A DNA stretch of 64,000 nt, from NCBI GenBank assembly GCA_023255955.1, contig JAGDWD010000004.1, positions 1 through 64,000 of the forward strand, in the 5' to 3' direction. The position numbers and the translations under genes are program-made. The notes under the pieces are model-generated. The model did not search any database. It was not told the DNA's origin and was given only the letters and a program-made list of their open reading frames with translations. The DNA is from Desulfurococcales archaeon. Its GTDB lineage: Archaea > Thermoproteota > Thermoprotei_A > Sulfolobales > NBVN01. Every line of letters begins with the position of its first letter. Within the stretch, counting starts at the first letter, position 1. Below are positions 1-64,000 of this stretch, one piece after another.

Positions 1-3000
1 TGATAGATAGAGATGGCCAGCCCACCACACAGAATCTAAAAGATAGAATTGAAAGCTAGGTATGAGAGCCAGTACGCGCAGCCAACGCTTAAGAGGCGAA
101 TCTAAAAGATAGAATTGAAAGTGACTACCTCGCTACCCCAGCCTTCCCTAGCCCCAGTCGTTGAATCTAAAAGATAGAATTGAAAGCGGCTAGGAGGTAG
201 CGGCCATGAGCGCGGTTCCAACCACGAATCTAAAAGATAGAATTGAAAGGTGGAGATATCCCTATCGCCTGGGCTACTCCCTTCTTGGAATCTAAAAGAT
301 AGAATTGAAAGTGATTACCAGACCTAGAACGCCTCTGATACACCGGCTCAATAATCTGAATCTAAAAGATAGAATTGAAAGCAATCCTTTTCAGCTTTAG
401 ATCTACCTCGGGCGCGTAGGTCAGAATCTAAAAGATAGAATTGAAAGTACGAGACGTCTTCCCAAGCTCCTCGAAGCCGGCTTTCTTATGAATCTAAAAG
501 ATAGAATTGAAAGGCGGGTCTGGGGGGTTTAGATCAGACAGGAAAAAAATTGTTTTGAATCTAAAAGATAGAATTGAAAGATAGATCACTCTATACTCTC
601 TACCATCGTGCTCCACATCTACGAATCTAAAAGATAGAATTGAAAGTACTTCTCCCTCACGAGGATTGAGCGTGACGCTAACTTATAGGAATCTAAAAGA
701 TAGAATTGAAAGGTCTACGTGCCCGACGTCAGGGAGGTGCCATATGAGGTAGGGGAATCTAAAAGATAGAATTGAAAGACTGCACCAGGTAGTCCATGTA
801 CACCACCTCAGGAAGCTGAATCTAAAAGATAGAATTGAAAGGCGGATACCGGGGTTCACCTCCACTATATACTATACTTGAATCTAAAAGATAGAATTGA
901 AAGGCGTAGGCTCGGGAGTCACTCTGCCCGTGACAATAACATCATCAAGAATCTAAAAGATAGAATTGAAAGATGAGCGCGTGAGGAAGGTTATAGCAAA
1001 CCTAGCATTGAATCTAAAAGATAGAATTGAAAGTGTAGAGCGGACATAAGGTTCTTGGGCTTGATATTTCCTTATAAGAATCTAAAAGATAGAATTGAAA
1101 GCATATACGAAGACCCCGAGCGCGCCTCAAGGTACCTTGAGGTGCGGAATCTAAAAGATAGAATTGAAAGTAACCCCCAACATCTTAGCTCTCTCTTCTT
1201 CTAGTATCGAATCTAAAAGATAGAATTGAAAGTATTTAGGAATTCCTCATAGTCTTTTGCTGGTAGAGCTTTTTCCTCTGAATCTAAAAGATAGAATTGA
1301 AAGAAGGTATTAGCACTATCAACTAGCTTATCATATAGAGCTTTGAATCTAAAAGATAGAATTGAAAGGCACAACACTCTACGACGGAGACCACACAGTG
1401 CTCTTCAACCTGCGAATCTAAAAGATAGAATTGAAAGGGTAAGGTGTCCCTCAGGCTACCCCTCGCCAGCAGGTACATACTCGAATCTAAAAGATAGAAT
1501 TGAAAGTCGGAGTCTCATATAGCTCGGATCCCAGCGGTGATAGGTTGGAATCTAAAAGATAGAATTGAAAGGACCTGTGGGTAACCAAGTTTACGGTCGC
1601 TGGGTAACCACATGAATCTAAAAGATAGAATTGAAAGGATAAGAGAGAGGGGTAGGAGGCCCTTGACCCCAGAGGAGGAGGAATCTAAAAGATAGAATTG
1701 AAAGGCAACCAAAGCGGGGTCTCGTAGCTTGGTGAGTTGATAGAGGAATCTAAAAGATAGAATTGAAAGGATCTGTTCCATCAACTGAGGCGACTGTTTT
1801 AGAGTGGAATCCGAATCTAAAAGATAGAATTGAAAGTATACTAGTTAATGACAGAAAAATGAGTTTATGGCATCTCCAAGTCCTGAATCTAAAAGATAGA
1901 ATTGAAAGTCAAAGCCTTCTCAATGATTTCGTTAGTGACCTTAACCCCCTGAATCTAAAAGATAGAATTGAAAGAATAAAAAACCGGAAATATAGTAAAA
2001 AGCTTTAACCCCCCTAGAATCTAAAAGATAGAATTGAAAGACCGAAGGTGCTGGAGGAGTGGTTGCTGAGGTTCAGGGAGGAATCTAAAAGATAGAATTG
2101 AAAGTTACGCTATCGATAGCCTCCCTCAGATCCCTAGCTAGAGCAGAATCTAAAAGATAGAATTGAAAGGGGATAGAAGCATACGTAGAGCTACTCCTCA
2201 ACAAGCTGAAAGCAGAATGAATCTAAAAGATAGAATTGAAAGTAGTACTGCTTAACGATTCTTGCTCGTTCTATGATCTTTCGCGTCTGAATCTAAAAGA
2301 TAGAATTGAAAGGAGAATAGGGTTCTGGAGCTGGCCGTTACGGAGTTGAACAAGGTGAATCTAAAAGATAGAATTGAAAGAAGTTAGCTAGCACAATGCT
2401 GATATGTTCTAAGTAGAACTTGTGTGAATCTAAAAGATAGAATTGAAAGCACATACTCCATCAGGGAGTGGGCTGTCGGTGCTGTGACCACCGAATCTAA
2501 AAGATAGAATTGAAAGTCATGGAAATCTAACCATAACCTGTAGAATCTTATTATCTTTTTGAATCTAAAAGATAGAATTGAAAGTAAGCTTATCGGCGAG
2601 AGCATTGAGAAAGTCTATCAAGTAATGGGAATCTAAAAGATAGAATTGAAAGCCTTAGGTACCGCGGTCTCCTCCTTAACAGCTCCACTCCCCTGAATCT
2701 AAAAGATAGAATTGAAAGATAGAGCTTTCTCAAACTTCAGCAACCACACTGACGTAGCTCACGAATCTAAAAGATAGAATTGAAAGTAGTAAGAGTAATA
2801 AAGACTCCCACCTTATACCTACTAGAAGCGAATCTAAAAGATAGAATTGAAAGTTCTCACGATTAGTGTTTCACCTCCGTGTAGTACATGTACAGAATCT
2901 AAAAGATAGAATTGAAAGGTGCTAGATTTGATAACGCATTAACTAGGCTTATGAGTAGAGAATCTAAAAGATAGAATTGAAAGATAAGGTGGATAGACTC

Positions 3001-3314
3001 AAATTCTGGATAAAGACAATAAGAGGAATCTAAAAGATAGAATTGAAAGTACTTGGCTCTTTTACCTCCACCCTCACCGGAACTATCTTCCCCGAATCTA
3101 AAAGATAGAATTGAAAGACACATATGATTAGGATTAAGTAGGGTGAAGGACATGTCAGAGAATCTAAAAGATAGAATTGAAAGTTCAACTCTATAACTCT
3201 TCCTCTCCTTGCTCTCCTCGCTATGAATCTAAAAGATAGAATTGAAAGTCTCCATGATCTCACCTACCCACTCAAGGTAGTCTATAGCTAGAATCTAAAA
3301 GATAGAATTGAATT
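1..3314 (+). CRISPR. CRISPR array, 50 repeats, leader-distal end
   Basis: A 24-nt repeat, GAATCTAAAAG...ATTGAAAG, starts at 32, 98, 163, 226, 288 and so on to 3225 and 3291. I count 50 copies with period 61-73, so spacers are 37-49 nt. All look identical except the last (3291-3314), whose final two bases are TT instead of AG. A decayed terminal repeat usually marks the end far from the leader. The repeat ends on the + strand in ATTGAAAG, the usual 8-nt 5' handle of archaeal crRNA. Both facts place the leader to the left, outside the window, with transcription left to right. Positions 1-31 are the end of a further spacer, so the array is longer than seen here. No cas gene lies in the window. 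Confidence 0.98.
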
Positions 3315-3318
3315 GGAA

Positions 3319-3327
3319 GATATATTA
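3319..3327 (+). promoter_or_regulatory. TATA box of the YkgJ-type gene
   Basis: GATATATTA lies five bases after the decayed last CRISPR repeat and about 25 nt before the expected start site near 3349. A GGTGG ribosome-binding sequence sits at 3353-3357, ahead of the ATG at 3366. The gene therefore appears to have its own promoter rather than depend on read-through from the array. Confidence 0.5.
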
Positions 3328-3365
3328 CTGAACTAATTAGACTTTGGGGTTAGGTGGAGTAGTGA

Positions 3366-3848
3366 ATGGGTGGGGCTAGGGTTAGGCTAGCCTTTGATTT
3401 CGTAGACTTTAGTTCAATATGTAGTAACTGCAGTAATAACTGTTGCAGGAGGTTCTACGCGGTTCTCCTTCCTGAGGAGGAGGGGGAGTTCTCTGAGAGT
3501 AGTTTTGAAATACCTACACCGCTTGGTTGTGTTAGAGCTATAGGGTCTAGGGATGGGAAACCCTGCCCGTATCTTGATGAGGCTGGTAGGTGCGGGATCT
3601 ACCGTAACAGGCCTCTGGACTGTAGGCTATGGCCTGTAATGCTCTACTACGACTTTAAGACGGGGGAGAGGGTAGTGTATCTAGACCTAGACTGCCCAGC
3701 AGCTTCGGAGGGCCGCATACCTAGGGAGCTTATAGACACGATTGTTGGGGAGCTTAAGAAACTGGTAATAGATGAGGACTGGCTGAAGAGGTACACACTA
3801 GCTCCGTGGCCCAACAACCTAGCAGAGCTCTGCAGGCTTAGACCGTAG
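3366..3848 (+). CDS. YkgJ-family cysteine-cluster protein
   Basis: This 160-residue protein has the cysteine pattern of the YkgJ/UPF0153 family, thought to bind zinc or an iron-sulfur cluster. C19-x2-C22-x3-C26-C27 comes first. It is followed by C67 (in PCPYLD), C76 and C86, the last within RPLDCRLWP, a block typical of the family. There is no signal peptide or membrane segment, so it should be cytosolic. The exact biochemical role of the family is not settled. The start is ATG 3366, preceded by GGTGG. It stands alone between the CRISPR array and a gene-poor gap. It is not a Cas protein by any motif I can see. Confidence 0.8.
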   Translation: MGGARVRLAFDFVDFSSICSNCSNNCCRRFYAVLLPEEEGEFSESSFEIPTPLGCVRAIGSRDGKPCPYLDEAGRCGIYRNRPLDCRLWPVMLYYDFKTGERVVYLDLDCPAASEGRIPRELIDTIVGELKKLVIDEDWLKRYTLAPWPNNLAELCRLRP

Positions 3849-4544
3849 TGCCCTAGCTTACACGGAGAGTAAGCTGATCAACACGTTGCTCCGGGAATCT
3901 CCTCCCACCTAGACAGAGTAGGTGGCTAGCTACCTACCACTAGAGCACGATCCTCAGGACAGTAAAGCTAGTAAGTAGAGAGCTTCATCACTAAACCCAT
4001 AGCCTTCCTCGCTAATAACTACCCACCAGCCGCAGGGCCGTGAAGATAGATGTAGAAGACCTAACGACTCTATCGAAGCACCCAGCTGTGAAGCTACAGT
4101 ACTAGCTACTAGGTTTAACATAACATGTAGAAACTCTCTAAGGTGTTTAAAGCCTTACTAGGTACTACTATACCCCTCTCGCTACTCTATGGATGCCTAT
4201 CCTACCGTAAGCTACTCACTCACAGTACACATCTCTAGGTAGGTAAACCAACCTACTTACATCTATATCCCTAAATCCCTAAAACTAAATCATCGAGTGT
4301 GGCGTTGGGAACGCACCACATCTGAGGTTTCTCCGACGCCAAGAACTCCTCCTAAGAATCTCGAATTCCACGAAAACACCCAAAGTCTCCGAGGCTAGAA
4401 CTTAAAGAGAAAGAGAATAGAAGAGTTAACTACATCAAAACCTGTAAGTAATGTTTACGAAGTAAGATTATCTTGATGTTATTGAAGTAGAGAAGATAAG
4501 AAAGAATGTAGCTAAAAACCCATACTAATACTAGACTTCTAAGT
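3849..4544. other. gene-poor interval, about 700 bp
   Basis: I find no convincing gene on either strand. Short stop-free stretches occur, such as + strand 4042-4107 starting with GTG, but none resembles a known family. A weak hairpin of GCGTT and AACGC with a GGG loop lies near 4302-4314. The interval may be decayed coding sequence next to the CRISPR array. Confidence 0.4.
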
Positions 4545-4724
4545 TTAACCAGGTCTCTTCCTCTCCTGTAGTATTATAGCTTCACCTACCATGCCCGCAA
4601 AGACTCCCCAGAGACTTACATCTATGTAACCTGTCGGTAACCCTACTAATATCATTATCAACCCTAGCACCATTAATGCTAGTGCCAACCTCTTTCTCCA
4701 CATCTTAGGGATCTCTAGGGGCAT
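4545..4724 (-). CDS. small membrane protein coupled to Nramp-like transporter
   Basis: This 59-residue reading frame is below common length cut-offs. ATG is at 4724, only 4 bp after the stop of the transporter gene (4729), and the stop codon is TAA at 4545-4547. It begins MPLEIPKMWRKR, then has one strong hydrophobic segment (LALALMVLGLIMILVG), a second weakly hydrophobic stretch (SLWGVFAGMVG) and a charged tail ERKRPG. Spacing and composition suggest translation together with the transporter and a possible accessory subunit. I do not recognise a family. The coding call rests on operon spacing, a clean start and the membrane-like pattern. Confidence 0.6.
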   Translation of the reverse strand: MPLEIPKMWRKRLALALMVLGLIMILVGLPTGYIDVSLWGVFAGMVGEAIILQERKRPG

Positions 4725-4728
4725 GCTC

Positions 4729-6207
4729 TCACCTTATTAGTCCTAGAGTACGACCAACCCACCATCCCGTGAAGTACACGAAGAGTATCGTGCATATGAC
4801 GTTTATTACTATGGGTACTCTAGGAATCAATTCCTTAACTCTCTCCTTGGGCAATACTTTTGAAAGTTCCCTGGGCGCTACGTAAACCCAAGCAACTATG
4901 CTGAGCACTCCTTGGAGGACCACTAGTAGCGCTCCATCGAATATCGACGCCCAGGTAATCAGCTCCACGGGAGCGGTAGCGTAACCTAGAGCCCAAGCTA
5001 GTGCCCAGAGACCCATAAGTACCGTTATTATCCTGCGGAGAGTCTGCGTGGATACCTTCTCCGTTATCTTCGGATATATGTACCTAATCCCGTCCATAAT
5101 TATTATCGGCCACCCAACTGACTGACTAATATTGGTGGACCAGAGTATGAAGAATGAACCTACTAACACGAAGAGCAGAGCTCTAGGTCCTAAGTAAGCC
5201 GTGTACATCTCCCCTATTACCTCAGCTAACTTAACACCTCCTGGTAAGAGCTGCCTAGGTGCTAAGATAGCGTAGCCAGCAATAAAGAACGCAGCAATTA
5301 TCAATACAGTTAATATGCAGGCCAGAATAGCGTCCAGTAAGTGAGTTCTAATCCACCACCTCATATGTTTCCAATCCTCATCACCCATCTCCTTGTACTT
5401 ATCCACACCTCCCTGCCTACCCCACTCACCATATCTAGCCATACCAAACATCTTCGAACCTACGATCCAGTAGCTATACCATATATGGCTAGCAGAGCCG
5501 CCAGCTGCCCATGAAAGTACTGGTAGTATTGTTACTAGTGGGTCAGGCGCTACAGGTTCCACACCCGGCGCCTTCACTGTAGCCCACGAAGCTGGAGGTG
5601 CTACATATCCTACAGCAAACAACCCCTTAAGTATCTCAGTTATAGGTGGAGCAGCTAAAACAGCTAAAACTACCGTTAATATTACCATGCTCGCCATCAT
5701 GCCCATAAAGATCACCTCGAGGAGGACGTAGATACCTAGTAACGCAATTATCAAAGTCAGGATGTAGACACCAGCTGTGTATGCCTGTACTGGGCCATAC
5801 CTACCAGCCAGGGTATGCGCGACAATACCTACCGAAGCTGCTAAGCCTCCTATACTCATAGCACCAGCTAGTATGTGGAGTATACCGAAGATTATGGGCC
5901 AGACCCTCCTCGGAGGTATCCTAGCATACATGTCCATAGCTCCCTCCCCGAAAACCACAGCCCATCTACCATGTAGGTAGCCGGGCCCGAGGTTCTTCAG
6001 TATAACAGCCCAGGTAGGTACCCAAAGCAACATCAACCCGAAAGCTATGCCGAGCCTAGTCGACAGTATCAGCTCACCGGAGCCTATAGACTCAGCAGCC
6101 CACACAACTCCCGGACCAACAAACGCTAGAGCTGCTAACCACCTCGATGGTGCTGGGTACACAACAGCTGGTTTAGAACTCTCTCTACTAGAGGGACCAG
6201 TGGACAT
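4729..6207 (-). CDS. Nramp-related membrane transporter
   Basis: The protein has 492 residues from ATG 6207 and about eleven hydrophobic segments. Its first segment reads GPGVVWAAESIGSGELIL, which aligns with the first helix of Nramp-family transporters, but the canonical metal-binding DPGN is replaced by SIGSGE. The substrate may therefore not be Mn2+ or Fe2+; Nramp relatives lacking DPGN are known to carry other substrates. The frame is open for 28 more codons to 6291. I prefer 6207 because AAGAGGTGG (6212-6220) is a good ribosome-binding site just ahead of it, and a TATA box at 6251-6260 would start transcription between the two. The small gene at 4545-4724 follows directly. A sugar kinase is divergent. 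Confidence 0.75.
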   Translation of the reverse strand: MSTGPSSRESSKPAVVYPAPSRWLAALAFVGPGVVWAAESIGSGELILSTRLGIAFGLMLLWVPTWAVILKNLGPGYLHGRWAVVFGEGAMDMYARIPPRRVWPIIFGILHILAGAMSIGGLAASVGIVAHTLAGRYGPVQAYTAGVYILTLIIALLGIYVLLEVIFMGMMASMVILTVVLAVLAAPPITEILKGLFAVGYVAPPASWATVKAPGVEPVAPDPLVTILPVLSWAAGGSASHIWYSYWIVGSKMFGMARYGEWGRQGGVDKYKEMGDEDWKHMRWWIRTHLLDAILACILTVLIIAAFFIAGYAILAPRQLLPGGVKLAEVIGEMYTAYLGPRALLFVLVGSFFILWSTNISQSVGWPIIIMDGIRYIYPKITEKVSTQTLRRIITVLMGLWALAWALGYATAPVELITWASIFDGALLVVLQGVLSIVAWVYVAPRELSKVLPKERVKELIPRVPIVINVICTILFVYFTGWWVGRTLGLIR

Positions 6208-6250
6208 TTGGCCACCTCTTATGGAGGACTTCCAATAGGGAGTAATATAG

Positions 6251-6260
6251 TCTATATAGA
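6251..6260 (-). promoter_or_regulatory. TATA box of the Nramp-like operon
   Basis: TCTATATAGA lies 44-53 nt upstream of ATG 6207 on the minus strand. It predicts a start near 6230, so the mRNA would include the AAGAGGTGG ribosome-binding site. It is only 18 bp from the divergent TATA box of the FGGY kinase, so the two promoters could share regulation. Confidence 0.5.
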
Positions 6261-6277
6261 AAGCTTTCGATAACGGG

Positions 6278-6286
6278 TATATATAG
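6278..6286 (+). promoter_or_regulatory. TATA box of the FGGY kinase
   Basis: TATATATAG is centred about 33 nt ahead of ATG 6315. It predicts a transcript starting near 6307 with a leader shorter than 10 nt, a common layout in Thermoproteota. Confidence 0.55.
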
Positions 6287-6314
6287 CCCATCCCAAGAAA
6301 TCTCTGAGAACCCT

Positions 6315-7781
6315 ATGATAGTATCAGTAGATATAGGTACCTCATCAGTTAAGGTATCACTCATCAGCTTAGAGGGTAATGTAGTTAGGTGGGCATCACA
6401 TCCAGTTGAAACAATGTCCCCAGAGCTAGGTGCGGCTGAGCACGATCTTGAAGCCCTATACCAAGCCCTCCTTAAGGGAGTGAAGAGCGTCGTAGAGGGC
6501 TACGAGAGCAGGGTAGAAGCAATAACCTTCAGCTGCTACTTACACGGTGTAGCTATACTAGATAGAGAGAGGAAGCCCTTAACCAGGGTAATTACACACC
6601 TAGATACGAGAGCTGGTAAGTACCAGAGTACTGTAGAAAGCTACGGTAATGAGCTCTACCGGAGGACTGGTTGCCCACCCATCTTTGTCTACCCATTAGT
6701 AAAGCTCCCCTGGCTCAGAGAGAAACTACGCCTCAATGAGAAGTACTACCTAACCTTCGTAAAAGACTACCTAATATACAGGTTAACTGGCCTCACGATA
6801 CTAGACTACGGTACAGCATCAGGTACCGGACTCATGAACGTCCACAGCCTTAAATGGGATGACCTAGCTCTCAACGTAGCCGGGGTAGACGAATCCATGC
6901 TACCTCAGCTCACTGAAGGTGCTAGCGTAGTAGAGTACGTTTCCATACCGGAACTTGGTCTAAGAAACGTAGCCCTAGTACCTGGATCATTTGATGGGGC
7001 TCTACAGAACATCGGCTACTCAGTCTACGGAGAGGAAGCAGCACTCAACTTAGGTTCTACAGCTGTAATTAGAACCCTCAGTAAGGAGGTTGTAATTGAT
7101 CGAGACCTCCGCATGAGGTTCTTCTGCTACTACGCAGCTGATGGATATAGAGCTATAGGAGCTGCATCTAATAATGGGATGAGCTCCCTGGAGTGGATTA
7201 GAGGGAACCTGCTTGGAGACGTTAACTGGAGCACCGTGGAGGAAGAGGTCTCGAAAATTAAGCCCTGCAGTGATGAGGTAATAGTTCTCCCATTCATAGG
7301 TGGTGAGAGATTCCCCTATAGGAATCCTTACCTGAGGCTCACTATAGTAGGACCTTCAGTTAGCCATAGTAGAGCCCACATAGCTAGGGCATCATTTGAG
7401 GGGGTGGCATTCATACTTAAAGCCATCCTAGATGCCCTGGAGGAGAACGGCGTGACCATAAAAACTCTCCACTGTGGTGGTGGTGGCTGTGCTATAGGTA
7501 GTTTAGTAAAGATGGTCGCGGATACTTGCTGTAAACCTGTAGTAACATATAGAGAAGATGTAGCTAGGTTAACAAGCTCTATAGGAGCCGCTGCTGTAGC
7601 TATTAGAGCTCTCAAATATTCTACAAGCATAGACAACGTGAAGTTCGAATTCGTCAGTAAGTCTAAGTTAGGAGCTGTAGAACCCGAAGAAAGCGCGTGT
7701 GTAACGTATAGGGGATGCTATGAAAAGTTCTCTAAGGTTTTAAGCATCGTCTCCAACATATATGGAGACGTAGTTGGTTAG
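6315..7781 (+). CDS. FGGY-family carbohydrate kinase
   Basis: A 488-residue member of the FGGY kinases, which phosphorylate sugars or polyols with ATP in the cytosol. The N-terminal phosphate-binding motif DIGTSSVK is at residues 6-13. The catalytic region includes ITHLDTRAG. A second nucleotide-binding segment, ALNLGSTAVIRTL, and the C-terminal adenosine motif HCGGGGCAIGSLVKMVADT are both present, so both domains are intact. Length and motifs fit the gluconokinase/xylulokinase branch. The substrate cannot be set from sequence. It is monocistronic, divergent from the Nramp-like operon, and has a near-leaderless promoter. Confidence 0.85.
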   Translation: MIVSVDIGTSSVKVSLISLEGNVVRWASHPVETMSPELGAAEHDLEALYQALLKGVKSVVEGYESRVEAITFSCYLHGVAILDRERKPLTRVITHLDTRAGKYQSTVESYGNELYRRTGCPPIFVYPLVKLPWLREKLRLNEKYYLTFVKDYLIYRLTGLTILDYGTASGTGLMNVHSLKWDDLALNVAGVDESMLPQLTEGASVVEYVSIPELGLRNVALVPGSFDGALQNIGYSVYGEEAALNLGSTAVIRTLSKEVVIDRDLRMRFFCYYAADGYRAIGAASNNGMSSLEWIRGNLLGDVNWSTVEEEVSKIKPCSDEVIVLPFIGGERFPYRNPYLRLTIVGPSVSHSRAHIARASFEGVAFILKAILDALEENGVTIKTLHCGGGGCAIGSLVKMVADTCCKPVVTYREDVARLTSSIGAAAVAIRALKYSTSIDNVKFEFVSKSKLGAVEPEESACVTYRGCYEKFSKVLSIVSNIYGDVVG

Positions 7782-7902
7782 TAATGGATGCTGATCAAGA
7801 GGGAGTACATGGCTGTAAGCTACCCTCTTCCTTCTCTACGTAGATTCTAATCATGCAAGTTGCCGGTAAGCAACATAGAAAGTGGAATTGGGAGTTGTCT
7901 GT

Positions 7903-9180
7903 TTATGGGTGTAGTGTGAGGAAGAGTAGGTAGATGGTTGTGTTGGTGATGGTGACCACGGTCCCGGCCTTGAGGAACTCGGTGAAGGTTAGTGTAGTAC
8001 CCATACGGGATTCTAGGTACTCAATCATTATTATGTTCGATGCGGCACCTAGTAGCGTTAGGTTCCCGGCTACTGTCGAGGACATGGCGAGCGTTATCCA
8101 CGTAATCTCGTCTCCACTACCGTAGCCTAAGCTCTTCAGGTACTTGATGAACAGCTTTGCGAACGGTACGTTACTCAGTAGCTGACTACCCAGTAAGGAG
8201 GTGGCGGTCACTGCCGCGAGGTTGGTCAGGCCGCTGAGTTTTGTGGGGATCAACACCTCGAGTAGGGGGTTCAGGATACCGCTCCTCCAAATGCCCTCCA
8301 TCGTTATGAACATCGTTATGAAGAATACTATCGTCCCCCAATCAACGTTCGATATAGACCTCCTCGGGTTGCTGGTCAGCACGTAGATCCCGGCAGCGAT
8401 TACGAAGGGTATGAGGCCCCTCCGGGAGATGTGTGGGAGACCCAGTAACTCCAGTAAGTCGTTCACCACTAAGCTAGCTACAACAGCTAAGATCCCCACA
8501 CCAGCAATCAGAGCATCCCTCCTGTTTCTCAGCGCCTCCTGCGGTACTAGGAGGACCTCCACCCTACCGTTCCTAACCCCGTAGTACCTGATCAGCAAGT
8601 ACGGAGTAACCACCAGGTTCAGTAGAGTAGGTAGGGTAAGCCAGGTAACAAACTTCAGGAAGGGTGCGGCCATACCGGATACTCCAACTATCAGTACGTT
8701 CTGGGGGTTCCCTATAGGGGTCATAACGGAACCTATAGTGAGGCTGAAGGCCAGGAGCAGGAACATGACCCTCGGCTCTATCCCAGCAACCCTCGAAATA
8801 GTGTACGCGATGGGCGGGCCCATAACAGCCACAGTATCATTCATAGCTACAGCAGCTAGGAGGCCGAAGAGCAGTGACGACGCGTACATCAAGGAGTACC
8901 TACTCCTAAACATCGAGATAAACCAGGAGGACACCATAGCTAGAAGCCCCGACGACTCAGCGAGACCCACAATACTGAACATACCCACAAGGAACAGAAT
9001 CACATCCAGATCTATAACCGACTCCAACTCATCAACAGCCACCAAGCCCGAGACCACCGTGAGGAACGACGCAAAAGCCATTATGCTCCAGACAGGTATC
9101 TGAGGCCTACGACTCCTCACAACTAGGGAGGTAGTTAGGAACACTGTGAGTCCTAGGCCGACCAGTACCTTATAGTCCAT
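7903..9180 (-). CDS. SLC13/ArsB-type anion permease
   Basis: A 425-residue integral membrane protein of the ion-transporter superfamily (SLC13, ArsB, NhaD). About eleven hydrophobic segments are visible. Two re-entrant-loop signatures occur: MNDTVAVMGPPIAYTI in the first half with GSVMTPIGNPQNVLI soon after, and SNVPFAKLFIKYL with TLLGAASNIIMIEYL in the second half. NPQN and ASN are the substrate and cation contact motifs of this fold. Likely substrates are organic acids, inorganic anions such as arsenite or sulfate, or Na+/H+. No ars genes are adjacent, so I do not call it ArsB. The start is ATG 9180. Confidence 0.8.
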   Translation of the reverse strand: MDYKVLVGLGLTVFLTTSLVVRSRRPQIPVWSIMAFASFLTVVSGLVAVDELESVIDLDVILFLVGMFSIVGLAESSGLLAMVSSWFISMFRSRYSLMYASSLLFGLLAAVAMNDTVAVMGPPIAYTISRVAGIEPRVMFLLLAFSLTIGSVMTPIGNPQNVLIVGVSGMAAPFLKFVTWLTLPTLLNLVVTPYLLIRYYGVRNGRVEVLLVPQEALRNRRDALIAGVGILAVVASLVVNDLLELLGLPHISRRGLIPFVIAAGIYVLTSNPRRSISNVDWGTIVFFITMFITMEGIWRSGILNPLLEVLIPTKLSGLTNLAAVTATSLLGSQLLSNVPFAKLFIKYLKSLGYGSGDEITWITLAMSSTVAGNLTLLGAASNIIMIEYLESRMGTTLTFTEFLKAGTVVTITNTTIYLLFLTLHP

Positions 9181-9383
9181 GTCGACACTCCAAGGAAACT
9201 ACAGAGCTTAAGACTTTAAGCTACTAGATCCCCTCCCAGCCTTAAGATCCTTACCTACAGCCCGCAGATCGACGTGGCTCGGGGGCGTGATACGTTGCTA
9301 GTGCTAATATTAGCTTATCTAGGTATGTCTATCGGGGCGCGGGATGCCTCACCAATTATCTCTGTCCCAGGGTGTTGTGTGGT

Positions 9384-10319
9384 ATGAGCTTCATTAAGGA
9401 AATAAGGAGGATACTCATAGACGGGGAGGTACTTATAGAAAAAGAGAAGGAGATCTACATGATTGTTTCCTGCCTCCTCGCTAGAGGCCACGCACTAATT
9501 GAGGGCGTGCCGGGGGTAGCTAAGACATATACAGCTAAGTCAGTTGCTAAGCTACTAGACCTGGACTTCAGGAGGGTTCAGATGACCCCGGACCTCCTCC
9601 CTTCAGACATAATCGGGTACTACATCTTCGATCAGAGAACAGGTGAGTTCAAGCTGAGGAAGGGACCCATATTCACTAACATACTCCTAGTAGACGAGGT
9701 GAACAGAGCATCGCCGAGGACGCAGTCAGCACTACTTGAGGCTATGCAGGAGAGGCAGGTTACGATAGAGGGCAACACGTTCAAGCTTGAGGAGCCCTTC
9801 ATGGTCCTAGCTACGCAGAACCCTATAGAGATGGAGGGGGTGTTCCCACTACCGGAGGCTCAGGTAGATAGGTTCCTAGCTAAGATAGTCACCGGCTACA
9901 CAACACACAGAGGGTTCGTTGAGATGCTTAAGAGGATACATGAGATAGAGGTAACGATAGAGAGCCTCAAGCCCGTAATACCCAGGGACCTCCTCCTAGA
10001 GGAGATAGCTAGGTCAGGCAACGTCAGGGTAGACGAGTCCGTACTGGACTACATAGCATCCATAGTCGAGGAAACCAGGAAGCACCCAGCAGTGAGGCTT
10101 GGCGGCTCCCCCAGAGCCGGGATAGCCATCCTCAAATTAGCGAAGGCCTGGGCATACCTCGACGGCAGGAACTACGTAATCCCGGACGACGTTAAGGCCG
10201 TAGCTAAGCCAGCCCTCATACATAGAGTGATACTGAAGCCTGAGTACGAGTTGCAGGGGGTTACACCGGAGAGGGTGGTCGACGATGTACTCACTAAGGT
10301 GCCGGTGCCCAGACCTTGA
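9384..10319 (+). CDS. MoxR-type AAA+ ATPase
   Basis: MoxR ATPases act as chaperones that mature or insert metal ions into partner proteins, often von Willebrand factor A (VWA) proteins encoded beside them. Walker A GVPGVAKT is at residues 41-48 and Walker B LLVDEVNR at 101-108, followed by sensor-1 TQNP and the typical GVFPLPEAQVDRFL. From ATG 9384 the length is 311 residues. A GTG at 9372 is in frame, but GGGTG at 9370-9374 is well placed as the ribosome-binding site of ATG 9384. This is the first gene of a six-gene overlapping cluster. Its TGA overlaps the TTG start of the next gene (TTGA), indicating coupled translation. Confidence 0.93.
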   Translation: MSFIKEIRRILIDGEVLIEKEKEIYMIVSCLLARGHALIEGVPGVAKTYTAKSVAKLLDLDFRRVQMTPDLLPSDIIGYYIFDQRTGEFKLRKGPIFTNILLVDEVNRASPRTQSALLEAMQERQVTIEGNTFKLEEPFMVLATQNPIEMEGVFPLPEAQVDRFLAKIVTGYTTHRGFVEMLKRIHEIEVTIESLKPVIPRDLLLEEIARSGNVRVDESVLDYIASIVEETRKHPAVRLGGSPRAGIAILKLAKAWAYLDGRNYVIPDDVKAVAKPALIHRVILKPEYELQGVTPERVVDDVLTKVPVPRP

Positions 10320-11365
10320 GGTACGTCCCCCTACTCCTACTGATACTACTTACTAGCCCGGTAACATACGCAGAACTCCCTAGACACACCCCCAACTTCC
10401 CCGAGGGAATAGACCTAGGACCCCTGCAGACAGCCCTCGAGAGCTTACTAGCAGACCTCGCAGCAAACCTCTCTAACAAGGTCGTGGACTACCAGGACAT
10501 ACTTAACGAGCTAGTTAACCGGGGAGTACTGAACCCGGAGGAAGCTGGTGAGCTCTCAAAGATAGCTTCAATACCGCCGAGTGAGCTGGCCGGCCCCAAC
10601 ATCCCACCTGAGGTAGTTAAGTCCCTAACCTCAGGAAATCTAAGCCTGGAGGAGCTGGAGGACTTAGCTAAGCTCCTAGTAGAACTGAGGAGGTCCGGGG
10701 TCTTAGACCCGTACAGCTTCCTAGCACTCTCCAGGTTATTACTAGGTGTAGCTAAGTCAATGGGTGTAGCCCTCCCGAAGAACTTCTCCACCGAAGTGTT
10801 ACGCACCATCTCAGAGGTAGTAAACACCCTCGGAACTCAGAGACAGAAGCCTCAGCTCCCCGCAGGTGGGGAACCTTGGGCCCCGCCCAGCCTCCCTAAG
10901 CTCTCAGCACAGCTACCATCTATCCCCAGCATAGGTGTTGTGACCATATCACCAGATAGCCTAGTAACATTCCTAGCGGTACTAGCTTCCCTAGCGATCC
11001 TCACCGCGGTAGTGTTCGTAGTGCGTACTGAGAGGATTAGGTCTACCCTGAGGTCGTTACTACCCAAACTACCTAGAGGGCCTGGAGGGGTGCCAGGTAA
11101 CGACGTAATCTCGATATACTGGTCATCCGTTAGGATAGTGGAGAGGGTTGCTAAGACCCCGAGAGCTGAGTACGTAACCCACCGAGAGTATCTGAGGGAT
11201 GTCATATCCAGGGAACCTGGGGTCAGGGATGTGGAAAACTTCATTGCGAGCTTCAAGGAGCTTACAGAGCTCTACGAGCTACGTAGGTTCGGCTTCGTAG
11301 CTGAGGATAAGGTAGTTGGTAGGGTTCGTGACGCCTACATCAGGTTGGTGAGGTCTATTGGCTAG
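10316..11365 (+). CDS. membrane-anchored DUF4129-like protein
   Basis: A 349-residue protein starting at TTG 10316, overlapping the MoxR stop by 4 nt. It opens with a signal peptide (MRYVPLLLLILLTSPVTYA). An extracytoplasmic helical region follows, then one membrane helix (TFLAVLASLAILTAVVFVV). The cytosolic C-terminal domain contains TPRAEYVTHREYL and FKELTELYELRRFGF. That last block matches the DUF4129 pattern found in MoxR/DUF58 operons, often next to a transglutaminase-like domain. The transglutaminase domain is absent here. A role in cell-envelope protein handling is inferred from context only. Confidence 0.7.
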   Translation: MRYVPLLLLILLTSPVTYAELPRHTPNFPEGIDLGPLQTALESLLADLAANLSNKVVDYQDILNELVNRGVLNPEEAGELSKIASIPPSELAGPNIPPEVVKSLTSGNLSLEELEDLAKLLVELRRSGVLDPYSFLALSRLLLGVAKSMGVALPKNFSTEVLRTISEVVNTLGTQRQKPQLPAGGEPWAPPSLPKLSAQLPSIPSIGVVTISPDSLVTFLAVLASLAILTAVVFVVRTERIRSTLRSLLPKLPRGPGGVPGNDVISIYWSSVRIVERVAKTPRAEYVTHREYLRDVISREPGVRDVENFIASFKELTELYELRRFGFVAEDKVVGRVRDAYIRLVRSIG

Positions 11366-12509
11366 CTGGAGAGCTGTGCTAGCAGTACTAGTTAGGGTAG
11401 TGCCAGCAGTAGTATTCATTGACGTAATCAGAGTGGGGATTTCAACCATCACGGAGCTGTACCCCGCTGGGCTGGGGACAGTCCTAACTAATCCGAGACT
11501 ACTCATAGTGGCCGGCTCAGGAGTTTCAGCAGTTTTTGCTGTGGTATTCGGGAGCGTACCTGCGTACTCGGTAGCACTGGTACTACTAATCCTCTCAGAG
11601 CTCCCGGCTCTACCGGTCTACACTGACCACGTAGCAATCAGTAGAACAGCGGTCAGTGTCCCTTGGGTAGGTATAGCAGGAATCTTCGCGGTCCTCGTTC
11701 TAGATACTCTAGTAACGGTCTACAGACCCGGGGGCTTCAGCCCGTCCAGACAAACATTAAAGCGTGTCGCAGTAACGGTAGCATCCTTCCTCGCAATAAT
11801 AGCCCCACTAACACTAGTCTCGCTAGTATTCGCCACGTACTTCACGGACCTGGTGGGGGCGTTGAGGGAGGCTACAACATCTCTTGCTCGGACACCCCTC
11901 TACTTCATCGCCGGCTCACTAACTACTGGGGTGGCTCTCATCCTCATAGCTATCTACGCGCTATCTAAGGTGCTGAACTCCTCAACCGAGATCCTAACGC
12001 TCTTTCTGATCCCATCGAGGAACGTCTCGTTAAGGGCTCTCACGGAGGGTGAGGACCTGGATAGAGTGTTCTCCCCTCCCCTAGTGGGGATAGTCCTAGG
12101 CCTCGCAGCACTAGCTTTCTACCCAGCTATCTACACCCTACTCTTTAGAGTTATCCTGCAGCCCGTCACTAACTACCTGACTAGCCTCCTCCCATCACTA
12201 GCGGTTCACACCCTACTGAACATAGCCTCCTTCGCACTGACACTCATACTTGTCCGCGGGGTAGTCGGTACACACGTAGTTCCTGAGGTGCGTGCTAGGA
12301 CCGTAGCATACTCCATAACAGTGCTCACACTGTTCTACATAGCCGCCGTGAAGGTGTCGATTGACGGTGGGGCGAGCCTAGCAGAGGCCCTACTCAGCCC
12401 GAACCTGGACGGGGTTATCCAGCTAATCAGGGTCACGTACCTGGACTACTCCTACTACCTGATAACATTTACCGAGTCCTTACTTAGGTTTCTTGGTGTC
12501 GCGCCATGA
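11358..12509 (+). CDS. polytopic membrane protein of the MoxR cluster
   Basis: A 383-residue protein with about nine hydrophobic segments and no motif I recognise. It starts at TTG 11358 and overlaps the DUF4129 gene by 8 nt. It overlaps the next gene by 4 nt. Its position between DUF4129 and DUF4350 proteins suggests it is the membrane core of whatever complex this operon makes. The function is unknown. Confidence 0.7.
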   Translation: MASWRAVLAVLVRVVPAVVFIDVIRVGISTITELYPAGLGTVLTNPRLLIVAGSGVSAVFAVVFGSVPAYSVALVLLILSELPALPVYTDHVAISRTAVSVPWVGIAGIFAVLVLDTLVTVYRPGGFSPSRQTLKRVAVTVASFLAIIAPLTLVSLVFATYFTDLVGALREATTSLARTPLYFIAGSLTTGVALILIAIYALSKVLNSSTEILTLFLIPSRNVSLRALTEGEDLDRVFSPPLVGIVLGLAALAFYPAIYTLLFRVILQPVTNYLTSLLPSLAVHTLLNIASFALTLILVRGVVGTHVVPEVRARTVAYSITVLTLFYIAAVKVSIDGGASLAEALLSPNLDGVIQLIRVTYLDYSYYLITFTESLLRFLGVAP

Positions 12510-12742
12510 TGAGGCTTAAACGCTTCAAGCTCAGGGGGTTCATCCCGTTCTTAGTTACCGGCTTAGTGCTACTGGCTCTCTCAGTGCAGGTACTACTGTG
12601 GTCCATAGCCTACATGGAGAGAGCTATGGTAGCTACATCACTCATGGCAGGCCTAGTCGGGTTCTCCCTACTCTCAGCCTCACTATACATACTGAGGCTC
12701 GCTGCCTATGCCTACGGAGTCGAAGCTGGTAAGCCATCGTGA
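12506..12742 (+). CDS. small two-helix membrane protein of the MoxR cluster
   Basis: A 78-residue protein, start ATG 12506 (ATGATG), overlapping the gene before by 4 nt and the gene after by 35 nt. A basic N-terminus (MMRLKRFKLR) precedes two hydrophobic segments, FIPFLVTGLVLLALSVQVLL and MAGLVGFSLLSASLYILRL. The positive-inside rule would put the N-terminus in the cytosol. No family is recognised, but the tight overlaps support it as a real gene. Confidence 0.65.
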   Translation: MMRLKRFKLRGFIPFLVTGLVLLALSVQVLLWSIAYMERAMVATSLMAGLVGFSLLSASLYILRLAAYAYGVEAGKPS

Positions 12743-14198
12743 GGTTAGGATAGTAGGTCTAGGCCTCGTCCTAGCCCTCATACTAGTAGGTCTCCTAGCC
12801 CTAGTCGAGAAAGGGCCGGTAGCACCAGCAGTCCCGATAGGGCCCTCACCACTGAACCCCCTCTCACTCGGCACCACATCCTTTTACTACATGGTTAGGG
12901 AGCGTTATAGGGCTCACGTACTCACCAAGATAGAGGAACTCAAAGACATCTCAGCTAGTAGATGCCTATTCGTAGAGATATCACCGGAGATCCCGGTAGG
13001 TGATTCGGAAGCTGAGGCAATCGCTAGGTACCTAAAGCTAGGGTGCGGTAAGGTATCGCTACTAGTTGCTGACGAGGAGACCACATCCAACAACCTACTG
13101 AAAGCATTCAACACCTCGGTAAGGATCGCTGGAAATAGGGTAGGTACCATATCTAACGGTACATTCTCCCCCTACCCCCTAGCGATAATAACCTTAGCAG
13201 GTAGGGAACACCGGGTCGTCCTAGACCTAGCCTCCGAGGTTAGAGGAGGTAGTTGCTTAGGGTACGTATCGGGACCCGTAGCTGTCCAGCTACCTAGTAG
13301 TGAGCGAGGTAGATTAGTGCCCAGACCTGAGGTGTGCGTCATGTCTGAGGACATTGTTCAGGGCGTTCACGTAGTCGCCATCGGGGACGGCTCCATCCTA
13401 CTGAATCAGGCACTAAACTCGGGGAGAGCTGTCTACAGGGACCTCGCCTCAGATCTCCTCAACTACATGTGTGGTAATGGGGACTGCCTCGTCATCATAG
13501 ATTCGATACACTACAAATCCGAGAACCCTCTCAAGCTCCTCCTAAGCTGGGGAGAGTCCCGAAGTCCCGGGTTCAGTGTGACAGACCTCCTCTACATGAC
13601 CCTCGCTACGGCCTTATCACTACTACACCCAGCGTTCTGGCTCCCACCAGCGTTTAAGTTCTTCGACGAGTTCGTGAGGATAGCTTTCTACACGGCAATA
13701 GCTTACCTAGCTATCCCCATAGTCTCCGCCTACGTCGTCAGCTTCCTCACCTCCCCGGAGAGGTACTCGAGGGACGAGCCTATGGCGGAGCAATCCGAGA
13801 CAGAGGTATTTATTGCGGCAGACCTGAGGAGCTCCATTGAGAGAGGTACCGTTAAGCTGGGGCCTAAAGACTTCGTAAACCTCTACAGCATGGTTAGTGC
13901 GATAACTACCTCGATCCTGGGGGTAGGGCTGGGTGACGAGTCCTTCCCGAAGATACTTGGGGGATACGTAGGTGAGGAGAGAGCAGTCAGCTACTGGAGC
14001 TTCATGAACAGGATTTACAGGAGAGCCTCAGGAGCTTCCCGCACACCCATCGTAGTCCTCTGGGGTAGGACCACCAGGAGAGCACTTAAATGGAGTGAGG
14101 ATGTTCTGAGCGCTCTTGGGGTAAGCCTCGAGGAGGGGGTGGGAATAGAGAGATTAGCTACCGCAGTAGGTGGCTCTGTTGGAGACTCCGGTATCTAG
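12708..14198 (+). CDS. DUF4350-like membrane protein
   Basis: A 496-residue protein. One N-terminal helix (GLGLVLALILVGLLALV) anchors an outside domain that begins TTSFYYMVRERY. It contains a Rossmann-like part (CLFVEISPEIP, ARYLKLGCGKVSLLVADE) typical of DUF4350 proteins in MoxR/DUF58 operons. A second hydrophobic pair near the middle (FYTAIAYLAIPIVSAYVVSFL) leads to a helical cytosolic tail. ATG 12708 is the only ATG, GTG or TTG available before the first helix, which forces a 35-nt overlap with the gene before. It overlaps the DUF58 gene by 29 nt. Confidence 0.65.
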   Translation: MPTESKLVSHREVRIVGLGLVLALILVGLLALVEKGPVAPAVPIGPSPLNPLSLGTTSFYYMVRERYRAHVLTKIEELKDISASRCLFVEISPEIPVGDSEAEAIARYLKLGCGKVSLLVADEETTSNNLLKAFNTSVRIAGNRVGTISNGTFSPYPLAIITLAGREHRVVLDLASEVRGGSCLGYVSGPVAVQLPSSERGRLVPRPEVCVMSEDIVQGVHVVAIGDGSILLNQALNSGRAVYRDLASDLLNYMCGNGDCLVIIDSIHYKSENPLKLLLSWGESRSPGFSVTDLLYMTLATALSLLHPAFWLPPAFKFFDEFVRIAFYTAIAYLAIPIVSAYVVSFLTSPERYSRDEPMAEQSETEVFIAADLRSSIERGTVKLGPKDFVNLYSMVSAITTSILGVGLGDESFPKILGGYVGEERAVSYWSFMNRIYRRASGASRTPIVVLWGRTTRRALKWSEDVLSALGVSLEEGVGIERLATAVGGSVGDSGI

Positions 14199-15495
14199 AA
14201 CGCAGAGGTTAGCACCCTACCTATTCGTAGCAGCAAGCCTAGCCCTCATCGGGGCGGTCTTCGATGAGTCCCTAATAACTACCTCAGTCTTCATGGTGTC
14301 GATAGCTGTGTTCATGCGTGGATACGCGATCATGTCTGTAGCAGCTGCTTCAAGGCTTGTAGTTTCGGTGAGGACCAGTGCCGGGTCTGAGGATGATGAC
14401 GTAGTGGTTGTGCTTGAGTTAGTGAACCCTACTAGGGTCCCCATAGTCTTAGCTGAGTACAGCCTCCACTACAGCCCCCTCCTCAGGTTCGCAGGCCCCT
14501 CAAGGACCGGGCTCATCCTCATCCCACCTAGAGGGTCGGTGTTGCTGGAGTTCAGGTTCTGGGGCCGTACAGGGACTTACAGGGTAGGCCCCCTCAAGCT
14601 CTCCGTGAGGGACCCTCTCGGACTGTTCAGGAGCTCCGAGGTGGAGGTCTTTACGGGTGTTGAGGTGAGGGTGCTCCCCAGGGTTGAGGAGGCTGTTGTT
14701 AGGAGGTTGTGGACCTACACCAGATCCTCCGGCCTGGTCAGGAGTAGGCAGCCTGGTGAGGGTGTGGAGTTCTTCGATATCAGGGAGTACAGACCTGGGG
14801 ATGAGTTGAGGAGGGTTGTTTGGAGGGTGTTCTCTTCTCAGGGGATCCTCGCGGTTAAGGAGCTTGAGAGGGAGATGTCTCAGTACGTTCTCTTCGTGGT
14901 GGACTCAGCCAAGGGTATGTGGGTGGGGCCACCGAGGCAGACACCTGCCGAGCACTTTGCTAGGATCGTAGCCTCAATAGCTTACTACCTCTGCCGGAGG
15001 GGGTATAAGGTGGCTGTCCTAGTCTTCAACGAGAGATCCGTGCATGTTTCAGGGAGTCCAGCATCAGGTGAGGTAGGGTTCCGCAGGGTTTACGAGACTC
15101 TAGCAAGGATAGAGTACCTAGATGAGGCTATCAACACAACGCCACTAGAGGAGATAACCCGGAGGATTGCCCTATCCATACCTCGCGAGAGGACCGTGGT
15201 CTTCCTCTTCACGAGGCCGTCGGAGGACGGGAGGGAGGAGTTCGTAGTGAGGCTACACGAACTTCTGAGAGAGCGCGGTCATAAGCTCTTTACTGTTACA
15301 CCACTCATAGTCAGCTACGAACTGGTGAACGTACCTCAGTGGGCTCGCGCAGCGTACACAGTAAAGCTCTACGAGTTCCTGAAGAAAGATCTAGACAGTA
15401 TCGGTAGGCTCAGAAGACGTGGAGTTAGGACAATAGCTGTCAGCCCGACACACATACCGCAGAGGGTTGTGAGAGCTGTGGAGGAGTTAGCATAG
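14170..15495 (+). CDS. DUF58 (VWA-like) protein
   Basis: A 441-residue protein with two N-terminal membrane helices, an immunoglobulin-like stretch, and the DUF58 signature EFFDIREYRPGDELRRVVWR. A VWA-like domain follows: LFVVDSAKGMW in place of the classic DxSxS metal site, then AVLVFNERS and TVVFLFTRPSEDG. DUF58 proteins are the usual partners of MoxR ATPases. The start is GTG 14170 inside the preceding gene. It is the last gene of the cluster and converges with the DIP operon 7 bp away. Confidence 0.85.
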   Translation: MALLETPVSRTQRLAPYLFVAASLALIGAVFDESLITTSVFMVSIAVFMRGYAIMSVAAASRLVVSVRTSAGSEDDDVVVVLELVNPTRVPIVLAEYSLHYSPLLRFAGPSRTGLILIPPRGSVLLEFRFWGRTGTYRVGPLKLSVRDPLGLFRSSEVEVFTGVEVRVLPRVEEAVVRRLWTYTRSSGLVRSRQPGEGVEFFDIREYRPGDELRRVVWRVFSSQGILAVKELEREMSQYVLFVVDSAKGMWVGPPRQTPAEHFARIVASIAYYLCRRGYKVAVLVFNERSVHVSGSPASGEVGFRRVYETLARIEYLDEAINTTPLEEITRRIALSIPRERTVVFLFTRPSEDGREEFVVRLHELLRERGHKLFTVTPLIVSYELVNVPQWARAAYTVKLYEFLKKDLDSIGRLRRRGVRTIAVSPTHIPQRVVRAVEELA

Positions 15496-15502
15496 GTGTG
15501 AG

Positions 15503-16150
15503 CTACCTACGTAGGTTGTACATCTGCACTAGCTTTAAGGATGTGTAGAGGTGGGTTAGGGTTGCTAGTACTACTAGGGAGTAACCTACCGAGCCGGGAG
15601 AGAAGATCTCGGCTAGGCTGAATAGGAACACTATGAACAGCCTAACATCCCGCGAGGCTACCCCAGGTACTCTCCCTACTAGAGCTGGGTGTGTCCCTAG
15701 GTCGTGCTCCCCTCTTAAGTGTATGTAGCTAACTAGGAGGTCCCCGGATAGCGCTAGTAAAGCTACGGGTAGTATCCAGTAACCAAAGAACTCTAGTGAG
15801 TAGAGAGATGCTGATATCAGGATAGATACGTCAGCATACCTATCTAATACAGCATCTAGGAAAGCCCCCCTCCTGCTCTCCATCCCCCTAGCTCTAGCAA
15901 GCTCTCCGTCAACTCCATCCACTATAGAGGAGAGCTGAACCAGTATACCAGCTAGTACCGGTAGCTCAGCTAGGTATAGATATGAGGAGAGTAGGGCCAT
16001 AGAGAAAGCAATTAGCGAGACTTGATTAGGGGTTATCCTAAGGTTTCTCCTAACTATGAGCTCCGTAATGTACTTAGACACCTTCCTGTTCAGGTACCTG
16101 GACACAGGCCCGTCAGTAGGTTTCGATAGCCCTATAACTAAGCACCTCAC
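15503..16150 (-). CDS. CDP-alcohol phosphotransferase, probable DIP-phosphate synthase
   Basis: A 215-residue membrane enzyme carrying the complete CDP-alcohol phosphotransferase motif: D78-x2-D81-G82-x2-A85-R86-x8-G95-x3-D99-x3-D103. It is third in an operon after inositol-1-phosphate synthase and a nucleotidyltransferase. In hyperthermophiles this trio makes di-myo-inositol phosphate. CDP-inositol and inositol-1-phosphate are joined to phospho-DIP, which is then dephosphorylated. The alternative is archaetidylinositol-phosphate synthase of lipid synthesis. That enzyme does not need a CTP:inositol-1-phosphate cytidylyltransferase, so context favours the DIP role. The start overlaps the gene before by one base. 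Confidence 0.75.
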   Translation of the reverse strand: MRCLVIGLSKPTDGPVSRYLNRKVSKYITELIVRRNLRITPNQVSLIAFSMALLSSYLYLAELPVLAGILVQLSSIVDGVDGELARARGMESRRGAFLDAVLDRYADVSILISASLYSLEFFGYWILPVALLALSGDLLVSYIHLRGEHDLGTHPALVGRVPGVASRDVRLFIVFLFSLAEIFSPGSVGYSLVVLATLTHLYTSLKLVQMYNLRR

Positions 16151-16902
16151 TAACTATGGGTTGTGCTCCCCCAGCTCAGAACAACCTCAATAGCTAGGTC
16201 CTTCCAGGGACCTTCAGATAGCTTGAGGTAGTCCTCTCCAGTATCTACATCTACCCAAGGTTCCCCCGTTAAGTCCACTACACCTACCCGCCCCACCCTA
16301 CTAGCGACACAGCTATAGAGCTTTGAGAGCTCTGCGGGCTCCCCGCAGGTGCTGAAGTAGCCTAGGATATCCCTGGAAACTATGTGTAGTCCTACATCCA
16401 CATAGCTCCAGGAACCCAGTCCCTTACCTACCTCAACTACCCGACCATCTCGGTCTACCCTAACTAGGGTGGCCTCAGATACATCTACGTGGGTAGGGTC
16501 CCTATCTACACCTATAGCTACTAAGTCCCCTCTATATCCTTCAAGAAGCCTCTTGACGGTTCTAGGTAGGTATATGTGGTCAGCCATCGAGACTAGTACC
16601 CGGCCCCACCCAGACTTCTCGAGTCCTAGAACTAGGGAGTAGGCATTACCTCTACGAACCTCATCATTAACTACGTACATTATTTCGGCCCCCACACCCC
16701 TAAGTACCTTCGAGATGGGTTGTAGTAGAGTGCTGTTGGTTACTACCGTAATGCTGTCTATGCCTGCTGAAGCCAGGCTCCTGATAGGGTACTCGACTAG
16801 GGTGTAGCTAGCTATCCTAGCTAGTAGCTTGTGTACGCTGACATCACGCGGGAACCTGCTGCTAGCACCTGCTGCTAGTACTATAGCTCCCTCTACAAGC
16901 AT
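16150..16902 (-). CDS. CTP:inositol-1-phosphate cytidylyltransferase-like protein
   Basis: A 250-residue nucleotidyltransferase. AAGASSR at residues 10-16 with HKLLARI shortly after is the nucleotide-binding loop and catalytic lysine region. MADHIYLP carries the metal-binding aspartate. In many hyperthermophiles this domain is fused to the CDP-alcohol phosphotransferase; here the two are separate genes with a one-base overlap. The substrate is inferred from the neighbours. Other sugar-phosphate nucleotidyltransferases share these motifs. Confidence 0.75.
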   Translation of the reverse strand: MLVEGAIVLAAGASSRFPRDVSVHKLLARIASYTLVEYPIRSLASAGIDSITVVTNSTLLQPISKVLRGVGAEIMYVVNDEVRRGNAYSLVLGLEKSGWGRVLVSMADHIYLPRTVKRLLEGYRGDLVAIGVDRDPTHVDVSEATLVRVDRDGRVVEVGKGLGSWSYVDVGLHIVSRDILGYFSTCGEPAELSKLYSCVASRVGRVGVVDLTGEPWVDVDTGEDYLKLSEGPWKDLAIEVVLSWGSTTHS

Positions 16903-18122
16903 TAATCGAGCCCGTAAGCTTTCCTCAGCTCAGGTAGGTAGCTGTGGATGCTGTACCTGGGGATCTTAACCAGCTCACCTACACGTAACAGCCAGTCTAT
17001 TAGGAGCTGGTATGCTACTATCCTAGATATGGACTTAGAGCCTGCAGGTCCGGGGCTCTTCATGTAGAAGGAGTTCACCTCGTAGATAGTGCCAGAGAAC
17101 CCTCTATCGATAGCTATCTTAGCTAGCCTAACAAGATCTACTAGGAGGCCGGCTAGTGCCGGGCTATCGTTTATCCTAGCGTTAACAACTATCTCGTCTA
17201 CAGCCCCGTTAAAGCCTACGTACTCTATGTGCATCGAAACGAACTTCTTATCCCCCAGGTACTCCGAGAAACCTGTAGGCTTTATGTAGGTCGGTACCTC
17301 AAAGCCGAGTACGTCCGCTACGACAGAGCTCTTAGTCTTCTCCTTAGCCTTATTCCTACTCTCATCAAGCAACGCGAGGAAGTCCGTGTTACCACCTATA
17401 TTAAACTGGACCACACCCCTCGGTACCCTATTCCTCTCAGCTAGGTGCTCTATGATGTCGCTAGTAAGCGGGGTTGCCCCGCTAGCACCGTCATCACCTA
17501 AGATAATGCTTCCACGCTCAGCGAAAGCATCGACGAAGACGTTACTCCTAGCAGCCACGGCTGGGATGGCATTTATGAAAGCTACGGGCTTCACAGTCTC
17601 AGCATATATCGTTGCTGCGTAGAGGTAGGCGTAGGTGGCCGGTAGCTTAGTACCCCCACTCTTCACCAGCTTACGTAGGTCTTGGAAGCTCTCGGGAGGC
17701 TCTGTGTACTCGGTCGTGATTAGGTTAATCAAGACATCGACACCACACCTCTCCCACGTACTCACTACAGAGTAGACTGCGTTCTCTAGGTCCATCTCCT
17801 CCTCGAGCCCTGAGGCCTTGATCGGTATGTTGGATGTGCTCCCGAGGTGAATACCTTTAGATACGGTAACCCCCTCAAGTGATTGATACCTCGGAAACTC
17901 AGGGTAATACATACTAACTACATCACTAAGACTACGACCCACCTTCGCGGCATCTACATCGATAGAACACACAATCTCCACATCCTCAACTCGGTAACTC
18001 CTAAGGAAATTCTGGAGAGGAATCCCGTTAAGCCCTATCTCACCTCTCTTAATCCTCGCCAGTCCTAGAGCTAGAGTAGTAGCTACGTACCCCTGACCTA
18101 CTATGCCTACTCTAACGGACAT
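16902..18122 (-). CDS. myo-inositol-1-phosphate synthase
   Basis: A 406-residue archaeal-type enzyme that converts glucose-6-phosphate to inositol-1-phosphate with NAD. The Rossmann loop GIVGQGYVA is near the N-terminus. LINLITTEYTEPP, INAIPAVAARS, DDGASGATPLTSD and FNIGGNTDFLAL match conserved blocks of the family, including the catalytic-lysine region KSKS (KSPGPAGSKSISR). A GTG at 18131 is also in frame. ATG 18122 is preferred because GGTGG just ahead serves as its ribosome-binding site. It is the first gene of the DIP operon and feeds the next two enzymes. Confidence 0.88.
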   Translation of the reverse strand: MSVRVGIVGQGYVATTLALGLARIKRGEIGLNGIPLQNFLRSYRVEDVEIVCSIDVDAAKVGRSLSDVVSMYYPEFPRYQSLEGVTVSKGIHLGSTSNIPIKASGLEEEMDLENAVYSVVSTWERCGVDVLINLITTEYTEPPESFQDLRKLVKSGGTKLPATYAYLYAATIYAETVKPVAFINAIPAVAARSNVFVDAFAERGSIILGDDGASGATPLTSDIIEHLAERNRVPRGVVQFNIGGNTDFLALLDESRNKAKEKTKSSVVADVLGFEVPTYIKPTGFSEYLGDKKFVSMHIEYVGFNGAVDEIVVNARINDSPALAGLLVDLVRLAKIAIDRGFSGTIYEVNSFYMKSPGPAGSKSISRIVAYQLLIDWLLRVGELVKIPRYSIHSYLPELRKAYGLD

Positions 18123-18131
18123 AATAACCAC

Positions 18132-18887
18132 CGAACAACCGGGGTTCTATGTGTTCAGCTAATATAAACTTTAGGATGTAACGATAAAGAGTATGCGGAT
18201 CTAACGTATTTAGAAACACACTACCATATCCAACACAGTCAACCTACTCAGCTCTGGGAGGTAAAGGCTTCCCAGTCTCAGCTATATAGCTCCACATGTA
18301 GCAACCGAAAGAGACTATGGACAGAGGTGAATCCACACCACAATAACCTTACAGGAAAGCTTACAACTGAGAGCCGGTCCTCTATGGCAGGAAGGAGGTA
18401 AGATATCACAACGGAACATGAACAGTGGAGGAACATAGGTAAACCTGGAGTACCTTCTAGACGTGCTATACCACTATTTCTACCCTTGACAACTCTCGTG
18501 CTGCTAGGCTCTGCCGGATACCACATCCTCACAAGAAACATAGTTGTTGACGTGTCATCCGAGGACTCATACTCACAGCTAGAGCTAAGGGCTAGCCGGA
18601 CTAGGTACGTACTTCCATAACACGCCTAAGATAGGCTACGCGTGGAAGAATACTTCAACCCGTGATTAAGGAAAAGGTGAGCTAGGGTAGAAAAGCACTA
18701 CTAAAGGTTCTCAGGTTTAGAGCTAGGCAATACCCTTGCACTATATCTACAATACCAGGAAATTCGGTGTCAAAAGTCAATCCTCTGATACCCGCTACCA
18801 TGTCTTCCACTCACCTCACTAGACACCTCTCTTCCACCTATTGCGGTAACAGCTATGAGACAGCCTGGCTAGGCCTGGAAAGTGATG
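18132..18887. other. intergenic interval with one orphan reading frame
   Basis: About 750 bp lie between the DIP operon and nikR. The only coding-like stretch I see is the + strand frame at 18402-18620, listed separately. The rest shows no recognisable gene, RNA or repeat. Confidence 0.4.
18402..18620 (+). other. orphan reading frame behind a strong Shine-Dalgarno, no canonical start
   Basis: Seventy-two codons are open between TAA 18399-18401 and TAA 18618-18620. AAGGAGGT at 18392-18399 is one of the strongest ribosome-binding sequences in the window. The frame after it starts GAT ATC ACA ACG with no ATG, GTG or TTG until well inside. The translation has a basic stretch (SRR), one hydrophobic segment (AIPLFLPLTTLVLLGSAGY) and a polar tail. 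It may be a decayed or frameshifted membrane-protein gene, or start at a non-standard codon such as ATC 18405. No family is recognised. Confidence 0.3.
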
Positions 18888-19238
18888 TTAGAGGCATACT
18901 AGCACGGGTTTCACCAGCATGAGCCCGGGAACCTCCTCAATAGCCTTAATGAGGGCCTCCACCCTCCTAGTCTGACCCTTGACAGCTATAGATAGTAAGC
19001 ACCGCCTCTCGTCTATGTGGATATGGTTAGAGAAAAGCACCACGTCAAGGAATTCGTGTTGCACATCTGTTAGCGCTGTGTCTGAGTCCTTCTTTTCGTG
19101 ATCGTAGAGTACGTTGATGAAGCCGACGGCTACGCAGTCCCCGAGCGTTCTCTCAGAGATTAAGATCCTGAGGGCTTCCTGGATTATCCTGCTGTAGCTG
19201 ACGTTGCTGTAGCTCCTAAGTCTCTCCACAGCACTCAA
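18888..19238 (-). CDS. nikR: NikR-type nickel-responsive regulator, 5' end disrupted
   Basis: The C-terminal metal-binding domain is clear. H61, H72, H74 and C80 have the 11, 2 and 6 residue spacing of the four nickel ligands of E. coli NikR (H76, H87, H89, C95), and YDHEKK matches the ACT-like core. The first canonical start in frame is TTG 19238, giving 116 residues, but this removes the DNA-contacting beta strand of the ribbon-helix-helix domain. The missing part, KKVGVYIPADIL, is encoded immediately upstream in the same frame. An ATG at 19300 with TATA-like sequence ahead is in another frame. A one-base shift near AAGAAAG, a non-standard start, or a sequence error would explain this. The target could be the adjacent Nramp-like or ABC genes, but that is speculation. 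Confidence 0.8.
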   Translation of the reverse strand: MSAVERLRSYSNVSYSRIIQEALRILISERTLGDCVAVGFINVLYDHEKKDSDTALTDVQHEFLDVVLFSNHIHIDERRCLLSIAVKGQTRRVEALIKAIEEVPGLMLVKPVLVCL

Positions 19239-19406
19239 TATGTCTGCCGGTATGTATACCCCGACTTTCTTACCTGAGCTAGACGTGGATCAGCCCCCAT
19301 GTATAGGACGTGATAAAGCTATTTCTATCTTCGGGACGCGACCCGCAAGGTGTGGGTGCTGGAAAAGTAGATATGGTGTTCTCACTAGATGTAGTTGGGC
19401 GTGTTT

Positions 19407-20747
19407 ATGGGTGGGAGTAGGAAGGTGGACTGGTTCTCACTGTCGGGGGAGCTCCACCTAAAGTATGGAGGTAAGATCGAGGTAGTCCCCAAGGTCCCGG
19501 TCACAGAGCTTAACGACTTCTCCGTATGGTACACTCCAGGTGTTGCGGAGCCTTGTAGGAGGATTAGGGAAGGTGGGGAAGACCTATCGTTCGACTACAC
19601 CCTCAGGTGGAACTACGCTGCCGTGGTTAGTGATGGTACTAGGGTTCTAGGCCTCGGCGATATAGGTCCAGCAGCTGGGCTACCCGTTATGGAGGGTAAG
19701 GCATTACTATTTAAGTACCTGGGAGGTGTTGACGCGGTCCCAATAGTACTGAGGGAGAGGGATCCAGATAAGTTCGTATACATAGTTAAGGCTCTGGAGC
19801 CCAGCTTCGGGGCAGTAAACCTCGAGGACATAGAGTCGCCTAAGTGTTTCTACATACTGGAGAAACTCCAGGAGGTCCTTGACATACCGGTCTGGCACGA
19901 CGATCAACAGGGAACAGCCCTAGTCAACATAGCGGCCCTAATAAACGCTCTGAAGGTAGTCAACAAGAAGGTGGATCAGGTTAGGATAGTCCTCGTAGGT
20001 GCTGGAGCAGCTAACATAGCACTCTACAAGTACCTCAAGGTAGCTGGAGCTAACCCTAGGAACATCGTGGTAGTTGACTCTAGGGGCATACTCCACCCGG
20101 AGAGGGAGGATGTGGAGGTGTTGAAGAAGGAGAACCCGTGGAAGTATAGGATAGCTGTGGAGACCCAGCCGGATGTCAGGGGAGGTATTAGGGAGGCTAT
20201 GAAGGGTGCTGACATAGTCATAGCAGCATCTAGGCCCGGCCCTGGGGTCATAAAGAAGGAGTGGGTAGCTGAGATGAATAGGGACGCCATAGTCTTCGCA
20301 GAGGCAAACCCCATCCCGGAGATATGGCCTTGGGAAGCTAAGGAGGCTGGGGCTAGGATAGTTGCTACTGGCAGGTCAGACTTCCCGAACCAGATAAACA
20401 ACAGCCTAGGCTTCCCAGCGGTCTTCAGGGGGGTGTTAACTGCTAGAGCTAGGAAGATGGTTGACGAGATGTTCATAGCCGCAGCACACGCACTAGCTAA
20501 GTACGCCGAGGAGAGGGGTATCCACGAGGAGTACATAATACCTAGGATGGATGAGGAGGAGGCTTACATACGGGAAGCTATAGCAGTAGCAGAGAAAGCT
20601 GTAGAGTTAGGGCTAGCTAGGAGGAAGCTCTCGCGGAGTGAGTTAGAGTATGAGATAAGGGAGCTCATAGAGAGACCTAAGAAGTACATGAAGATAGCAC
20701 TGGAGAAGGAATACATAAAGATGCACCCACCGTTCGGGAGCTGGTAG
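19407..20747 (+). CDS. NAD(P)-dependent malic enzyme
   Basis: A 446-residue malic enzyme, which oxidatively decarboxylates malate to pyruvate in the cytosol. VWYTPGVAEPCR and GDIGPAAGLPVMEGKALLFK carry the tyrosine and lysine catalytic region. WHDDQQGTALV is the metal-binding signature, VLVGAGAANIA the nucleotide-binding loop, and FPNQINNSLGFPAVFRG the conserved C-terminal block. The frame has possible starts at TTG 19395, GTG 19401 and ATG 19407; I choose the ATG. It is divergent from nikR. With the fumarase downstream it links C4 acids to pyruvate. Confidence 0.92.
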   Translation: MGGSRKVDWFSLSGELHLKYGGKIEVVPKVPVTELNDFSVWYTPGVAEPCRRIREGGEDLSFDYTLRWNYAAVVSDGTRVLGLGDIGPAAGLPVMEGKALLFKYLGGVDAVPIVLRERDPDKFVYIVKALEPSFGAVNLEDIESPKCFYILEKLQEVLDIPVWHDDQQGTALVNIAALINALKVVNKKVDQVRIVLVGAGAANIALYKYLKVAGANPRNIVVVDSRGILHPEREDVEVLKKENPWKYRIAVETQPDVRGGIREAMKGADIVIAASRPGPGVIKKEWVAEMNRDAIVFAEANPIPEIWPWEAKEAGARIVATGRSDFPNQINNSLGFPAVFRGVLTARARKMVDEMFIAAAHALAKYAEERGIHEEYIIPRMDEEEAYIREAIAVAEKAVELGLARRKLSRSELEYEIRELIERPKKYMKIALEKEYIKMHPPFGSW

Positions 20748-20772
20748 AGTCGCTGAGGCCGTGTAGTTCCCC

Positions 20773-21747
20773 CTACTTAAACCTATTCTTTGAAACTACC
20801 TCACTAAGCCTGCTAGCACCGTACATGAAGAAGCCTGCTAGGAGTTGAGGTAGTACCGAGATGATCGTGATGATTCTGTAGAGGACGACGGCCGTGAATA
20901 CCGCATTCCTCTCAAGGCCTATTACTAGGGAGGTAGCTACCTGAACCGCCTCAACCTGCCCCACACCTGCGGGGGTTACTATAGGTAGTAACCAGAAGAT
21001 GACTAAGAGGAGGTCGAAGAGGAGCATTGAGTCGGCTAACCCGGTAGAGGGCTCGAGGTATTTAAGTATCAGGTAACCACTCACTACGGAAACCACCTTC
21101 TCCAGCCCTACAGCAATAGCTGCTACAGCTATGTAAGTAGGTCTAGGCGGCTCTACGTGGACTAGGTAATCGGAGAGAGTGCCCAGCCTCGATAGAGCAC
21201 CCGAGAGTACCTCCCTAACCCTCCTCGATCGTGACGATAGTAGAACCGCTATGTTGAGGGCGTTGACGGCTGAGACAGCCGTAACTAGTACCCACGTCAC
21301 GGCCCCACTCTTCCCAACTAGGAAGAGTATAGCTAGCTCCACTGTAGCGGTAGTAGAGTGGAGTAGCCTGTGGAGGAACACTGACTCGACAGCCTTAGTG
21401 GGTGGCACACCCTCACTTACAAATATCGCTACCCGGCTCACCTCCGTAGCCCCACCAATAGGTACTAGATACTCGAGTGCTAGGGTACTGTAGGTCCCTA
21501 AGAGAACCCTCCTGAAACCCAGCTTCACACCCAGTGATCGTAGGGTGAGGAAAAGCTGGGTGGAGTGTAGAGCGGGGCTAGCAGATCTAGCTAGTAAAGC
21601 TAGAACAACTACCACTACCGGAAGCTCCCCTAGATAAGCTAGGGACGTACCTAGATCGACATCGAGAACGTATTTTGAGATAACTACGAACAATACGACA
21701 CCGGTAGTTGCTGCCAGTATAGCTACAGCTCTCTGCGGCCTAGCCAT
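20773..21747 (-). CDS. UPF0104/flippase-like membrane protein
   Basis: A 324-residue protein with about eight hydrophobic segments. Features of the UPF0104/lysylphosphatidylglycerol-synthase transmembrane family are present: EYLVPIGGATEVSRVAIF early, and FWLLPIVTPAGVGQVEAVQV near the end, where P-G-x-G-x-E is characteristic. These proteins are thought to move or anchor lipid-linked molecules in the membrane. It is monocistronic and converges with malic enzyme. The exact substrate is unknown. Confidence 0.75.
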   Translation of the reverse strand: MARPQRAVAILAATTGVVLFVVISKYVLDVDLGTSLAYLGELPVVVVVLALLARSASPALHSTQLFLTLRSLGVKLGFRRVLLGTYSTLALEYLVPIGGATEVSRVAIFVSEGVPPTKAVESVFLHRLLHSTTATVELAILFLVGKSGAVTWVLVTAVSAVNALNIAVLLSSRSRRVREVLSGALSRLGTLSDYLVHVEPPRPTYIAVAAIAVGLEKVVSVVSGYLILKYLEPSTGLADSMLLFDLLLVIFWLLPIVTPAGVGQVEAVQVATSLVIGLERNAVFTAVVLYRIITIISVLPQLLAGFFMYGASRLSEVVSKNRFK

Positions 21748-22131
21748 ACAGACCTCGCCACCACTAAGCAGAGACTCCGCACTCTAGGGTCGGGGACACT
21801 TAAAAGTTTGTGGTTATGTGCTCCAAGCAGTCATCTCAGCTTAGATACAGGTACTACACCACTCTCCTAGCCTGACATCACACTCAGTGCTGCGGCCTAA
21901 CCAGATCCGCGTAGATCTACCTAGCTCCCAATGTATAGCAGTACCCAGCCTCCAAATATCAATAGACCGACACTAGTAAACACATAGCTGGTAGGGATCT
22001 TCCATCTAAGCCATAACGCTACTCCGAGTTCTCCAACCTCCTCCCAGCCCTGAGGGACATCTTAGCTGTGGACTCGCGGGGTACGTAGTTCCGTAGTGTA
22101 GATAGGAGGATACTGGGAGAGTGGTCGGTAT
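21748..22131. other. intergenic interval, 384 bp
   Basis: Apart from the minus-strand orphan frame at 21921-22061 described separately, I see no gene, RNA or repeat here. Confidence 0.4.
21921..22061 (-). pseudogene. membrane-protein reading frame without start codon
   Basis: Forty-six codons are open between TAA 22062-22064 and TAG 21921-21923. The translation starts DVPQGWEEVGELGVALW and continues into a hydrophobic helix, VFTSVGLLIFGGWVLLYIG. Composition is that of a genuine small membrane protein or the end of a larger one. There is no ATG, GTG or TTG before the helix. An ATG (22059) lies in a different frame, so a single indel could have broken the gene. Family unknown. Confidence 0.4.
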
Positions 22132-22764
22132 CTACATACCTAGTTCTGATATGAGTTGCCTTAGGGCCTCCCTGCCCCTACCTATTATCGGGTTTCCGTG
22201 ACTCGGCATTACGTGGTCGAAGTCATAGTTGACTAGCTTAGCTATGGAGGCCCTATTCATGTGCGGGTCCTTCGAGTAGTGGTGATGCATCTCGCGGAGC
22301 CTCCCCTGCTCCTCGTAGACGAGATCACCGACGAAGATGGATCTCTGGCTAGTGTTCAGCAGGCATATACTTCCCGGTGTGTGACCAGGGGTGTGTATGA
22401 CCCTCAAGCCGTAGACCTCGTCACCATCGTCCAGCATTATATCCACATCAACAGGCTCAAATCTCCTCCTAGAGGTCCCGACCTCACCCCTCAGGTACGG
22501 AACCTCCTCCCTGTGGGCAGCTATCTTAGCCCCGGTCAGCTCCCTCAACTTCTTGAGACCGCCGGCATGATCCCAGTGAGAGTGTGTCAGAACTATAACC
22601 TTAATATCGGATGCTTCGATCCCGGCAGACCTTAAGTAAGCCGTTATTCTCTCATAGTCACCTGGGGTACCCGCATCAACGGATACGTAACCCCCGGACA
22701 CCTTAACTAGGTACACGTTTGAGACCTCACCCCTTACAAGGAACACTCCCTTCAGAATCTCCAT
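22132..22764 (-). CDS. metallo-beta-lactamase-fold hydrolase
   Basis: A 210-residue metallohydrolase. HSHWDH at residues 61-66 is the dinuclear metal motif (HxHxDH). VIHTPGHTPGS provides the next ligand histidine, GDLVYE the bridging aspartate, and MPSHGNPI the last histidine. The fold covers glyoxalase II, lactonases and thioesterases. This short form lacks extra domains that would reveal the substrate. Cytosolic, ATG 22764, probably a single-gene transcript. Confidence 0.88.
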   Translation of the reverse strand: MEILKGVFLVRGEVSNVYLVKVSGGYVSVDAGTPGDYERITAYLRSAGIEASDIKVIVLTHSHWDHAGGLKKLRELTGAKIAAHREEVPYLRGEVGTSRRRFEPVDVDIMLDDGDEVYGLRVIHTPGHTPGSICLLNTSQRSIFVGDLVYEEQGRLREMHHHYSKDPHMNRASIAKLVNYDFDHVMPSHGNPIIGRGREALRQLISELGM

Positions 22765-23173
22765 AACCTAAGACACCAACAAGATAAGCATACCCGACCT
22801 TAAATTTCCTAGACGCAGGCTAGGGCCAGCAAGCACTCCTAGAGGTAGGTAATGGGTAAGAATCATCAACTAGCAGCTATGCTGGGTAAGCACGCTTAAC
22901 GGTTCCCCGCATGCTATCATTACCGCTTCATCAACCAGCTTATAACCTACTTATCGGATAGTTCTATGGAGACCCTCTGGACACCCCCGATATGGGGGAG
23001 AATGAGAGGAGGGAACCGCGGGTCTTTTCTTACATCTAGAAGCCTTCTCTGGGGCGGGGATGGGAACTATTAGGCACCTCTCCAGAGGAGCTGGAGGGAG
23101 TGAAGCTTCTAGCTGTTCCTATGTGCTGAGCAATATTTATTTCTACCTACCTAGTAGAGCATGATGTCGAGGT
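22765..23173. other. intergenic interval, 409 bp
   Basis: No gene is seen on either strand. A short perfect hairpin, CCCCC-GATAT-GGGGG, lies near 22985-23000. The AT-rich stretch AATATTTATTTC near 23128-23140 is the likely promoter of the fumarase operon. Confidence 0.4.
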
Positions 23174-24070
23174 ATGTCCTCGGTTCGTGACGTGTTGGCC
23201 CGCTTGTTGCTGGACTTCATATCCACTGTCTCGGTTAGGCTCCCGGACGACGTCTTAGAGCACCTCACAAGGATATCTAAGGTTGAAGAGCCCGGCTTTG
23301 CTGGGCTAGTCTACGAAGCTATGTTTAGGAATATTGAGGTAGCGTCACAGAGGAGGATCCCGCTCTGCCAGGACACTGGTGTGTTGGAGTTCTTCATTGA
23401 GGTCGGTGACGGCTTCCCCTACACTGCAGACCTCCTTGAGGCGATCCCGGAGGCTGTGGTTAGAGCTACGGAGGCAGGCTTCCTGAGGCCGAACGTTGTC
23501 GACCCTACTACCGGTAGGAACACAGGTAATAATGTCGGGCCTAACCTGCCGTGGGTTGACCTGAGGATTGTGAGGGGAGTGGACCACGCTAACGTCTTCC
23601 TCTACCTAGCTGGTGGAGGCTCTAGTAGGCCCGGCTCAGCTAGGGTTCTAGACCCGGCTCAGGGCCTGGAGGGGGTTGTGAGGTACGTGCTTGAGGACAT
23701 AGCTGAGTATGGGCCTCCCGCATGTCCACCCCTCGCCGTCGGGGTTGGGATAGGTCCTACTGCTGAGATAGCCGCAGTTCTCTCGAAGAGAGCTCTCCTC
23801 AGACCTCTCGGCTCTAAGAACCCCGACCCGAAGATAGCGTTACTAGAGGAGGAGTTGGTGAAAGCCGTGAACACCCTCGGAATAGGTCCTCAAGGTCTTA
23901 GCGGTAAGGTGACAGCACTAGCCGTACACGTTGAGTATGCTGGGAGGCATCCGGCCACGGTAGCTGTTGGAGTTAGCACTAGTTGCTGGGCTATGAGGAG
24001 GGGCCACTTAAGGATAGAGAAAGACCTTTCTGCTAGAGTCCTCAGTCATGGGGGTGTTAAGCTTGGGTAG
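23174..24070 (+). CDS. fumarate hydratase class I, alpha subunit
   Basis: A 298-residue iron-sulfur hydro-lyase subunit that, with the next gene, interconverts fumarate and malate. IPLCQDTGVLEFF holds the first cluster cysteine. Further conserved cysteines lie in ACPPLAVGVGIG and VSTSCWAMRRGH. NVGPNLPWVDLR matches the substrate region. The start is ATG 23174. The end overlaps the beta subunit gene by 23 nt, so the two are co-translated. Tartrate dehydratase has the same architecture; malic enzyme nearby favours fumarase. Confidence 0.9.
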   Translation: MSSVRDVLARLLLDFISTVSVRLPDDVLEHLTRISKVEEPGFAGLVYEAMFRNIEVASQRRIPLCQDTGVLEFFIEVGDGFPYTADLLEAIPEAVVRATEAGFLRPNVVDPTTGRNTGNNVGPNLPWVDLRIVRGVDHANVFLYLAGGGSSRPGSARVLDPAQGLEGVVRYVLEDIAEYGPPACPPLAVGVGIGPTAEIAAVLSKRALLRPLGSKNPDPKIALLEEELVKAVNTLGIGPQGLSGKVTALAVHVEYAGRHPATVAVGVSTSCWAMRRGHLRIEKDLSARVLSHGGVKLG

Positions 24071-24677
24071 GACGGTGATCAGGTTACCCGCATCAGATGA
24101 GGACATACTGAAGCTCGAAGTCGGGGACGTAATCTACGTTGACGGCATCGTCGTCACAGCTAGGGATGCTGTTCACAGGAGGTTCCTAGTGGATGGAGTG
24201 CCCCTACCTGTAGATCTCCGGGGGCTGGCCATATTCCACGCAGGTCCCGTCATGGTTAGGCAGGGAGGGCGTTGGAGGTGTGTGTCTATAGGCCCTACAA
24301 CAAGTGAGAGAATGGAGCCATACGAACACGATTTCATAGCTAGGACGGGCGTTAAGTTAGTGATAGGTAAGGGAGGGATGGGCTCTAAGACAGCTGAAGC
24401 ATGTCGTAGGTATGGAGCAGCCTACACTATCTTCCCAGGGGGTTGCGGAGCGCTCGGAGCTGAGGCTGTGGAGGAGGTTTTAGGGGTTGAGTGGCTGGAT
24501 CTAGGAATACCGGAGGCCCTCTGGATCCTTAAAGTCAGGGAGCTAGGTCCCCTCATAGTTACCATAGACCCTCGAGGCAATAACCTGACTGAGGAGGTGA
24601 GGAGGAGAGCCAGGAGTAGGGTGGATGAAGCTATACACGAGGTGGTAGGTAGAGTAGGAAGGGAACTTAAACTCTAG
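24048..24677 (+). CDS. fumarate hydratase class I, beta subunit
   Basis: A 209-residue partner of the preceding gene. Swivelling-domain motifs are present: GDVIYVDGIVVTARDAVHRR, IFHAGPVM, the serine-rich TTSERMEPY, GKGGMG and the GGCGALGAEAVEEV turn. The start is ATG 24048 inside the alpha gene. A run of five T at 24678-24682 follows the stop and may act as the terminator. Confidence 0.9.
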   Translation: MGVLSLGRTVIRLPASDEDILKLEVGDVIYVDGIVVTARDAVHRRFLVDGVPLPVDLRGLAIFHAGPVMVRQGGRWRCVSIGPTTSERMEPYEHDFIARTGVKLVIGKGGMGSKTAEACRRYGAAYTIFPGGCGALGAEAVEEVLGVEWLDLGIPEALWILKVRELGPLIVTIDPRGNNLTEEVRRRARSRVDEAIHEVVGRVGRELKL

Positions 24678-24721
24678 TTTTTAGTGGTGAGGTCCTCAAG
24701 GAGCTGTAGGACCTTTACGTG

Positions 24722-24730
24722 CTATATATT
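24722..24730 (+). promoter_or_regulatory. TATA box of the beta-oxidation cluster
   Basis: CTATATATT lies 32-40 nt ahead of TTG 24762, in the 84-bp gap after the fumarase genes. It predicts a transcript starting near 24752 that would cover hydroxyacyl-CoA dehydrogenase and the genes behind it. Confidence 0.5.
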
Positions 24731-24761
24731 GCCCTAGGCAAAGAACTCACTGGGTCTAAAC

Positions 24762-25628
24762 TTGATTGAAGTTCGGCGGGTAGCTATAGTTGGATTCGGG
24801 ACTATGGGCTCAGGCATTGCCCAAGTATTTGCTCAGGCAGGCTTCAGCGTGGTAGCGGTAGACGTATCTGAGGAGGTTCTGAAGAGGGGTTTAGACAACA
24901 TATGGAGCGGCCCGTTCGGCCTTAAGAAAGCTGTCGAGAGGGGTAAGCTAACCGAGGAGCAAGCCCGCGAGGCCTTCTCCAAGATTAAGACTACTACGAA
25001 CCTACCGGAGGCTGTTAAGGATGTTGACTTAGTGATCGAGGCTGTATTCGAGGATTTCGAGGTTAAGAGGAAGGTCTTCGCGGAGGTTGACGCTCACGCC
25101 CCTCCACACGCTATCTTAGCTAGTAACACATCAACCCTCAGCATAACAGCTCTCGCTGCCGTGACTAAGAGGCCGGAGAAGGTGGTCGGCATGCACTTCT
25201 TCAATCCTCCCCCGATTATGAAGCTCGTCGAGGTGGTCCGCGGATTCCTGACATCAGATGAGACGGTCGAGGTTGTGAGGTCCCTAGCTGAGAAGCTGGG
25301 TAAGGTACCCGTCATTAGTAGAGACTCCCCGGGCTTCATAGCTAACAGGATAGGGGTGGTACCCATCCTGGAGGCTATAAGGCTCTACGAGCAGGGAGTT
25401 GCTTCAGCACGTGATATTGATACCGCTATGAAGCTGGGCTATAACTGGCCTATGGGGCCGCTAGAGCTTGCTGATTTTATAGGCCTCGACGTGTTGCTCG
25501 GCATAGCTGAGGTGCTCTACAGGGAGACAGGTAGCCCAGCATACCACCCGCCCCCACTCCTCAGGAGGTTAGTGGCGGCTGGGTATCTAGGCCGTAAGGT
25601 GGGTAGAGGTTTCTACACATATAAGTAG
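24762..25628 (+). CDS. 3-hydroxyacyl-CoA dehydrogenase
   Basis: A 288-residue NAD-dependent enzyme for the third step of beta-oxidation. The Rossmann motif GFGTMGSGIAQVFAQAGF is at the N-terminus. ASNTSTLSI and the catalytic-histidine block VGMHFFNPPPIMKLVEVV are conserved. SPGFIANRI and GYNWPMGPLELADFIGLD form the C-terminal helical domain. It is a stand-alone enzyme, not fused to a hydratase as in bacterial FadB. The start is TTG. It is followed within a few bases by the matching enoyl-CoA hydratase. 3-Hydroxybutyryl-CoA dehydrogenase is an equally valid name. Confidence 0.93.
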   Translation: MIEVRRVAIVGFGTMGSGIAQVFAQAGFSVVAVDVSEEVLKRGLDNIWSGPFGLKKAVERGKLTEEQAREAFSKIKTTTNLPEAVKDVDLVIEAVFEDFEVKRKVFAEVDAHAPPHAILASNTSTLSITALAAVTKRPEKVVGMHFFNPPPIMKLVEVVRGFLTSDETVEVVRSLAEKLGKVPVISRDSPGFIANRIGVVPILEAIRLYEQGVASARDIDTAMKLGYNWPMGPLELADFIGLDVLLGIAEVLYRETGSPAYHPPPLLRRLVAAGYLGRKVGRGFYTYK

Positions 25629-25638
25629 GTGATTGCTG

Positions 25639-26412
25639 GTGGAGCTCAAGTACGTACTCTACGAGAAGAAGGAGGCTATCGCGACGATAACCCTCAACAG
25701 ACCGGAGAAGCTGAACGCTCTGAGCCGTGATGTGTTGGCAGATCTCCTGAAGGCCTTAGAGGAGGCTGAGAGAGATAGGGAAGTGAGGGTAGTGGTACTC
25801 ACAGGTACAGGTAAGAGCTTCTGCGCGGGAGCCGACGTCACTGAGTTCACTAAGAGCCCGCAAGAGGTGCGGGAGTTCATAGATCTCGGCCGTAAGGTCT
25901 TCGAGTTCATAGAGAACATGAGTAAGCCCGTAATAGCTGCAGTAAACGGCTACGCACTAGGAGGAGGCTTCGAGCTGGTACTAGCATGCGACCTCATCAT
26001 AGCTTCCACGAACGCTACCTTCGGATCCACCGAGGTGAACCTCGGGATAGTTCCAGGTTGGGGTGCTAGCCAGAAGCTCCTGGCCATAGTGGGCCCGATG
26101 AAGGCTAGGGAACTAATAATGCTCGGGGAGCTGTTCTCCGCTGAGGAGGCCCTCAAGCTCGGGATAGTCAATAAGGTCGTACCGCCGGAAAAGCTCCTGG
26201 AAGAGGCTATGGGGGTGGCTAGGAAGCTAGCTGAGAAGAGCCCGACAGCAGTGTCTATAGCTAAGGCCGAGATTAACAAGTCACTTAAGTCCTATCTAGC
26301 CCCAGGCCTCGAGCTCGAGAGAACGATGTTCTTCATGGCTGTAAGTAGTGATGATGCTAAGGAAGGTATCTCAGCCTTCCTAGAGAAGAGGAAGCCTAGG
26401 TGGAGGAGTTAG
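25639..26412 (+). CDS. enoyl-CoA hydratase
   Basis: A crotonase-fold enzyme of 257 residues from GTG 25639. The frame also offers TTG 25633, but AGGTGA at 25627-25632 fits GTG 25639. ITLNRPEKLNALS, SFCAGADVTEF (oxyanion hole) and GYALGGGFELVLACD are family hallmarks. TEVNLGIVPGWGASQKL holds the catalytic glutamate region. It hydrates trans-2-enoyl-CoA, the step before the dehydrogenase just upstream. Confidence 0.92.
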   Translation: MELKYVLYEKKEAIATITLNRPEKLNALSRDVLADLLKALEEAERDREVRVVVLTGTGKSFCAGADVTEFTKSPQEVREFIDLGRKVFEFIENMSKPVIAAVNGYALGGGFELVLACDLIIASTNATFGSTEVNLGIVPGWGASQKLLAIVGPMKARELIMLGELFSAEEALKLGIVNKVVPPEKLLEEAMGVARKLAEKSPTAVSIAKAEINKSLKSYLAPGLELERTMFFMAVSSDDAKEGISAFLEKRKPRWRS

Positions 26413-26427
26413 CCTCAAGCTAGCAGA

Positions 26428-26433
26428 TTTTTT
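26428..26433 (+). terminator. T-run after enoyl-CoA hydratase
   Basis: Six T in a row in the 42-bp gap between enoyl-CoA hydratase and acyl-CoA dehydrogenase. Archaeal RNA polymerase often stops at such runs, but a partial stop inside an operon is also possible. Confidence 0.3.
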
Positions 26434-26454
26434 AGTTACTGCTAGATAAAGCTG

Positions 26455-27687
26455 GTGAAGTATTTGCCAGTAGATTTCGAGTTAACTAAGGAACAGGAGG
26501 ATATTAAAGCTACTGTAAGGGAGTTTGCTGAGAGGTACATAGCCCCCAAAGCAGTTGAATTCGATGAGAAGCAGGAGATACACCCGGAGATAATAAGGGA
26601 GATGGCTAGGCTAGGCCTCTTTGGCGTGGTCTTCCCAGATAAGTACGGCGGTCTCGGGCTAGATCCGGTAACTGCTGGACTGATACTTGAGGAGATAGTT
26701 AGGGCTGATCTAACCTTCTCACTAGCAGTTGCCTACCTAGTGCAGACTTCCTGGGGGTACATAGCCTACAAGTACGGTAGTGAGGAATTCCGCGACGAGG
26801 TCATAACTAAGGCAGCGAGGGGCGATCTCTGGATAGGTATCGCAACAACGGAGCCTGGAGCCGGTTCAGACCTCGTCGGAATAACGACCACAGCTAGGAA
26901 GGTTGGTAGTGAGTATGTTGTGAGTGGGGAGAAGGCCTACATATCTGGTGTTAGGGAGGCTAGGGAGAGAGGGAAGTGGTTCGAGTATGGTGGTGGGCAC
27001 GTAACGCTCACATATACAGATAAGAGTAAGCAGCATAGAGGCATGACGTTCTTCTTCATCCCGCTGACAGATCCGAACATCTCGATACGCCTAGAGAAGG
27101 AGTTTGGGAGGAAGGGGTGGTCCTTCGGTAGCTTCGTACTTAACGACGTGAAGGTACCTGAGAAGTATAGGATAGGAGATGAGGGGAGGGGGTTCTACAT
27201 AGCTATGGAGGGGTTCGACCATGCGAGAGCCTATATAGCTCTAGCATGTGCTGTCGGGGGTAAGAGAGCTATAGAGCTAGCGGTGGAGTACGCTAAGCAG
27301 AGGAAGGCCTTCGACTCCCCGATCGCTAGCTTCCAGGGTATTCAGTTCCAGCTTGCTGATAACTGGGCCAGGCTTGAGGCAGCTCACTCACTAGCCTACA
27401 AGGCCCTCTGGGCACTTAAGATGGAGCAGGAAGGTAAGATAGGTAGGTTCGAGGTAACTAAGATAGCTGCGGCAGCGAAGCTCTTCGCTGTCCAGGCCGC
27501 GAAGGCAGCTATAGACGACGCTCTCAGGTGGTTCGGAGCTTACGGGTACACCGAGGAGAACCTGGTAGCACTCGCACTTAAGGCTGTGAAGAGCTATGAC
27601 TGGGCTGAGGGCTCTCTAGATATTATGAGGCTGATAGTAGCTAGGGAGGTTCTGGGTAGGGACTTCGTGTCTGGTAGGAGGAGGTAG
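26455..27687 (+). CDS. acyl-CoA dehydrogenase
   Basis: A 410-residue FAD enzyme that introduces the first double bond into acyl-CoA and passes electrons to ETF. ATTEPGAGSDLVGI and VSGEKAYISG are the FAD and substrate signatures. The C-terminal helical part contains RKAFDSPIASFQGIQFQLAD and FGAYGYTEENL, where the catalytic glutamate of short-chain enzymes is expected. Starts at GTG 26455. EtfB and EtfA follow within 30 bp, so dehydrogenase and acceptor are made together. Chain-length preference cannot be read from sequence. Confidence 0.93.
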   Translation: MKYLPVDFELTKEQEDIKATVREFAERYIAPKAVEFDEKQEIHPEIIREMARLGLFGVVFPDKYGGLGLDPVTAGLILEEIVRADLTFSLAVAYLVQTSWGYIAYKYGSEEFRDEVITKAARGDLWIGIATTEPGAGSDLVGITTTARKVGSEYVVSGEKAYISGVREARERGKWFEYGGGHVTLTYTDKSKQHRGMTFFFIPLTDPNISIRLEKEFGRKGWSFGSFVLNDVKVPEKYRIGDEGRGFYIAMEGFDHARAYIALACAVGGKRAIELAVEYAKQRKAFDSPIASFQGIQFQLADNWARLEAAHSLAYKALWALKMEQEGKIGRFEVTKIAAAAKLFAVQAAKAAIDDALRWFGAYGYTEENLVALALKAVKSYDWAEGSLDIMRLIVAREVLGRDFVSGRRR

Positions 27688-27713
27688 TCGTCGCGGTAGT
27701 AAAGGTGTGTAGA

Positions 27714-28529
27714 GTGCCGCTAAACATAGTGGTGCTAGTAAAGCCTGTGGTAGACCCTAAGGCGGTAGTTAGATTCAGGCCTGACGGGACTATAGATAGG
27801 AGCGCAGCAAAGCTCGTTGCTAATCCATACGATAAGTATGCTGTCGAGGCTGCTCTACAGCTGAGGGAGAGGTACGGGGGTAGGGTTGTAGGTCTCTCAA
27901 TGGCCCCACCGCAGGCAGCAGACGCTTTGAGGGAGGTCCTCGCTATGGGTGTCGACGAGTTCGTTCTCCTAAGCGATCCGAGGCTGGCAGGATCCGACAC
28001 GTTAGCAACGTCGTACGCTCTCTCAGCGGGTGTGAGGATGATTGAGCGGAAGCTCGGTAAGGTGGACTTAGTGGTCTGCGGTATAGAGTCGTCTGATAGC
28101 AATACCGGGCACATAGGTCCGGAAGTAGGTGAGTGGCTAGGTATTCCAAGCGTCTCATACGTCGATACCGTTCTCGATGTCAGTGAGGGCTACGTAGTGG
28201 TTAAGAGGCTTATTGAGGGAGGTTACATGAAGTTGAGGGTGAGGCTACCTGCAGTACTCAGCATAGCTGGGACCAGTTACCAGCCTAGGATACCTACGTT
28301 GAGGGACGTCCTAGCCTCTAGGAGGAAGCAGATAACTGTGGTAGGTGTCGACGACATAGGGGTGGATCCCTCACTAGTCGGCCTAGCCGGGTCACCTACT
28401 AGAGTGGTTAGAATGTGGAGGATAGAGATTAAGAGGAAGAGTAAGATTTTCACAGATACGGATGTGGACGCCCTAGTCGAGAAGTTCCTTGAGGAACTCA
28501 GGAAGGACGGTATCACCTTGAGTAGGTGA
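27714..28529 (+). CDS. etfB: electron transfer flavoprotein, beta subunit
   Basis: A 271-residue EtfB from GTG 27714 (GTG 27705 is also in frame; AAGGTG at 27700-27705 suits the later one). [24 protein letters not shown] and [26 protein letters not shown] are the AMP/FAD-binding landmarks of the subunit. It forms a heterodimer with EtfA and accepts electrons from the acyl-CoA dehydrogenase upstream. It overlaps or abuts etfA. Confidence 0.93.
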
Positions 28530-28534
28530 TTAAC

Positions 28535-29563
28535 ATGGCTAGGACCGTGCTCGTATATGTGGAGGTATCTGACGGGAAGATCGAGGACCATTCTCTGGAG
28601 CTTATAGGTAAGGCAAGGGAGCTTGCTACGAAGGGAGGCATGGATGTCGGTGCCTTAGTTGTGGGTCATGGAGTGAGGGAGCTAGCTAGGGAGTTGATCT
28701 ACAGAGGTGCTGATGAGGTACACGTTGTTGATGACCCTAGGCTGGGTACCTACAGGCTACTACCCTATACCAAGGCTGTAGCACACGTAGTGGGAGCTAC
28801 ATCACCTGAGGTGGTGCTCTTCTCAGCCACCGTAGTAGGTCGGGAGCTAGCCCCGCGCGTAGCTGCTAGGTTGAGGACGGGGATAACCGCTGACTGCACT
28901 GATGTTGACATAGGGAGTTGGACAGATCCTCTCTCCGGGCGAGTATACGAGAATATACTATACCAGATAAGGCCTACGTTCGGTGGGGAGATAATGGCGG
29001 CTATAGTGACACCACAGCACAGACCTCAGATGGCTACAGTCAGGCCCGGTCTGTTCCCCATCCCCCAGAGGGATGAGACTAGGTCAGGTAGGGTAGTGGA
29101 GTGGTCAGTTGAGCTGGATGAGGACTCACTAGACTCTATCGAGGTTCTTGAAGTTAGGAGGGAGATGAGGAAGGTAGACCTCAAGTCTGCTAAGATCATA
29201 GTATCTGGAGGTAGGGGTGCAGGTCCTAAAGGGTTCGAGTTAGTCAGGGAGCTCGCTAAGTTGCTGGGTGGGGAGGTAGGTGCCTCGAGAGCCGCCGTCG
29301 ATGCTGGCTGGATATCCTACGACCACCAGGTAGGCCTAACCGGGCAGACTGTGAAACCCGATATCTACATAGCTGTAGGTATCTCAGGTGCTGTACAGCA
29401 CATTGTAGGGATGAAGGACTCTAAGATAGTTATAGCAATAAATAAGGACCCTGAAGCCCCGATCTTCAGGGTAGCTGATTACGGAATAGTGGGGGATCTC
29501 TTCGTAGTACTGCCGAAACTTATAGAGAAGCTGAAGCAGGGACGGCTCCCCGGAGGTAGCTGA
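28535..29563 (+). CDS. etfA: electron transfer flavoprotein, alpha subunit
   Basis: A 342-residue EtfA from ATG 28535 (GTG 28526 is possible; GGTGAT at the etfB stop serves ATG 28535). The FAD domain is complete: [47 protein letters not shown] and [20 protein letters not shown]. No ETF:quinone oxidoreductase (FixC/FixX-like) gene lies in the window, so where the electrons go next is unknown. Last gene of the beta-oxidation block. Confidence 0.94.
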
Positions 29564-29670
29564 CCCCGCAACACCCACAATTTCATGCTTTTACTCTTCC
29601 AACCGCTCTGAGTAACTTACGGTCAATAAGTTTTCACTTTCAGTCATAGATACCAGCTTCACCTCCCAGT

Positions 29671-29691
29671 ACATCTAAATATTTTAGATGT
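29671..29691. promoter_or_regulatory. perfect inverted repeat, possible operator or terminator
   Basis: ACATCTAAA - TAT - TTTAGATGT is a perfect 9-bp inverted repeat with a 3-bp centre, 108 bp after the etfA stop. It may be an operator (size fits a TetR- or winged-helix dimer) or a transcription stop for the beta-oxidation genes. No regulator gene is adjacent. Confidence 0.4.
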
Positions 29692-30002
29692 TCTAGCGAG
29701 GAAGGGCATTATCTATTAGTGAAAGCCGTTAATTCGGGACATCATAAAAGTCGTAAGGGGTACCTGTAAGGTAGGTTAGTATTCTCCTGAGAGTAGGGCT
29801 TTCCATGACTTGAATATAGTAGCTAGAGAAGGTCTAGACCGGATCTTGAGTTGAAAGCATCTGTGCGTGGCATACCCTATCCTGGGCAGTAGTTCTTTGA
29901 TGGAGACTACGGAATGAGGGGATTGAGAACTTAAATTCGGGGAGCTAACGGTAGTGGTAATAGTCAGCAAGGGCGGGGTTATACTCCTTTTCAGGTAGAC
30001 GA

Positions 30003-30036
30003 TTTATATATAAAGTCGTATATAGCTTATATAAGG
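30003..30036 (+). promoter_or_regulatory. tandem TATA elements ahead of the HMG-CoA-synthase-like gene
   Basis: TTTATATATAAA (30003-30014) and CTTATATAAGG (30026-30036) form an imperfect direct repeat, each with TATATAA followed by AGTCGTA within a few bases. The first is 31-42 nt before ATG 30045 and is the likely core promoter. The second overlaps the expected start site and contains AAGGAG, the ribosome-binding site. Confidence 0.5.
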
Positions 30037-30044
30037 AGTCGTAG

Positions 30045-30809
30045 ATGATCCACGTGTGTAGGTGGGAGGTTTACATTCCTCCTGGTAGGGTTACGGTAGA
30101 CGGTAGAGAAGTACCTGCTCTCTCAAGAGATGAGGATGAGATAACAGTAGGTTACGAAGTTCTCAGCAGATTCAGCAACCTACATGATTATTCTCACGTC
30201 CTTGTAGCTGATGAAACTAGGAACACTGATTTTCACACTATATACGAGCTACTCGACCTGGAGATCTCACCGGTAGTCTTCAAATCTTTTAGTGAAGGCT
30301 TCGCATACGCGCTAAGACATCTACCATCTTTGGTAACCGTAATTAGGACTAGCCCACCAGCGGGTTCCATAACGTTTGAGCTATCAGAAAGAGGAGGTAA
30401 AGCAGTCATCCTCAAGTCCTTATTTGAAAGGGAGTTCCTAGGCTTTCTGAGAACGAACATAACTGATGAGAAAGCTCTGAACGAGCTGATTTCAGATGCT
30501 TCAGCATCTTCCCTATCTAAAGCTTTAAGTAAGTTCTTCGGGGGAGATAAGGTAGGGTCTGAAAACATTAGGATCGTCAGCGGCTTCGCTGATAATCCGA
30601 AGATTGTTGATAAAGCTTTAACTAAGCTAAAATTGAAGAGGGCGGACAATACTGAAGCCGAAGAATTGAGGAGGGCTGGGTTTAGAGGTAATCTTGGTAC
30701 CGCTTTAGCTTTGTCTAAGGCGTTGGACAGATGCGCGCCGCAGGAAAGGTTTGTTTTTATAGGTGGGTCGGTTCCGGGCGGTATTTTGACGCTGTACATG
30801 CGGTGCTAG
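30045..30809 (+). CDS. degenerate HMG-CoA-synthase-like (thiolase-fold) protein
   Basis: A 254-residue protein that I place tentatively in the thiolase superfamily near archaeal HMG-CoA synthase. The N-terminus (WEVYIPPGRVTVDG, PALSRDEDEITVGYEVL) follows the usual start of that enzyme. The C-terminus (GNLGTALALSKALDRCAP, then FVFIGGSVPGGILTLYMR) follows its end. It is about 100 residues shorter, and no cysteine is in the expected active-site region; its three cysteines lie at the edges. Archaeal HMG-CoA synthase, thiolase and a DUF35 protein form a complex encoded as a trio, and the same trio is seen here. I infer a non-catalytic or altered partner. Regulated by the tandem TATA elements upstream. 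Confidence 0.5.
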   Translation: MIHVCRWEVYIPPGRVTVDGREVPALSRDEDEITVGYEVLSRFSNLHDYSHVLVADETRNTDFHTIYELLDLEISPVVFKSFSEGFAYALRHLPSLVTVIRTSPPAGSITFELSERGGKAVILKSLFEREFLGFLRTNITDEKALNELISDASASSLSKALSKFFGGDKVGSENIRIVSGFADNPKIVDKALTKLKLKRADNTEAEELRRAGFRGNLGTALALSKALDRCAPQERFVFIGGSVPGGILTLYMRC

Positions 30810-30845
30810 CTTATGGTTCCCCACTCAAAGCTAGGTGCTTAATCG

Positions 30846-31997
30846 GTGGGGGCCGTGCGAAGAGTTTATGTTGCTGGAGTAGGAATGACGAAGGTAGATA
30901 AACACACGGAGACTTCTCTAAGAGACCTAGCAGCTGAGGCAGCATTTAAAGCATTGGATGAGGTAGGTAACGAGAAACCCGAGGCTGTAGTAGTAGGCAA
31001 TATGTTGAGTAGTTTAATAGAGCAGGAGAACCTAGCAGCTTTAATAGCTGATCACATAGGCTTGAGAGGTGTTTGCGGGCTTAAAGTAGAAGGTGCTTGC
31101 GGTTCAGGTGGTGTTGCTGTACTAGCTGGATACTCAATGATAGCTTCCGGCCTCTACGACAGGGTGTTGGTCATAGGCGTTGAAAAACTTCTTGAAAGAC
31201 CTACTCCAGATACTTTAAGAGGGCTGGCATACGCTGCTGACGCTGATTACGAGCTGATATACGGAGTAAGCTTTGCGGGCTTGAATGCCTTAATCATGAG
31301 GTACTATATGAGCAAGTATGACGTAAGGAGGGAGGAACTAGCTCTCTGGTCAGTTATCATGCATCAAAATGGTGCTAAGAACCCGTATGCTCAACTGAGA
31401 AATGAGATAACGTTAGAGACTGTTTTAAGCTCGCCCGTAGTGGCAGACCCTATTAGGCTATATGATGCCTGTCCTCTAAGTGATGGAGCCGCAGCGGTTT
31501 ACATAACCAGTGAGGACTGGAAGAAAGTGAGTGACACACCGATATTAGTCGCCGGTGTAGGTAACGCCGTAGATAGCCCGGACCTTTCCTCTAGGGTCTC
31601 ACTCGACGAGTTTTATGCCTCGAGGATATCCGCGGAGAAAGCTCTACGTACGGCTAAGCTAGACATTAAAGATATCGACGTAGCTGAGATACATGACGCT
31701 TACACGATAACCGCAGCAGTAAGCCTGGAGTCTATAGGGTTTGCTGAGAAAGGAAAGGCCGCTAAATTGTGGAGTGAGGGTAGGTTCAGACCCGGGGACA
31801 AGCCAACAATTAACCCATCCGGCGGCCTAAAATCTAGAGGTCATCCGGTAGGAGCTACCGGGGTATATCAAGTAGTTGAGGTAGCTATGCAGCTAAGAGG
31901 GGATTTCCCGGGAGTATCTGTCCCAAGCGAGATCGGGTTAACGCAGAACATAGGCGGGGTAGGCTCGAACGTGACTACTATAGTACTTAGGAGGTGA
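30846..31997 (+). CDS. thiolase (acetyl-CoA C-acetyltransferase family)
   Basis: A 383-residue archaeal, SCP-x-like thiolase. The nucleophilic cysteine is in EGACGSGGVAVLAGYSMI. EIHDAYTI and GGLKSRGHPVGATG carry the active-site histidines, and a C-terminal QNIGGVGSNVTTIVL follows. The second catalytic cysteine found in many biosynthetic thiolases is not obvious in QNIGG, as is usual for this branch. GTG 30846 is the likely start. It sits between the HMG-CoA-synthase-like gene and the DUF35 gene. Role: acetoacetyl-CoA formation or cleavage, or the last step of beta-oxidation. Confidence 0.85.
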   Translation: MGAVRRVYVAGVGMTKVDKHTETSLRDLAAEAAFKALDEVGNEKPEAVVVGNMLSSLIEQENLAALIADHIGLRGVCGLKVEGACGSGGVAVLAGYSMIASGLYDRVLVIGVEKLLERPTPDTLRGLAYAADADYELIYGVSFAGLNALIMRYYMSKYDVRREELALWSVIMHQNGAKNPYAQLRNEITLETVLSSPVVADPIRLYDACPLSDGAAAVYITSEDWKKVSDTPILVAGVGNAVDSPDLSSRVSLDEFYASRISAEKALRTAKLDIKDIDVAEIHDAYTITAAVSLESIGFAEKGKAAKLWSEGRFRPGDKPTINPSGGLKSRGHPVGATGVYQVVEVAMQLRGDFPGVSVPSEIGLTQNIGGVGSNVTTIVLRR

Positions 31998-32005
31998 GAG
32001 CTGGG

Positions 32006-32407
32006 ATGACCACGATTCAGAGGATTTGGCGCATAAAGAACACGTTGCTTAGGCTGTTGTCAACTAGGTGTCTTGACTGCGGCTTCGTAGCTTACCCACC
32101 AAAGGCGTCATGTCCTAAATGTGGATCTAGGAGGTTAATCAAGGAGGAGTTGCCTAAGATAGGTGAGGTACTGAGTTATACTGTAATAAACGTCCCTCTG
32201 AGGGGTTTTGAGGAGTTTACGCCTCTAATAATATGCCTAATTAAATTGGGTGAAGCTAAGGTTCTAGCTGAGCTAGTAGACGTAAAGCCCGGAAACGTTC
32301 ATATAGGAATGAAAGTAATGGCAACTCTCAGACGATCAGCGAAAACGTTAGATGGTGTCATACCGTACGTAGTTAAGTTCAGGCCGTTAAGTCTTGGTTC
32401 GTCGTAA
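32006..32407 (+). CDS. DUF35 zinc-ribbon/OB-fold protein, thiolase partner
   Basis: A 133-residue protein from ATG 32006; the frame also allows GTG 31994 overlapping the thiolase stop, but GGAGGTGAG spacing suits the ATG. Four cysteines in CLDCGFVAYPP and SCPKCGSRR form the rubredoxin-like zinc ribbon. IGEVLSYTVINVP and GMKVMATLRR belong to the OB-fold. In archaea DUF35 proteins bridge thiolase and HMG-CoA synthase and pass acetoacetyl-CoA between them. Confidence 0.88.
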   Translation: MTTIQRIWRIKNTLLRLLSTRCLDCGFVAYPPKASCPKCGSRRLIKEELPKIGEVLSYTVINVPLRGFEEFTPLIICLIKLGEAKVLAELVDVKPGNVHIGMKVMATLRRSAKTLDGVIPYVVKFRPLSLGSS

Positions 32408-32614
32408 GCCTTAGCATCTCTTTATCGTCCAGTAAGGCTTTTAGTTACCTAGGAAATAAGGGGAGATGATCAGCATGTCACGAGCTTCACCCCTCTAAGA
32501 TGTAGACATAGCTCAAGGTATTCTAGGGGTAAATAAGTTACCGTGGGGATGGGTATGTAAAAGTAAATACGGAGGAAGTAGATAAGTAACGAGAGCTATC
32601 TAGGTATTAATGGC

Positions 32615-33388
32615 TTATGAGATGTCCCTCATTATCTCCTCCGCAACCTTTCTCCCGGATAGTAGCATGGAGCTGAATATGGGTCCCATCCTCGGTAGGC
32701 CGTATAGAGCTGCTACAGCCATACCGGCTACGTAGAGCCCTGGGATGACTCTACCAGTACGCTCAACTACTAACCTCTCGGATGCTTCTGAGTAGGCTGC
32801 TCTCTCCCCTACTAACTGCATGTTTACTCCGGGAACTTTCCTGGCAACTATCTTCAGCACCTCGGCATCATGCCCTGTAGCGTCTACTACAGCCTTACTA
32901 GAAACGAAAAGGGGATCTACATGGAGGCCTGACAACACTACAGCACTCCACTGAATCACTACTCCCTCGATCCTCAGAGGGTTCTCCCTGTATATTACAT
33001 CCTCTACATGGACCCCGTTAACTATCTTAGCTCCAGAATCTATAGCTCTCGATGCGAGCTTAGCCATAAGCTCCGAGGCATCGATAACGTATAGCCCCTC
33101 TTCCTCGTCTTTAAAGTATCTTATACCGAAGTCATTAAGTATGGGTAAGGCCTGCTCATCTACAACTACCTTATGCATTAACATCCCGCCACCCCCAATA
33201 CCACCACCGAACCCCAGCCTCCTCTCGAATACCACCGTCTTGAGCCCTCTCTCAGCTAGGTACTTCGCAGCCGTCATCCCGGAGGGGCCCGCCCCAACGA
33301 TGACGACGTCAACTCGAGACAGCTCTAGCCAGTCCCTCAAGGTATTTCTCCATATAGATCGCGAAATTCTCTCTTCAAGGCTCCTCAT
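32615..33388 (-). CDS. Thi4-type thiazole synthase
   Basis: An archaeal Thi4 of 257 residues from ATG 33388. The nucleotide-binding motif [29 protein letters not shown] and the end [20 protein letters not shown] are diagnostic. Yeast Thi4 donates sulfur from a cysteine. Here the corresponding segment reads GLHVDPLF with histidine, as in archaeal enzymes that use free sulfide and are catalytic. The frame opens at 33469 with several Met codons. I choose 33388 because a TATA-like CATATAAGC (33419-33427) predicts transcription starting near 33398, with GGTG ahead of that ATG. Some family members instead make ribose-1,5-bisphosphate isomer products. Confidence 0.85.
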
Positions 33389-33643
33389 TCCGGCACCAAG
33401 CGATAGTTTTAGCTTAGTCATATAAGCTTTCATAGTTATGGCGGTCCTACCCCATATTTCCATAGACACTCAGGTAGTAGTTCTCAGTGGTACTACCCCG
33501 ACTACTACGACAAACTAAGGTCTTCCTTCTTAGGGTGGGAGGTTAGGTACACATACTCTTATTTTCTCGATTAACCAAAAATCTTCGGTGGTTGAGGACT
33601 GGGAAGTAGAGGTAGGGGCACTGCTTCATGGCTCGGAAAGTAC

Positions 33644-35341
33644 ATGGCGGGTAACCTACTCTTACTGCTTCCTTTAATCGTCTTAGTGCTACTCGCTGCC
33701 TATGTCGGGAGCTTACCACCAGTCTTCGTTAGATACTCCATAGACCGAGGTGTCGCAGCTGGGTCTCTCAGTAACGTCCTCCTCTACACAGCGTTACTCG
33801 TAGGTTCTACGGCTGCCGCCGGTACCCTAAACTTCATTGTTAGGTACGTATCAGCTAAGTATGCGCAGGAGGTTGTCCACAAAATCCGGCTCGAGGCGTT
33901 CGAGGCCGTACTTAGGAAGTACATGGGTTTCTTCGACAGGTCCTCTGTAGGGCAGCTGATCTCACGTATTACTAACGATAGTGAGAGGGTAGCTGACTTC
34001 CTCTCCAATAGGTTGAGGATGATAACCTATGCTGCCAGCCTCCTAGCTTTCTCCGCTTACAACATGTTTAGTTTGGATCCCTCACTCGCGGCAGTTACCG
34101 TCGGGGTAATGGGTGCCGCTGTGGTGGTATATGCTAGGTTCTCCATGATTATAAGGCCCATCTACGAGATGGCGAGACAGCAGCTGGGTGTGCTAGCGTC
34201 TTTAGTGAGTAGTGATTTAGTGGGCATTAAGACGGTGAAAGGGCTGAATATAACTACTAGTGAGTTCCGCAGGTTCGAGCTGGAGAACGATAAGTTCATG
34301 GATATAAACGTGAGAGCCGCGAAGGTTAGGGCTGTATACGGTAACTCAACTATATTGATATTCGGTACAGCATCCACGTTAGTTCTATTCTACGGTGCCT
34401 TCGCAGTGCAGAACGGTATTTTAACGGTGGGTGGGCTAACCATGTTCCTTACATACATAGCAACCCTATCCAGACCCATAAACATGCTCGGCATGTCTAT
34501 AGCGGACATCCAGAGAGCTCTCGCCTCAGCTAAGAGACTCTTCGAGCTCTTAGAGTCTGGAGAGAACGTACTTGAGAAACCGAATGCCATCACCCTCGAG
34601 AAGGTCCAGGGATCAATAGAGTTCAGAGGGGTTTCCTTCACATACCCGAGCGGGAAGAAAGCTCTCAAGAACGTGACAATCCACGTAAAACCCGGAGAGA
34701 AGGTACTGATTGTGGGGCCTCCCGGTTCAGGAAAATCAACACTTCTGAAGCTACTAATGAGGTTCTACGACCCGAATGAGGGAGCTATACTAATTGACGG
34801 GGTGGACATCAGGGACTTGAAGCTATCGTCTCTCAGACGGCACGTAGGCTACGTTCCGCAGGAGCCCTTCATATTTAGTGGCTCGATAGCTGAGAACATA
34901 GCTCTAGGGAATCCTAACGCTAGCTTGGAGAACATCGTTAAAGCTGCTAAGATAGCTAAGATACATGAGTTCATTGCCTCACTCCCAAAGGGGTACGAAA
35001 CCTTAGTCGGGGAGAGAGGTTTAAACCTATCGGGCGGGCAGAGGCAGAGGATAGCCATAGCCCGAGCACTAGTTAGAGACCCGAAGATACTCCTCCTCGA
35101 TGACCCCGTAGCTAACCTCGATGCCGAGACTGAGAAAGCACTTATCGAGGATCTCAGGGATATACTGAAGGGTAGGACGGTCATCATAGTGTCTCAGAGG
35201 CTCTCCCTCGTGACGCTCGCAGACAGGATAGTGGTCATGGATGATGGTCAGATCATCGAGGAAGGAACCCACGACGAGCTCATGAGGAGGAGGGGTATGT
35301 ACTATAGGCTATATACATCCATGGTGAGGAGCGGTGAGTGA
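33644..35341 (+). CDS. ABC exporter half-transporter with degenerate catalytic site
   Basis: A 565-residue fusion of a six-helix membrane domain and an ATPase domain. Walker A is VGPPGSGKST, the signature LSGGQRQRIAIARAL is canonical, and Walker B reads ILLLDDPVANLD, with aspartate where catalytic glutamate is expected. Paired with the next gene it forms a heterodimer like TM287/288. The frame continues upstream of ATG 33644 (SWLGKYM) without another ATG, GTG or TTG, so the true N-terminus may be slightly longer. The stop overlaps the partner's start by 8 nt. Substrate unknown; lipids or drugs are usual. Confidence 0.9.
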   Translation: MAGNLLLLLPLIVLVLLAAYVGSLPPVFVRYSIDRGVAAGSLSNVLLYTALLVGSTAAAGTLNFIVRYVSAKYAQEVVHKIRLEAFEAVLRKYMGFFDRSSVGQLISRITNDSERVADFLSNRLRMITYAASLLAFSAYNMFSLDPSLAAVTVGVMGAAVVVYARFSMIIRPIYEMARQQLGVLASLVSSDLVGIKTVKGLNITTSEFRRFELENDKFMDINVRAAKVRAVYGNSTILIFGTASTLVLFYGAFAVQNGILTVGGLTMFLTYIATLSRPINMLGMSIADIQRALASAKRLFELLESGENVLEKPNAITLEKVQGSIEFRGVSFTYPSGKKALKNVTIHVKPGEKVLIVGPPGSGKSTLLKLLMRFYDPNEGAILIDGVDIRDLKLSSLRRHVGYVPQEPFIFSGSIAENIALGNPNASLENIVKAAKIAKIHEFIASLPKGYETLVGERGLNLSGGQRQRIAIARALVRDPKILLLDDPVANLDAETEKALIEDLRDILKGRTVIIVSQRLSLVTLADRIVVMDDGQIIEEGTHDELMRRRGMYYRLYTSMVRSGE

Positions 35342-37181
35342 GAGGGAAAGTAGTGGGAAGGTAAAGATAGCTACCCTCCGCGAAGTACTGAATCTCGTGC
35401 TAGCTAGTAAGCGGGATGTCGCTGTAGTAGCTATAGCTGTAGTAGTAGGTAGCGTGGCCATGCTCATATCGCCCTACATACTTAGCTTAGTGATAGATGA
35501 GGGTATATCTAAAGGCAGATACGAAGCTGTCCCCATGCTCGTGGGCCTGTACTTCGCGACTGTCCTACTCCAGTGGGGGACCACAGTAGTTAGAACAGTT
35601 AAGATTGAGGTAATAGGTCAGAAGGTTCTTAAGAACCTACGGCAGTCCCTGTTCAGGAAGTACATGGAAGCCTCCCTAGATTTCTACAATGAATACCAGA
35701 CCGGTGATCTAGTATCTAGAGTCATCAATGATACCTCAACAGTTAACGAGGCCATAGTTACCGGGCTTCTGAACACTCTTGGAGATATGGTGTCAATGAT
35801 GGGCTCACTGGTAATAATGGCCTACCTAAGCCCTCAGCTAACAGCAGTATCTTTGATTACAGTCCCTCTAATGATCTTCATAGCTAAGAAGCTAGGTGTG
35901 AGACTTAGGAGGACCTGGCGGGAGGTTAGGGAGAGGGTATCTAGGCTTACCTCAGTAGTTGAGGAGAACGTCTCCGGGATCGAGGTAGTGAAGTCGTTCG
36001 GACTCGAGGAAAGCGTTCTCTCGAAGTTCGATAGAGCCTCCCACGAGGTTTACAGGACGTCTGTGCGGGCCTCAATACTTGCTGGACTCTTCTTCCCCTT
36101 AATGAACGTCACTTCATCTCTATCTCTAGCAGTCGTAATAGCTTATGGCGGGTTCCTCTGCCTCAATGGTGTGATAAGTGTTGGTCTGCTAGTAGCGTTC
36201 ACCCAGTACGTAAACAGGTTGATAGGCCCTATAAACGACCTTGTATTCATGTACGACGCTCTCCAGTCAGCACTAGCATCACTTGATAGAATATTTGCGG
36301 TATTGAAATCTGAGAAGGTCGAGCTGGATGAGGGTGTGGAGCTCGAGAAGGTTAGGGGTGAGATAGTCTTCGACCATGTATGGTTCGAGTACGTTCCAGG
36401 TATTCCGGTACTTAAGGACATATCGTTCACGATAAGGCCCGGTGAGGTAGTGGCTCTAGTTGGCCACACAGGTGCTGGTAAGACTACTATAGCTAACCTC
36501 CTAATGAAGTTCTATGAGCCGACTAGAGGTAGGATACTGCTTGACGGGGTGGACATCAGGACATTGAAGAGGAGTAACCTCAGGAAGTTCGTGAGCTACA
36601 TACCGCAGGAGACATACCTCTTCCCCGGGACCGTGATCGACAACATCAAGGTAGTCAAGCCCGACGCTAGCGATGAGGAGGTGATAGAGGTCTGCAAGAA
36701 ACTGGGGATACATAAGTTCATCGAGAGGCTTCCGAAGGGTTACTACACGGACGTTGGGGAGATAGGTAAGAGGCTATCACTAGGTGAGAAGCAGTTAATA
36801 GCTCTAGCTAGAGCTATGCTGAAGGACTTTAAGGTAGTGATATTCGATGAAGCTCTCTCAAGTGTCGATGCCGAGACTGAGGAAATGCTGAGGAACGCTC
36901 TCAGGGAGTTACTGGAGGGGAAGACTGGGATAATAATAGCACACAGATTATCTATGGCTAGAGACTGTGATAAGATAATACTGCTATCTGACGGGAGGCT
37001 AGTCGAGTACGGAACATTCGACCAGCTAGTCCAGAGACGGGGACACTTCTACGAGATGTATAAAGCTCAGATAAAGGAGCTGGAGCTTGCTGGAGCACAG
37101 CAACAAGCTGTATCTGCTGGGGCAGCATTCGAGGAGGGTAAGCATTCCAAGCATCAGGACCTGAATACCAGCGGTAGTTAG
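35334..37181 (+). CDS. ABC exporter half-transporter, catalytic partner
   Basis: A 615-residue membrane-ATPase fusion. Walker A VGHTGAGKTT and Walker B VVIFDEALSSVD are canonical. The signature motif is altered: LSLGEKQLIALARAM instead of LSGGQ. This complements the partner exactly: one composite site would be fully active (this Walker A/B with the partner's LSGGQ) and the other degenerate. The C-terminal tail (AGAQQQAVSAGAAF...) is low-complexity. GTG 35334 overlaps the preceding gene, so the two chains are co-translated. Confidence 0.92.
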   Translation: MSERESSGKVKIATLREVLNLVLASKRDVAVVAIAVVVGSVAMLISPYILSLVIDEGISKGRYEAVPMLVGLYFATVLLQWGTTVVRTVKIEVIGQKVLKNLRQSLFRKYMEASLDFYNEYQTGDLVSRVINDTSTVNEAIVTGLLNTLGDMVSMMGSLVIMAYLSPQLTAVSLITVPLMIFIAKKLGVRLRRTWREVRERVSRLTSVVEENVSGIEVVKSFGLEESVLSKFDRASHEVYRTSVRASILAGLFFPLMNVTSSLSLAVVIAYGGFLCLNGVISVGLLVAFTQYVNRLIGPINDLVFMYDALQSALASLDRIFAVLKSEKVELDEGVELEKVRGEIVFDHVWFEYVPGIPVLKDISFTIRPGEVVALVGHTGAGKTTIANLLMKFYEPTRGRILLDGVDIRTLKRSNLRKFVSYIPQETYLFPGTVIDNIKVVKPDASDEEVIEVCKKLGIHKFIERLPKGYYTDVGEIGKRLSLGEKQLIALARAMLKDFKVVIFDEALSSVDAETEEMLRNALRELLEGKTGIIIAHRLSMARDCDKIILLSDGRLVEYGTFDQLVQRRGHFYEMYKAQIKELELAGAQQQAVSAGAAFEEGKHSKHQDLNTSGS

Positions 37182-37498
37182 AGTTAACCTAGATGCTATT
37201 TCCACAGCAACTCTGAGAGTAGGTAATGATTTGCGGACTGCTTCGTATTTGTATTTATTTATAGCTAATGCCTGGCTGTACCTCTACATAAAGAGCTTAA
37301 CAATGTTCGGAGAAGCTCTAGAGATAAGCACGTTCCCTGCTAAGATCTTAATTCCCTCAGACAGGCTTGAGTCTTAGATATGGCCTACTCCCACCTTAGC
37401 GCTTCCCTGAGTCGTGCTATATGTTTGACGTATCTAGACGATTTATTTGATCCTACTGTATGGTTATATGGTGAGAAATCATAGGATCCTCTGGAATT
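37182..37498. other. intergenic interval with promoter of the M20 peptidase
   Basis: A TATA-like GTTATATGG at 37463-37471 predicts a near-leaderless transcript for ATG 37499. An open frame of about 60 codons on the + strand upstream (ending TAG near 37378) looks hydrophobic, but this may be chance in AT-rich sequence. Nothing else is seen. Confidence 0.4.
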
Positions 37499-38860
37499 AT
37501 GGAGGTAAGATCTAGGTCCTTCGAATTCATCAGTAAAAACTACAGGAACTATATAGATTTACTCAAGAACCTCGTGTCCTTTAGGTCCGTCGCTGCTTGG
37601 GGTACTGAGGATCTGAGAGCTTGTGCGGAGTACATAGCGGAAGTACTTCGTGAGCGGGGGTTTAGCACGTTCCTCAAGTCGGCAGGGGGAGCCCCGGCAG
37701 TATTTGCTGAGATTGGGAAGGGCTCGCGCGCAGTTCTCATATACAATCACTACGATGTCCAGCCTCCAGATCCTCTAGAACTCTGGGAGTCGGACCCCTT
37801 CAAGCTGACTATAAAGGATGGGCTGATCTTCGGTAGGGGTGTGGCAGACAATAAGGGGAATATAGCTGCTAGGATAGGTGCTATCGACTCCCTTCTTGAC
37901 TACCTGGATGATTTAGACCTCAAGGTGAAGTTCTTGATAGAGGGGGAGGAGGAGATAGGTTCCCCAACATTAAACAGCATCGTCAGTGAGATGCTGGACT
38001 GGGTCCGTGCTGACGGGGGGATATGGGAGACCGGTTACTTGAGGAGGAACGGCTCGCTCAGCATCTCCTTAGGATTTAAGGGCATGCTCTACGTCGAGGT
38101 GATCCTGAGGGGGGCGTCCAGAGACGTCCACAGCGGTATGGCTCCCATAGTCCCGAACCCAGCCTGGAGGATGGCTAGGTTACTAACTAAGCTCAAGACC
38201 GAGGACGGTAAGATATTGGTACCCGGGTTCTACGACGATATAGACCCTGAGTTTGTTAGGACTGCTGAGGAGCTCATCATGAAGATGAACCTGGAGGAGT
38301 TGGAGGAGATGAAGGAGGAGTTAGGCCTCAAGGAGTTCGTAGGTGGGTTAAGAGGTTTTGAGGCGCTGAAGGAACTACATACGAAGCCCTCACTAAACGT
38401 ATCCGGTCTCTATGCGGGCTATACGGGTAAGGGATCTAAGACCGTGGTACCTTCCATAGCGGGGGCTAAGATAGATATCAGGCCCGTCCCAGGCCAGAAA
38501 CCTGAGAAAATCCTCGAAAACCTGAGGAGGTACTTAAGTGAGCTGGGCTTCTCGGATGCTGAAGTAGTAGTTAGGAGCATGTATCCAGCTGGCTACACTA
38601 AGCCCGGGGAGGCCATAGTCAGAGCTTCAGTGGAGGCCGCTAGAGAAGTGTACGGGCTGGACCCTGAGATAATACCCCTATCAGGAGGTTCCGGCCCGAT
38701 CTACATATTCACTAACATAGCTAAGGTACCCATGACGGGAGCGGGAGTAGGGTACTACGGATCAAGAAATCACGCACCAAACGAAAACATCAGGGAGAGG
38801 GACTTCCTGCTGGGAATGAAGCACGTAGCCCTGACGTTACTGAAATTCACCCAGATTTAG
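37499..38860 (+). CDS. M20-family metallopeptidase
   Basis: A 453-residue zinc peptidase of the M20 (ArgE/DapE/carnosinase) type. YNHYDVQPPDPLELW has the first metal histidine. GRGVADNKGN carries the bridging aspartate, EGEEEIGSP the general-base glutamate pair, and NHAPNE a late histidine. The lid (dimerisation) domain begins at SLGFKGMLYVEV. M20 members of this length are usually dipeptidases. It has its own near-leaderless promoter and converges with the DtxR-type regulator. Confidence 0.9.
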   Translation: MEVRSRSFEFISKNYRNYIDLLKNLVSFRSVAAWGTEDLRACAEYIAEVLRERGFSTFLKSAGGAPAVFAEIGKGSRAVLIYNHYDVQPPDPLELWESDPFKLTIKDGLIFGRGVADNKGNIAARIGAIDSLLDYLDDLDLKVKFLIEGEEEIGSPTLNSIVSEMLDWVRADGGIWETGYLRRNGSLSISLGFKGMLYVEVILRGASRDVHSGMAPIVPNPAWRMARLLTKLKTEDGKILVPGFYDDIDPEFVRTAEELIMKMNLEELEEMKEELGLKEFVGGLRGFEALKELHTKPSLNVSGLYAGYTGKGSKTVVPSIAGAKIDIRPVPGQKPEKILENLRRYLSELGFSDAEVVVRSMYPAGYTKPGEAIVRASVEAAREVYGLDPEIIPLSGGSGPIYIFTNIAKVPMTGAGVGYYGSRNHAPNENIRERDFLLGMKHVALTLLKFTQI

Positions 38861-38901
38861 CGGATTTAGTAGTAGGGTAGTTACAGCTGAAGTCCCTTCT
38901 C

Positions 38902-39576
38902 TTAAAGGGGTGAGGAGGTCAGGTTACCCCCATTATCCGGGAGAGCGAGCACGGTCTTCGCGATCTTACTATTCAATCTCCTGAGCTCACCACCTACTCT
39001 AACATCTATCCCTAGTTTCTGCTTGTTTACTATCTCGATTACTGTTCCTACGGTGAGCCCAGCTTCAATTGCTTTCCTTAGGTAAGTAGCTAACTCCCCT
39101 CTATATCCAACGACCCTAACTACCTCACCCGCATCGTACTCTATCAGTGGCCTACCAACTGAGGAGCTACTTTCTCCAGGTATCGGGTTACCGTGGGGGC
39201 ATGTCTTGGGGGACCCTATGAATCTGTGTATAGACTCCACTATCTGCTGTGGTAGGTGCTCCATGTAGTGAGCATACCTATGTGATTCAATGAGGTCGAA
39301 GCCTAGCTCTGAGAGGAATGCCTCACATATCCTATGCTTCCTAATAATCGGCTGAGCCAGGTTAACTCCCTTCTCAGTGAGCTTGAAGCCGCGGAACTTA
39401 CTCCAAGTAACGTACCCCTCAGACGCGAGCTTCTTCAGTACCTTACTAACCGAGGCTGGTCTAACACCCAGCTCCTCAGCTATGTCACTAGTTCTAGCAG
39501 TGCCGAAAACCTCCTCTAGTCTGTATATAGTTGAGAGATAGTCGTCTATAGCTACATCCCCACTCCTTCTACGCAT
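38902..39576 (-). CDS. DtxR/MntR-family metal-dependent regulator
   Basis: A 224-residue repressor. The N-terminal winged helix (DYLSTIYRLEEVFGTARTSDIAEELGVRPASVSKVLKKL) is followed by the metal-binding dimerisation domain with HRICEAFL, HRYAHYMEHL and CPHGNPIP. A C-terminal SH3-like FeoA domain follows (GEVVRVVGYRGELATYLRKAIEAGL). It is divergent from feoB across a 105-bp region with a perfect palindrome at 39634-39655. This points to iron (or manganese)-responsive control of feoB and itself. The start is ATG 39576. Confidence 0.9.
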   Translation of the reverse strand: MRRRSGDVAIDDYLSTIYRLEEVFGTARTSDIAEELGVRPASVSKVLKKLASEGYVTWSKFRGFKLTEKGVNLAQPIIRKHRICEAFLSELGFDLIESHRYAHYMEHLPQQIVESIHRFIGSPKTCPHGNPIPGESSSSVGRPLIEYDAGEVVRVVGYRGELATYLRKAIEAGLTVGTVIEIVNKQKLGIDVRVGGELRRLNSKIAKTVLALPDNGGNLTSSPL

Positions 39577-39633
39577 TCCCGCAATCCACTTAATTCTATG
39601 TTAAGAGGGGATTTAAGGCTTAGTAACTACGTG

Positions 39634-39655
39634 AAGTTTAGACTAGTCTAAACTT
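39634..39655. promoter_or_regulatory. 22-bp perfect palindrome, predicted DtxR-type operator
   Basis: AAGTTTAGACT joined to its own reverse complement AGTCTAAACTT lies between the divergent regulator and feoB. The right arm runs into CTTATTATGG, the likely TATA region of feoB, about 25 nt ahead of its start. A repressor bound here would block TATA-binding protein. Length and symmetry fit DtxR/MdtR-type operators. Confidence 0.7.
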
Positions 39656-39681
39656 ATTATGGTATAACCCCTCCAATATTC

Positions 39682-41820
39682 TTGGTGAGTGGAGTGCTAC
39701 ATGAGGAGAGCCTAGGAGGGCAGGACCGTGAGCTGGACGGATGTGGCCTGACTGTTGCTGTAGTTGGACAGCCCTCGACTGGGAAGTCCACTTTCTTCTC
39801 CCGCGTAACTGGGAAAATAGAGAGAGTTGCTAGCTGGCCGGGAACCACAGTAGAGCAGAGTATAGCTAGGGTACGGCATCGCGACGTGAACATATGTTTA
39901 GTGGATCTCCCAGGGATTTACGGACTCTCCACGACGTCACTTGAGGAAGCTGTGACTAAGAGGTTCCTACTTCAGGGTAAATACGACTTCGTCCTCGTCT
40001 TAGTGGATCCACTAGTAATTGAGAGATCGATATACCTCCCACTACAGCTCGCTGAGATGGGTGTTAAGGTAGTTATAGCCATTACTAAGTGGGATATAAT
40101 ACATAAACACGGTATCCACATAGACGTGGAGAAGCTCTCAACTAGGTTAGGTATCCCGATATTCCCTATATCATCCATAACTGGGGAGGGGATCAGCAAC
40201 CTACTCGACTACCTAGTCAGAGCTACCGGTGAGCTGAGGGTAAGACCCCTAAAAATCGATTACGGCCTTCTCAATAGCTACATAGAGAGGTTAGCAACAT
40301 CTATAGGGGAAATAAGTAATCCAGGTCTCTCGCGGTGGTGGGTAGCTGAGAGGCTCCTCGAGGGGGATCAGGAAGTCTCTGAGTTAGTTAGATCTAGGGA
40401 TGCTCTGAAGCTAGCTGGGGAGTTGAGGGAGGAGTTTAGGAAGACTTTCGGTAGCTACCCGGAGGACGTAGCTACGTACATGAGGTTTAGGAAGGTCTCC
40501 GAAGTCCTAGAAGGGGCTGTTGTTCGTGTACCGATTAAGGGAGGTGCCCTCAGTGGGTGGGTAGATAAGGTCTTCTTAAATCAGAGGCTCGGCTTTCTTG
40601 CTTCTCTAGCTACCCTCTTCCTAGCATTCCTAGTAGCATTTACGGTTAATACCGGGTTCCCACTAAACGTGATCTTCCGATATGCTGGGCTGGAGAATGT
40701 TGCCGATATATTGGAGACATACAGCTTGAGCGGCCTCATCAGTGAGGGCTTCGCATTACTCTCGGATTACCTTAAATCCTACCTAGAAGGATTTAACCCT
40801 ACCCTGGTGACCGTCTTAGCTGATGGGGTTATCGGTAGTGTCGGTGTTGTGCTGAGCTTTGCTCCTCTAGTACTAGTTGTTTCAGCTATTATTTCCGTTA
40901 TAGAGGATAGCGGGTTAGGACCTAGAATGGTCACATCCCTACACAACTTCTTCTCCGCTTTCGGGCTATCCGGTAGGTCCCTATACCCCCTAGTCCTAGG
41001 TCTCGGCTGTAACGTACCTGCCGTCATGCAGTCTAGGATAGCTATAGATGAGTATGAGAGGAAGCAGATAATAGCTTCAACACCCTTCGTACTCTGCCAG
41101 GCCAGGCTCGTAGTCATGATGTACTTCGCTAACTACATCTTCCCAGGGCGACCACTACTTCAAGCCTCCACAATACTCCTCCTCTACGTAACCTCGATAG
41201 CTCTCTTCATGCTGACCTCCAAGCTAGTTAGGCGAGTAGCTTTCAAGGTATCCGAAAGCCCTGAGCTAGTTATGGAGATACCTCCCCTCCACAAACCCAG
41301 CGCTCGGGTGGTCTGGTGGAATTCCTGGCTAAGAACTAAGCACTTCCTCGTCAAGGCCGGGACAGTGATATTCGCCCTATCGCTAGCTAGTTGGTTAATG
41401 ATTAGTGTAGGACCTAACGGATTTAGTGAGGACCCGGCAAGCTCGTACGCAGCTATAGCTGGGACAGCCATAAGCAGGTTCTTCGAGCTCACCTACGGGG
41501 TCGATAGGGACGTTTCGTGGAAGATCGGCTACGCCTTAATCTACGGAACTATAGCTAAGGAGGGTCTCATAACATCAATAGCACAGCTATCAGCAGTTGA
41601 GGAGGGGTCGGCCCTGGAGGTACTTAAGCTCAGCCCAGCACAAGCAGTGAGCCTCTTAATGCTCTTCATGTTCTACATACCCTGCGCCCCAACTATAGTT
41701 GTCGCATACAGAGAAAGTGGGAGCATAAGGTTCGTAGCGGGGCTGGTACTCTACATGGTAGCAATAGCTCTAGCACTTTCAGTAATAACCTACCATACAC
41801 TAAACCTTCTCGACATTTAG
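39682..41820 (+). CDS. feoB: ferrous iron transporter FeoB
   Basis: A 712-residue Fe2+ uptake protein. The cytosolic GTPase domain has G1 GQPSTGKS (residues 29-36), G3 DLPG and G4 TKWD (usually NxxD). The membrane part contains the paired Gate motifs, with GCNVPAVMQSR in the first, and about nine hydrophobic segments. There is no separate feoA; a FeoA-like domain is on the divergent regulator. TTG 39682, GTG 39685 and GTG 39694 are alternative starts, and none has an upstream SD, which fits a leaderless mRNA. Likely repressed in iron through the palindrome at 39634-39655. Confidence 0.93.
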   Translation: MVSGVLHEESLGGQDRELDGCGLTVAVVGQPSTGKSTFFSRVTGKIERVASWPGTTVEQSIARVRHRDVNICLVDLPGIYGLSTTSLEEAVTKRFLLQGKYDFVLVLVDPLVIERSIYLPLQLAEMGVKVVIAITKWDIIHKHGIHIDVEKLSTRLGIPIFPISSITGEGISNLLDYLVRATGELRVRPLKIDYGLLNSYIERLATSIGEISNPGLSRWWVAERLLEGDQEVSELVRSRDALKLAGELREEFRKTFGSYPEDVATYMRFRKVSEVLEGAVVRVPIKGGALSGWVDKVFLNQRLGFLASLATLFLAFLVAFTVNTGFPLNVIFRYAGLENVADILETYSLSGLISEGFALLSDYLKSYLEGFNPTLVTVLADGVIGSVGVVLSFAPLVLVVSAIISVIEDSGLGPRMVTSLHNFFSAFGLSGRSLYPLVLGLGCNVPAVMQSRIAIDEYERKQIIASTPFVLCQARLVVMMYFANYIFPGRPLLQASTILLLYVTSIALFMLTSKLVRRVAFKVSESPELVMEIPPLHKPSARVVWWNSWLRTKHFLVKAGTVIFALSLASWLMISVGPNGFSEDPASSYAAIAGTAISRFFELTYGVDRDVSWKIGYALIYGTIAKEGLITSIAQLSAVEEGSALEVLKLSPAQAVSLLMLFMFYIPCAPTIVVAYRESGSIRFVAGLVLYMVAIALALSVITYHTLNLLDI

Positions 41821-41917
41821 AAGACCTGACTTCTAAACCTAGCTCCGTGGTTTGAGGAACGGTCAGCCTGGTCTAGGCTCATCACATATCAGTTCTTCCA
41901 CGTATCATCACTCACCT

Positions 41918-41927
41918 AAAGATATTA
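41918..41927 (+). promoter_or_regulatory. TATA box of the C/D box sRNA
   Basis: AAAGATATTA is centred about 25 nt before the C box at 41950, which is where a Pol promoter for an sRNA beginning near 41948 should be. Confidence 0.5.
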
Positions 41928-41947
41928 GCCTTCAGAGCTAAACTAGT

Positions 41948-42002
41948 TGGTGATGAGGCCGACGTAGTCGGATAGGTGAGGATGGGTTGATAGACTGATG
42001 TT
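41948..42002 (+). ncRNA. C/D box sRNA (2'-O-methylation guide)
   Basis: All four boxes occur with archaeal spacing: C box GTGATGA (41950-41956), exactly 12 nt, D' box CGGA (41969-41972), 3 nt, C' box GTGAGGA (41976-41982), exactly 12 nt, D box CTGA (41995-41998). Guide sequences are GGCCGACGTAGT (D') and TGGGTTGATAGA (D). Such RNAs bind L7Ae, Nop5 and fibrillarin and direct methylation of rRNA or tRNA at the base paired five positions before D or D'. A TATA-like element sits 25 nt upstream. It lies in the gap between convergent feoB and the OPT gene. I could not assign the targets. Confidence 0.75.
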
Positions 42003-42111
42003 CTATCTTGCTAGTACTTCATAACTGCTGGCTTTCCTAGTATTTCCTACAGTAACTACTCCCCTGTTCCAGAGGTGGGGTTTCCAGCTGTAAAGTAAAA
42101 AGGAGTTACTT

Positions 42112-43719
42112 TTAGATGCGTAGGAAGGCTCTCAATGTGTAGACTACGAATGACACTATAGCTGAGCCACCTACAGCTCCGGCACCACCGACGTAGAATA
42201 GGTCTCTCAGCTTCTCCGGTCCGTAGATCTTAAGTAGTACGATCCTGGCGATGACCGTAACTATGACGGCTACACCTGCTGCTGGGTTCAGTATCATTAA
42301 CCCGGTAGCTAGGAGTATTCCTAGCTGTCTCTCAGGTCCCCCAACTATCTGCAGGATGAAGCCTACGGGGGCCCAAGTGAGTAGCCACCGCGCGAGTTCA
42401 GGGTCCGCCGCAGCTTTAGCTGTAGCGGCTAGTGTCTTAGATGCTGGTGGGTAGAGGTTTAGTACATTAAAGTATGCGCTATGGAATAACAGTACCATAG
42501 TTATAGATACAGCGAACGCAAGTATCTTAGCCCAGAACTGCCACCACCTACCCACTCTCTCGAACTTCGGGTCCTTACCCTCACCTCTCAATATCCAACC
42601 AGTCTTCAGGTCGTAGCTGAAGTCAGCCATTCCGGGACCGGTAGCAGCTACGTAGCCTACTCCCACACCATGTGCGAGTGGTGGGAATCCCAGTAATAGA
42701 CCTATAACCAGTGAAGCGAGTGCTGTAGCGAATGCTGGGAACCAGCCCGCATACATACCTGAGATAGCACATATCAAGGTCGTGAACCAGGCCCAGAAAC
42801 CGTAGTAGAGAGCCCAAACAACGGTCTGCCCCACACTCATACCTGTGTAGCTACCTACGAAGAAGGCGAGGGGAAATGCCCCCAAGGTCCAGAGCAAGTA
42901 GGCTATTAGTAGCCACCTAACGGCCTCACTAGGCCCTACTAGTGTGGGTGGCGTGGTTGAGGTCTCTGATGAGGTGGTTGACGGCTTCTTTCTAATTTTT
43001 GTCCACAGTAAGAGGAACTGTATGAGAGCTGCAACCCCGGCACCAACCATTATGCCTTGCGGTGCGTACAGCTTATAGAGGTCTACGCCCAGGTAGGTCG
43101 GCCCGTAAGCTCTGAGGAGGAGTCCTATACCGAAAGCCGTTATCGCGAAAATCTGTGTTATTAGGGTGATACCCACTATGTCTCCAGGGTAGCCTAAGTA
43201 TGTTAGAGCACCACCGAATATCATACCGTAGAGTAGTAGGAGAGCCTTCTTCCCCCTACCTATCGCGGCTTTAATAGCTTCAGCTGTTGAGACACCTATA
43301 GGCCACGGATTTCTGGCAGGGTAGAACGGTGAGTCGAAGATTTTGTAGGCGAGTATTAGGTCGACGAGTCCAGCATACACTAAACCTATGAAGACAGGTA
43401 CTAGGAAATCCGCTGTAGTACCCCCGAGGAGGTACGGGATAGCTATGGTAAGTAAGAGTACGTTACCGGCTTGGAAGGTAGCACCGGAAATTACCGTCTG
43501 CATTAGGTTTACTGAGTGGACATTCCTGAACACCTTAGCGAAGGGTAGGTAGGATAAGGCTATAGCTATTAGGGCACCGATTATGGAGGTGTTAGGGTTT
43601 ACACCTACTCGAACAATCAGCTCGAGCCCGATAATAGCCCCGAAAATACCTAGGAGAAGCCCCAGAATCAGCACCGGAGGTGAGTAAACCCTAGGATGTT
43701 CAGTAGAGTTAGATTTCAT
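42112..43719 (-). CDS. OPT-family oligopeptide transporter
   Basis: A 535-residue integral membrane protein with about fourteen hydrophobic segments. It has the OPT signature regions, including NLMQTVISGATFQAGNVLLL, the NPWPIGVSTAEAIKAA block and MIFGGALTYLGYP. OPT proteins take up small peptides, or metal chelates in the YSL branch, with protons. It is shorter than eukaryotic members, as is usual in archaea. The start is ATG 43719, with an ATTTAAAT TATA-like element near 43756 on the minus strand. Monocistronic, convergent with feoB. Confidence 0.88.
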   Translation of the reverse strand: MKSNSTEHPRVYSPPVLILGLLLGIFGAIIGLELIVRVGVNPNTSIIGALIAIALSYLPFAKVFRNVHSVNLMQTVISGATFQAGNVLLLTIAIPYLLGGTTADFLVPVFIGLVYAGLVDLILAYKIFDSPFYPARNPWPIGVSTAEAIKAAIGRGKKALLLLYGMIFGGALTYLGYPGDIVGITLITQIFAITAFGIGLLLRAYGPTYLGVDLYKLYAPQGIMVGAGVAALIQFLLLWTKIRKKPSTTSSETSTTPPTLVGPSEAVRWLLIAYLLWTLGAFPLAFFVGSYTGMSVGQTVVWALYYGFWAWFTTLICAISGMYAGWFPAFATALASLVIGLLLGFPPLAHGVGVGYVAATGPGMADFSYDLKTGWILRGEGKDPKFERVGRWWQFWAKILAFAVSITMVLLFHSAYFNVLNLYPPASKTLAATAKAAADPELARWLLTWAPVGFILQIVGGPERQLGILLATGLMILNPAAGVAVIVTVIARIVLLKIYGPEKLRDLFYVGGAGAVGGSAIVSFVVYTLRAFLRI

Positions 43720-43980
43720 AGGGTGTTACACCACATAACTTTACCATGAAAGAACATTTAAATTTACTCTAAGTAAGTAACGGCAAGGTGTTCCAAAACT
43801 TTAAGTCCTTAACCACCCTTACGTGCTAGGATAGGTCCTCCAGCAAGGGACTCCTACCTCAACTAACCTTCCTCAACCTCGGTTGAAGTATCCTCTCCCC
43901 TAGAACTAACGATGCGAGTTAGGACATGCTCGGTGAGCTTTTATAGAATAGAGATGAAATATCCCTACTAGTAGGCCTGA

Positions 43981-44190
43981 CCTCCTCCCCGCCCTAAAGA
44001 GTGGGGGTTCCTGCTAGTGCGGGGAGGTTTGGGGCTACATCCCCGGGTTCAGCCCCGGGCCGGGTCTCCGGCCCTTTACCCCTATCCCGTGCGGGACGGG
44101 GTTATGGGTACGGCACACCGAGAACATCTAGAGTATTCAAAGCTTATAAACCCTTCATCCCCGCCCTGAAGGGCGAGGCTTTCAGTTGTA
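43981..44190 (+). mobile_element. IS200/IS605-type remnant with structured, omega-RNA-like sequence
   Basis: About 200 bp of GC-rich sequence in an AT-richer gap is packed with hairpins. CCTCCCCGC (43984-43992) pairs with GCGGGGAGG (44019-44027). GGGCCGG-GTCT-CCGGCCC spans 44057-44074. CCCG-TG-CGGG nests inside CCCC/GGGG near 44079-44100. CCCCGCCCT occurs in the same direction at both ends (43987 and 44159), the right copy forming GCCC-TGAA-GGGC. Hairpins of this kind, ending in GGGCGAGGCTTTCAG, resemble the right ends of archaeal IS605 elements, which also encode TnpB omega RNA. No tnpA or tnpB is next to it, so it is a remnant, a non-autonomous copy, or a free-standing RNA. Confidence 0.5.
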
Positions 44191-44310
44191 ACGTTATCTA
44201 TGAAATTTTCAGTACGTTAAGGAATGGTTTGCTGTGTCTATAAGTTTCCAGCTATTATCAATTATCTACAGTGGGAAAGCCCAGACACTTTATAACCGAG
44301 CTCCTCTGGT

Positions 44311-44400
44311 ATCGGACGGCGGGCCTCCGATTTTAATGAGTTAAACTAAAAAAGTTAGGCTGGGATTGTGAGCCCCTAACGTAGCTAATCTCAGACTCCT
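44311..44400 (+). ncRNA. candidate structured RNA gene
   Basis: A TATA-like CTTTATAAC (44288-44296) lies about 25 nt ahead of two consecutive hairpins: ATCGGA/TCCGAT (44311-44316 with 44326-44331, 9-nt loop) and GTTAGG/CCTAAC (44354-44359 with 44375-44380), the latter with further pairing inside. An A-rich linker separates them. There is no open frame. This could be a small RNA or simply the leader of a lost gene. I recognise no known family. Confidence 0.25.
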
Positions 44401-44605
44401 TCACTGTTGCTCTGCTAACTGCTAGGCATACAACTAGGCTTAGTTATGGCTACCCTTTCCGTGCCCCTACTAGCGATCTTTCAGTATCAGGCTGGGAATC
44501 ATATTTAGAGCATTCATAAACTTAAAAATCCTGAGGTCAGGCCTCGAGTTTCTTTATCCATGATCTATGCTACTGTTATGTAGCCTTCCTCCAGGGACGT
44601 ACCTG

Positions 44606-45778
44606 CTACCTCTTTAGGTAGTTGTATGCTAGTAGAGCGTGGAGTGCTGTCCCCCTCCACAGAGCGTCTTCATCTACGTCGAACTTGGGGTGGTGGTGTG
44701 GGTAGATAATACCCTTACCCTCGTTTTTAACGCCTAGGGATATGAAGGCTCCGGGTACTTTCTGTAGGTAGAAGGAGAAGTCCTCAGCTCCCATACTCAT
44801 AGGGGCCTCAGCTGTCGGGCCTATCTTAGAGGCAACGCTCAGGACGAAGTCGGCTAGCTCAGGTGTGTTTATGACTGGCGGGTACGTGATTCTCCCTACT
44901 TCTAGTGTGCCCTCACACTCCCAAGCTGCTGCGTAGTGTTTCACTACCTGCTCTATCCTGGTTAAGACCCTATCTCTCAGGGCCATGTCGAAGGTTCTGA
45001 GGGTCCCGTAAATCTCTACTTGGTCCGGTATGACGTTGCTCGCTCTGCTAGCTTCGAACCTAGGTGTTGAGATGACGACCGGGGAGAACGGGTCTACGTT
45101 CCTAGACACTATCTTCTGTATCGCGTTGTATATGTCTACAGCGGGTGCTGTAGGGTCTTTAGTTAGCTCTGGGTGTGCGGCGTGACCTCCCTTCCCCTTT
45201 ATCCTGATCACGAAAGATGTTGATGAAGCGTTCATAGGGCCACGCCTAGTGGCTATAACACCCGACGGAAGTTCTGACCAGACATGTATCCCGAAGATAG
45301 CGTTGACGTCGTCTAGAATCCCCTCCTCTACGATGAGCTTCGCGCCAGCACCTCCCTCCTCAGCGGGCTGGAAGATGAGCTTGACTGTTCCGGGGAGCTC
45401 GTTCTTGACTTCCGCTAACACCTTCGCTGCCCCTAATAGCATAGCGACGTGAGCGTCGTGACCGCAGGCATGCATCTTCCCGGGGATCTTAGACTTGTAT
45501 GGAACGTCGTTCTCCTCTTGAATTGGGAGGGCGTCCATGTCGGCCCTAAGTGCTACCACCTTCCCCTTCCCGGCTTTGAGGACACCGACTACACCGGTCC
45601 TAGCTACTCGGAGAACCTCGAAGCCAGCAGACCTCAGCTCCTCCTCTACAAGCTTCGACGTTCTAACCTCCTCGAAAGCTAGCTCTGGATACATGTGGAT
45701 ATCCCTCCTAGTACGAACCACGTAATCACTGAGAGCTTTAGATAACTCAATAATCTTCAGCTCTACAGTGTCTAACAT
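44606..45778 (-). CDS. M20D-family amidohydrolase (N-acyl amino acid hydrolase-like)
   Basis: A 390-residue metallo-amidohydrolase of the IAA-amino acid hydrolase/aminoacylase group. [14 protein letters not shown] opens the protein. [30 protein letters not shown] (metal cysteine and histidines), [11 protein letters not shown] and [13 protein letters not shown] follow in order. Substrates are N-acyl amino acids or short peptides with blocked ends; carboxypeptidase activity is known in archaeal members. The start is ATG 45778. It fits a peptide-degrading lifestyle, as does the M20 enzyme at 37499. Confidence 0.9.
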
Positions 45779-45889
45779 AGCTATACGCCGAGTATAGCAC
45801 CCATTGTAGAGTAAAAAGCTTGTTGTGTGTGTCGCTACTTGGCTGATCGTCTAAGTTTCTAGGCTCGGCTCTGTCTGCGCGTATCTATG

Positions 45890-46024
45890 TCAATTATCCC
45901 GGCCTAAGCAGTGGGACAGTGCTTCGAGCTTGACCAGCTCTAGGTAGGGTTCCGAGTCGTCGGGTTTGACAACCACCCACAACCCGCAGGAACGTCCAAA
46001 ACCCTGCGGGCAGTGCGGGGGTTC
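45890..46024 (-). pseudogene. protein fragment of unknown origin
   Basis: Minus-strand codons from just after TAG 46025-46027 to TGA 45890-45892 are open. The later part reads LWVVVKPDDSEPYLEL then VKLEALSHCLGRDN, which looks like real protein and faintly like the N-terminal strand-helix of THUMP-type RNA methyltransferases. A TTG at 45982 or GTG at 45976 could start a 28-30 residue peptide, but no full gene is present. I treat it as a gene remnant with low certainty. Confidence 0.3.
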
Positions 46025-46095
46025 CTAGACGCGGTGAACAAAATAAACTGATAAGAGAGCATTTAGGGACAGAGAGCATAGTACCTACATGCAGA

Positions 46096-46102
46096 TTTAT
46101 AT
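46096..46102 (+). promoter_or_regulatory. TATA box of the zinc-ribbon gene
   Basis: TTTATAT is centred 27 nt before GTG 46126, predicting a leaderless transcript. Confidence 0.5.
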
Positions 46103-46125
46103 CGGTTCACAACATACTCTACACG

Positions 46126-46329
46126 GTGAAGTGGGTGAATTGCCCGTTTTGTGGTTATGAAGAAAATTTTGCGGTCCTTAAGGAATGGAGGTTCAGGTTC
46201 TACACAGTAAGAAGGGTAAGCTGCCCTAAGTGTGGCGGGGTATTCAATTACTATTTCGGTGTCTCCCCAACCGGGAAGCGCTCGGAATTCTGTATTAGGG
46301 TGAAGCCTAGGTCAAAGACAGCTACCTAA
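46126..46329 (+). CDS. small zinc-ribbon protein
   Basis: A 67-residue protein from GTG 46126. Two CPxCG knuckles (NCPFCGY near the start and SCPKCGG in the middle) form one zinc ribbon. Aromatic and basic residues (KEWRFRFYTVRR) and a basic tail (RVKPRSKTAT) suggest nucleic-acid or protein binding. Short archaeal zinc ribbons of this type are abundant and mostly uncharacterised. The leaderless start fits the TATA box 27 nt upstream. Confidence 0.7.
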   Translation: MKWVNCPFCGYEENFAVLKEWRFRFYTVRRVSCPKCGGVFNYYFGVSPTGKRSEFCIRVKPRSKTAT

Positions 46330-46397
46330 GTAGAATCCTCTTAGGTTATACTACTTTTACGAAATGGAGGTATCGTGACTCGGTAGTAGCTCTCTTC

Positions 46398-46406
46398 TTT
46401 TTATAC
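46398..46406 (+). promoter_or_regulatory. TATA box of the dehydrogenase-aminotransferase pair
   Basis: TTTTTATAC is centred about 23 nt before ATG 46425, predicting a leaderless transcript for the two-gene unit. Confidence 0.5.
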
Positions 46407-46424
46407 CTAATGCCAGACTAGTAT

Positions 46425-47426
46425 ATGGTGAAGTCTTTGGATATGAGGTTAGGCATATACGGTTTCGGAGCTATTGGTAGGCTAGCTGCGAGGCTAGCTC
46501 TTGATAGGGGCTACGAAATCGTAGCCGTTGTCGATATAGATAAGAGGATCGTCGGTAAGGACGTGGGGGAGCTTCTAGGTATCGGGGATCTAGGCGTGAA
46601 GGTGTCTACAGACGTGGGGGAGCTTGCTGATGCTGATGTAGTGCTCCACGCTACAGGGTCCTACCTGGATAAGGTCTTCGACCAGATAGTATCTGTCTTG
46701 AGGATGGGGGTCAGCGTAGTCTCCACATGCGAGACCCTATCCTACCCATACTACAGGTACCCGGTACTAGCACTCAAACTAGACGAGATAGCTAAGGCCT
46801 ACGGATCTGTTGTTATAGGGACAGGAATAAACCCGGGCTTCCTCCTAGATACCCTCGTAGCTGTCCTCGCAGCCTCGACACCCTACGTAAGGAGGGTGAG
46901 AGCTACTAGGAGCTTAGACGCTGCGAAGAGGCGTGAACCGTTTAGGAAGAAGATAGGTGTTGGTGAGGACCCCAAGGTAGTTGAGGAGAGATTAGCGAGG
47001 GGGGAGATAACTGGTCATGTAGGATACGCTGAGTCTGTGTATTTAATAGCTCATGCGGGGGACCTTAACCTAACTAAGGTAGTTGAGTGGCAGGGTGTTG
47101 TACCAGCTGAGTCAGATATCGAGTCTAGCGGTATAAAGGTTGAGAAAGGTAGGAACAGAGGTGCTAGAGGATACGGAGCTGGGTTTGTGGGTGATAGGGA
47201 GGTAATAAGGGTAGAGTTCGAGGCGTACGTCGGGGCACCAGAGTTCGAGGAGGTGGAGATTGAGAGTAAGGACTTCACGATTAAGTGGAGGAGTACTGGA
47301 ACCCCAGGCGATATCGGTACGGTATCCGTAGCTCTTAACGTCGCCGAGAAGGTCCCGTATATGATTCCAGGACTTAGACTGATGACGGATTTACTGCCGT
47401 TTAAGATAGTGTTTACCCGGGACTGA
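46425..47426 (+). CDS. DapB-like NAD(P)-dependent dehydrogenase
   Basis: A 333-residue oxidoreductase with the Rossmann start RLGIYGFGAIGRLAARLAL and DVVLHATGSYLD. GTGINPGFLLDTL and VRATRSLDAAKRREPFRKKIG match the dihydrodipicolinate-reductase-like family that includes 2,4-diaminopentanoate dehydrogenase. ATG 46425 fits a leaderless mRNA; ATG 46443 is possible. It lies 2 bp before a class III aminotransferase, so the pair probably handles one amino acid or amine. The substrate is unknown, and lysine biosynthesis is unlikely without other dap genes. Confidence 0.7.
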   Translation: MVKSLDMRLGIYGFGAIGRLAARLALDRGYEIVAVVDIDKRIVGKDVGELLGIGDLGVKVSTDVGELADADVVLHATGSYLDKVFDQIVSVLRMGVSVVSTCETLSYPYYRYPVLALKLDEIAKAYGSVVIGTGINPGFLLDTLVAVLAASTPYVRRVRATRSLDAAKRREPFRKKIGVGEDPKVVEERLARGEITGHVGYAESVYLIAHAGDLNLTKVVEWQGVVPAESDIESSGIKVEKGRNRGARGYGAGFVGDREVIRVEFEAYVGAPEFEEVEIESKDFTIKWRSTGTPGDIGTVSVALNVAEKVPYMIPGLRLMTDLLPFKIVFTRD

Positions 47427-47428
47427 AC

Positions 47429-48796
47429 ATGGTTGACTTCTCGAAGGTTGATAGCAGGGCTGAGGAGCTGGCAAGGAGCCTGGAGCAGAAGTACTTAGAG
47501 AGAACTAGGAGGAGTAGGGAGCTCTTTGAGAAGTCCAAGAAGGTACTACCTGGTGGAGTTACATACGCTATTAGGTACTTCAAGCCGTACCCGCTCTTCA
47601 TATCCAAGGCTGAGGGTACTAGAGTCTGGGACGTAGACGGCAACGAGTACGTAGACTACTGGATGGGGCACGGAACACATATACTGGGTCACGCACCTAG
47701 GTTCGTGCTGGAAGCCGTAGCTGAGGCTATGAAGGGAGGTACTCACCTAGGCTATGAGAACCCTTACGCAGTCGAGTACTCCGAGCTCCTTACCAAGGTC
47801 GTGCCCGGGCTTGAGTTACTGAGGTTCACTAACAGCGGTACCGAGGCTAACATGTATGTTGCGAGACTTGTTAGAGCATACACGAAGAGGAAATACATCA
47901 TCAAAGTCGAGGGAGGTTGGCATGGAGGTTACGACATCCTCCATACGGCTGTATCCCCACCGTTCGTAGGACCGGAGTCTGCCGGCCTACCAGAGGAATT
48001 CATAAGGTACACCATAGCGGTACCGTACAACGATGTAGACTCCATAGAGGAGGCCCTCAAGAAGTACCCAGCAGCCGCAGTGATAGTGGAGCCAGTTCTC
48101 GGAGCTGGTGGCTGTATAGAGCCTCTCGGTAACTACCTGAAGGAACTGCGCGAGCTCACCTACCGATACGGATCCCTACTCGTCTTCGACGAGGTTATAA
48201 CCGGCTTCAGGCTAGCACCCGGAGGTGGGCAGGAGTTCTTCAATGTTAAGGCAGATCTCGTAGTTCTAGGTAAGGTAATAGGCGGAGGTTTTGCCGGTGC
48301 CGGTGCTTTCGGAGGGAGGTCAGAGATAATGGAGTTACTGGACCACCTAAAGTACCCTGATCCTAGGTCGAGGCCGTTCCATGGAGGCACCTTCGTCGGG
48401 AACCCGGTTAACATGGTTGCTGGGTATACGTTAGTTAAGTATCTCCACGAGAACAGGTCTCTATATGAGAATGCGAATAGTTTGTGGGCTGAGTTCAGGA
48501 GGTCTGTGGATAGAGTCTGCGAGGAGTTCGGTAGGATATGCTGGACTACCGGTGCTGGGACAATGACTGGGATACACTTCACGAGAGTTAGGCCTAGGAA
48601 CGTTAGGGAGGCCTACGAGCTTAGGTTGGGTAAGCATGTGGAACACGTTTACCACCTCTACTCCAGGCTCAACAACATTCTGTACATCAGTGAGAAGCTC
48701 ATACACTTACTACCATCCCTAACACACTCAAAGGAGGAGATAGACCTCTTCACAAAGACATTTACGAGTTTTCTGGCAGATATAACTAAGGGTTAG
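47429..48796 (+). CDS. class III aminotransferase (glutamate-1-semialdehyde aminomutase-like)
   Basis: A 455-residue PLP enzyme. The order VWDVDGNEYVDYWMGHGTHILGH, FTNSGTEANMYVARL, GGWHGGYD and VFDEVITGFRLAPGG matches class III enzymes, with the PLP lysine in LVVLGKVIGGGFAGAGAFGG. Similarity is closest to glutamate-1-semialdehyde 2,1-aminomutase. No haem-pathway gene is nearby and it pairs with a DapB-like dehydrogenase, so a different transamination or isomerisation, perhaps in amino acid breakdown, is likely. ATG 47429, 2 bp after the previous stop. Confidence 0.82.
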   Translation: MVDFSKVDSRAEELARSLEQKYLERTRRSRELFEKSKKVLPGGVTYAIRYFKPYPLFISKAEGTRVWDVDGNEYVDYWMGHGTHILGHAPRFVLEAVAEAMKGGTHLGYENPYAVEYSELLTKVVPGLELLRFTNSGTEANMYVARLVRAYTKRKYIIKVEGGWHGGYDILHTAVSPPFVGPESAGLPEEFIRYTIAVPYNDVDSIEEALKKYPAAAVIVEPVLGAGGCIEPLGNYLKELRELTYRYGSLLVFDEVITGFRLAPGGGQEFFNVKADLVVLGKVIGGGFAGAGAFGGRSEIMELLDHLKYPDPRSRPFHGGTFVGNPVNMVAGYTLVKYLHENRSLYENANSLWAEFRRSVDRVCEEFGRICWTTGAGTMTGIHFTRVRPRNVREAYELRLGKHVEHVYHLYSRLNNILYISEKLIHLLPSLTHSKEEIDLFTKTFTSFLADITKG

Positions 48797-48815
48797 AAGA
48801 CCTTACATTACGATT

Positions 48816-49910
48816 CTACGGTGCTTTTCCCTCATACTCTAAGTACCCTTGGAGGGTGCTAATCATAGCTAAGACCTTGATCTCCACCTTACCGCCCAAC
48901 ATCTCGAGAAGCTTCTTCCGCACTTCCTCAGCTAGCTCCCTCGGTATCCTCCAGTACATCTCAGGGTTTAAATCAGCTATCCGGTTGTGTGGTACTATTA
49001 CCTCGAGTTTCATTGATAGAGACCCCCTCCGTAGCTTATAGTCTATATCCTCGACGTAGAATCCCTTCTTAAGGCATATCTCAGCCACCGTAGCGACAAC
49101 CTTCATAGCATCGGGAGAGTCGAAGTTCAGAGTTACGCGGGGTCCTACAGGAAATATTGTTGGGAGAGTCGCTCTACTCTCTGAGACAAGCTCAATTCTC
49201 CTAACATATAGCCCTCTACCGGATAGTACCTTCACCGCGGCCAGCACCAGGCTCAGTGGATAGCGCTGTGCCCCAGTCCAAGAAGCTCTAACTACTGCCC
49301 TATCCTTCTCGATGTCTATGGATGCTGAGGATACTGGAAGGTTAAGTTCTCCAATCAAATCAATTAGCTCCCCACCTAGATCCTTCGATATCTTCGGTAC
49401 CTCCCTAGGCGGGGTCGGAGTGGGGGCTTCAACAGGAGGTATCTTCGGTGCTTCCTTAGGTACCTCCTTAGGAGGAGTCGGAGTGGGTACCTCAACAGGA
49501 GGCCGAGCTCTCGAACTCTCCTCAATTAACCTGGTCAGCTCCGGATACCTCGAAATAAGCTCCTCAAGAGGTATCTCATAGGCGGAGATCTTGCCCCCAC
49601 CCACATTTAAGCGTGCCAGGAGTTCCTTGAGGGATGTCCTACCTGAAGACTCTACATTCCCAACTTTAGAGTACGCGGCAATGACTCCACCTCCATATAT
49701 GAGCAGGCTTCCTTCAACATTATCTGTTGTTATCCGAGCTAGGCAAGTCTTCCCGCGGCAGACGTCTCTAAGAACTTCCAGAAGGTTTTCAGCGGGTAGG
49801 AGGTCTCTCGAGAGGATTAGTTTACCGCTTCTGAGAGCTAGGAACCTCAGCGACATCTCGTCGATAACCCTACTCACAGTATCGATTATGTCCTCAGTCA
49901 ATATCGGCAC
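48816..49910 (-). CDS. two-domain protein with proline-rich linker, function unknown
   Basis: A 364-residue protein. Residues 1 to about 130 have the alternating helix-strand look of a longin/roadblock-like module. A linker near 140-170 repeats PTPTPP(K/R)EVPK twice. The C-terminal half begins LGGELIDLIGELNLPVSSAS and is a mixed alpha/beta domain ending KVLAMISTLQGYLEYEG. There is no signal peptide or membrane helix. I recognise no family. It stands alone, convergent with the aminotransferase. Confidence 0.65.
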   Translation of the reverse strand: MPILTEDIIDTVSRVIDEMSLRFLALRSGKLILSRDLLPAENLLEVLRDVCRGKTCLARITTDNVEGSLLIYGGGVIAAYSKVGNVESSGRTSLKELLARLNVGGGKISAYEIPLEELISRYPELTRLIEESSRARPPVEVPTPTPPKEVPKEAPKIPPVEAPTPTPPREVPKISKDLGGELIDLIGELNLPVSSASIDIEKDRAVVRASWTGAQRYPLSLVLAAVKVLSGRGLYVRRIELVSESRATLPTIFPVGPRVTLNFDSPDAMKVVATVAEICLKKGFYVEDIDYKLRRGSLSMKLEVIVPHNRIADLNPEMYWRIPRELAEEVRKKLLEMLGGKVEIKVLAMISTLQGYLEYEGKAP

Positions 49911-49973
49911 ACCAGATAAGAACTAGTAAGAGGTAATTAAATCCTAGCTACTCTCCACGTATTTCTCTAGTAG

Positions 49974-50600
49974 TCACTTCGGCTCTTGGCTACCTAGGTA
50001 GTACCTCAGGGACATCTTCAATATCCGGGAAATGGGGGCTCTCACACCGAGTTTCCTAGCTAAGGCTATAGATGTTTTGAGGAGCTCCTCCTCACTCACC
50101 TTCCTACTACCAAGCTCTCTATAGGCAAGAGCGACGAGCGTCTCAACAATAGACCACGGATAGAATATCCACACCCACCTATTCAACCTCTCCGCGAAGT
50201 AGTCAGGGATTATCACCGAGTTAGGTTTGAGGTGTAGGACAGCTGACCGCACTTCAGCGGGTCCGAGCTTGAGTAGCTCCTTGACCGCAACGTCGAGGGT
50301 CTTTCCGGTATCTGCTACCTCATCTACCACTAGCACTTTCTTTCCCTCGATCTTACCTTGAGGAAGTTGCTCTACGACGGGGACAGAGTACACCTCCTCA
50401 GCTATACCCCAGTGCTTGACTCTGAGCGCGTAGAAGGAGTCTACGTTCAGTATATCACTCACTATGAGTGCGGGAACAACCCCACCCCTCATAATGGAGA
50501 CTATGACATCCGGCTTGTAGCCGGAGTCGACAACCTCTTTAGCTAACTTATAGCATAGTTTTATTGCCTCGCCCCACGTTACGTACCTTACCTCTACCAC
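49974..50600 (-). CDS. purine phosphoribosyltransferase-like protein
   Basis: A type I phosphoribosyltransferase of 208 residues from GTG 50600. The PRPP-binding loop VLVVDEVADTGKTLD is clear, preceded by VIVSIMRGGVVPAL. It resembles archaeal hypoxanthine/xanthine-guanine phosphoribosyltransferases that salvage purines to IMP, XMP or GMP. The frame begins at TTG 50633, but a TATA-like AAAATATAGC at about 50616-50624 puts transcription at the GTG, so the shorter form is favoured. Divergent from GMP synthase, which fits purine metabolism. Confidence 0.8.
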   Translation of the reverse strand: MVEVRYVTWGEAIKLCYKLAKEVVDSGYKPDVIVSIMRGGVVPALIVSDILNVDSFYALRVKHWGIAEEVYSVPVVEQLPQGKIEGKKVLVVDEVADTGKTLDVAVKELLKLGPAEVRSAVLHLKPNSVIIPDYFAERLNRWVWIFYPWSIVETLVALAYRELGSRKVSEEELLKTSIALARKLGVRAPISRILKMSLRYYLGSQEPK

Positions 50601-50711
50601 GCCGACCCCATTGAAAGCTATATTTTTACTCAATTAAATCCACTAATCTATTTTGGTAGCTCTCAGCATACGTACTTATTTTAGCTGAGTTAAAATACTG
50701 TCGGTGAGATC

Positions 50712-51821
50712 GTGGTTGACGTAGCTAGATTTGTTGAAAGCACGTTAAAGGAGCTGAGGGAGAGCTACGGGAGAGCTAGATCAGTACTAGCAGCAGTTAG
50801 TGGAGGTGTAGATAGCGTTACATCAGCTGTTCTAGCTAGGATGGCCCTGGGAGACATAGTTAGAGTAGTCTTCATAGACACAGGGTTCATGAGGGCTGGT
50901 GAGGGGGAGAGAGTAAAGAAGTTGCTAACCGGTCTTCTAGATGTCGAGCTGGTTGACAGGTCTCAAAGGTTTTACAGCTCCCTGCTGGGACTGGAAGATG
51001 CTGAGCAGAAGAGGCTGGTCTTCAGGGACGTTTTCTATAGGGTTCTGGGTGAGCTAGTCAGCTCCTATGGCTGTGACTACCTAGTTCAGGGAACTATAAA
51101 GGCTGATATAGTTGAGACTGTGGGTAAGGTTAAGACACAGCATAACGTCTTGACTGAGGAGCTCCAGAAGACCTACGGTGTTAAGGTGATAGAACCTCTC
51201 AGAGATCTATACAAGAATGAGGTTAGGGAGGTTGCTAGGTATTTGGGGATACCTAAGGAGATTGTTGAGAGACAGCCGTTCCCAGGTCCGGGACTCCTAG
51301 TAAGGACTGTCGGTAGGTTCACTCTTGATAAGCTGGAGGTAGTCCGCAGAGCTACGGAGGTGGTAGAATCTCTACTAGAGGGTGTCGGAGCTAGCCAGTA
51401 TTTCGCGGCAGCGTGGGAGCTGGAGTTAGGTACTGAGAGGGAGGTATGTCTTAGACCTGGGAGATGTGTTAGGGCGCGGTTCTTCAAGGTACCGGCGACA
51501 GGAGTTATGGAGGGTAGGAGAGTCTATAAGCCGGTAGCCCTCCTTAGGGAATATCCGGAGCTAAGCGCAGAGGAGCTCACGGAGATGGTTAATAAGGTCA
51601 ATGCGTCCAGATTCGTCCTCCTGCTATCTGAAGGTGGTAGAGGTAAGTACTTCGTCTCCGTGAGAGCTGTGAGAACCGAGGACTTCATAACAGCTGAGGT
51701 AGTTTACCCACCTAAGAACCTACTTGAGGAGATAGCCCGTAAGTTACTTGAGATAGAGGGTGTCGCCGCGGTAGGCTTCGACATAACTCCGAAGCCCCCA
51801 GCAACTATAGAGTACGAGTGA
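50712..51821 (+). CDS. guaAB: GMP synthase, ATP-pyrophosphatase subunit
   Basis: A 369-residue synthetase subunit that aminates XMP to GMP. The PP-loop SGGVDS is at residues 30-35. QGTIKADIVETVGKVKTQHN, LRDLYKNEVREVARYLG and RQPFPGPGLLVR are highly conserved in GuaA, and the dimerisation domain ends KPPATIEYE as the family does. As in most archaea the glutaminase is a separate chain, not found in this window. GTG 50712 with GGTGAG close ahead. Divergent from the phosphoribosyltransferase. Confidence 0.92.
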   Translation: MVDVARFVESTLKELRESYGRARSVLAAVSGGVDSVTSAVLARMALGDIVRVVFIDTGFMRAGEGERVKKLLTGLLDVELVDRSQRFYSSLLGLEDAEQKRLVFRDVFYRVLGELVSSYGCDYLVQGTIKADIVETVGKVKTQHNVLTEELQKTYGVKVIEPLRDLYKNEVREVARYLGIPKEIVERQPFPGPGLLVRTVGRFTLDKLEVVRRATEVVESLLEGVGASQYFAAAWELELGTEREVCLRPGRCVRARFFKVPATGVMEGRRVYKPVALLREYPELSAEELTEMVNKVNASRFVLLLSEGGRGKYFVSVRAVRTEDFITAEVVYPPKNLLEEIARKLLEIEGVAAVGFDITPKPPATIEYE

Positions 51822-51826
51822 GACCG

Positions 51827-52930
51827 CTACAGAACTAGGGAATATATCTTTGCTGGTAGCCCGCCATGCATTACCCTCCGAGAATGCTCCAACTTAATCC
51901 CCAACTTCTCACACGCCTCCTCAAACTGACTCATCGAAGCTGTTATAGCTACAAGCCTAACCCCACTGTAAACCTCCCTTAGGGTCTTAAGTAGGGACTC
52001 GTAAAACAGCCCAATCTTCTTAAGATTGTGGGACCTCATCCCGTAGGGTGGATTAGTCACTATAAGCTCTACGTTCAGTTCTCTATGGCTCTCCACCCTC
52101 GTTGAGTCTCGGTTTAGGAAGCTTATGGTGTTAAGAACCCTAGCTGACTTAGCGTTCTCTACAGCACCCTTAAGGTGTTTAGGGCTTATCTCCATGCAGC
52201 ATATTTCGTAAACTGACGGGTCCACCCTCTCTAGAAGTTTCAAAGCCTCCTCCCGCTCAGTTGCTGGGTCGTGTAGTGGTAGTTTCCTGTAGGTGTATCC
52301 GTACCTAAAGATGAGTAGTGGGTACTTTCTAGCTGAGTGAGCAGCCTCTATGGGGATGGTTGCCCCACCGCAGAGGGGGTCGAGTAGCGGCTGCCCTCCA
52401 TACCTACCTATCCTCAACATCGCGGCTGCTATGGTGGTTTTAAGTGCTGCGGGGTGGTTGTAGACTCGATACCATCTCCTATGTAGGGACTCCCCGGTAG
52501 TGTTCACGCCTATTAGGACCTCGTTGAATCTGATGAAGACAACTATCTCGATGTCTGGATTGGTCAGGTTGACCTTCAGCCTGGTAGACCTTGAGCTAAG
52601 GTACGACTCTATAACTGCCTGCCCAACCACCCTCCTAACGTCTATACTAGTAAAGTTGTGGTTGCCCAACCTCTCTGACCTCACAGCGAAGGTATTCCAC
52701 GGGTTGATGATCTCAGTGTAGTCGATGGACTTAGCTATCCTGTAGATATCCTCTAAGGACTCGAACTCCTCTCTAGCAAGAAGTAGGTACAGCTTGTTCA
52801 CAGTCCTAGCACTAAAGTTCAGAGAGTACATAGCCTCAATACCTGCCTTAAAGAAGACCTTACCTGCCTCAACAGACTCGACAACTACCTTAGAGATTTC
52901 CTCAAGTTCTGACCTAGCTACATCCTCCAA
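51827..52930 (-). CDS. THUMP-domain tRNA (guanine-N2)-methyltransferase, Trm14-like
   Basis: A 367-residue RNA methyltransferase. The N-terminal THUMP region leads to a Rossmann-fold domain with DPLCGGATIPIEAA (SAM binding) and the catalytic NPPYGMR, typical of N2-guanine methylation; archaeal Trm14 acts at tRNA position 6. TTG 52930 is the first canonical start, giving MEDVARSELEE. The conserved beginning, RWFTTVPLGLEDVA, extends at least ten codons further upstream in frame, where no ATG, GTG or TTG is found. CTG 52960 is one possible start. Convergent with GMP synthase at a 5-bp gap. Confidence 0.85.
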   Translation of the reverse strand: MEDVARSELEEISKVVVESVEAGKVFFKAGIEAMYSLNFSARTVNKLYLLLAREEFESLEDIYRIAKSIDYTEIINPWNTFAVRSERLGNHNFTSIDVRRVVGQAVIESYLSSRSTRLKVNLTNPDIEIVVFIRFNEVLIGVNTTGESLHRRWYRVYNHPAALKTTIAAAMLRIGRYGGQPLLDPLCGGATIPIEAAHSARKYPLLIFRYGYTYRKLPLHDPATEREEALKLLERVDPSVYEICCMEISPKHLKGAVENAKSARVLNTISFLNRDSTRVESHRELNVELIVTNPPYGMRSHNLKKIGLFYESLLKTLREVYSGVRLVAITASMSQFEEACEKLGIKLEHSRRVMHGGLPAKIYSLVL

Positions 52931-53065
52931 GCCCAGCGGGACTGTAGTGAACCACCTCAGAGCTCTACTCCCAAAAAGAACTGGAGATAGCAGCTTTACA
53001 TAAGAGCCCGCTTTGGGAGTGATTATTAAAACTTCGATTGTTCTAACTATGGGTGAATTAGGGGA

Positions 53066-54130
53066 ATGCGGGTAGTTGTTCTTGGTGCTGGGAGGGTCGG
53101 TTCCCTCATAGCTCGAGAGCTTAGTAAGCTATTCGAAGTCACTGTCGTGGACTTAGATAAGAGGAAGCTCGAGGCTTTGGGGAGGGAGGTAGCCACCCTG
53201 TCTATGGATGTAAGTAGCGAGGATAAGTTAGTTGAGGTAGTGAGGGGCTATGAACTCGTAGTTGACGCCCTCCCGGGTAGTCTAGGACTGCGTGTGCTTA
53301 GGGCGTGTGTGAGAGGGAGGAAAGACCTCGTCGACGTATCGTTCATGCCTGAGGAAGTGCTCACCATGAAGGAGGACGTGTTTAGTGCTGGGATTACTGC
53401 TGTAGTTGACGCAGGTTTCGCTCCGGGGTTGAGTAACATGATGGTTGGTAGGGCTTTAGCAGATTTCGGCTACTTAGACTCTGTGGAGATAAATGTTGGT
53501 GGGTTACCTAAGACACCTAAGCCACCCCTCTACCACATGGTTCTCTTCTCGGTGAGGGACCTCATAGACGAGTACCTCAGGCCTGCGAGGATGATTAGAG
53601 AGGGTCGGCTAGTCTACTTAGACCCCCTCAGCGTGGTCGAGAAAGTGAGCATCACGGGCTTCGAGCTCGAGAGATTTCCAACTGACGGGCTTAGAACTAT
53701 GCTGAGCACTGTAGGAGCCCGCAACATGGTGGAGTACACCCTCAGATGGCCCGGTCACCTGGAGAGGATGAGGGTTCTTAAGGAGCTAGGTTTCTTCAGT
53801 AAGGATAATCTGGAGAGGACTATCCAGACCATAGCTCCCCACATGACTTACGAAGGTGAGGACATGTCCTTAATGGAGGTCGTTATTAGATACGGTAATA
53901 AGGAGGTCAGATACCTACTGTACGATGAGGCTGTAGGTGGGGATACATCGATGGCTAGAGTGACCGGCTACACAGCTACCTACATAGCCCACCTACTAGC
54001 TAGGGGGAAGGTGGAGAGGGGGTTGATACCGCCAGAACACCTAGGAACTAGGCAGGACACATTCAACTACGTCGTAGAGAACCTCAGGTCTAGAGGGGTT
54101 AGGATAGAGCAGAAGGTTACGTATCCCTAG
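53066..54130 (+). CDS. saccharopine/lysine-6-dehydrogenase-like oxidoreductase
   Basis: A 354-residue enzyme. VVVLGAGRVGSLIARELS is the NAD(P)-binding start. DVSFMPEEVLTMKEDVFSAG and VVDAGFAPGLSNMMVG match the saccharopine-dehydrogenase-like group containing L-lysine 6-dehydrogenase. Likely reaction: oxidative deamination of lysine or a related amino acid. The start is ATG 53066, with GGTGA and GGGGA ahead. The promoter TATTAAAA near 53024-53031 is close to the Trm14 promoter region, so the two divergent genes may share control elements. Confidence 0.75.
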   Translation: MRVVVLGAGRVGSLIARELSKLFEVTVVDLDKRKLEALGREVATLSMDVSSEDKLVEVVRGYELVVDALPGSLGLRVLRACVRGRKDLVDVSFMPEEVLTMKEDVFSAGITAVVDAGFAPGLSNMMVGRALADFGYLDSVEINVGGLPKTPKPPLYHMVLFSVRDLIDEYLRPARMIREGRLVYLDPLSVVEKVSITGFELERFPTDGLRTMLSTVGARNMVEYTLRWPGHLERMRVLKELGFFSKDNLERTIQTIAPHMTYEGEDMSLMEVVIRYGNKEVRYLLYDEAVGGDTSMARVTGYTATYIAHLLARGKVERGLIPPEHLGTRQDTFNYVVENLRSRGVRIEQKVTYP

Positions 54131-54150
54131 GGCTTAATCTAGGTAGGATC

Positions 54151-55134
54151 TCACCTAGTTCTCGTAGAGCGGGTTACGCTCTTCTTACGGATCGGGTAGA
54201 ACTTAACGTCTATGTGGTACACTAACCCGGAGCTTTCCCGCACTATTTTTATGATTCTCCTCCTGATTTTGTGGAGCTCTAGGACAGTTATCCTCGGGTT
54301 GACGTCTATGGAGACCTCCACTACCGAGAACGAGCCAAGCTTTCTCGCGATTACGTTCCTGACCTTAGCCTTCCCGGGGTCGAGTTCTGTGAGCTTGGTT
54401 AGTAAGTACGACTCTAGGTCGGGAACCCTATTCGAGCCTGTGAACGCCCTGATGTTGTCTTTGAATACTTCTAGGAGGCTGTGAGCTACGAACAGCATTA
54501 GTATGAAGGTGAAAAATAGCTCCATAACGTAGCTACGAGTAGTAGTGGTCACCACTATCCCGATGGAGGCTATGATCGAAGCTGCCAGATCTATTAAGGC
54601 GTGTGCTGAGTCGAAATTCAGTATCTCCACCCTGTACTTGAGGTAGTTCCTTCTCTGAATTACGAACATTGAGCCAGTTATCGTAGCTCCGGTAATCGTT
54701 GCTACTAGGGGTACGTAACCTACGTAGGACGGGGCCCCACTCTCAGCTATGGATCTCAGGTAGTCAATGAAGAAGTAGCTGTAGGTAGCTAACACAGTTA
54801 CCGAACCTAAGCTAACGATCACCCCCTCCAACATTAAGATCGACCAAGGGAATCTCCTACTTAACCTACTAGCTAGGTATAGCACTAGAAGTAGAACCCC
54901 CTCCAGCACCGTGTCCACGACCCAGTGGAGGAGGTCTGTCATTAATATGAGGCCACCACTCACTAGGAACACGAGAGCACCAACTACGGTTCCAGCTAGT
55001 GATAACAGGAAAGAGAGTAGTAGAGCTCTAGAAGCTCCCCTAAGTCTCAGCCCGAGGCTTTTAGGGCCTCCAGTACCCGAATTCCTCCCAGTTGGCGACC
55101 TATTCACTACCCAGTTAACCCCTGGTCCCAGCAT
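54151..55134 (-). CDS. cation diffusion facilitator (CDF) transporter
   Basis: A 327-residue metal efflux protein from ATG 55134, chosen because GGTGAG stands directly ahead; the frame is open to 55218. The metal site is formed by TDLLHWVVDT in one helix and NFDSAHALIDLAAS in another (HxxxD and DxxxH patterns). Six hydrophobic segments precede a cytosolic domain with VEVSIDVNPRITVLELHKIR. It exports Zn2+, Fe2+, Ni2+ or similar from the cell. Convergent with the dehydrogenase. Confidence 0.85.
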   Translation of the reverse strand: MLGPGVNWVVNRSPTGRNSGTGGPKSLGLRLRGASRALLLSFLLSLAGTVVGALVFLVSGGLILMTDLLHWVVDTVLEGVLLLVLYLASRLSRRFPWSILMLEGVIVSLGSVTVLATYSYFFIDYLRSIAESGAPSYVGYVPLVATITGATITGSMFVIQRRNYLKYRVEILNFDSAHALIDLAASIIASIGIVVTTTTRSYVMELFFTFILMLFVAHSLLEVFKDNIRAFTGSNRVPDLESYLLTKLTELDPGKAKVRNVIARKLGSFSVVEVSIDVNPRITVLELHKIRRRIIKIVRESSGLVYHIDVKFYPIRKKSVTRSTRTR

Positions 55135-55414
55135 GATGCGCTCACCGAGCTTAATCCAACTACGTGGAGCCCTGCTGAAGCTAGTGCTACAGATTCCCCA
55201 TCTATGTCGGCCCCTCACAGCTGATGATCATCGGGGAACGTGCTTACCTATCCTCACCTATATAGTGTTCCACACATTTAAATCACCATAAAACTATGTC
55301 AGGACCTCCTAGTCACGACCTAGGTGTAGTTCCCTAGTCGAGCAGGGTCTGGAACTAGGTTGGTTTGGTGGTTGAACTGGAGATCTCTGTTCAGGGCGGG
55401 GTGGAGGTTTGTTA

Positions 55415-56701
55415 TCATATTATACATTTAGCTAACCCAGTACTATAGACACACTCACTACAACCTACTTCATTACCGTAACAATCGAAACCGTTTTCAT
55501 TAATGTACCAGCAGTTTAGTGTAGATAGGTTGCAGTCTGGGCACCACGGTACGTTCTTAGAGAACTCTCTCCTAATGCTCCTGAAAGTAATGTACTTAGG
55601 CTTCATCCATATATCCCTCAACCTCTCTCTCCACAGGTCACCGAAAATCACTCTACGAATAATCTTATAATGGTTATTTACGAATAGTGGGTGCTCGTAT
55701 GCTAGATCCATACATGGTGCTACCAAGCCGTCATACCTTACGTAGACGTAGTCCCCATCAATATACGGGCATGAACGTCTATTAGCGTCAGCATAGACCT
55801 CCGGTAAGTTAATCGTTAATCCCATTTCAATAGCTCTACTCCTAGCTTCCGCTAGTGTTCTTGAAGTCTCCTCCAGGATGGTTTTTCTTTCTAGCGCGTA
55901 CTTAATGTTTGCTGTATTTAAGCTATAGCCCCTCCTTATAGCCTCCTCATATATTTTACTATATATTGCTTGCCACCCGATTTCCGGCTCTAAATGACTT
56001 TGCCTTCTAAGAACCTCTATGAAGGCGTAATGAGAGATCTTCTCCCACTCTTCCAGCCCTATCTTCTCAACGAGTTTAACTGGGTATTCACTGGATAAGC
56101 TATAGAGGGTTTGATCTGCTAGAGTGCTCGTATATGTTATTAAGTGACTTATGGTTAGCTCGTCGATACCTAATTTCACTACTTCATTGAGTAGGTCGAG
56201 TAGTTCTCTAAGATTTTCCCTCATTAGTATAGCGGCTACACTTACCTTACCACCACGCTTTCTAGCTACTTTCACAGCCTCCGCGAGATTGTGGAGTAAA
56301 GGGTACTGGGAGCTACCTACCCTAATGCTACTTAACTTAATGAGGTCACCGCTGTCGACACTGAATACTAGCTCGTTTAACCCGCTACTGAATAGCTTCT
56401 CAACAAGCTCTGAGGTTGCTAGAGAGCCGTTCGTAACTACAAGTATATGTGTTGAATCTCCGAACACTCTCCTATATTCCTTAATGAATAATGGAAGGTC
56501 CGGATGTAGTAGTGGCTCACCAAATCCATAGAGTGCTAGTCTCTCTAGTGCTGTGCTCACCTCATTCACTATCTTACTAAATAGCTTAGGGTCGAGTAAG
56601 CCGTACTTCTCGCTCCTCCATGTTCTCCTCATACACATAACACAGTCGAAATTACATCTATTAGTGACCTCTATCTGTAGACTGCGTGGAGCATTACTCA
56701 T
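55415..56701 (-). CDS. radical SAM/SPASM maturase of tungsten oxidoreductase
   Basis: A 428-residue radical SAM enzyme. C16-x3-C20-x2-C23 (TNRCNFDCVMC) binds the SAM cluster, with YGFGEPLLHPDL after it. A cysteine-rich C-terminal SPASM-like domain contains VPWCPDCNLSTLNC, FDCYGNEVGCSECVY and a last cysteine in LAKC. It lies directly behind genes for a MoaD-like protein and an aldehyde:ferredoxin oxidoreductase. This arrangement is known for the radical SAM maturase family of tungsten-cofactor oxidoreductases. It presumably helps assemble or modify the W-pterin enzyme; the chemistry is not established. The start is ATG 56701. Confidence 0.85.
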   Translation of the reverse strand: MSNAPRSLQIEVTNRCNFDCVMCMRRTWRSEKYGLLDPKLFSKIVNEVSTALERLALYGFGEPLLHPDLPLFIKEYRRVFGDSTHILVVTNGSLATSELVEKLFSSGLNELVFSVDSGDLIKLSSIRVGSSQYPLLHNLAEAVKVARKRGGKVSVAAILMRENLRELLDLLNEVVKLGIDELTISHLITYTSTLADQTLYSLSSEYPVKLVEKIGLEEWEKISHYAFIEVLRRQSHLEPEIGWQAIYSKIYEEAIRRGYSLNTANIKYALERKTILEETSRTLAEARSRAIEMGLTINLPEVYADANRRSCPYIDGDYVYVRYDGLVAPCMDLAYEHPLFVNNHYKIIRRVIFGDLWRERLRDIWMKPKYITFRSIRREFSKNVPWCPDCNLSTLNCWYINENGFDCYGNEVGCSECVYSTGLAKCII

Positions 56702-56707
56702 CGTCTG

Positions 56708-56983
56708 CTATCCACCTGCTAAAGGAGGAAATATAGCTATCGTATCCCCCTCACCTAGTTTTAGGTCCTTAACGAACTGTATGTGCCTACCGTTGACAAG
56801 GATAATTCTATCATTTCTAAATCCTTCGTTGGTTAGTACATCATCTATGAAGTCCCTACCAAGAACTTCACCAGCCTTCTCAATTACCTCTCTAAAATCA
56901 CCTCTTTCTGATTCGATCTCAATTTCTCTCACACCGTACTTATCTCTCAAGGTCGCAAATAGGAGTATCTTGACCCTAACCAA
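56708..56983 (-). CDS. MoaD/ThiS-like small sulfur-carrier protein
   Basis: A 91-residue ubiquitin-fold protein ending in the diglycine FPPLAGG, which is needed for thiocarboxylation. VKILLFATLRDKYGVREIEI is the typical first strand of MoaD. It would deliver sulfur to the dithiolene of the pterin cofactor used by the aldehyde:ferredoxin oxidoreductase next door. Its stop is 6 bp from the maturase start and its own start is 34 bp from the AOR stop, so all three genes form one operon. Reads better as a dedicated W-cofactor MoaD than the housekeeping copy. Confidence 0.9.
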   Translation of the reverse strand: MVRVKILLFATLRDKYGVREIEIESERGDFREVIEKAGEVLGRDFIDDVLTNEGFRNDRIILVNGRHIQFVKDLKLGEGDTIAIFPPLAGG

Positions 56984-57017
56984 GGAAAAACACCTTAAGG
57001 TTTAAGTGAATTTAAAC

Positions 57018-58868
57018 TTAAAGCTCTATCCTAAGCTCCCTGAGTTTCTCAGGTGTTGGGATACCGTTCACCCATCCTCTTAACTCGTAGTACTCCTTCA
57101 GCATTACATCTAATTCAACTACATGTCCCTTAGCTGGTCCTTCCGGCATAGGCTCCTTCAGTAATCTAGGTGGTAATGTGTCGTCCTTTGCTGAGAACCC
57201 GTATAGGGACATTATGTACCTCTCTAGGTTGTATATCCTCTCACCAATCCTCATAACGTCTTCTTCGGTGAAGCTGTATCCCGCTACCGCATTAAATAGC
57301 CTTGCGTAGTCCCTAGCACCGATCTCGAATGTCGTGAATAAGCAGTTAACAGCTGAGTTCACTACGCTTGTTAGGTCCTGGAATATCTTCGCTAGCTTCG
57401 CTTTCCCGGTCGGGGTGAGCGGGTCTGTCTTCTCCGGTATGCCAAGCACCTCTGAAGCTATGGTATAGCCAGATACGTGACACCCTCCTCTATTTGCTGT
57501 AGCGTAATTCAATCCGATGCCCTTCGCGGCTCTCGGGTCATAAGCTGGTAGTTCCAGCCCTTTAACACTCATACTTAACTCCGGAGCACCATACATTTCT
57601 GCCAGTCTCTTACTTCCAAGAGCGAGCTTAGCCCCGAAGCCAGCTTTATATGCCGTCCTCCACACGGCCTCAACTAGTGCGGCTGGGTTACCGAACCTTA
57701 AGTCTAGGCCCTCTAGATCCTCCTCAGGTATCAACTTCCTCTCATATAGCTCCATAGCCGTCGCGATGGTGGATCCCATGCTTATTGTATCTATCCCCAG
57801 CTCATCACAGAAATGATTAGCCTTTATTACCGCCTCAAGGTCCATTACACCAGTATCGTTTCCGAGAGCCCATACAGACTCGTACTCAGGGCCCTCAGTA
57901 TACAGTATCTGGTAAGGTCCGAACTGTACACGAGTTACCCTACCACACGCTATCTGACATCCCCAGCACGGTCTACGCTTAATAAGGTACTTCGACGCTA
58001 GCGTCTCACCACTTATCTTATCTGCCTCAGGGTTGTAACCGGTCTGCCAGTTCTTATAGGGTAGCCCACCAATCTGGTTTATTATGTTTACTAGTATAGC
58101 TGTACCGTACTGCGGTAACCCACTCCCAGTAACAGGGTTCTTCCTCATTCTCTCAGCCATTTCAGCAACTAGCTTCCTGTACTCCTCCACATTAGCTACC
58201 TGTGGCTGATGATCGCCTGCTACAACAACTGCTTTAAGTTTCTTAGATCCCATCACAGCTCCTAAACCTGTTCTACCAGCTGCTCTATGCTCGTCGTTCA
58301 TTATGTTGGCGAAGAGAACCTTGTTTTCACCAGCTGGGCCTATACACGCCACGCTAGTATTCCTATGTCTGACCCTCTCCCTCAGGACCCTCGTTGTAGT
58401 GAAAGTGTTCAGTCCCCATAGATCCTCAGCATTACGAATATCGACATGACCATTCACTATCTCTATATATACAGGCTTCTCAGCAGCACCTTCAATAAAT
58501 ATCATATCATAACCAGCAAACTTCATGAACGGACCGAACTCACCACCACTATTAGCACTACCAACAGAACCGGTTAACGGACTCCTCAATGCCATAACAT
58601 GATATCTCCCGGGTGAGGGAATACCTACGATACCTGTGATAGGCCCCGTAGCAAATACTAACACATTTTCCGGCCCGAGAGGATCGATATCCCTTGGGGA
58701 AACACCCTTACTCATATACTCCTTCAAGTACCTCCTATACAGCACGTAGAGTGCGTACCCTTTCCCACCAATATATTTTTCTGCTATACCCGGGTCAATA
58801 GGTTCCTCACGAATAGTACCGTCAGTTAGATTAACGAATAGTGTCTTACCAATGTACCCTCCCTTCAA
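57018..58868 (-). CDS. aor: aldehyde:ferredoxin oxidoreductase (tungsten enzyme)
   Basis: A 616-residue AOR-family enzyme that oxidises aldehydes to acids with ferredoxin, using a bis-pterin tungsten centre and a [4Fe-4S] cluster. N-terminal GKTLFVNLTDG and GGKGYALYVLYR are typical. HRAAGRTGLGAVMGSKKLKA is the pterin-binding block. RRPCWGCQIACGRV gives three cluster cysteines and VNSAVNCLF the fourth. NRGGCHVSGY is near the second pterin loop. The start is TTG 58868 with GGTGAA ahead; an ATG at 58873 is out of frame. First gene of the aor-moaD-maturase operon. Substrate aldehydes probably come from amino acid fermentation. Confidence 0.92.
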   Translation of the reverse strand: MKGGYIGKTLFVNLTDGTIREEPIDPGIAEKYIGGKGYALYVLYRRYLKEYMSKGVSPRDIDPLGPENVLVFATGPITGIVGIPSPGRYHVMALRSPLTGSVGSANSGGEFGPFMKFAGYDMIFIEGAAEKPVYIEIVNGHVDIRNAEDLWGLNTFTTTRVLRERVRHRNTSVACIGPAGENKVLFANIMNDEHRAAGRTGLGAVMGSKKLKAVVVAGDHQPQVANVEEYRKLVAEMAERMRKNPVTGSGLPQYGTAILVNIINQIGGLPYKNWQTGYNPEADKISGETLASKYLIKRRPCWGCQIACGRVTRVQFGPYQILYTEGPEYESVWALGNDTGVMDLEAVIKANHFCDELGIDTISMGSTIATAMELYERKLIPEEDLEGLDLRFGNPAALVEAVWRTAYKAGFGAKLALGSKRLAEMYGAPELSMSVKGLELPAYDPRAAKGIGLNYATANRGGCHVSGYTIASEVLGIPEKTDPLTPTGKAKLAKIFQDLTSVVNSAVNCLFTTFEIGARDYARLFNAVAGYSFTEEDVMRIGERIYNLERYIMSLYGFSAKDDTLPPRLLKEPMPEGPAKGHVVELDVMLKEYYELRGWVNGIPTPEKLRELRIEL

Positions 58869-58885
58869 AACATTTCACCACATGA

Positions 58886-58899
58886 TTATATTTTAAAGA
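58886..58899 (-). promoter_or_regulatory. TATA region of the AOR operon
   Basis: On the minus strand CTTTAAAATATAAT lies 18-31 nt before TTG 58868. A second TATA-like stretch, AATATATAAACC, follows at about 58902-58914. Either could drive the operon. Confidence 0.5.
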
Positions 58900-58911
58900 G
58901 AGGTTTATATA

Positions 58912-58938
58912 TTTTATACTGTTCATAACAATATAAAA
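58912..58938. promoter_or_regulatory. 27-bp imperfect palindrome upstream of the AOR operon
   Basis: TTTTATACTGTT and AACAATATAAAA are inverted repeats of 12 bp with one mismatch around a CAT centre. The element overlaps the upstream TATA-like stretch of the AOR operon and is a good candidate for binding a dimeric regulator, though AT-rich DNA makes chance symmetry more likely. Confidence 0.45.
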
Positions 58939-58985
58939 TGTTTGTAATCATATCGACTACGCAAATTAAAATAAAATCGGTTTTG

Positions 58986-59150
58986 CTAGGATGTCATGTT
59001 TAAATCGATTCTAAGTAGATTTTCAAGTTGCTCAATATATTTAAAGCCGTGGTCAGGAAATACGAGTACATAGTCTCCCTCCTCCAGCCCCCAACAAGCT
59101 AGTGGTAAGCTAATCCAGCTAAACATATCGAGCTTATTACCTGAGGTCGT
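58986..59150 (-). pseudogene. C-terminal remnant of a cysteine synthase-like PLP enzyme
   Basis: Minus-strand codons are open from after TAA 59151-59153 to TAG 58986-58988. An in-frame ATG at 59126 gives a 46-residue peptide. It contains LEEGDYVLVFPDHGFKYIE, which matches the last strand and helix of archaeal cysteine synthase/O-phosphoserine sulfhydrylase enzymes. The remaining 300 or so residues, including the PLP lysine, are missing, so this is a gene remnant. It lies beside a SerK-like gene; SerK makes O-phosphoserine, the substrate of exactly this enzyme. Confidence 0.55.
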
Positions 59151-59179
59151 TTAGTGTTAGCGGGTGACTCTAAAGTGGA

Positions 59180-59710
59180 ATGTCATTAACAGACTTCCTC
59201 AGATGTCTACTGGGCACTGACAGGCTCTACCCGTGGATAGAGCCACCGAAACTACATCTAAGAACATGTCTCGTCGAGGTATCTCTTCTAGCACCCCACG
59301 AGGACATAGATAGAGAGCATCTAAACCTTATTGAGGAAGATATTACTAGATCTAACTACGTGAAATATCCTCTAGTTGTCGATGTAAGGACCTTCATAGT
59401 CCTCGACGGCCACCACAGGCTAGAGGCTCTAAAGGAACTGGGATTCAGATATGTACCCGTATTCTTCGTGGACTACGCTGAGAACTACGTAGATGTCTAC
59501 CCGTTCAGGAAGGACGTTAAGGTAAGTAAGAGCTCTGTGGTATATAAGGTTCTTGCTGAGAGATCCCTATATCCACCTAAAACTACTAGACACATATATC
59601 AAGGGATATCGATACTCTCTACCTTCACACCTCTACAACTACTTGAAGCTCCTCATAGATACTCCAGTACCCTACTTATAGCTCCAAACATTGTTTGCTA
59701 CGGATGGTAG
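59180..59710 (+). CDS. SerK-like (ParB/sulfiredoxin-fold) serine kinase, short form
   Basis: A 176-residue protein of the ParB-like fold. LDGHHRLEALKELG is the nucleotide-binding signature. VEVSLLAPHEDIDREHL and the C-terminal YPPKTTRHIY match archaeal SerK, which uses ADP to phosphorylate free serine for cysteine synthesis. The Thermococcus enzyme is longer, with an extra segment between the DGHHR and PKTTRH blocks that is absent here. Activity is therefore uncertain. The start is ATG 59180. A T-run at 59766-59771 follows. Context: the cysteine-synthase remnant just upstream. Confidence 0.7.
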   Translation: MSLTDFLRCLLGTDRLYPWIEPPKLHLRTCLVEVSLLAPHEDIDREHLNLIEEDITRSNYVKYPLVVDVRTFIVLDGHHRLEALKELGFRYVPVFFVDYAENYVDVYPFRKDVKVSKSSVVYKVLAERSLYPPKTTRHIYQGISILSTFTPLQLLEAPHRYSSTLLIAPNIVCYGW

Positions 59711-59765
59711 GTACTTCCATATTATTTGTTTCTATTCATTTTCTTAGGTCTAGTAGGTTTGTAGC

Positions 59766-59771
59766 TTTTTT
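59766..59771 (+). terminator. T-run after the SerK-like gene
   Basis: Six T, 56 bp after the stop, in the gap before the convergent ABC permease. A hairpin CTGCTC/GAGCAG follows near 59817-59835. Either may end transcription. Confidence 0.3.
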
Positions 59772-59914
59772 ACTATGGTTGTGTGGTGTTCTGGGAAGCT
59801 TTAGTCTATGTTGTCTGCTGCTCTACTGGTGAGCAGTTCCTTGGAGGAATAAAATAGGTAGAGAGTAAATATTAGAGAGAATTTACGGTAAAAATATTAT
59901 TGGTTTTGTGTTCG

Positions 59915-60802
59915 TCAGTACCTTCTCAGCCTCGGGTTGAAGTATATCTCAAGCCCTCTACCTACCATCATGACGGACATGACGGTTACAGCTATCATCA
60001 GTCCAGGAGGTAGGAACCACCACCACAACCCCAGTATCGGGGCGTTCTTAACCATCGCGAAGTTCAGTATAGTGCCCCAACTCTTCACTGTCGGGTCTCC
60101 CAGGCCTAGGAAGCTGAGGGTTGCTTCTGTGAGCATAGCGTTGCCTGTCCTGACAACTATCTCGACAAGTATTATCGGTGCTATGTTAGGGAGTATGTGT
60201 CTGAATATTATCCTACGCGATGAAGCACCGAGGGCTAGGGTGGCCTCTATATACGGCCTCTCCTTAAGTGAGAGGGTTGCCGACCTAGTGAGCCTCGCTA
60301 CCGGGGGCCAAGATGTCAGGGCTATGGCTAGGATCACCGAGTAGTACATCGGCAGTCTCCCAGTCCTGATGATTACAGCCGCTAGGAAAATCGAGAACAG
60401 TAGTGACGGTATGGATAGCCATATATCGGTAATCCTCATGAGGATCTCATCAACTACCCTACCGTAGTAGCCGGCTGACACACCTACCAGAGTACCCAAC
60501 GTGGTGGCTGTCACAGCAGCTACGAACCCTATGAAGAGGGATGCCCTGGCACCGTAGATAAGCTCGCTGAATATGTCCTGACCTATGTCGTTAGTTCCAA
60601 GCAGGTGCTTCGGGCTAGGAGGCTCGTACGGCCTACCAACCCTCGCGAACGGGTTGTATGGTGCTATGTAGTCAGCAAATACTGCTATAAACACTATAAC
60701 TGCCAGTATCACCAACCCAACTATGGCAGCTCTATCCCTCCTAAACACGCTCCAGAACTCCCTTAACTTATACTGCCAACTGTAGACATTTACTGAGCTC
60801 AT
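59915..60802 (-). CDS. peptide-type ABC importer permease (DppC-like)
   Basis: A 295-residue permease with an N-terminal helix (AIVGLVILAVIVFIAVFADYIAPYNPF), the LGTNDIGQDIFSELIYGAR block of DppC/OppC, and the EAA loop EATLALGASSRRIIFRHILPN that docks on the ATPase. The stop follows GLEIYFNPRLRR, typical of the family. Its start overlaps the DppB-like gene by 4 nt. Third gene of the operon after the binding protein. No ATPase gene is seen in the window. Confidence 0.9.
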   Translation of the reverse strand: MSSVNVYSWQYKLREFWSVFRRDRAAIVGLVILAVIVFIAVFADYIAPYNPFARVGRPYEPPSPKHLLGTNDIGQDIFSELIYGARASLFIGFVAAVTATTLGTLVGVSAGYYGRVVDEILMRITDIWLSIPSLLFSIFLAAVIIRTGRLPMYYSVILAIALTSWPPVARLTRSATLSLKERPYIEATLALGASSRRIIFRHILPNIAPIILVEIVVRTGNAMLTEATLSFLGLGDPTVKSWGTILNFAMVKNAPILGLWWWFLPPGLMIAVTVMSVMMVGRGLEIYFNPRLRRY

Positions 60803-61764
60803 CTGTACCTCACCCTCGGATCTAAGTAGGCGTATAGTAGGTCTATAATGAAGTTAACCACGATAACACTCATCGTTAAGATAACTACAGCGCCCTGAAG
60901 GAGCCAGAAGTCCCTATTAAATATCGCTTCATAGACCAACCTCCCAGTCCCCGGATAGGAGAACACAGTCTCAGTCTGTATCGCGCCATCGATTATGAAG
61001 GCGTACCTCATCCCTAACACAGTTACGATTGGGAGCATAGCGTTCCTAGCTACATACTTCCTCTTAACGTACTTCTCGGGTAGCCCCTTAGCTACAGCAG
61101 TAGTTACGAAGTCCTCACCGAGAACATCGACAACGACGTTCCTCACGTATATGAGCTCGGAGAGAAAGCCCCTGAATGTCATAACGAAGAACGGTAGGAT
61201 GTAGTGCCAGAGGTAGTCCGAGATCCAGTCCCAGGTGAGTGAGAACGACTTACCCGGTGTTACAGCTCCGAAGATAGGTGTGAGCCTCAGCTGTACTGAG
61301 AATACGAACAGAAATATTATGGCTAGCCAGAAGTACGGTGTCGATCTAATGAACATCGATACGCTCATGAATACTGAGTCAAGTCTAGTGCCTCTCCTCC
61401 ACCCTATCTCTATCCCTATAGTGTAGGCTAGGTAGTTAGACAGGGTTATCGACGGGATGAGTAGGGCTAGAGTATACGGTAGTTTCTGCATTATTATGTC
61501 AAATACCGGTGCCTTGTAGTGAAGGGAGTATCCGAGGTCCCCCCTGAAGAGGTTCACGACGTAGTTCACGAACTGCTCATGAAGAGGTCTGTCCAGGCCG
61601 AACGCTGCCTTGAGGGCAGCTATGGTCGCAGGCGATATTCGCGGGTCATTAGCAAGCTCTGCTAAGGGGTCACCAGTCATTCTAGCTAGTAGGAAAACTA
61701 TTGCTATCACAACTATGAAGGTTATAAAAGAGGTGTAGATTCTCCTAACTAAAAAAGCCTTCAA
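60799..61764 (-). CDS. peptide-type ABC importer permease (DppB-like)
   Basis: A 321-residue partner permease. The N-terminus FLVRRIYTSFITFIVVIAIVFLLARMTGDP is typical of DppB/OppB. The EAA loop FVTTAVAKGLPEKYVKRKYVARNAMLP lies in the second half and the protein ends LLYAYLDPRVRYR. Six hydrophobic segments. Sits 10 bp after the binding-protein gene. In Thermoproteota such systems may carry peptides or oligosaccharides. Confidence 0.9.
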   Translation of the reverse strand: MKAFLVRRIYTSFITFIVVIAIVFLLARMTGDPLAELANDPRISPATIAALKAAFGLDRPLHEQFVNYVVNLFRGDLGYSLHYKAPVFDIIMQKLPYTLALLIPSITLSNYLAYTIGIEIGWRRGTRLDSVFMSVSMFIRSTPYFWLAIIFLFVFSVQLRLTPIFGAVTPGKSFSLTWDWISDYLWHYILPFFVMTFRGFLSELIYVRNVVVDVLGEDFVTTAVAKGLPEKYVKRKYVARNAMLPIVTVLGMRYAFIIDGAIQTETVFSYPGTGRLVYEAIFNRDFWLLQGAVVILTMSVIVVNFIIDLLYAYLDPRVRYR

Positions 61765-61774
61765 CTTAACTCAC

Positions 61775-63727
61775 CTATCTCCTCCTGAGTACTAAGAGCA
61801 CTATAGCTACGACAACCACTACTAAGACAGCGGCAACCACCGCCAGGGTGTAGTCAGGTCCTCCCACCGAGGTTGTAGGCGTTGGTGAAGGAGTTGATGA
61901 TGGTGTTGGCGGTGGGGTGGGGCTCGTAGTTGGCTGTGTAGTAGGAGCTGCCGAGGTTGTTGGGGATGGTGTAGTTGTTGGGGTGGGCTTAGGTGTTGTT
62001 ATAGGTGTTGGGCAGAGGCTACTCTTAAGTGATAACCTCAACATGTTGATCCTGTTACTGAGGGTATCTGACGGTGTTATGAACCAGTTTTCGAATTTAT
62101 CTGTGCGGTATGGTGTTGGGAACGCCTGGTAGTAGAGGTTTACTACTGGGGCTTCCAACGCTAGGATCTCCTGGATTTTCCAGGCCAGCTCCTTGCGACG
62201 TGTCTCGTTGAAGCTGCTTCTCAACTCCTCCAACATCTTGTCGACTTCTGGATTACAGTACTTCGCCCAGTTACTTGAGCCTCCAGGTGGGCAGTGGAAC
62301 CTGGTGTAGAGCCAGCTAATGTCAGCGCTCCAACCGCTACCGAGTAGCCAGGTCATAACCTTCCCTTCCCTGATCATAGGCCAGAGGGTTGCCCACTCGT
62401 AGTAGTAGACCTCGGCCTTGATGCCTCCTCCAGGGATGTTAGCTAGGAACTCTTTGAGTAGCTCTGCGACACGGGCTCTTACAGGGTCGTAGCCTGGTGT
62501 TGGTGAGTATATCTCTATTACTACCGGCTCTCCTCTAGGTCCGTCTCTCCAGCCATCACCATTCTTATCAGTAAACCCTATCTCATCAAGTATTTGAGCA
62601 GCCTTCTTCGGGTCGTAGTAGACGAGCTTCTCAACATTAGGATTATACCAGGGAGCGCAGTAACCGAAAGGCCCGACAACGCCGGGGCTACCTACCATGC
62701 CGTAGCCTAGTAAGACATCATTAACTAGGACCTCCCTATCTACAGCATACGACAGTGCTAACCTGAACTTCGATATGTTCAGGGGCCATACGGTGGTTAG
62801 TAGTCCCCAGTGGCGGAATGATTCTGAGAGCCTCGCATGAATCTTGATGTTGGGGTATGTCTCAAGTGTTTTAGCTACTGCCGGATCTACTCCCCATAAG
62901 AACGCGTCTACCTCACCGTTCTGTATTGCGAGGACAGCTACGTTAGCGTCTGTGATTATTACTAGTATCAACTCATCAATGCAGGGCCTCCCCATCCAGT
63001 AGTCCTTGTTAGCTACGAAACGTACGTACTGTCCAGAGACGTGCTCCACGAATTTGAATGGGCCGCTACCTACCAGCTCCTCAGGTTTCGGAGAGTACTT
63101 AGCTAGCTGGTCACCATATGTTTGTAGTAGTGGTTCCCATATGTGCTTAGGCATGATGTTCATTACTGGCAGGGCGTTCAATATGAAGCCGGCGTCAGGA
63201 TTCTTGAAGTATATCTTCACTGTGTATTTGTCTACTGCCTCGGCTCTATCTACTGATGTGAAGTATCCGTGGTAGTACGGCCACGACCTATTTGCTAGGA
63301 CGTTTATCGTGAACGCTACGTCCTCAGCTGTGAGCTCAACACCATCATGGAACTTAATACCCTCCCTAATCTTCATAGTAAGTACCTTATAATCCTCACT
63401 ATACTCCAACGAAGTAGCTACCTCCCATGTGGGGGATCCGTTGATTATTCTGAGGGGCCTATCATATATCATCTCAAGAGGTATCAGGTCCCAGTCAGTA
63501 CCAGCAACCCACCAGTTCAGGGTTGTCACAGCGCTCGGCATAGCTAGTTTTAGTGTCCCCCCGTAACAGCTACACGGCTTCAAGTACTTGTCGTACGTGT
63601 TTGCGGTAATAGCTGAAGAAGCTTTAGCCTGCTGCCCCCATGCCGGATAAATCACGCTGAAAGCTAATAATAGTAGTATTAGGGCAGGGAGTATGAGCCC
63701 AGCCTTCAAAGACCGCATGTTTCTCAC
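61775..63727 (-). CDS. membrane-anchored substrate-binding protein (SBP family 5)
   Basis: A 650-residue extracellular binding protein. A signal peptide (SLKAGLILPALILLLLAFSVIYPAWG) leads to the family-5 domain. VTIEY-like features of this family are present: SLEYSEDYKVLTMKIREGIKFHDG, TAEDVAFTINVLA, VGSGPFKFVEH, LSYAVDREVLVNDVLLGYG and NGDGWRDGPRGEPV. A threonine/proline-rich linker and one C-terminal helix (LAVVAAVLVVVVVAIVLLVL) then anchor it to the membrane, the usual design in hyperthermophilic archaea. The linker is probably glycosylated. First gene of the importer operon, ATG 63727. Confidence 0.92.
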   Translation of the reverse strand: MRNMRSLKAGLILPALILLLLAFSVIYPAWGQQAKASSAITANTYDKYLKPCSCYGGTLKLAMPSAVTTLNWWVAGTDWDLIPLEMIYDRPLRIINGSPTWEVATSLEYSEDYKVLTMKIREGIKFHDGVELTAEDVAFTINVLANRSWPYYHGYFTSVDRAEAVDKYTVKIYFKNPDAGFILNALPVMNIMPKHIWEPLLQTYGDQLAKYSPKPEELVGSGPFKFVEHVSGQYVRFVANKDYWMGRPCIDELILVIITDANVAVLAIQNGEVDAFLWGVDPAVAKTLETYPNIKIHARLSESFRHWGLLTTVWPLNISKFRLALSYAVDREVLVNDVLLGYGMVGSPGVVGPFGYCAPWYNPNVEKLVYYDPKKAAQILDEIGFTDKNGDGWRDGPRGEPVVIEIYSPTPGYDPVRARVAELLKEFLANIPGGGIKAEVYYYEWATLWPMIREGKVMTWLLGSGWSADISWLYTRFHCPPGGSSNWAKYCNPEVDKMLEELRSSFNETRRKELAWKIQEILALEAPVVNLYYQAFPTPYRTDKFENWFITPSDTLSNRINMLRLSLKSSLCPTPITTPKPTPTTTPSPTTSAAPTTQPTTSPTPPPTPSSTPSPTPTTSVGGPDYTLAVVAAVLVVVVVAIVLLVLRRR

Positions 63728-63746
63728 AGTATAAACTCGTGGACCG

Positions 63747-63756
63747 GTATTTAAGC
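63747..63756 (-). promoter_or_regulatory. TATA box of the ABC importer operon
   Basis: On the minus strand GCTTAAATAC lies about 24 nt before ATG 63727, predicting a leaderless transcript for the binding protein and permeases. Confidence 0.5.
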
Positions 63757-63899
63757 GTAGAACGATCTGCGATGAATCTGGGAGTGCTTAGAAATAGTTT
63801 GGAGAGCTTAGGGCTAGACCTCGAAGTGGATTACCTGAGGTAGTAGCTACGTACAGAAAGAGATTAGATGTATTGCTCGACGGTAAATAGATGATGAGA

Positions 63900-64000
63900 T
63901 TATCTCCTCGAGTGCTTGAGTCTCGGGTTGACCTTCTCCTCTATTGCTACCCCAAGTAGGGTGAAGCCAGTCCCCAGGAGAGCTATTGCTAGCCCGGGTG
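63900..64000 (-). CDS. C-terminal end of a second DppC-like permease (partial)
   Basis: Only the last 33 codons are in the window; the gene enters from the right edge on the minus strand and ends at TAA 63900-63902. The visible part, PGLAIALLGTGFTLLGVAIE followed by EKVNPRLKHSRR, is the usual end of DppC/OppC permeases (PG...ALLGxGxxLLGDxLExxxNPRL). It indicates a second peptide-type importer immediately upstream of the first. Too short for gene callers using a 60-residue limit. Confidence 0.7.
   Translation of the reverse strand, partial: PGLAIALLGTGFTLLGVAIEEKVNPRLKHSRR

Follow-up and report, generated by a model that had tools for sequence, protein, structure and literature searches.

A gene-less 211-bp IS200/IS605 element of a Desulfurococcales archaeon with a predicted omega-RNA scaffold between its transposon ends

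Is the hairpin-rich gap at positions 43981-44190 of the window (the whole stretch of 64,000 nucleotides analysed here) a non-autonomous transposon mobilised in trans, or an RNA kept for a function of its own? The original prediction left both options open, and its description of the locus held in most points. The hairpin-rich character was borne out, the DNA fold being better than that of dinucleotide shuffles (z -2.28), as was the RNA fold of the minus-strand right-end part (z -2.93, 3 of 200 shuffles as good). Neither tnpA nor tnpB is present as a gene, and the gap contains only the last 37 tnpB codons. The predicted parts do lie in this place, but on the minus strand and with exact limits at 43977-44187, followed by a TTAC target at 44188-44191; the gap had been called AT-rich, whereas the element itself is GC-rich. 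Both copies of the repeat CCCCGCCCT were also found (43987-43995 and 44159-44167), but they are parts of the right- and left-end palindromes and not a terminal direct repeat; this 9-mer occurs four times in the window against 0.65 expected. The resulting 211-bp element reads on the minus strand from AACTGAAAG to GGTCAG, is inserted 3' of TTAC and closes with TCAG. Its parts, all on the minus strand, are as follows.

44188-44191, minus strand: TTAC target and expected TAM beside the left end (GTAA on the plus strand)
43977-44187, minus strand: whole gene-less, PATE-like IS200/IS605 element of 211 bp, with ends common to complete tnpA+tnpB copies and to a second gene-less ("solo") copy
44159-44177, minus strand: left-end palindrome CTCGCCCTTCAGGGCGGGG, expected TnpA-binding hairpin, conserved among left ends of both complete and solo copies
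44143-44150, minus strand: TATA-box-like TTTATAAG in the left end, a motif also found in complete copies
43977-44117, minus strand: right end, predicted omega-RNA scaffold of about 140 nt (141 nt), from an nhmmer model of right ends and conserved helices
43997-44107, minus strand: remnant of the last 37 tnpB codons, without start codon, with an 81% amino-acid match to TnpB residues 381-417
44078-44102, minus strand: helix 1 (ACCCC/GGGGT) with nested helix 2 (TCCC/GGGA), from the pairing analysis of solo right ends
44057-44074, minus strand: helix 3 (GGGCCGG/CCGGCCC), with two-sided changes, for example GC to CG
44031-44056, minus strand: helix 4 (GGGGCT/AGCCCC), with two-sided changes in four of six pairs
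43984-44027, minus strand: closing helix (CCTCCCC/GGGGAGG), helices 5 and 6 of the pairing analysis (84.5% and 98.3%)
43977-43980, minus strand: TCAG right-end cleavage site, which closes nearly all right ends found
43957-43976, minus strand: flank that would supply the guide (GCCTACTAGTAGGGATATTT), by analogy with the build of TnpB reRNA (PMC8612924)

The element is thus a left end of about 75 bp, with its palindrome and the TATA-like TTTATAAG, fused to the tnpB remnant of 37 codons and the right end. Far from being a single copy unlike any IS605 end, it matched 15 places, complete IS605 elements included, when its copies were counted and compared with the ends of tnpB elements as the original prediction had proposed. 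In its own genome (G000; 1.64 Mb in 13 contigs), complete tnpA+tnpB elements with the same ends lie at C9:6600-8374 (1775 bp) and C12:353071-354847 (1777 bp), and the right end of the window element is 92-93% identical to those of the complete copies. A third copy is probably split over two contigs: C5 terminates in a left end followed by tnpA and the greater part of tnpB, and C4 terminates in a right end, the two pieces presumably representing one element. Since both contigs (L020, L018) break inside an IS605 copy, they may be chromosomal neighbours. The second solo copy, at C5:104356-104571, is 99% identical over 216 bases and has unrelated flanks. TTAC precedes the left end in the two G000 solos, in three complete or cut copies and in most relatives. 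These common ends, with their TTAC target and TCAG, and the near-identical copy in other flanks support the proposed non-autonomous IS605 element.

Several further variants of these ends were observed. The two G000 solos differ mainly in the left-end palindrome, the tip of which is CCTTCAGG in one and CCTGAAGG in the other (window 44159-44177; L019:1858-1896) and looks as if inverted between them. A decayed composite of about 150 bp (L021; G000:C1:79693-79850) combines a left end, a scaffold and an extra hairpin. On plasmids of several haloarchaea, 31 left-end bases are matched with 100% identity at sites without annotated genes (plasmid matches H7-H11).

The complete copies reveal the proteins on which such an element could depend. 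Their TnpA carries a Y1_Tnp domain (1e-39), with the transposase of PDB 2ec2 as its best solved relative (6e-60), and their TnpB carries OrfB_IS605 and Cas12f1-like_TNB domains. Elements with the same ends thus contain a Y1 TnpA together with TnpB, which identifies an IS200/IS605 source, and open tnpA reading frames exist in the same genome. At the canonical RuvC-II position, TnpB has a glycine instead of the glutamate (IKVGYPKYI versus IQMEDLTNI), and the D of DIG and the D of NAD are kept in the group. We considered a nuclease-dead TnpB on account of this glycine and set it aside, because the TnpB alignment contains an invariant glutamate seven residues ahead of the first zinc-finger cysteine (NEAHTSQTC, DESYTSTTC). 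Fanzors and part of the TnpBs are known to have their glutamate in such an alternative place, the "alternative E" layout (PMC10711439), and the nuclease is therefore probably active.

The mode of insertion could be read from a much shorter relative. In another genome of the family, a 39-bp single-hairpin mini-element (L064:1528-1566; G005:C18) interrupts a tnpB gene. Cutting it out exactly leaves ATATCATTTGAA/GTAAGCGAG (also written ATATCATTTGAA/GTAAGCGAGAAG), with 0 duplicated bases, and restores the frame as ISFEVSEKA, as in intact TnpBs; the mini was therefore inserted 3' of TTAC without target duplication. Similarly, TTAC stands on one side only in the G000 solos. IS608, too, targets TTAC (PMC8612924), so an insertion on the 3' side of a tetranucleotide, with no duplication, is in line with the family's known mode. 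Pattern searches found 17 minis in six genomes of the family; these may be mobile in themselves or collapsed forms of longer elements. A second insert in the same interrupted tnpB (L064:1025-1307) looks unrelated and brings hairpins and a TATA-like box of its own. For the 211-bp insertion itself, no empty site was found in Zestosphaera tikiterensis (Zestosphaera being a member of Desulfurococcales) or other relatives, in which the intergenic region is not alignable; the predicted empty site would read ..AACGTTAC/GCCTACTAGTAGG..

With 211 bp, the element is too short to encode a transposase, its near-terminal palindromes are akin to IS605 ends and not arranged as terminal inverted repeats, and both the empty site of the mini and the one-sided TTAC of the solos speak for insertion without duplication. 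The element is thus very probably a PATE with mobilisation in trans, and TnpA of the complete copies is the most likely protein to move it. A MITE was rejected, as there is neither a terminal inverted repeat (AACTGAAAG.. against ..GGTCAG) nor a duplication.

Related gene-less elements are numerous. Solos with a right-end scaffold total 32 in four genomes: two in G000 (215 bp including TTAC), and 30, at 30 different sites, in three related genomes, namely 16 in G005 (249-270 bp), nine in G030 (mostly 329-342 bp, one of 180 bp) and five in G027 (211-223 bp). All 32 differ in their downstream flank. Both the G005 and the G030 family have middle segments that occur in solos only and are absent from the complete elements examined; each family therefore appears to stem from one gene-less ancestor. 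Against the 16 solos of G005, a single tnpB of the element's type was found in this genome, which is 82% complete, and this copy is broken by insertions. A search with the exact left-end sequence TTACAAYYGAAAG returned 66 sites: five complete elements, 21 solos with a complete scaffold, eight whose scaffold is partial or of another type, 22 minis with a single hairpin, one cut element and nine left ends without recognised partner, two or three of which resemble, by eye, solos with another scaffold. Since 22 of the 66 left ends lead only to scaffold-free minis of about 39 bp, the scaffold is not required for presence in a genome.

Two other classes of solos were also noticed. In G030, elements with the left end and middle of the 337-bp solos (L122, L123, L217, L220, L222, L223, L231) carry another right-end scaffold, which mostly ends in AGAGGGTCAT and resembles the right end found with a different TnpB type (L088). 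In a third class, the left end is of the same kind and the scaffold behind it is HgcC-like (L083, L139, L208 and L210 in G005; L191 in G315).

To what extent, then, is the right end conserved as an RNA? A 29-pair structure was evaluated in the right ends of 30 solos: standard pairs occupy 94.0% of its cells, compared with 88.1% in shuffles and at most 62.6% when the partner is slid. Two-sided changes amount to 65 against 17.6 in shuffles (0 of 500 as high); the cells are counted per sequence rather than per independent event, and different parents may have contributed some of the divergence. Right ends located behind tnpB display the same pairing pattern as the solos. The 3' arm of the closing helix doubles as an arm of the right-end DNA palindrome, and helix 5 is lost in the G030 solos; hence, not every gene-less family can form the standard scaffold. 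At the other end, a TATA motif lies at element positions 25-75 in 25 of the 32 solos versus 12% in shuffles. In complete copies this motif is expected to drive tnpA, and in solos the RNA.

Collectively, the right end and the 3' end of tnpB form a scaffold with conserved structure, as in an omega-RNA, and this conserved pairing together with the TATA box gives the element the appearance of a full omega-RNA gene flanked by transposon ends. The RNA half of the original guess is likewise strengthened, in the form of a predicted omega-RNA scaffold whose pairing persists across related gene-less elements through changes on both sides. Since the element lacks tnpB, its RNA could act only with TnpB made elsewhere. 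From the sequence evidence, we consider it moderately likely that the RNA is a working guide RNA used by TnpB in trans. For the presumed guide flank 43957-43976, the genome contains no second target at up to three mismatches, only its own site.

Comparison with catalogued RNAs extends this reading. Rfam yields 0 matches within the window at gathering scores, but the element's minus strand matches two whole models below these scores: HgcC (RF00062; 32.2 bits, E 7e-6, cut-off 50 bits) and sot0042 (RF02656; 22.8 bits, cut-off 88 bits). The HgcC consensus itself includes an IS605 right end, a GGCGGGGAGGAGGUCAG-like motif with GGGAGGAGGUCAG (written agggCGggGAGGAGGUCAG in the consensus). Among 299 Thermoproteota genomes, the HgcC model gave 14 matches in seven genomes (E up to 1e-8), all 14 of which terminate at the IS605 right-end motif. 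Eight are located directly behind tnpB reading frames (L188, L189, L192-L196, L198; the placement of L192 was judged by reading the sequence), five others lack a tnpB in the stretch preceding them, and L197 is a remnant of a right end. The gathering score is exceeded by L188 and L195. Both of them, and L189 also, overlap the end of frames with a Cas12f1-like_TNB domain. In G287, related right ends behind tnpB score 53.5 and 51.3 bits. Methanocaldococcus jannaschii, used as a control, was matched by the model and is the genome over the cut-off at the stricter E-value, and the first 50 kb of its large plasmid contain no match. HgcC was described as a free, functionally unresolved non-coding RNA in a 2017 genome paper (PMC5732400). 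As its best Thermoproteota matches are IS605 right ends, 8 of 14 directly behind tnpB, a function class can be suggested: HgcC is most likely an IS200/IS605 omega-RNA.

These observations can be combined in the following model. An IS200/IS605 element has lost tnpA and nearly all of tnpB and keeps two sets of features: the left- and right-end palindromes and the TTAC and TCAG cleavage sites for mobilisation, and the left-end TATA box, the complete right-end scaffold and a guide from the flank for the guide RNA. Acting in trans, TnpA of complete copies would excise and insert single strands of the element. Transcripts begun at the left-end promoter would run through the scaffold into the flank, so that the next 16-20 bases outside serve as the guide. 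TnpB from complete copies could then bind the solo RNA and cut the empty TTAC donor site after excision, and repair from the sister copy would restore the element there. Extended to the gene-less IS605 elements of these archaea, with at least three scaffold types and with HgcC as one of the omega-RNAs, the model would make them lasting families of guide-RNA-only transposons, each a promoter and scaffold between ends recognisable by TnpA, that use outside TnpA and TnpB, a generalisation towards which we lean slightly.

Conservation of the right end might also be explained at the DNA level, the element being a pure parasite of TnpA that retains its right end as single-stranded hairpins and whose RNA has no role. 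Palindromes at both ends are indeed DNA structures used by Y1 transposases, and single-hairpin elements are common (22 of 66 left ends). However, these short relatives occupy many sites without any hundred-base scaffold, whereas a scaffold of about 140 nt persists in the long solos, where two-sided changes affect helices remote from the terminal hairpin, and these solos have a TATA box as well; we therefore regard the DNA-only explanation as possible but rather unlikely. It is much less probable that the element is an inert relic, a deletion derivative that is no longer mobile or active. Such derivatives are frequent in IS605 families (PMC3119063), yet the two 99% identical copies lie in unrelated flanks, both exactly 3' of TTAC, and lineage-specific families of up to 16 solos occupy differing sites.

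A host RNA gene with its own regulatory function, only incidentally descended from an IS605 end, would agree with the cataloguing of HgcC and sot0042 as cellular non-coding RNAs (PMC5732400). It has very little probability in our view, as the copies, each in a different flank, hold no conserved position, and the equivalent intergenic region in Zestosphaera tikiterensis contains no alignable copy. Returning to the guide-RNA reading, if TnpB serves solo RNAs in trans, a gene-less transposon would borrow the nuclease of another element to guard its own donor site, and the selfish logic of TnpB could be tested with 200-bp constructs.

Elements of similar organization are known as palindrome-associated transposable elements, or PATEs. 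Those of Haloquadratum walsbyi have IS605 ends, originate by core deletion and include a 52-bp terminal-only form (PMC3119063), similar to the 39-bp minis seen here. A 271-nt PATE-like element of Halanaerobium hydrogeniformans retains the hairpin of the left end, the final 58 nt of tnpB and a full right end (PMC7290912), the same three parts as the present element. In a haloarchaeon infected by a virus, strong transcription was seen at one end of a PATE (PMC10544981). Known PATEs and the window element share the absence of genes, terminal inverted repeats and target duplication, as well as near-terminal palindromes and IS605 ends; the latter differs in its lineage (Thermoproteota), its sequence and its TTAC/TCAG target. 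Among complete elements outside the genome, comparison was made with the ISDka2 region of Hyperthermophilic Archaeal Virus 2 (GU722197), whose right end is 81% identical and has the same end motif; unlike ISDka2 and the IS200/IS605 elements of its own genome, the window element lacks tnpA and tnpB. A virus (L235) thus carries this related element in complete form. The predicted RNA resembles the TnpB reRNAs or omega-RNAs (PMC8612924, PMC10278001; archaeal SisTnpB1, PMC10640517) in its length of about 140 nt, its composition of the tnpB 3' end and the right end, a guide taken from the flank and a TAM expected to equal the left-end target. Compared with the PATE literature, the omega-RNA scaffold and the TATA box have been tested here across families. 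Studies of Geobacillus IS605 elements (Meers et al. 2023) and of stand-alone IscB omega-RNAs (Altae-Tran et al. 2021) reportedly may already discuss RNA-only elements. The PATE kind is already known, and what is added here is the test of a guide-RNA scaffold across gene-less families and the link to HgcC.
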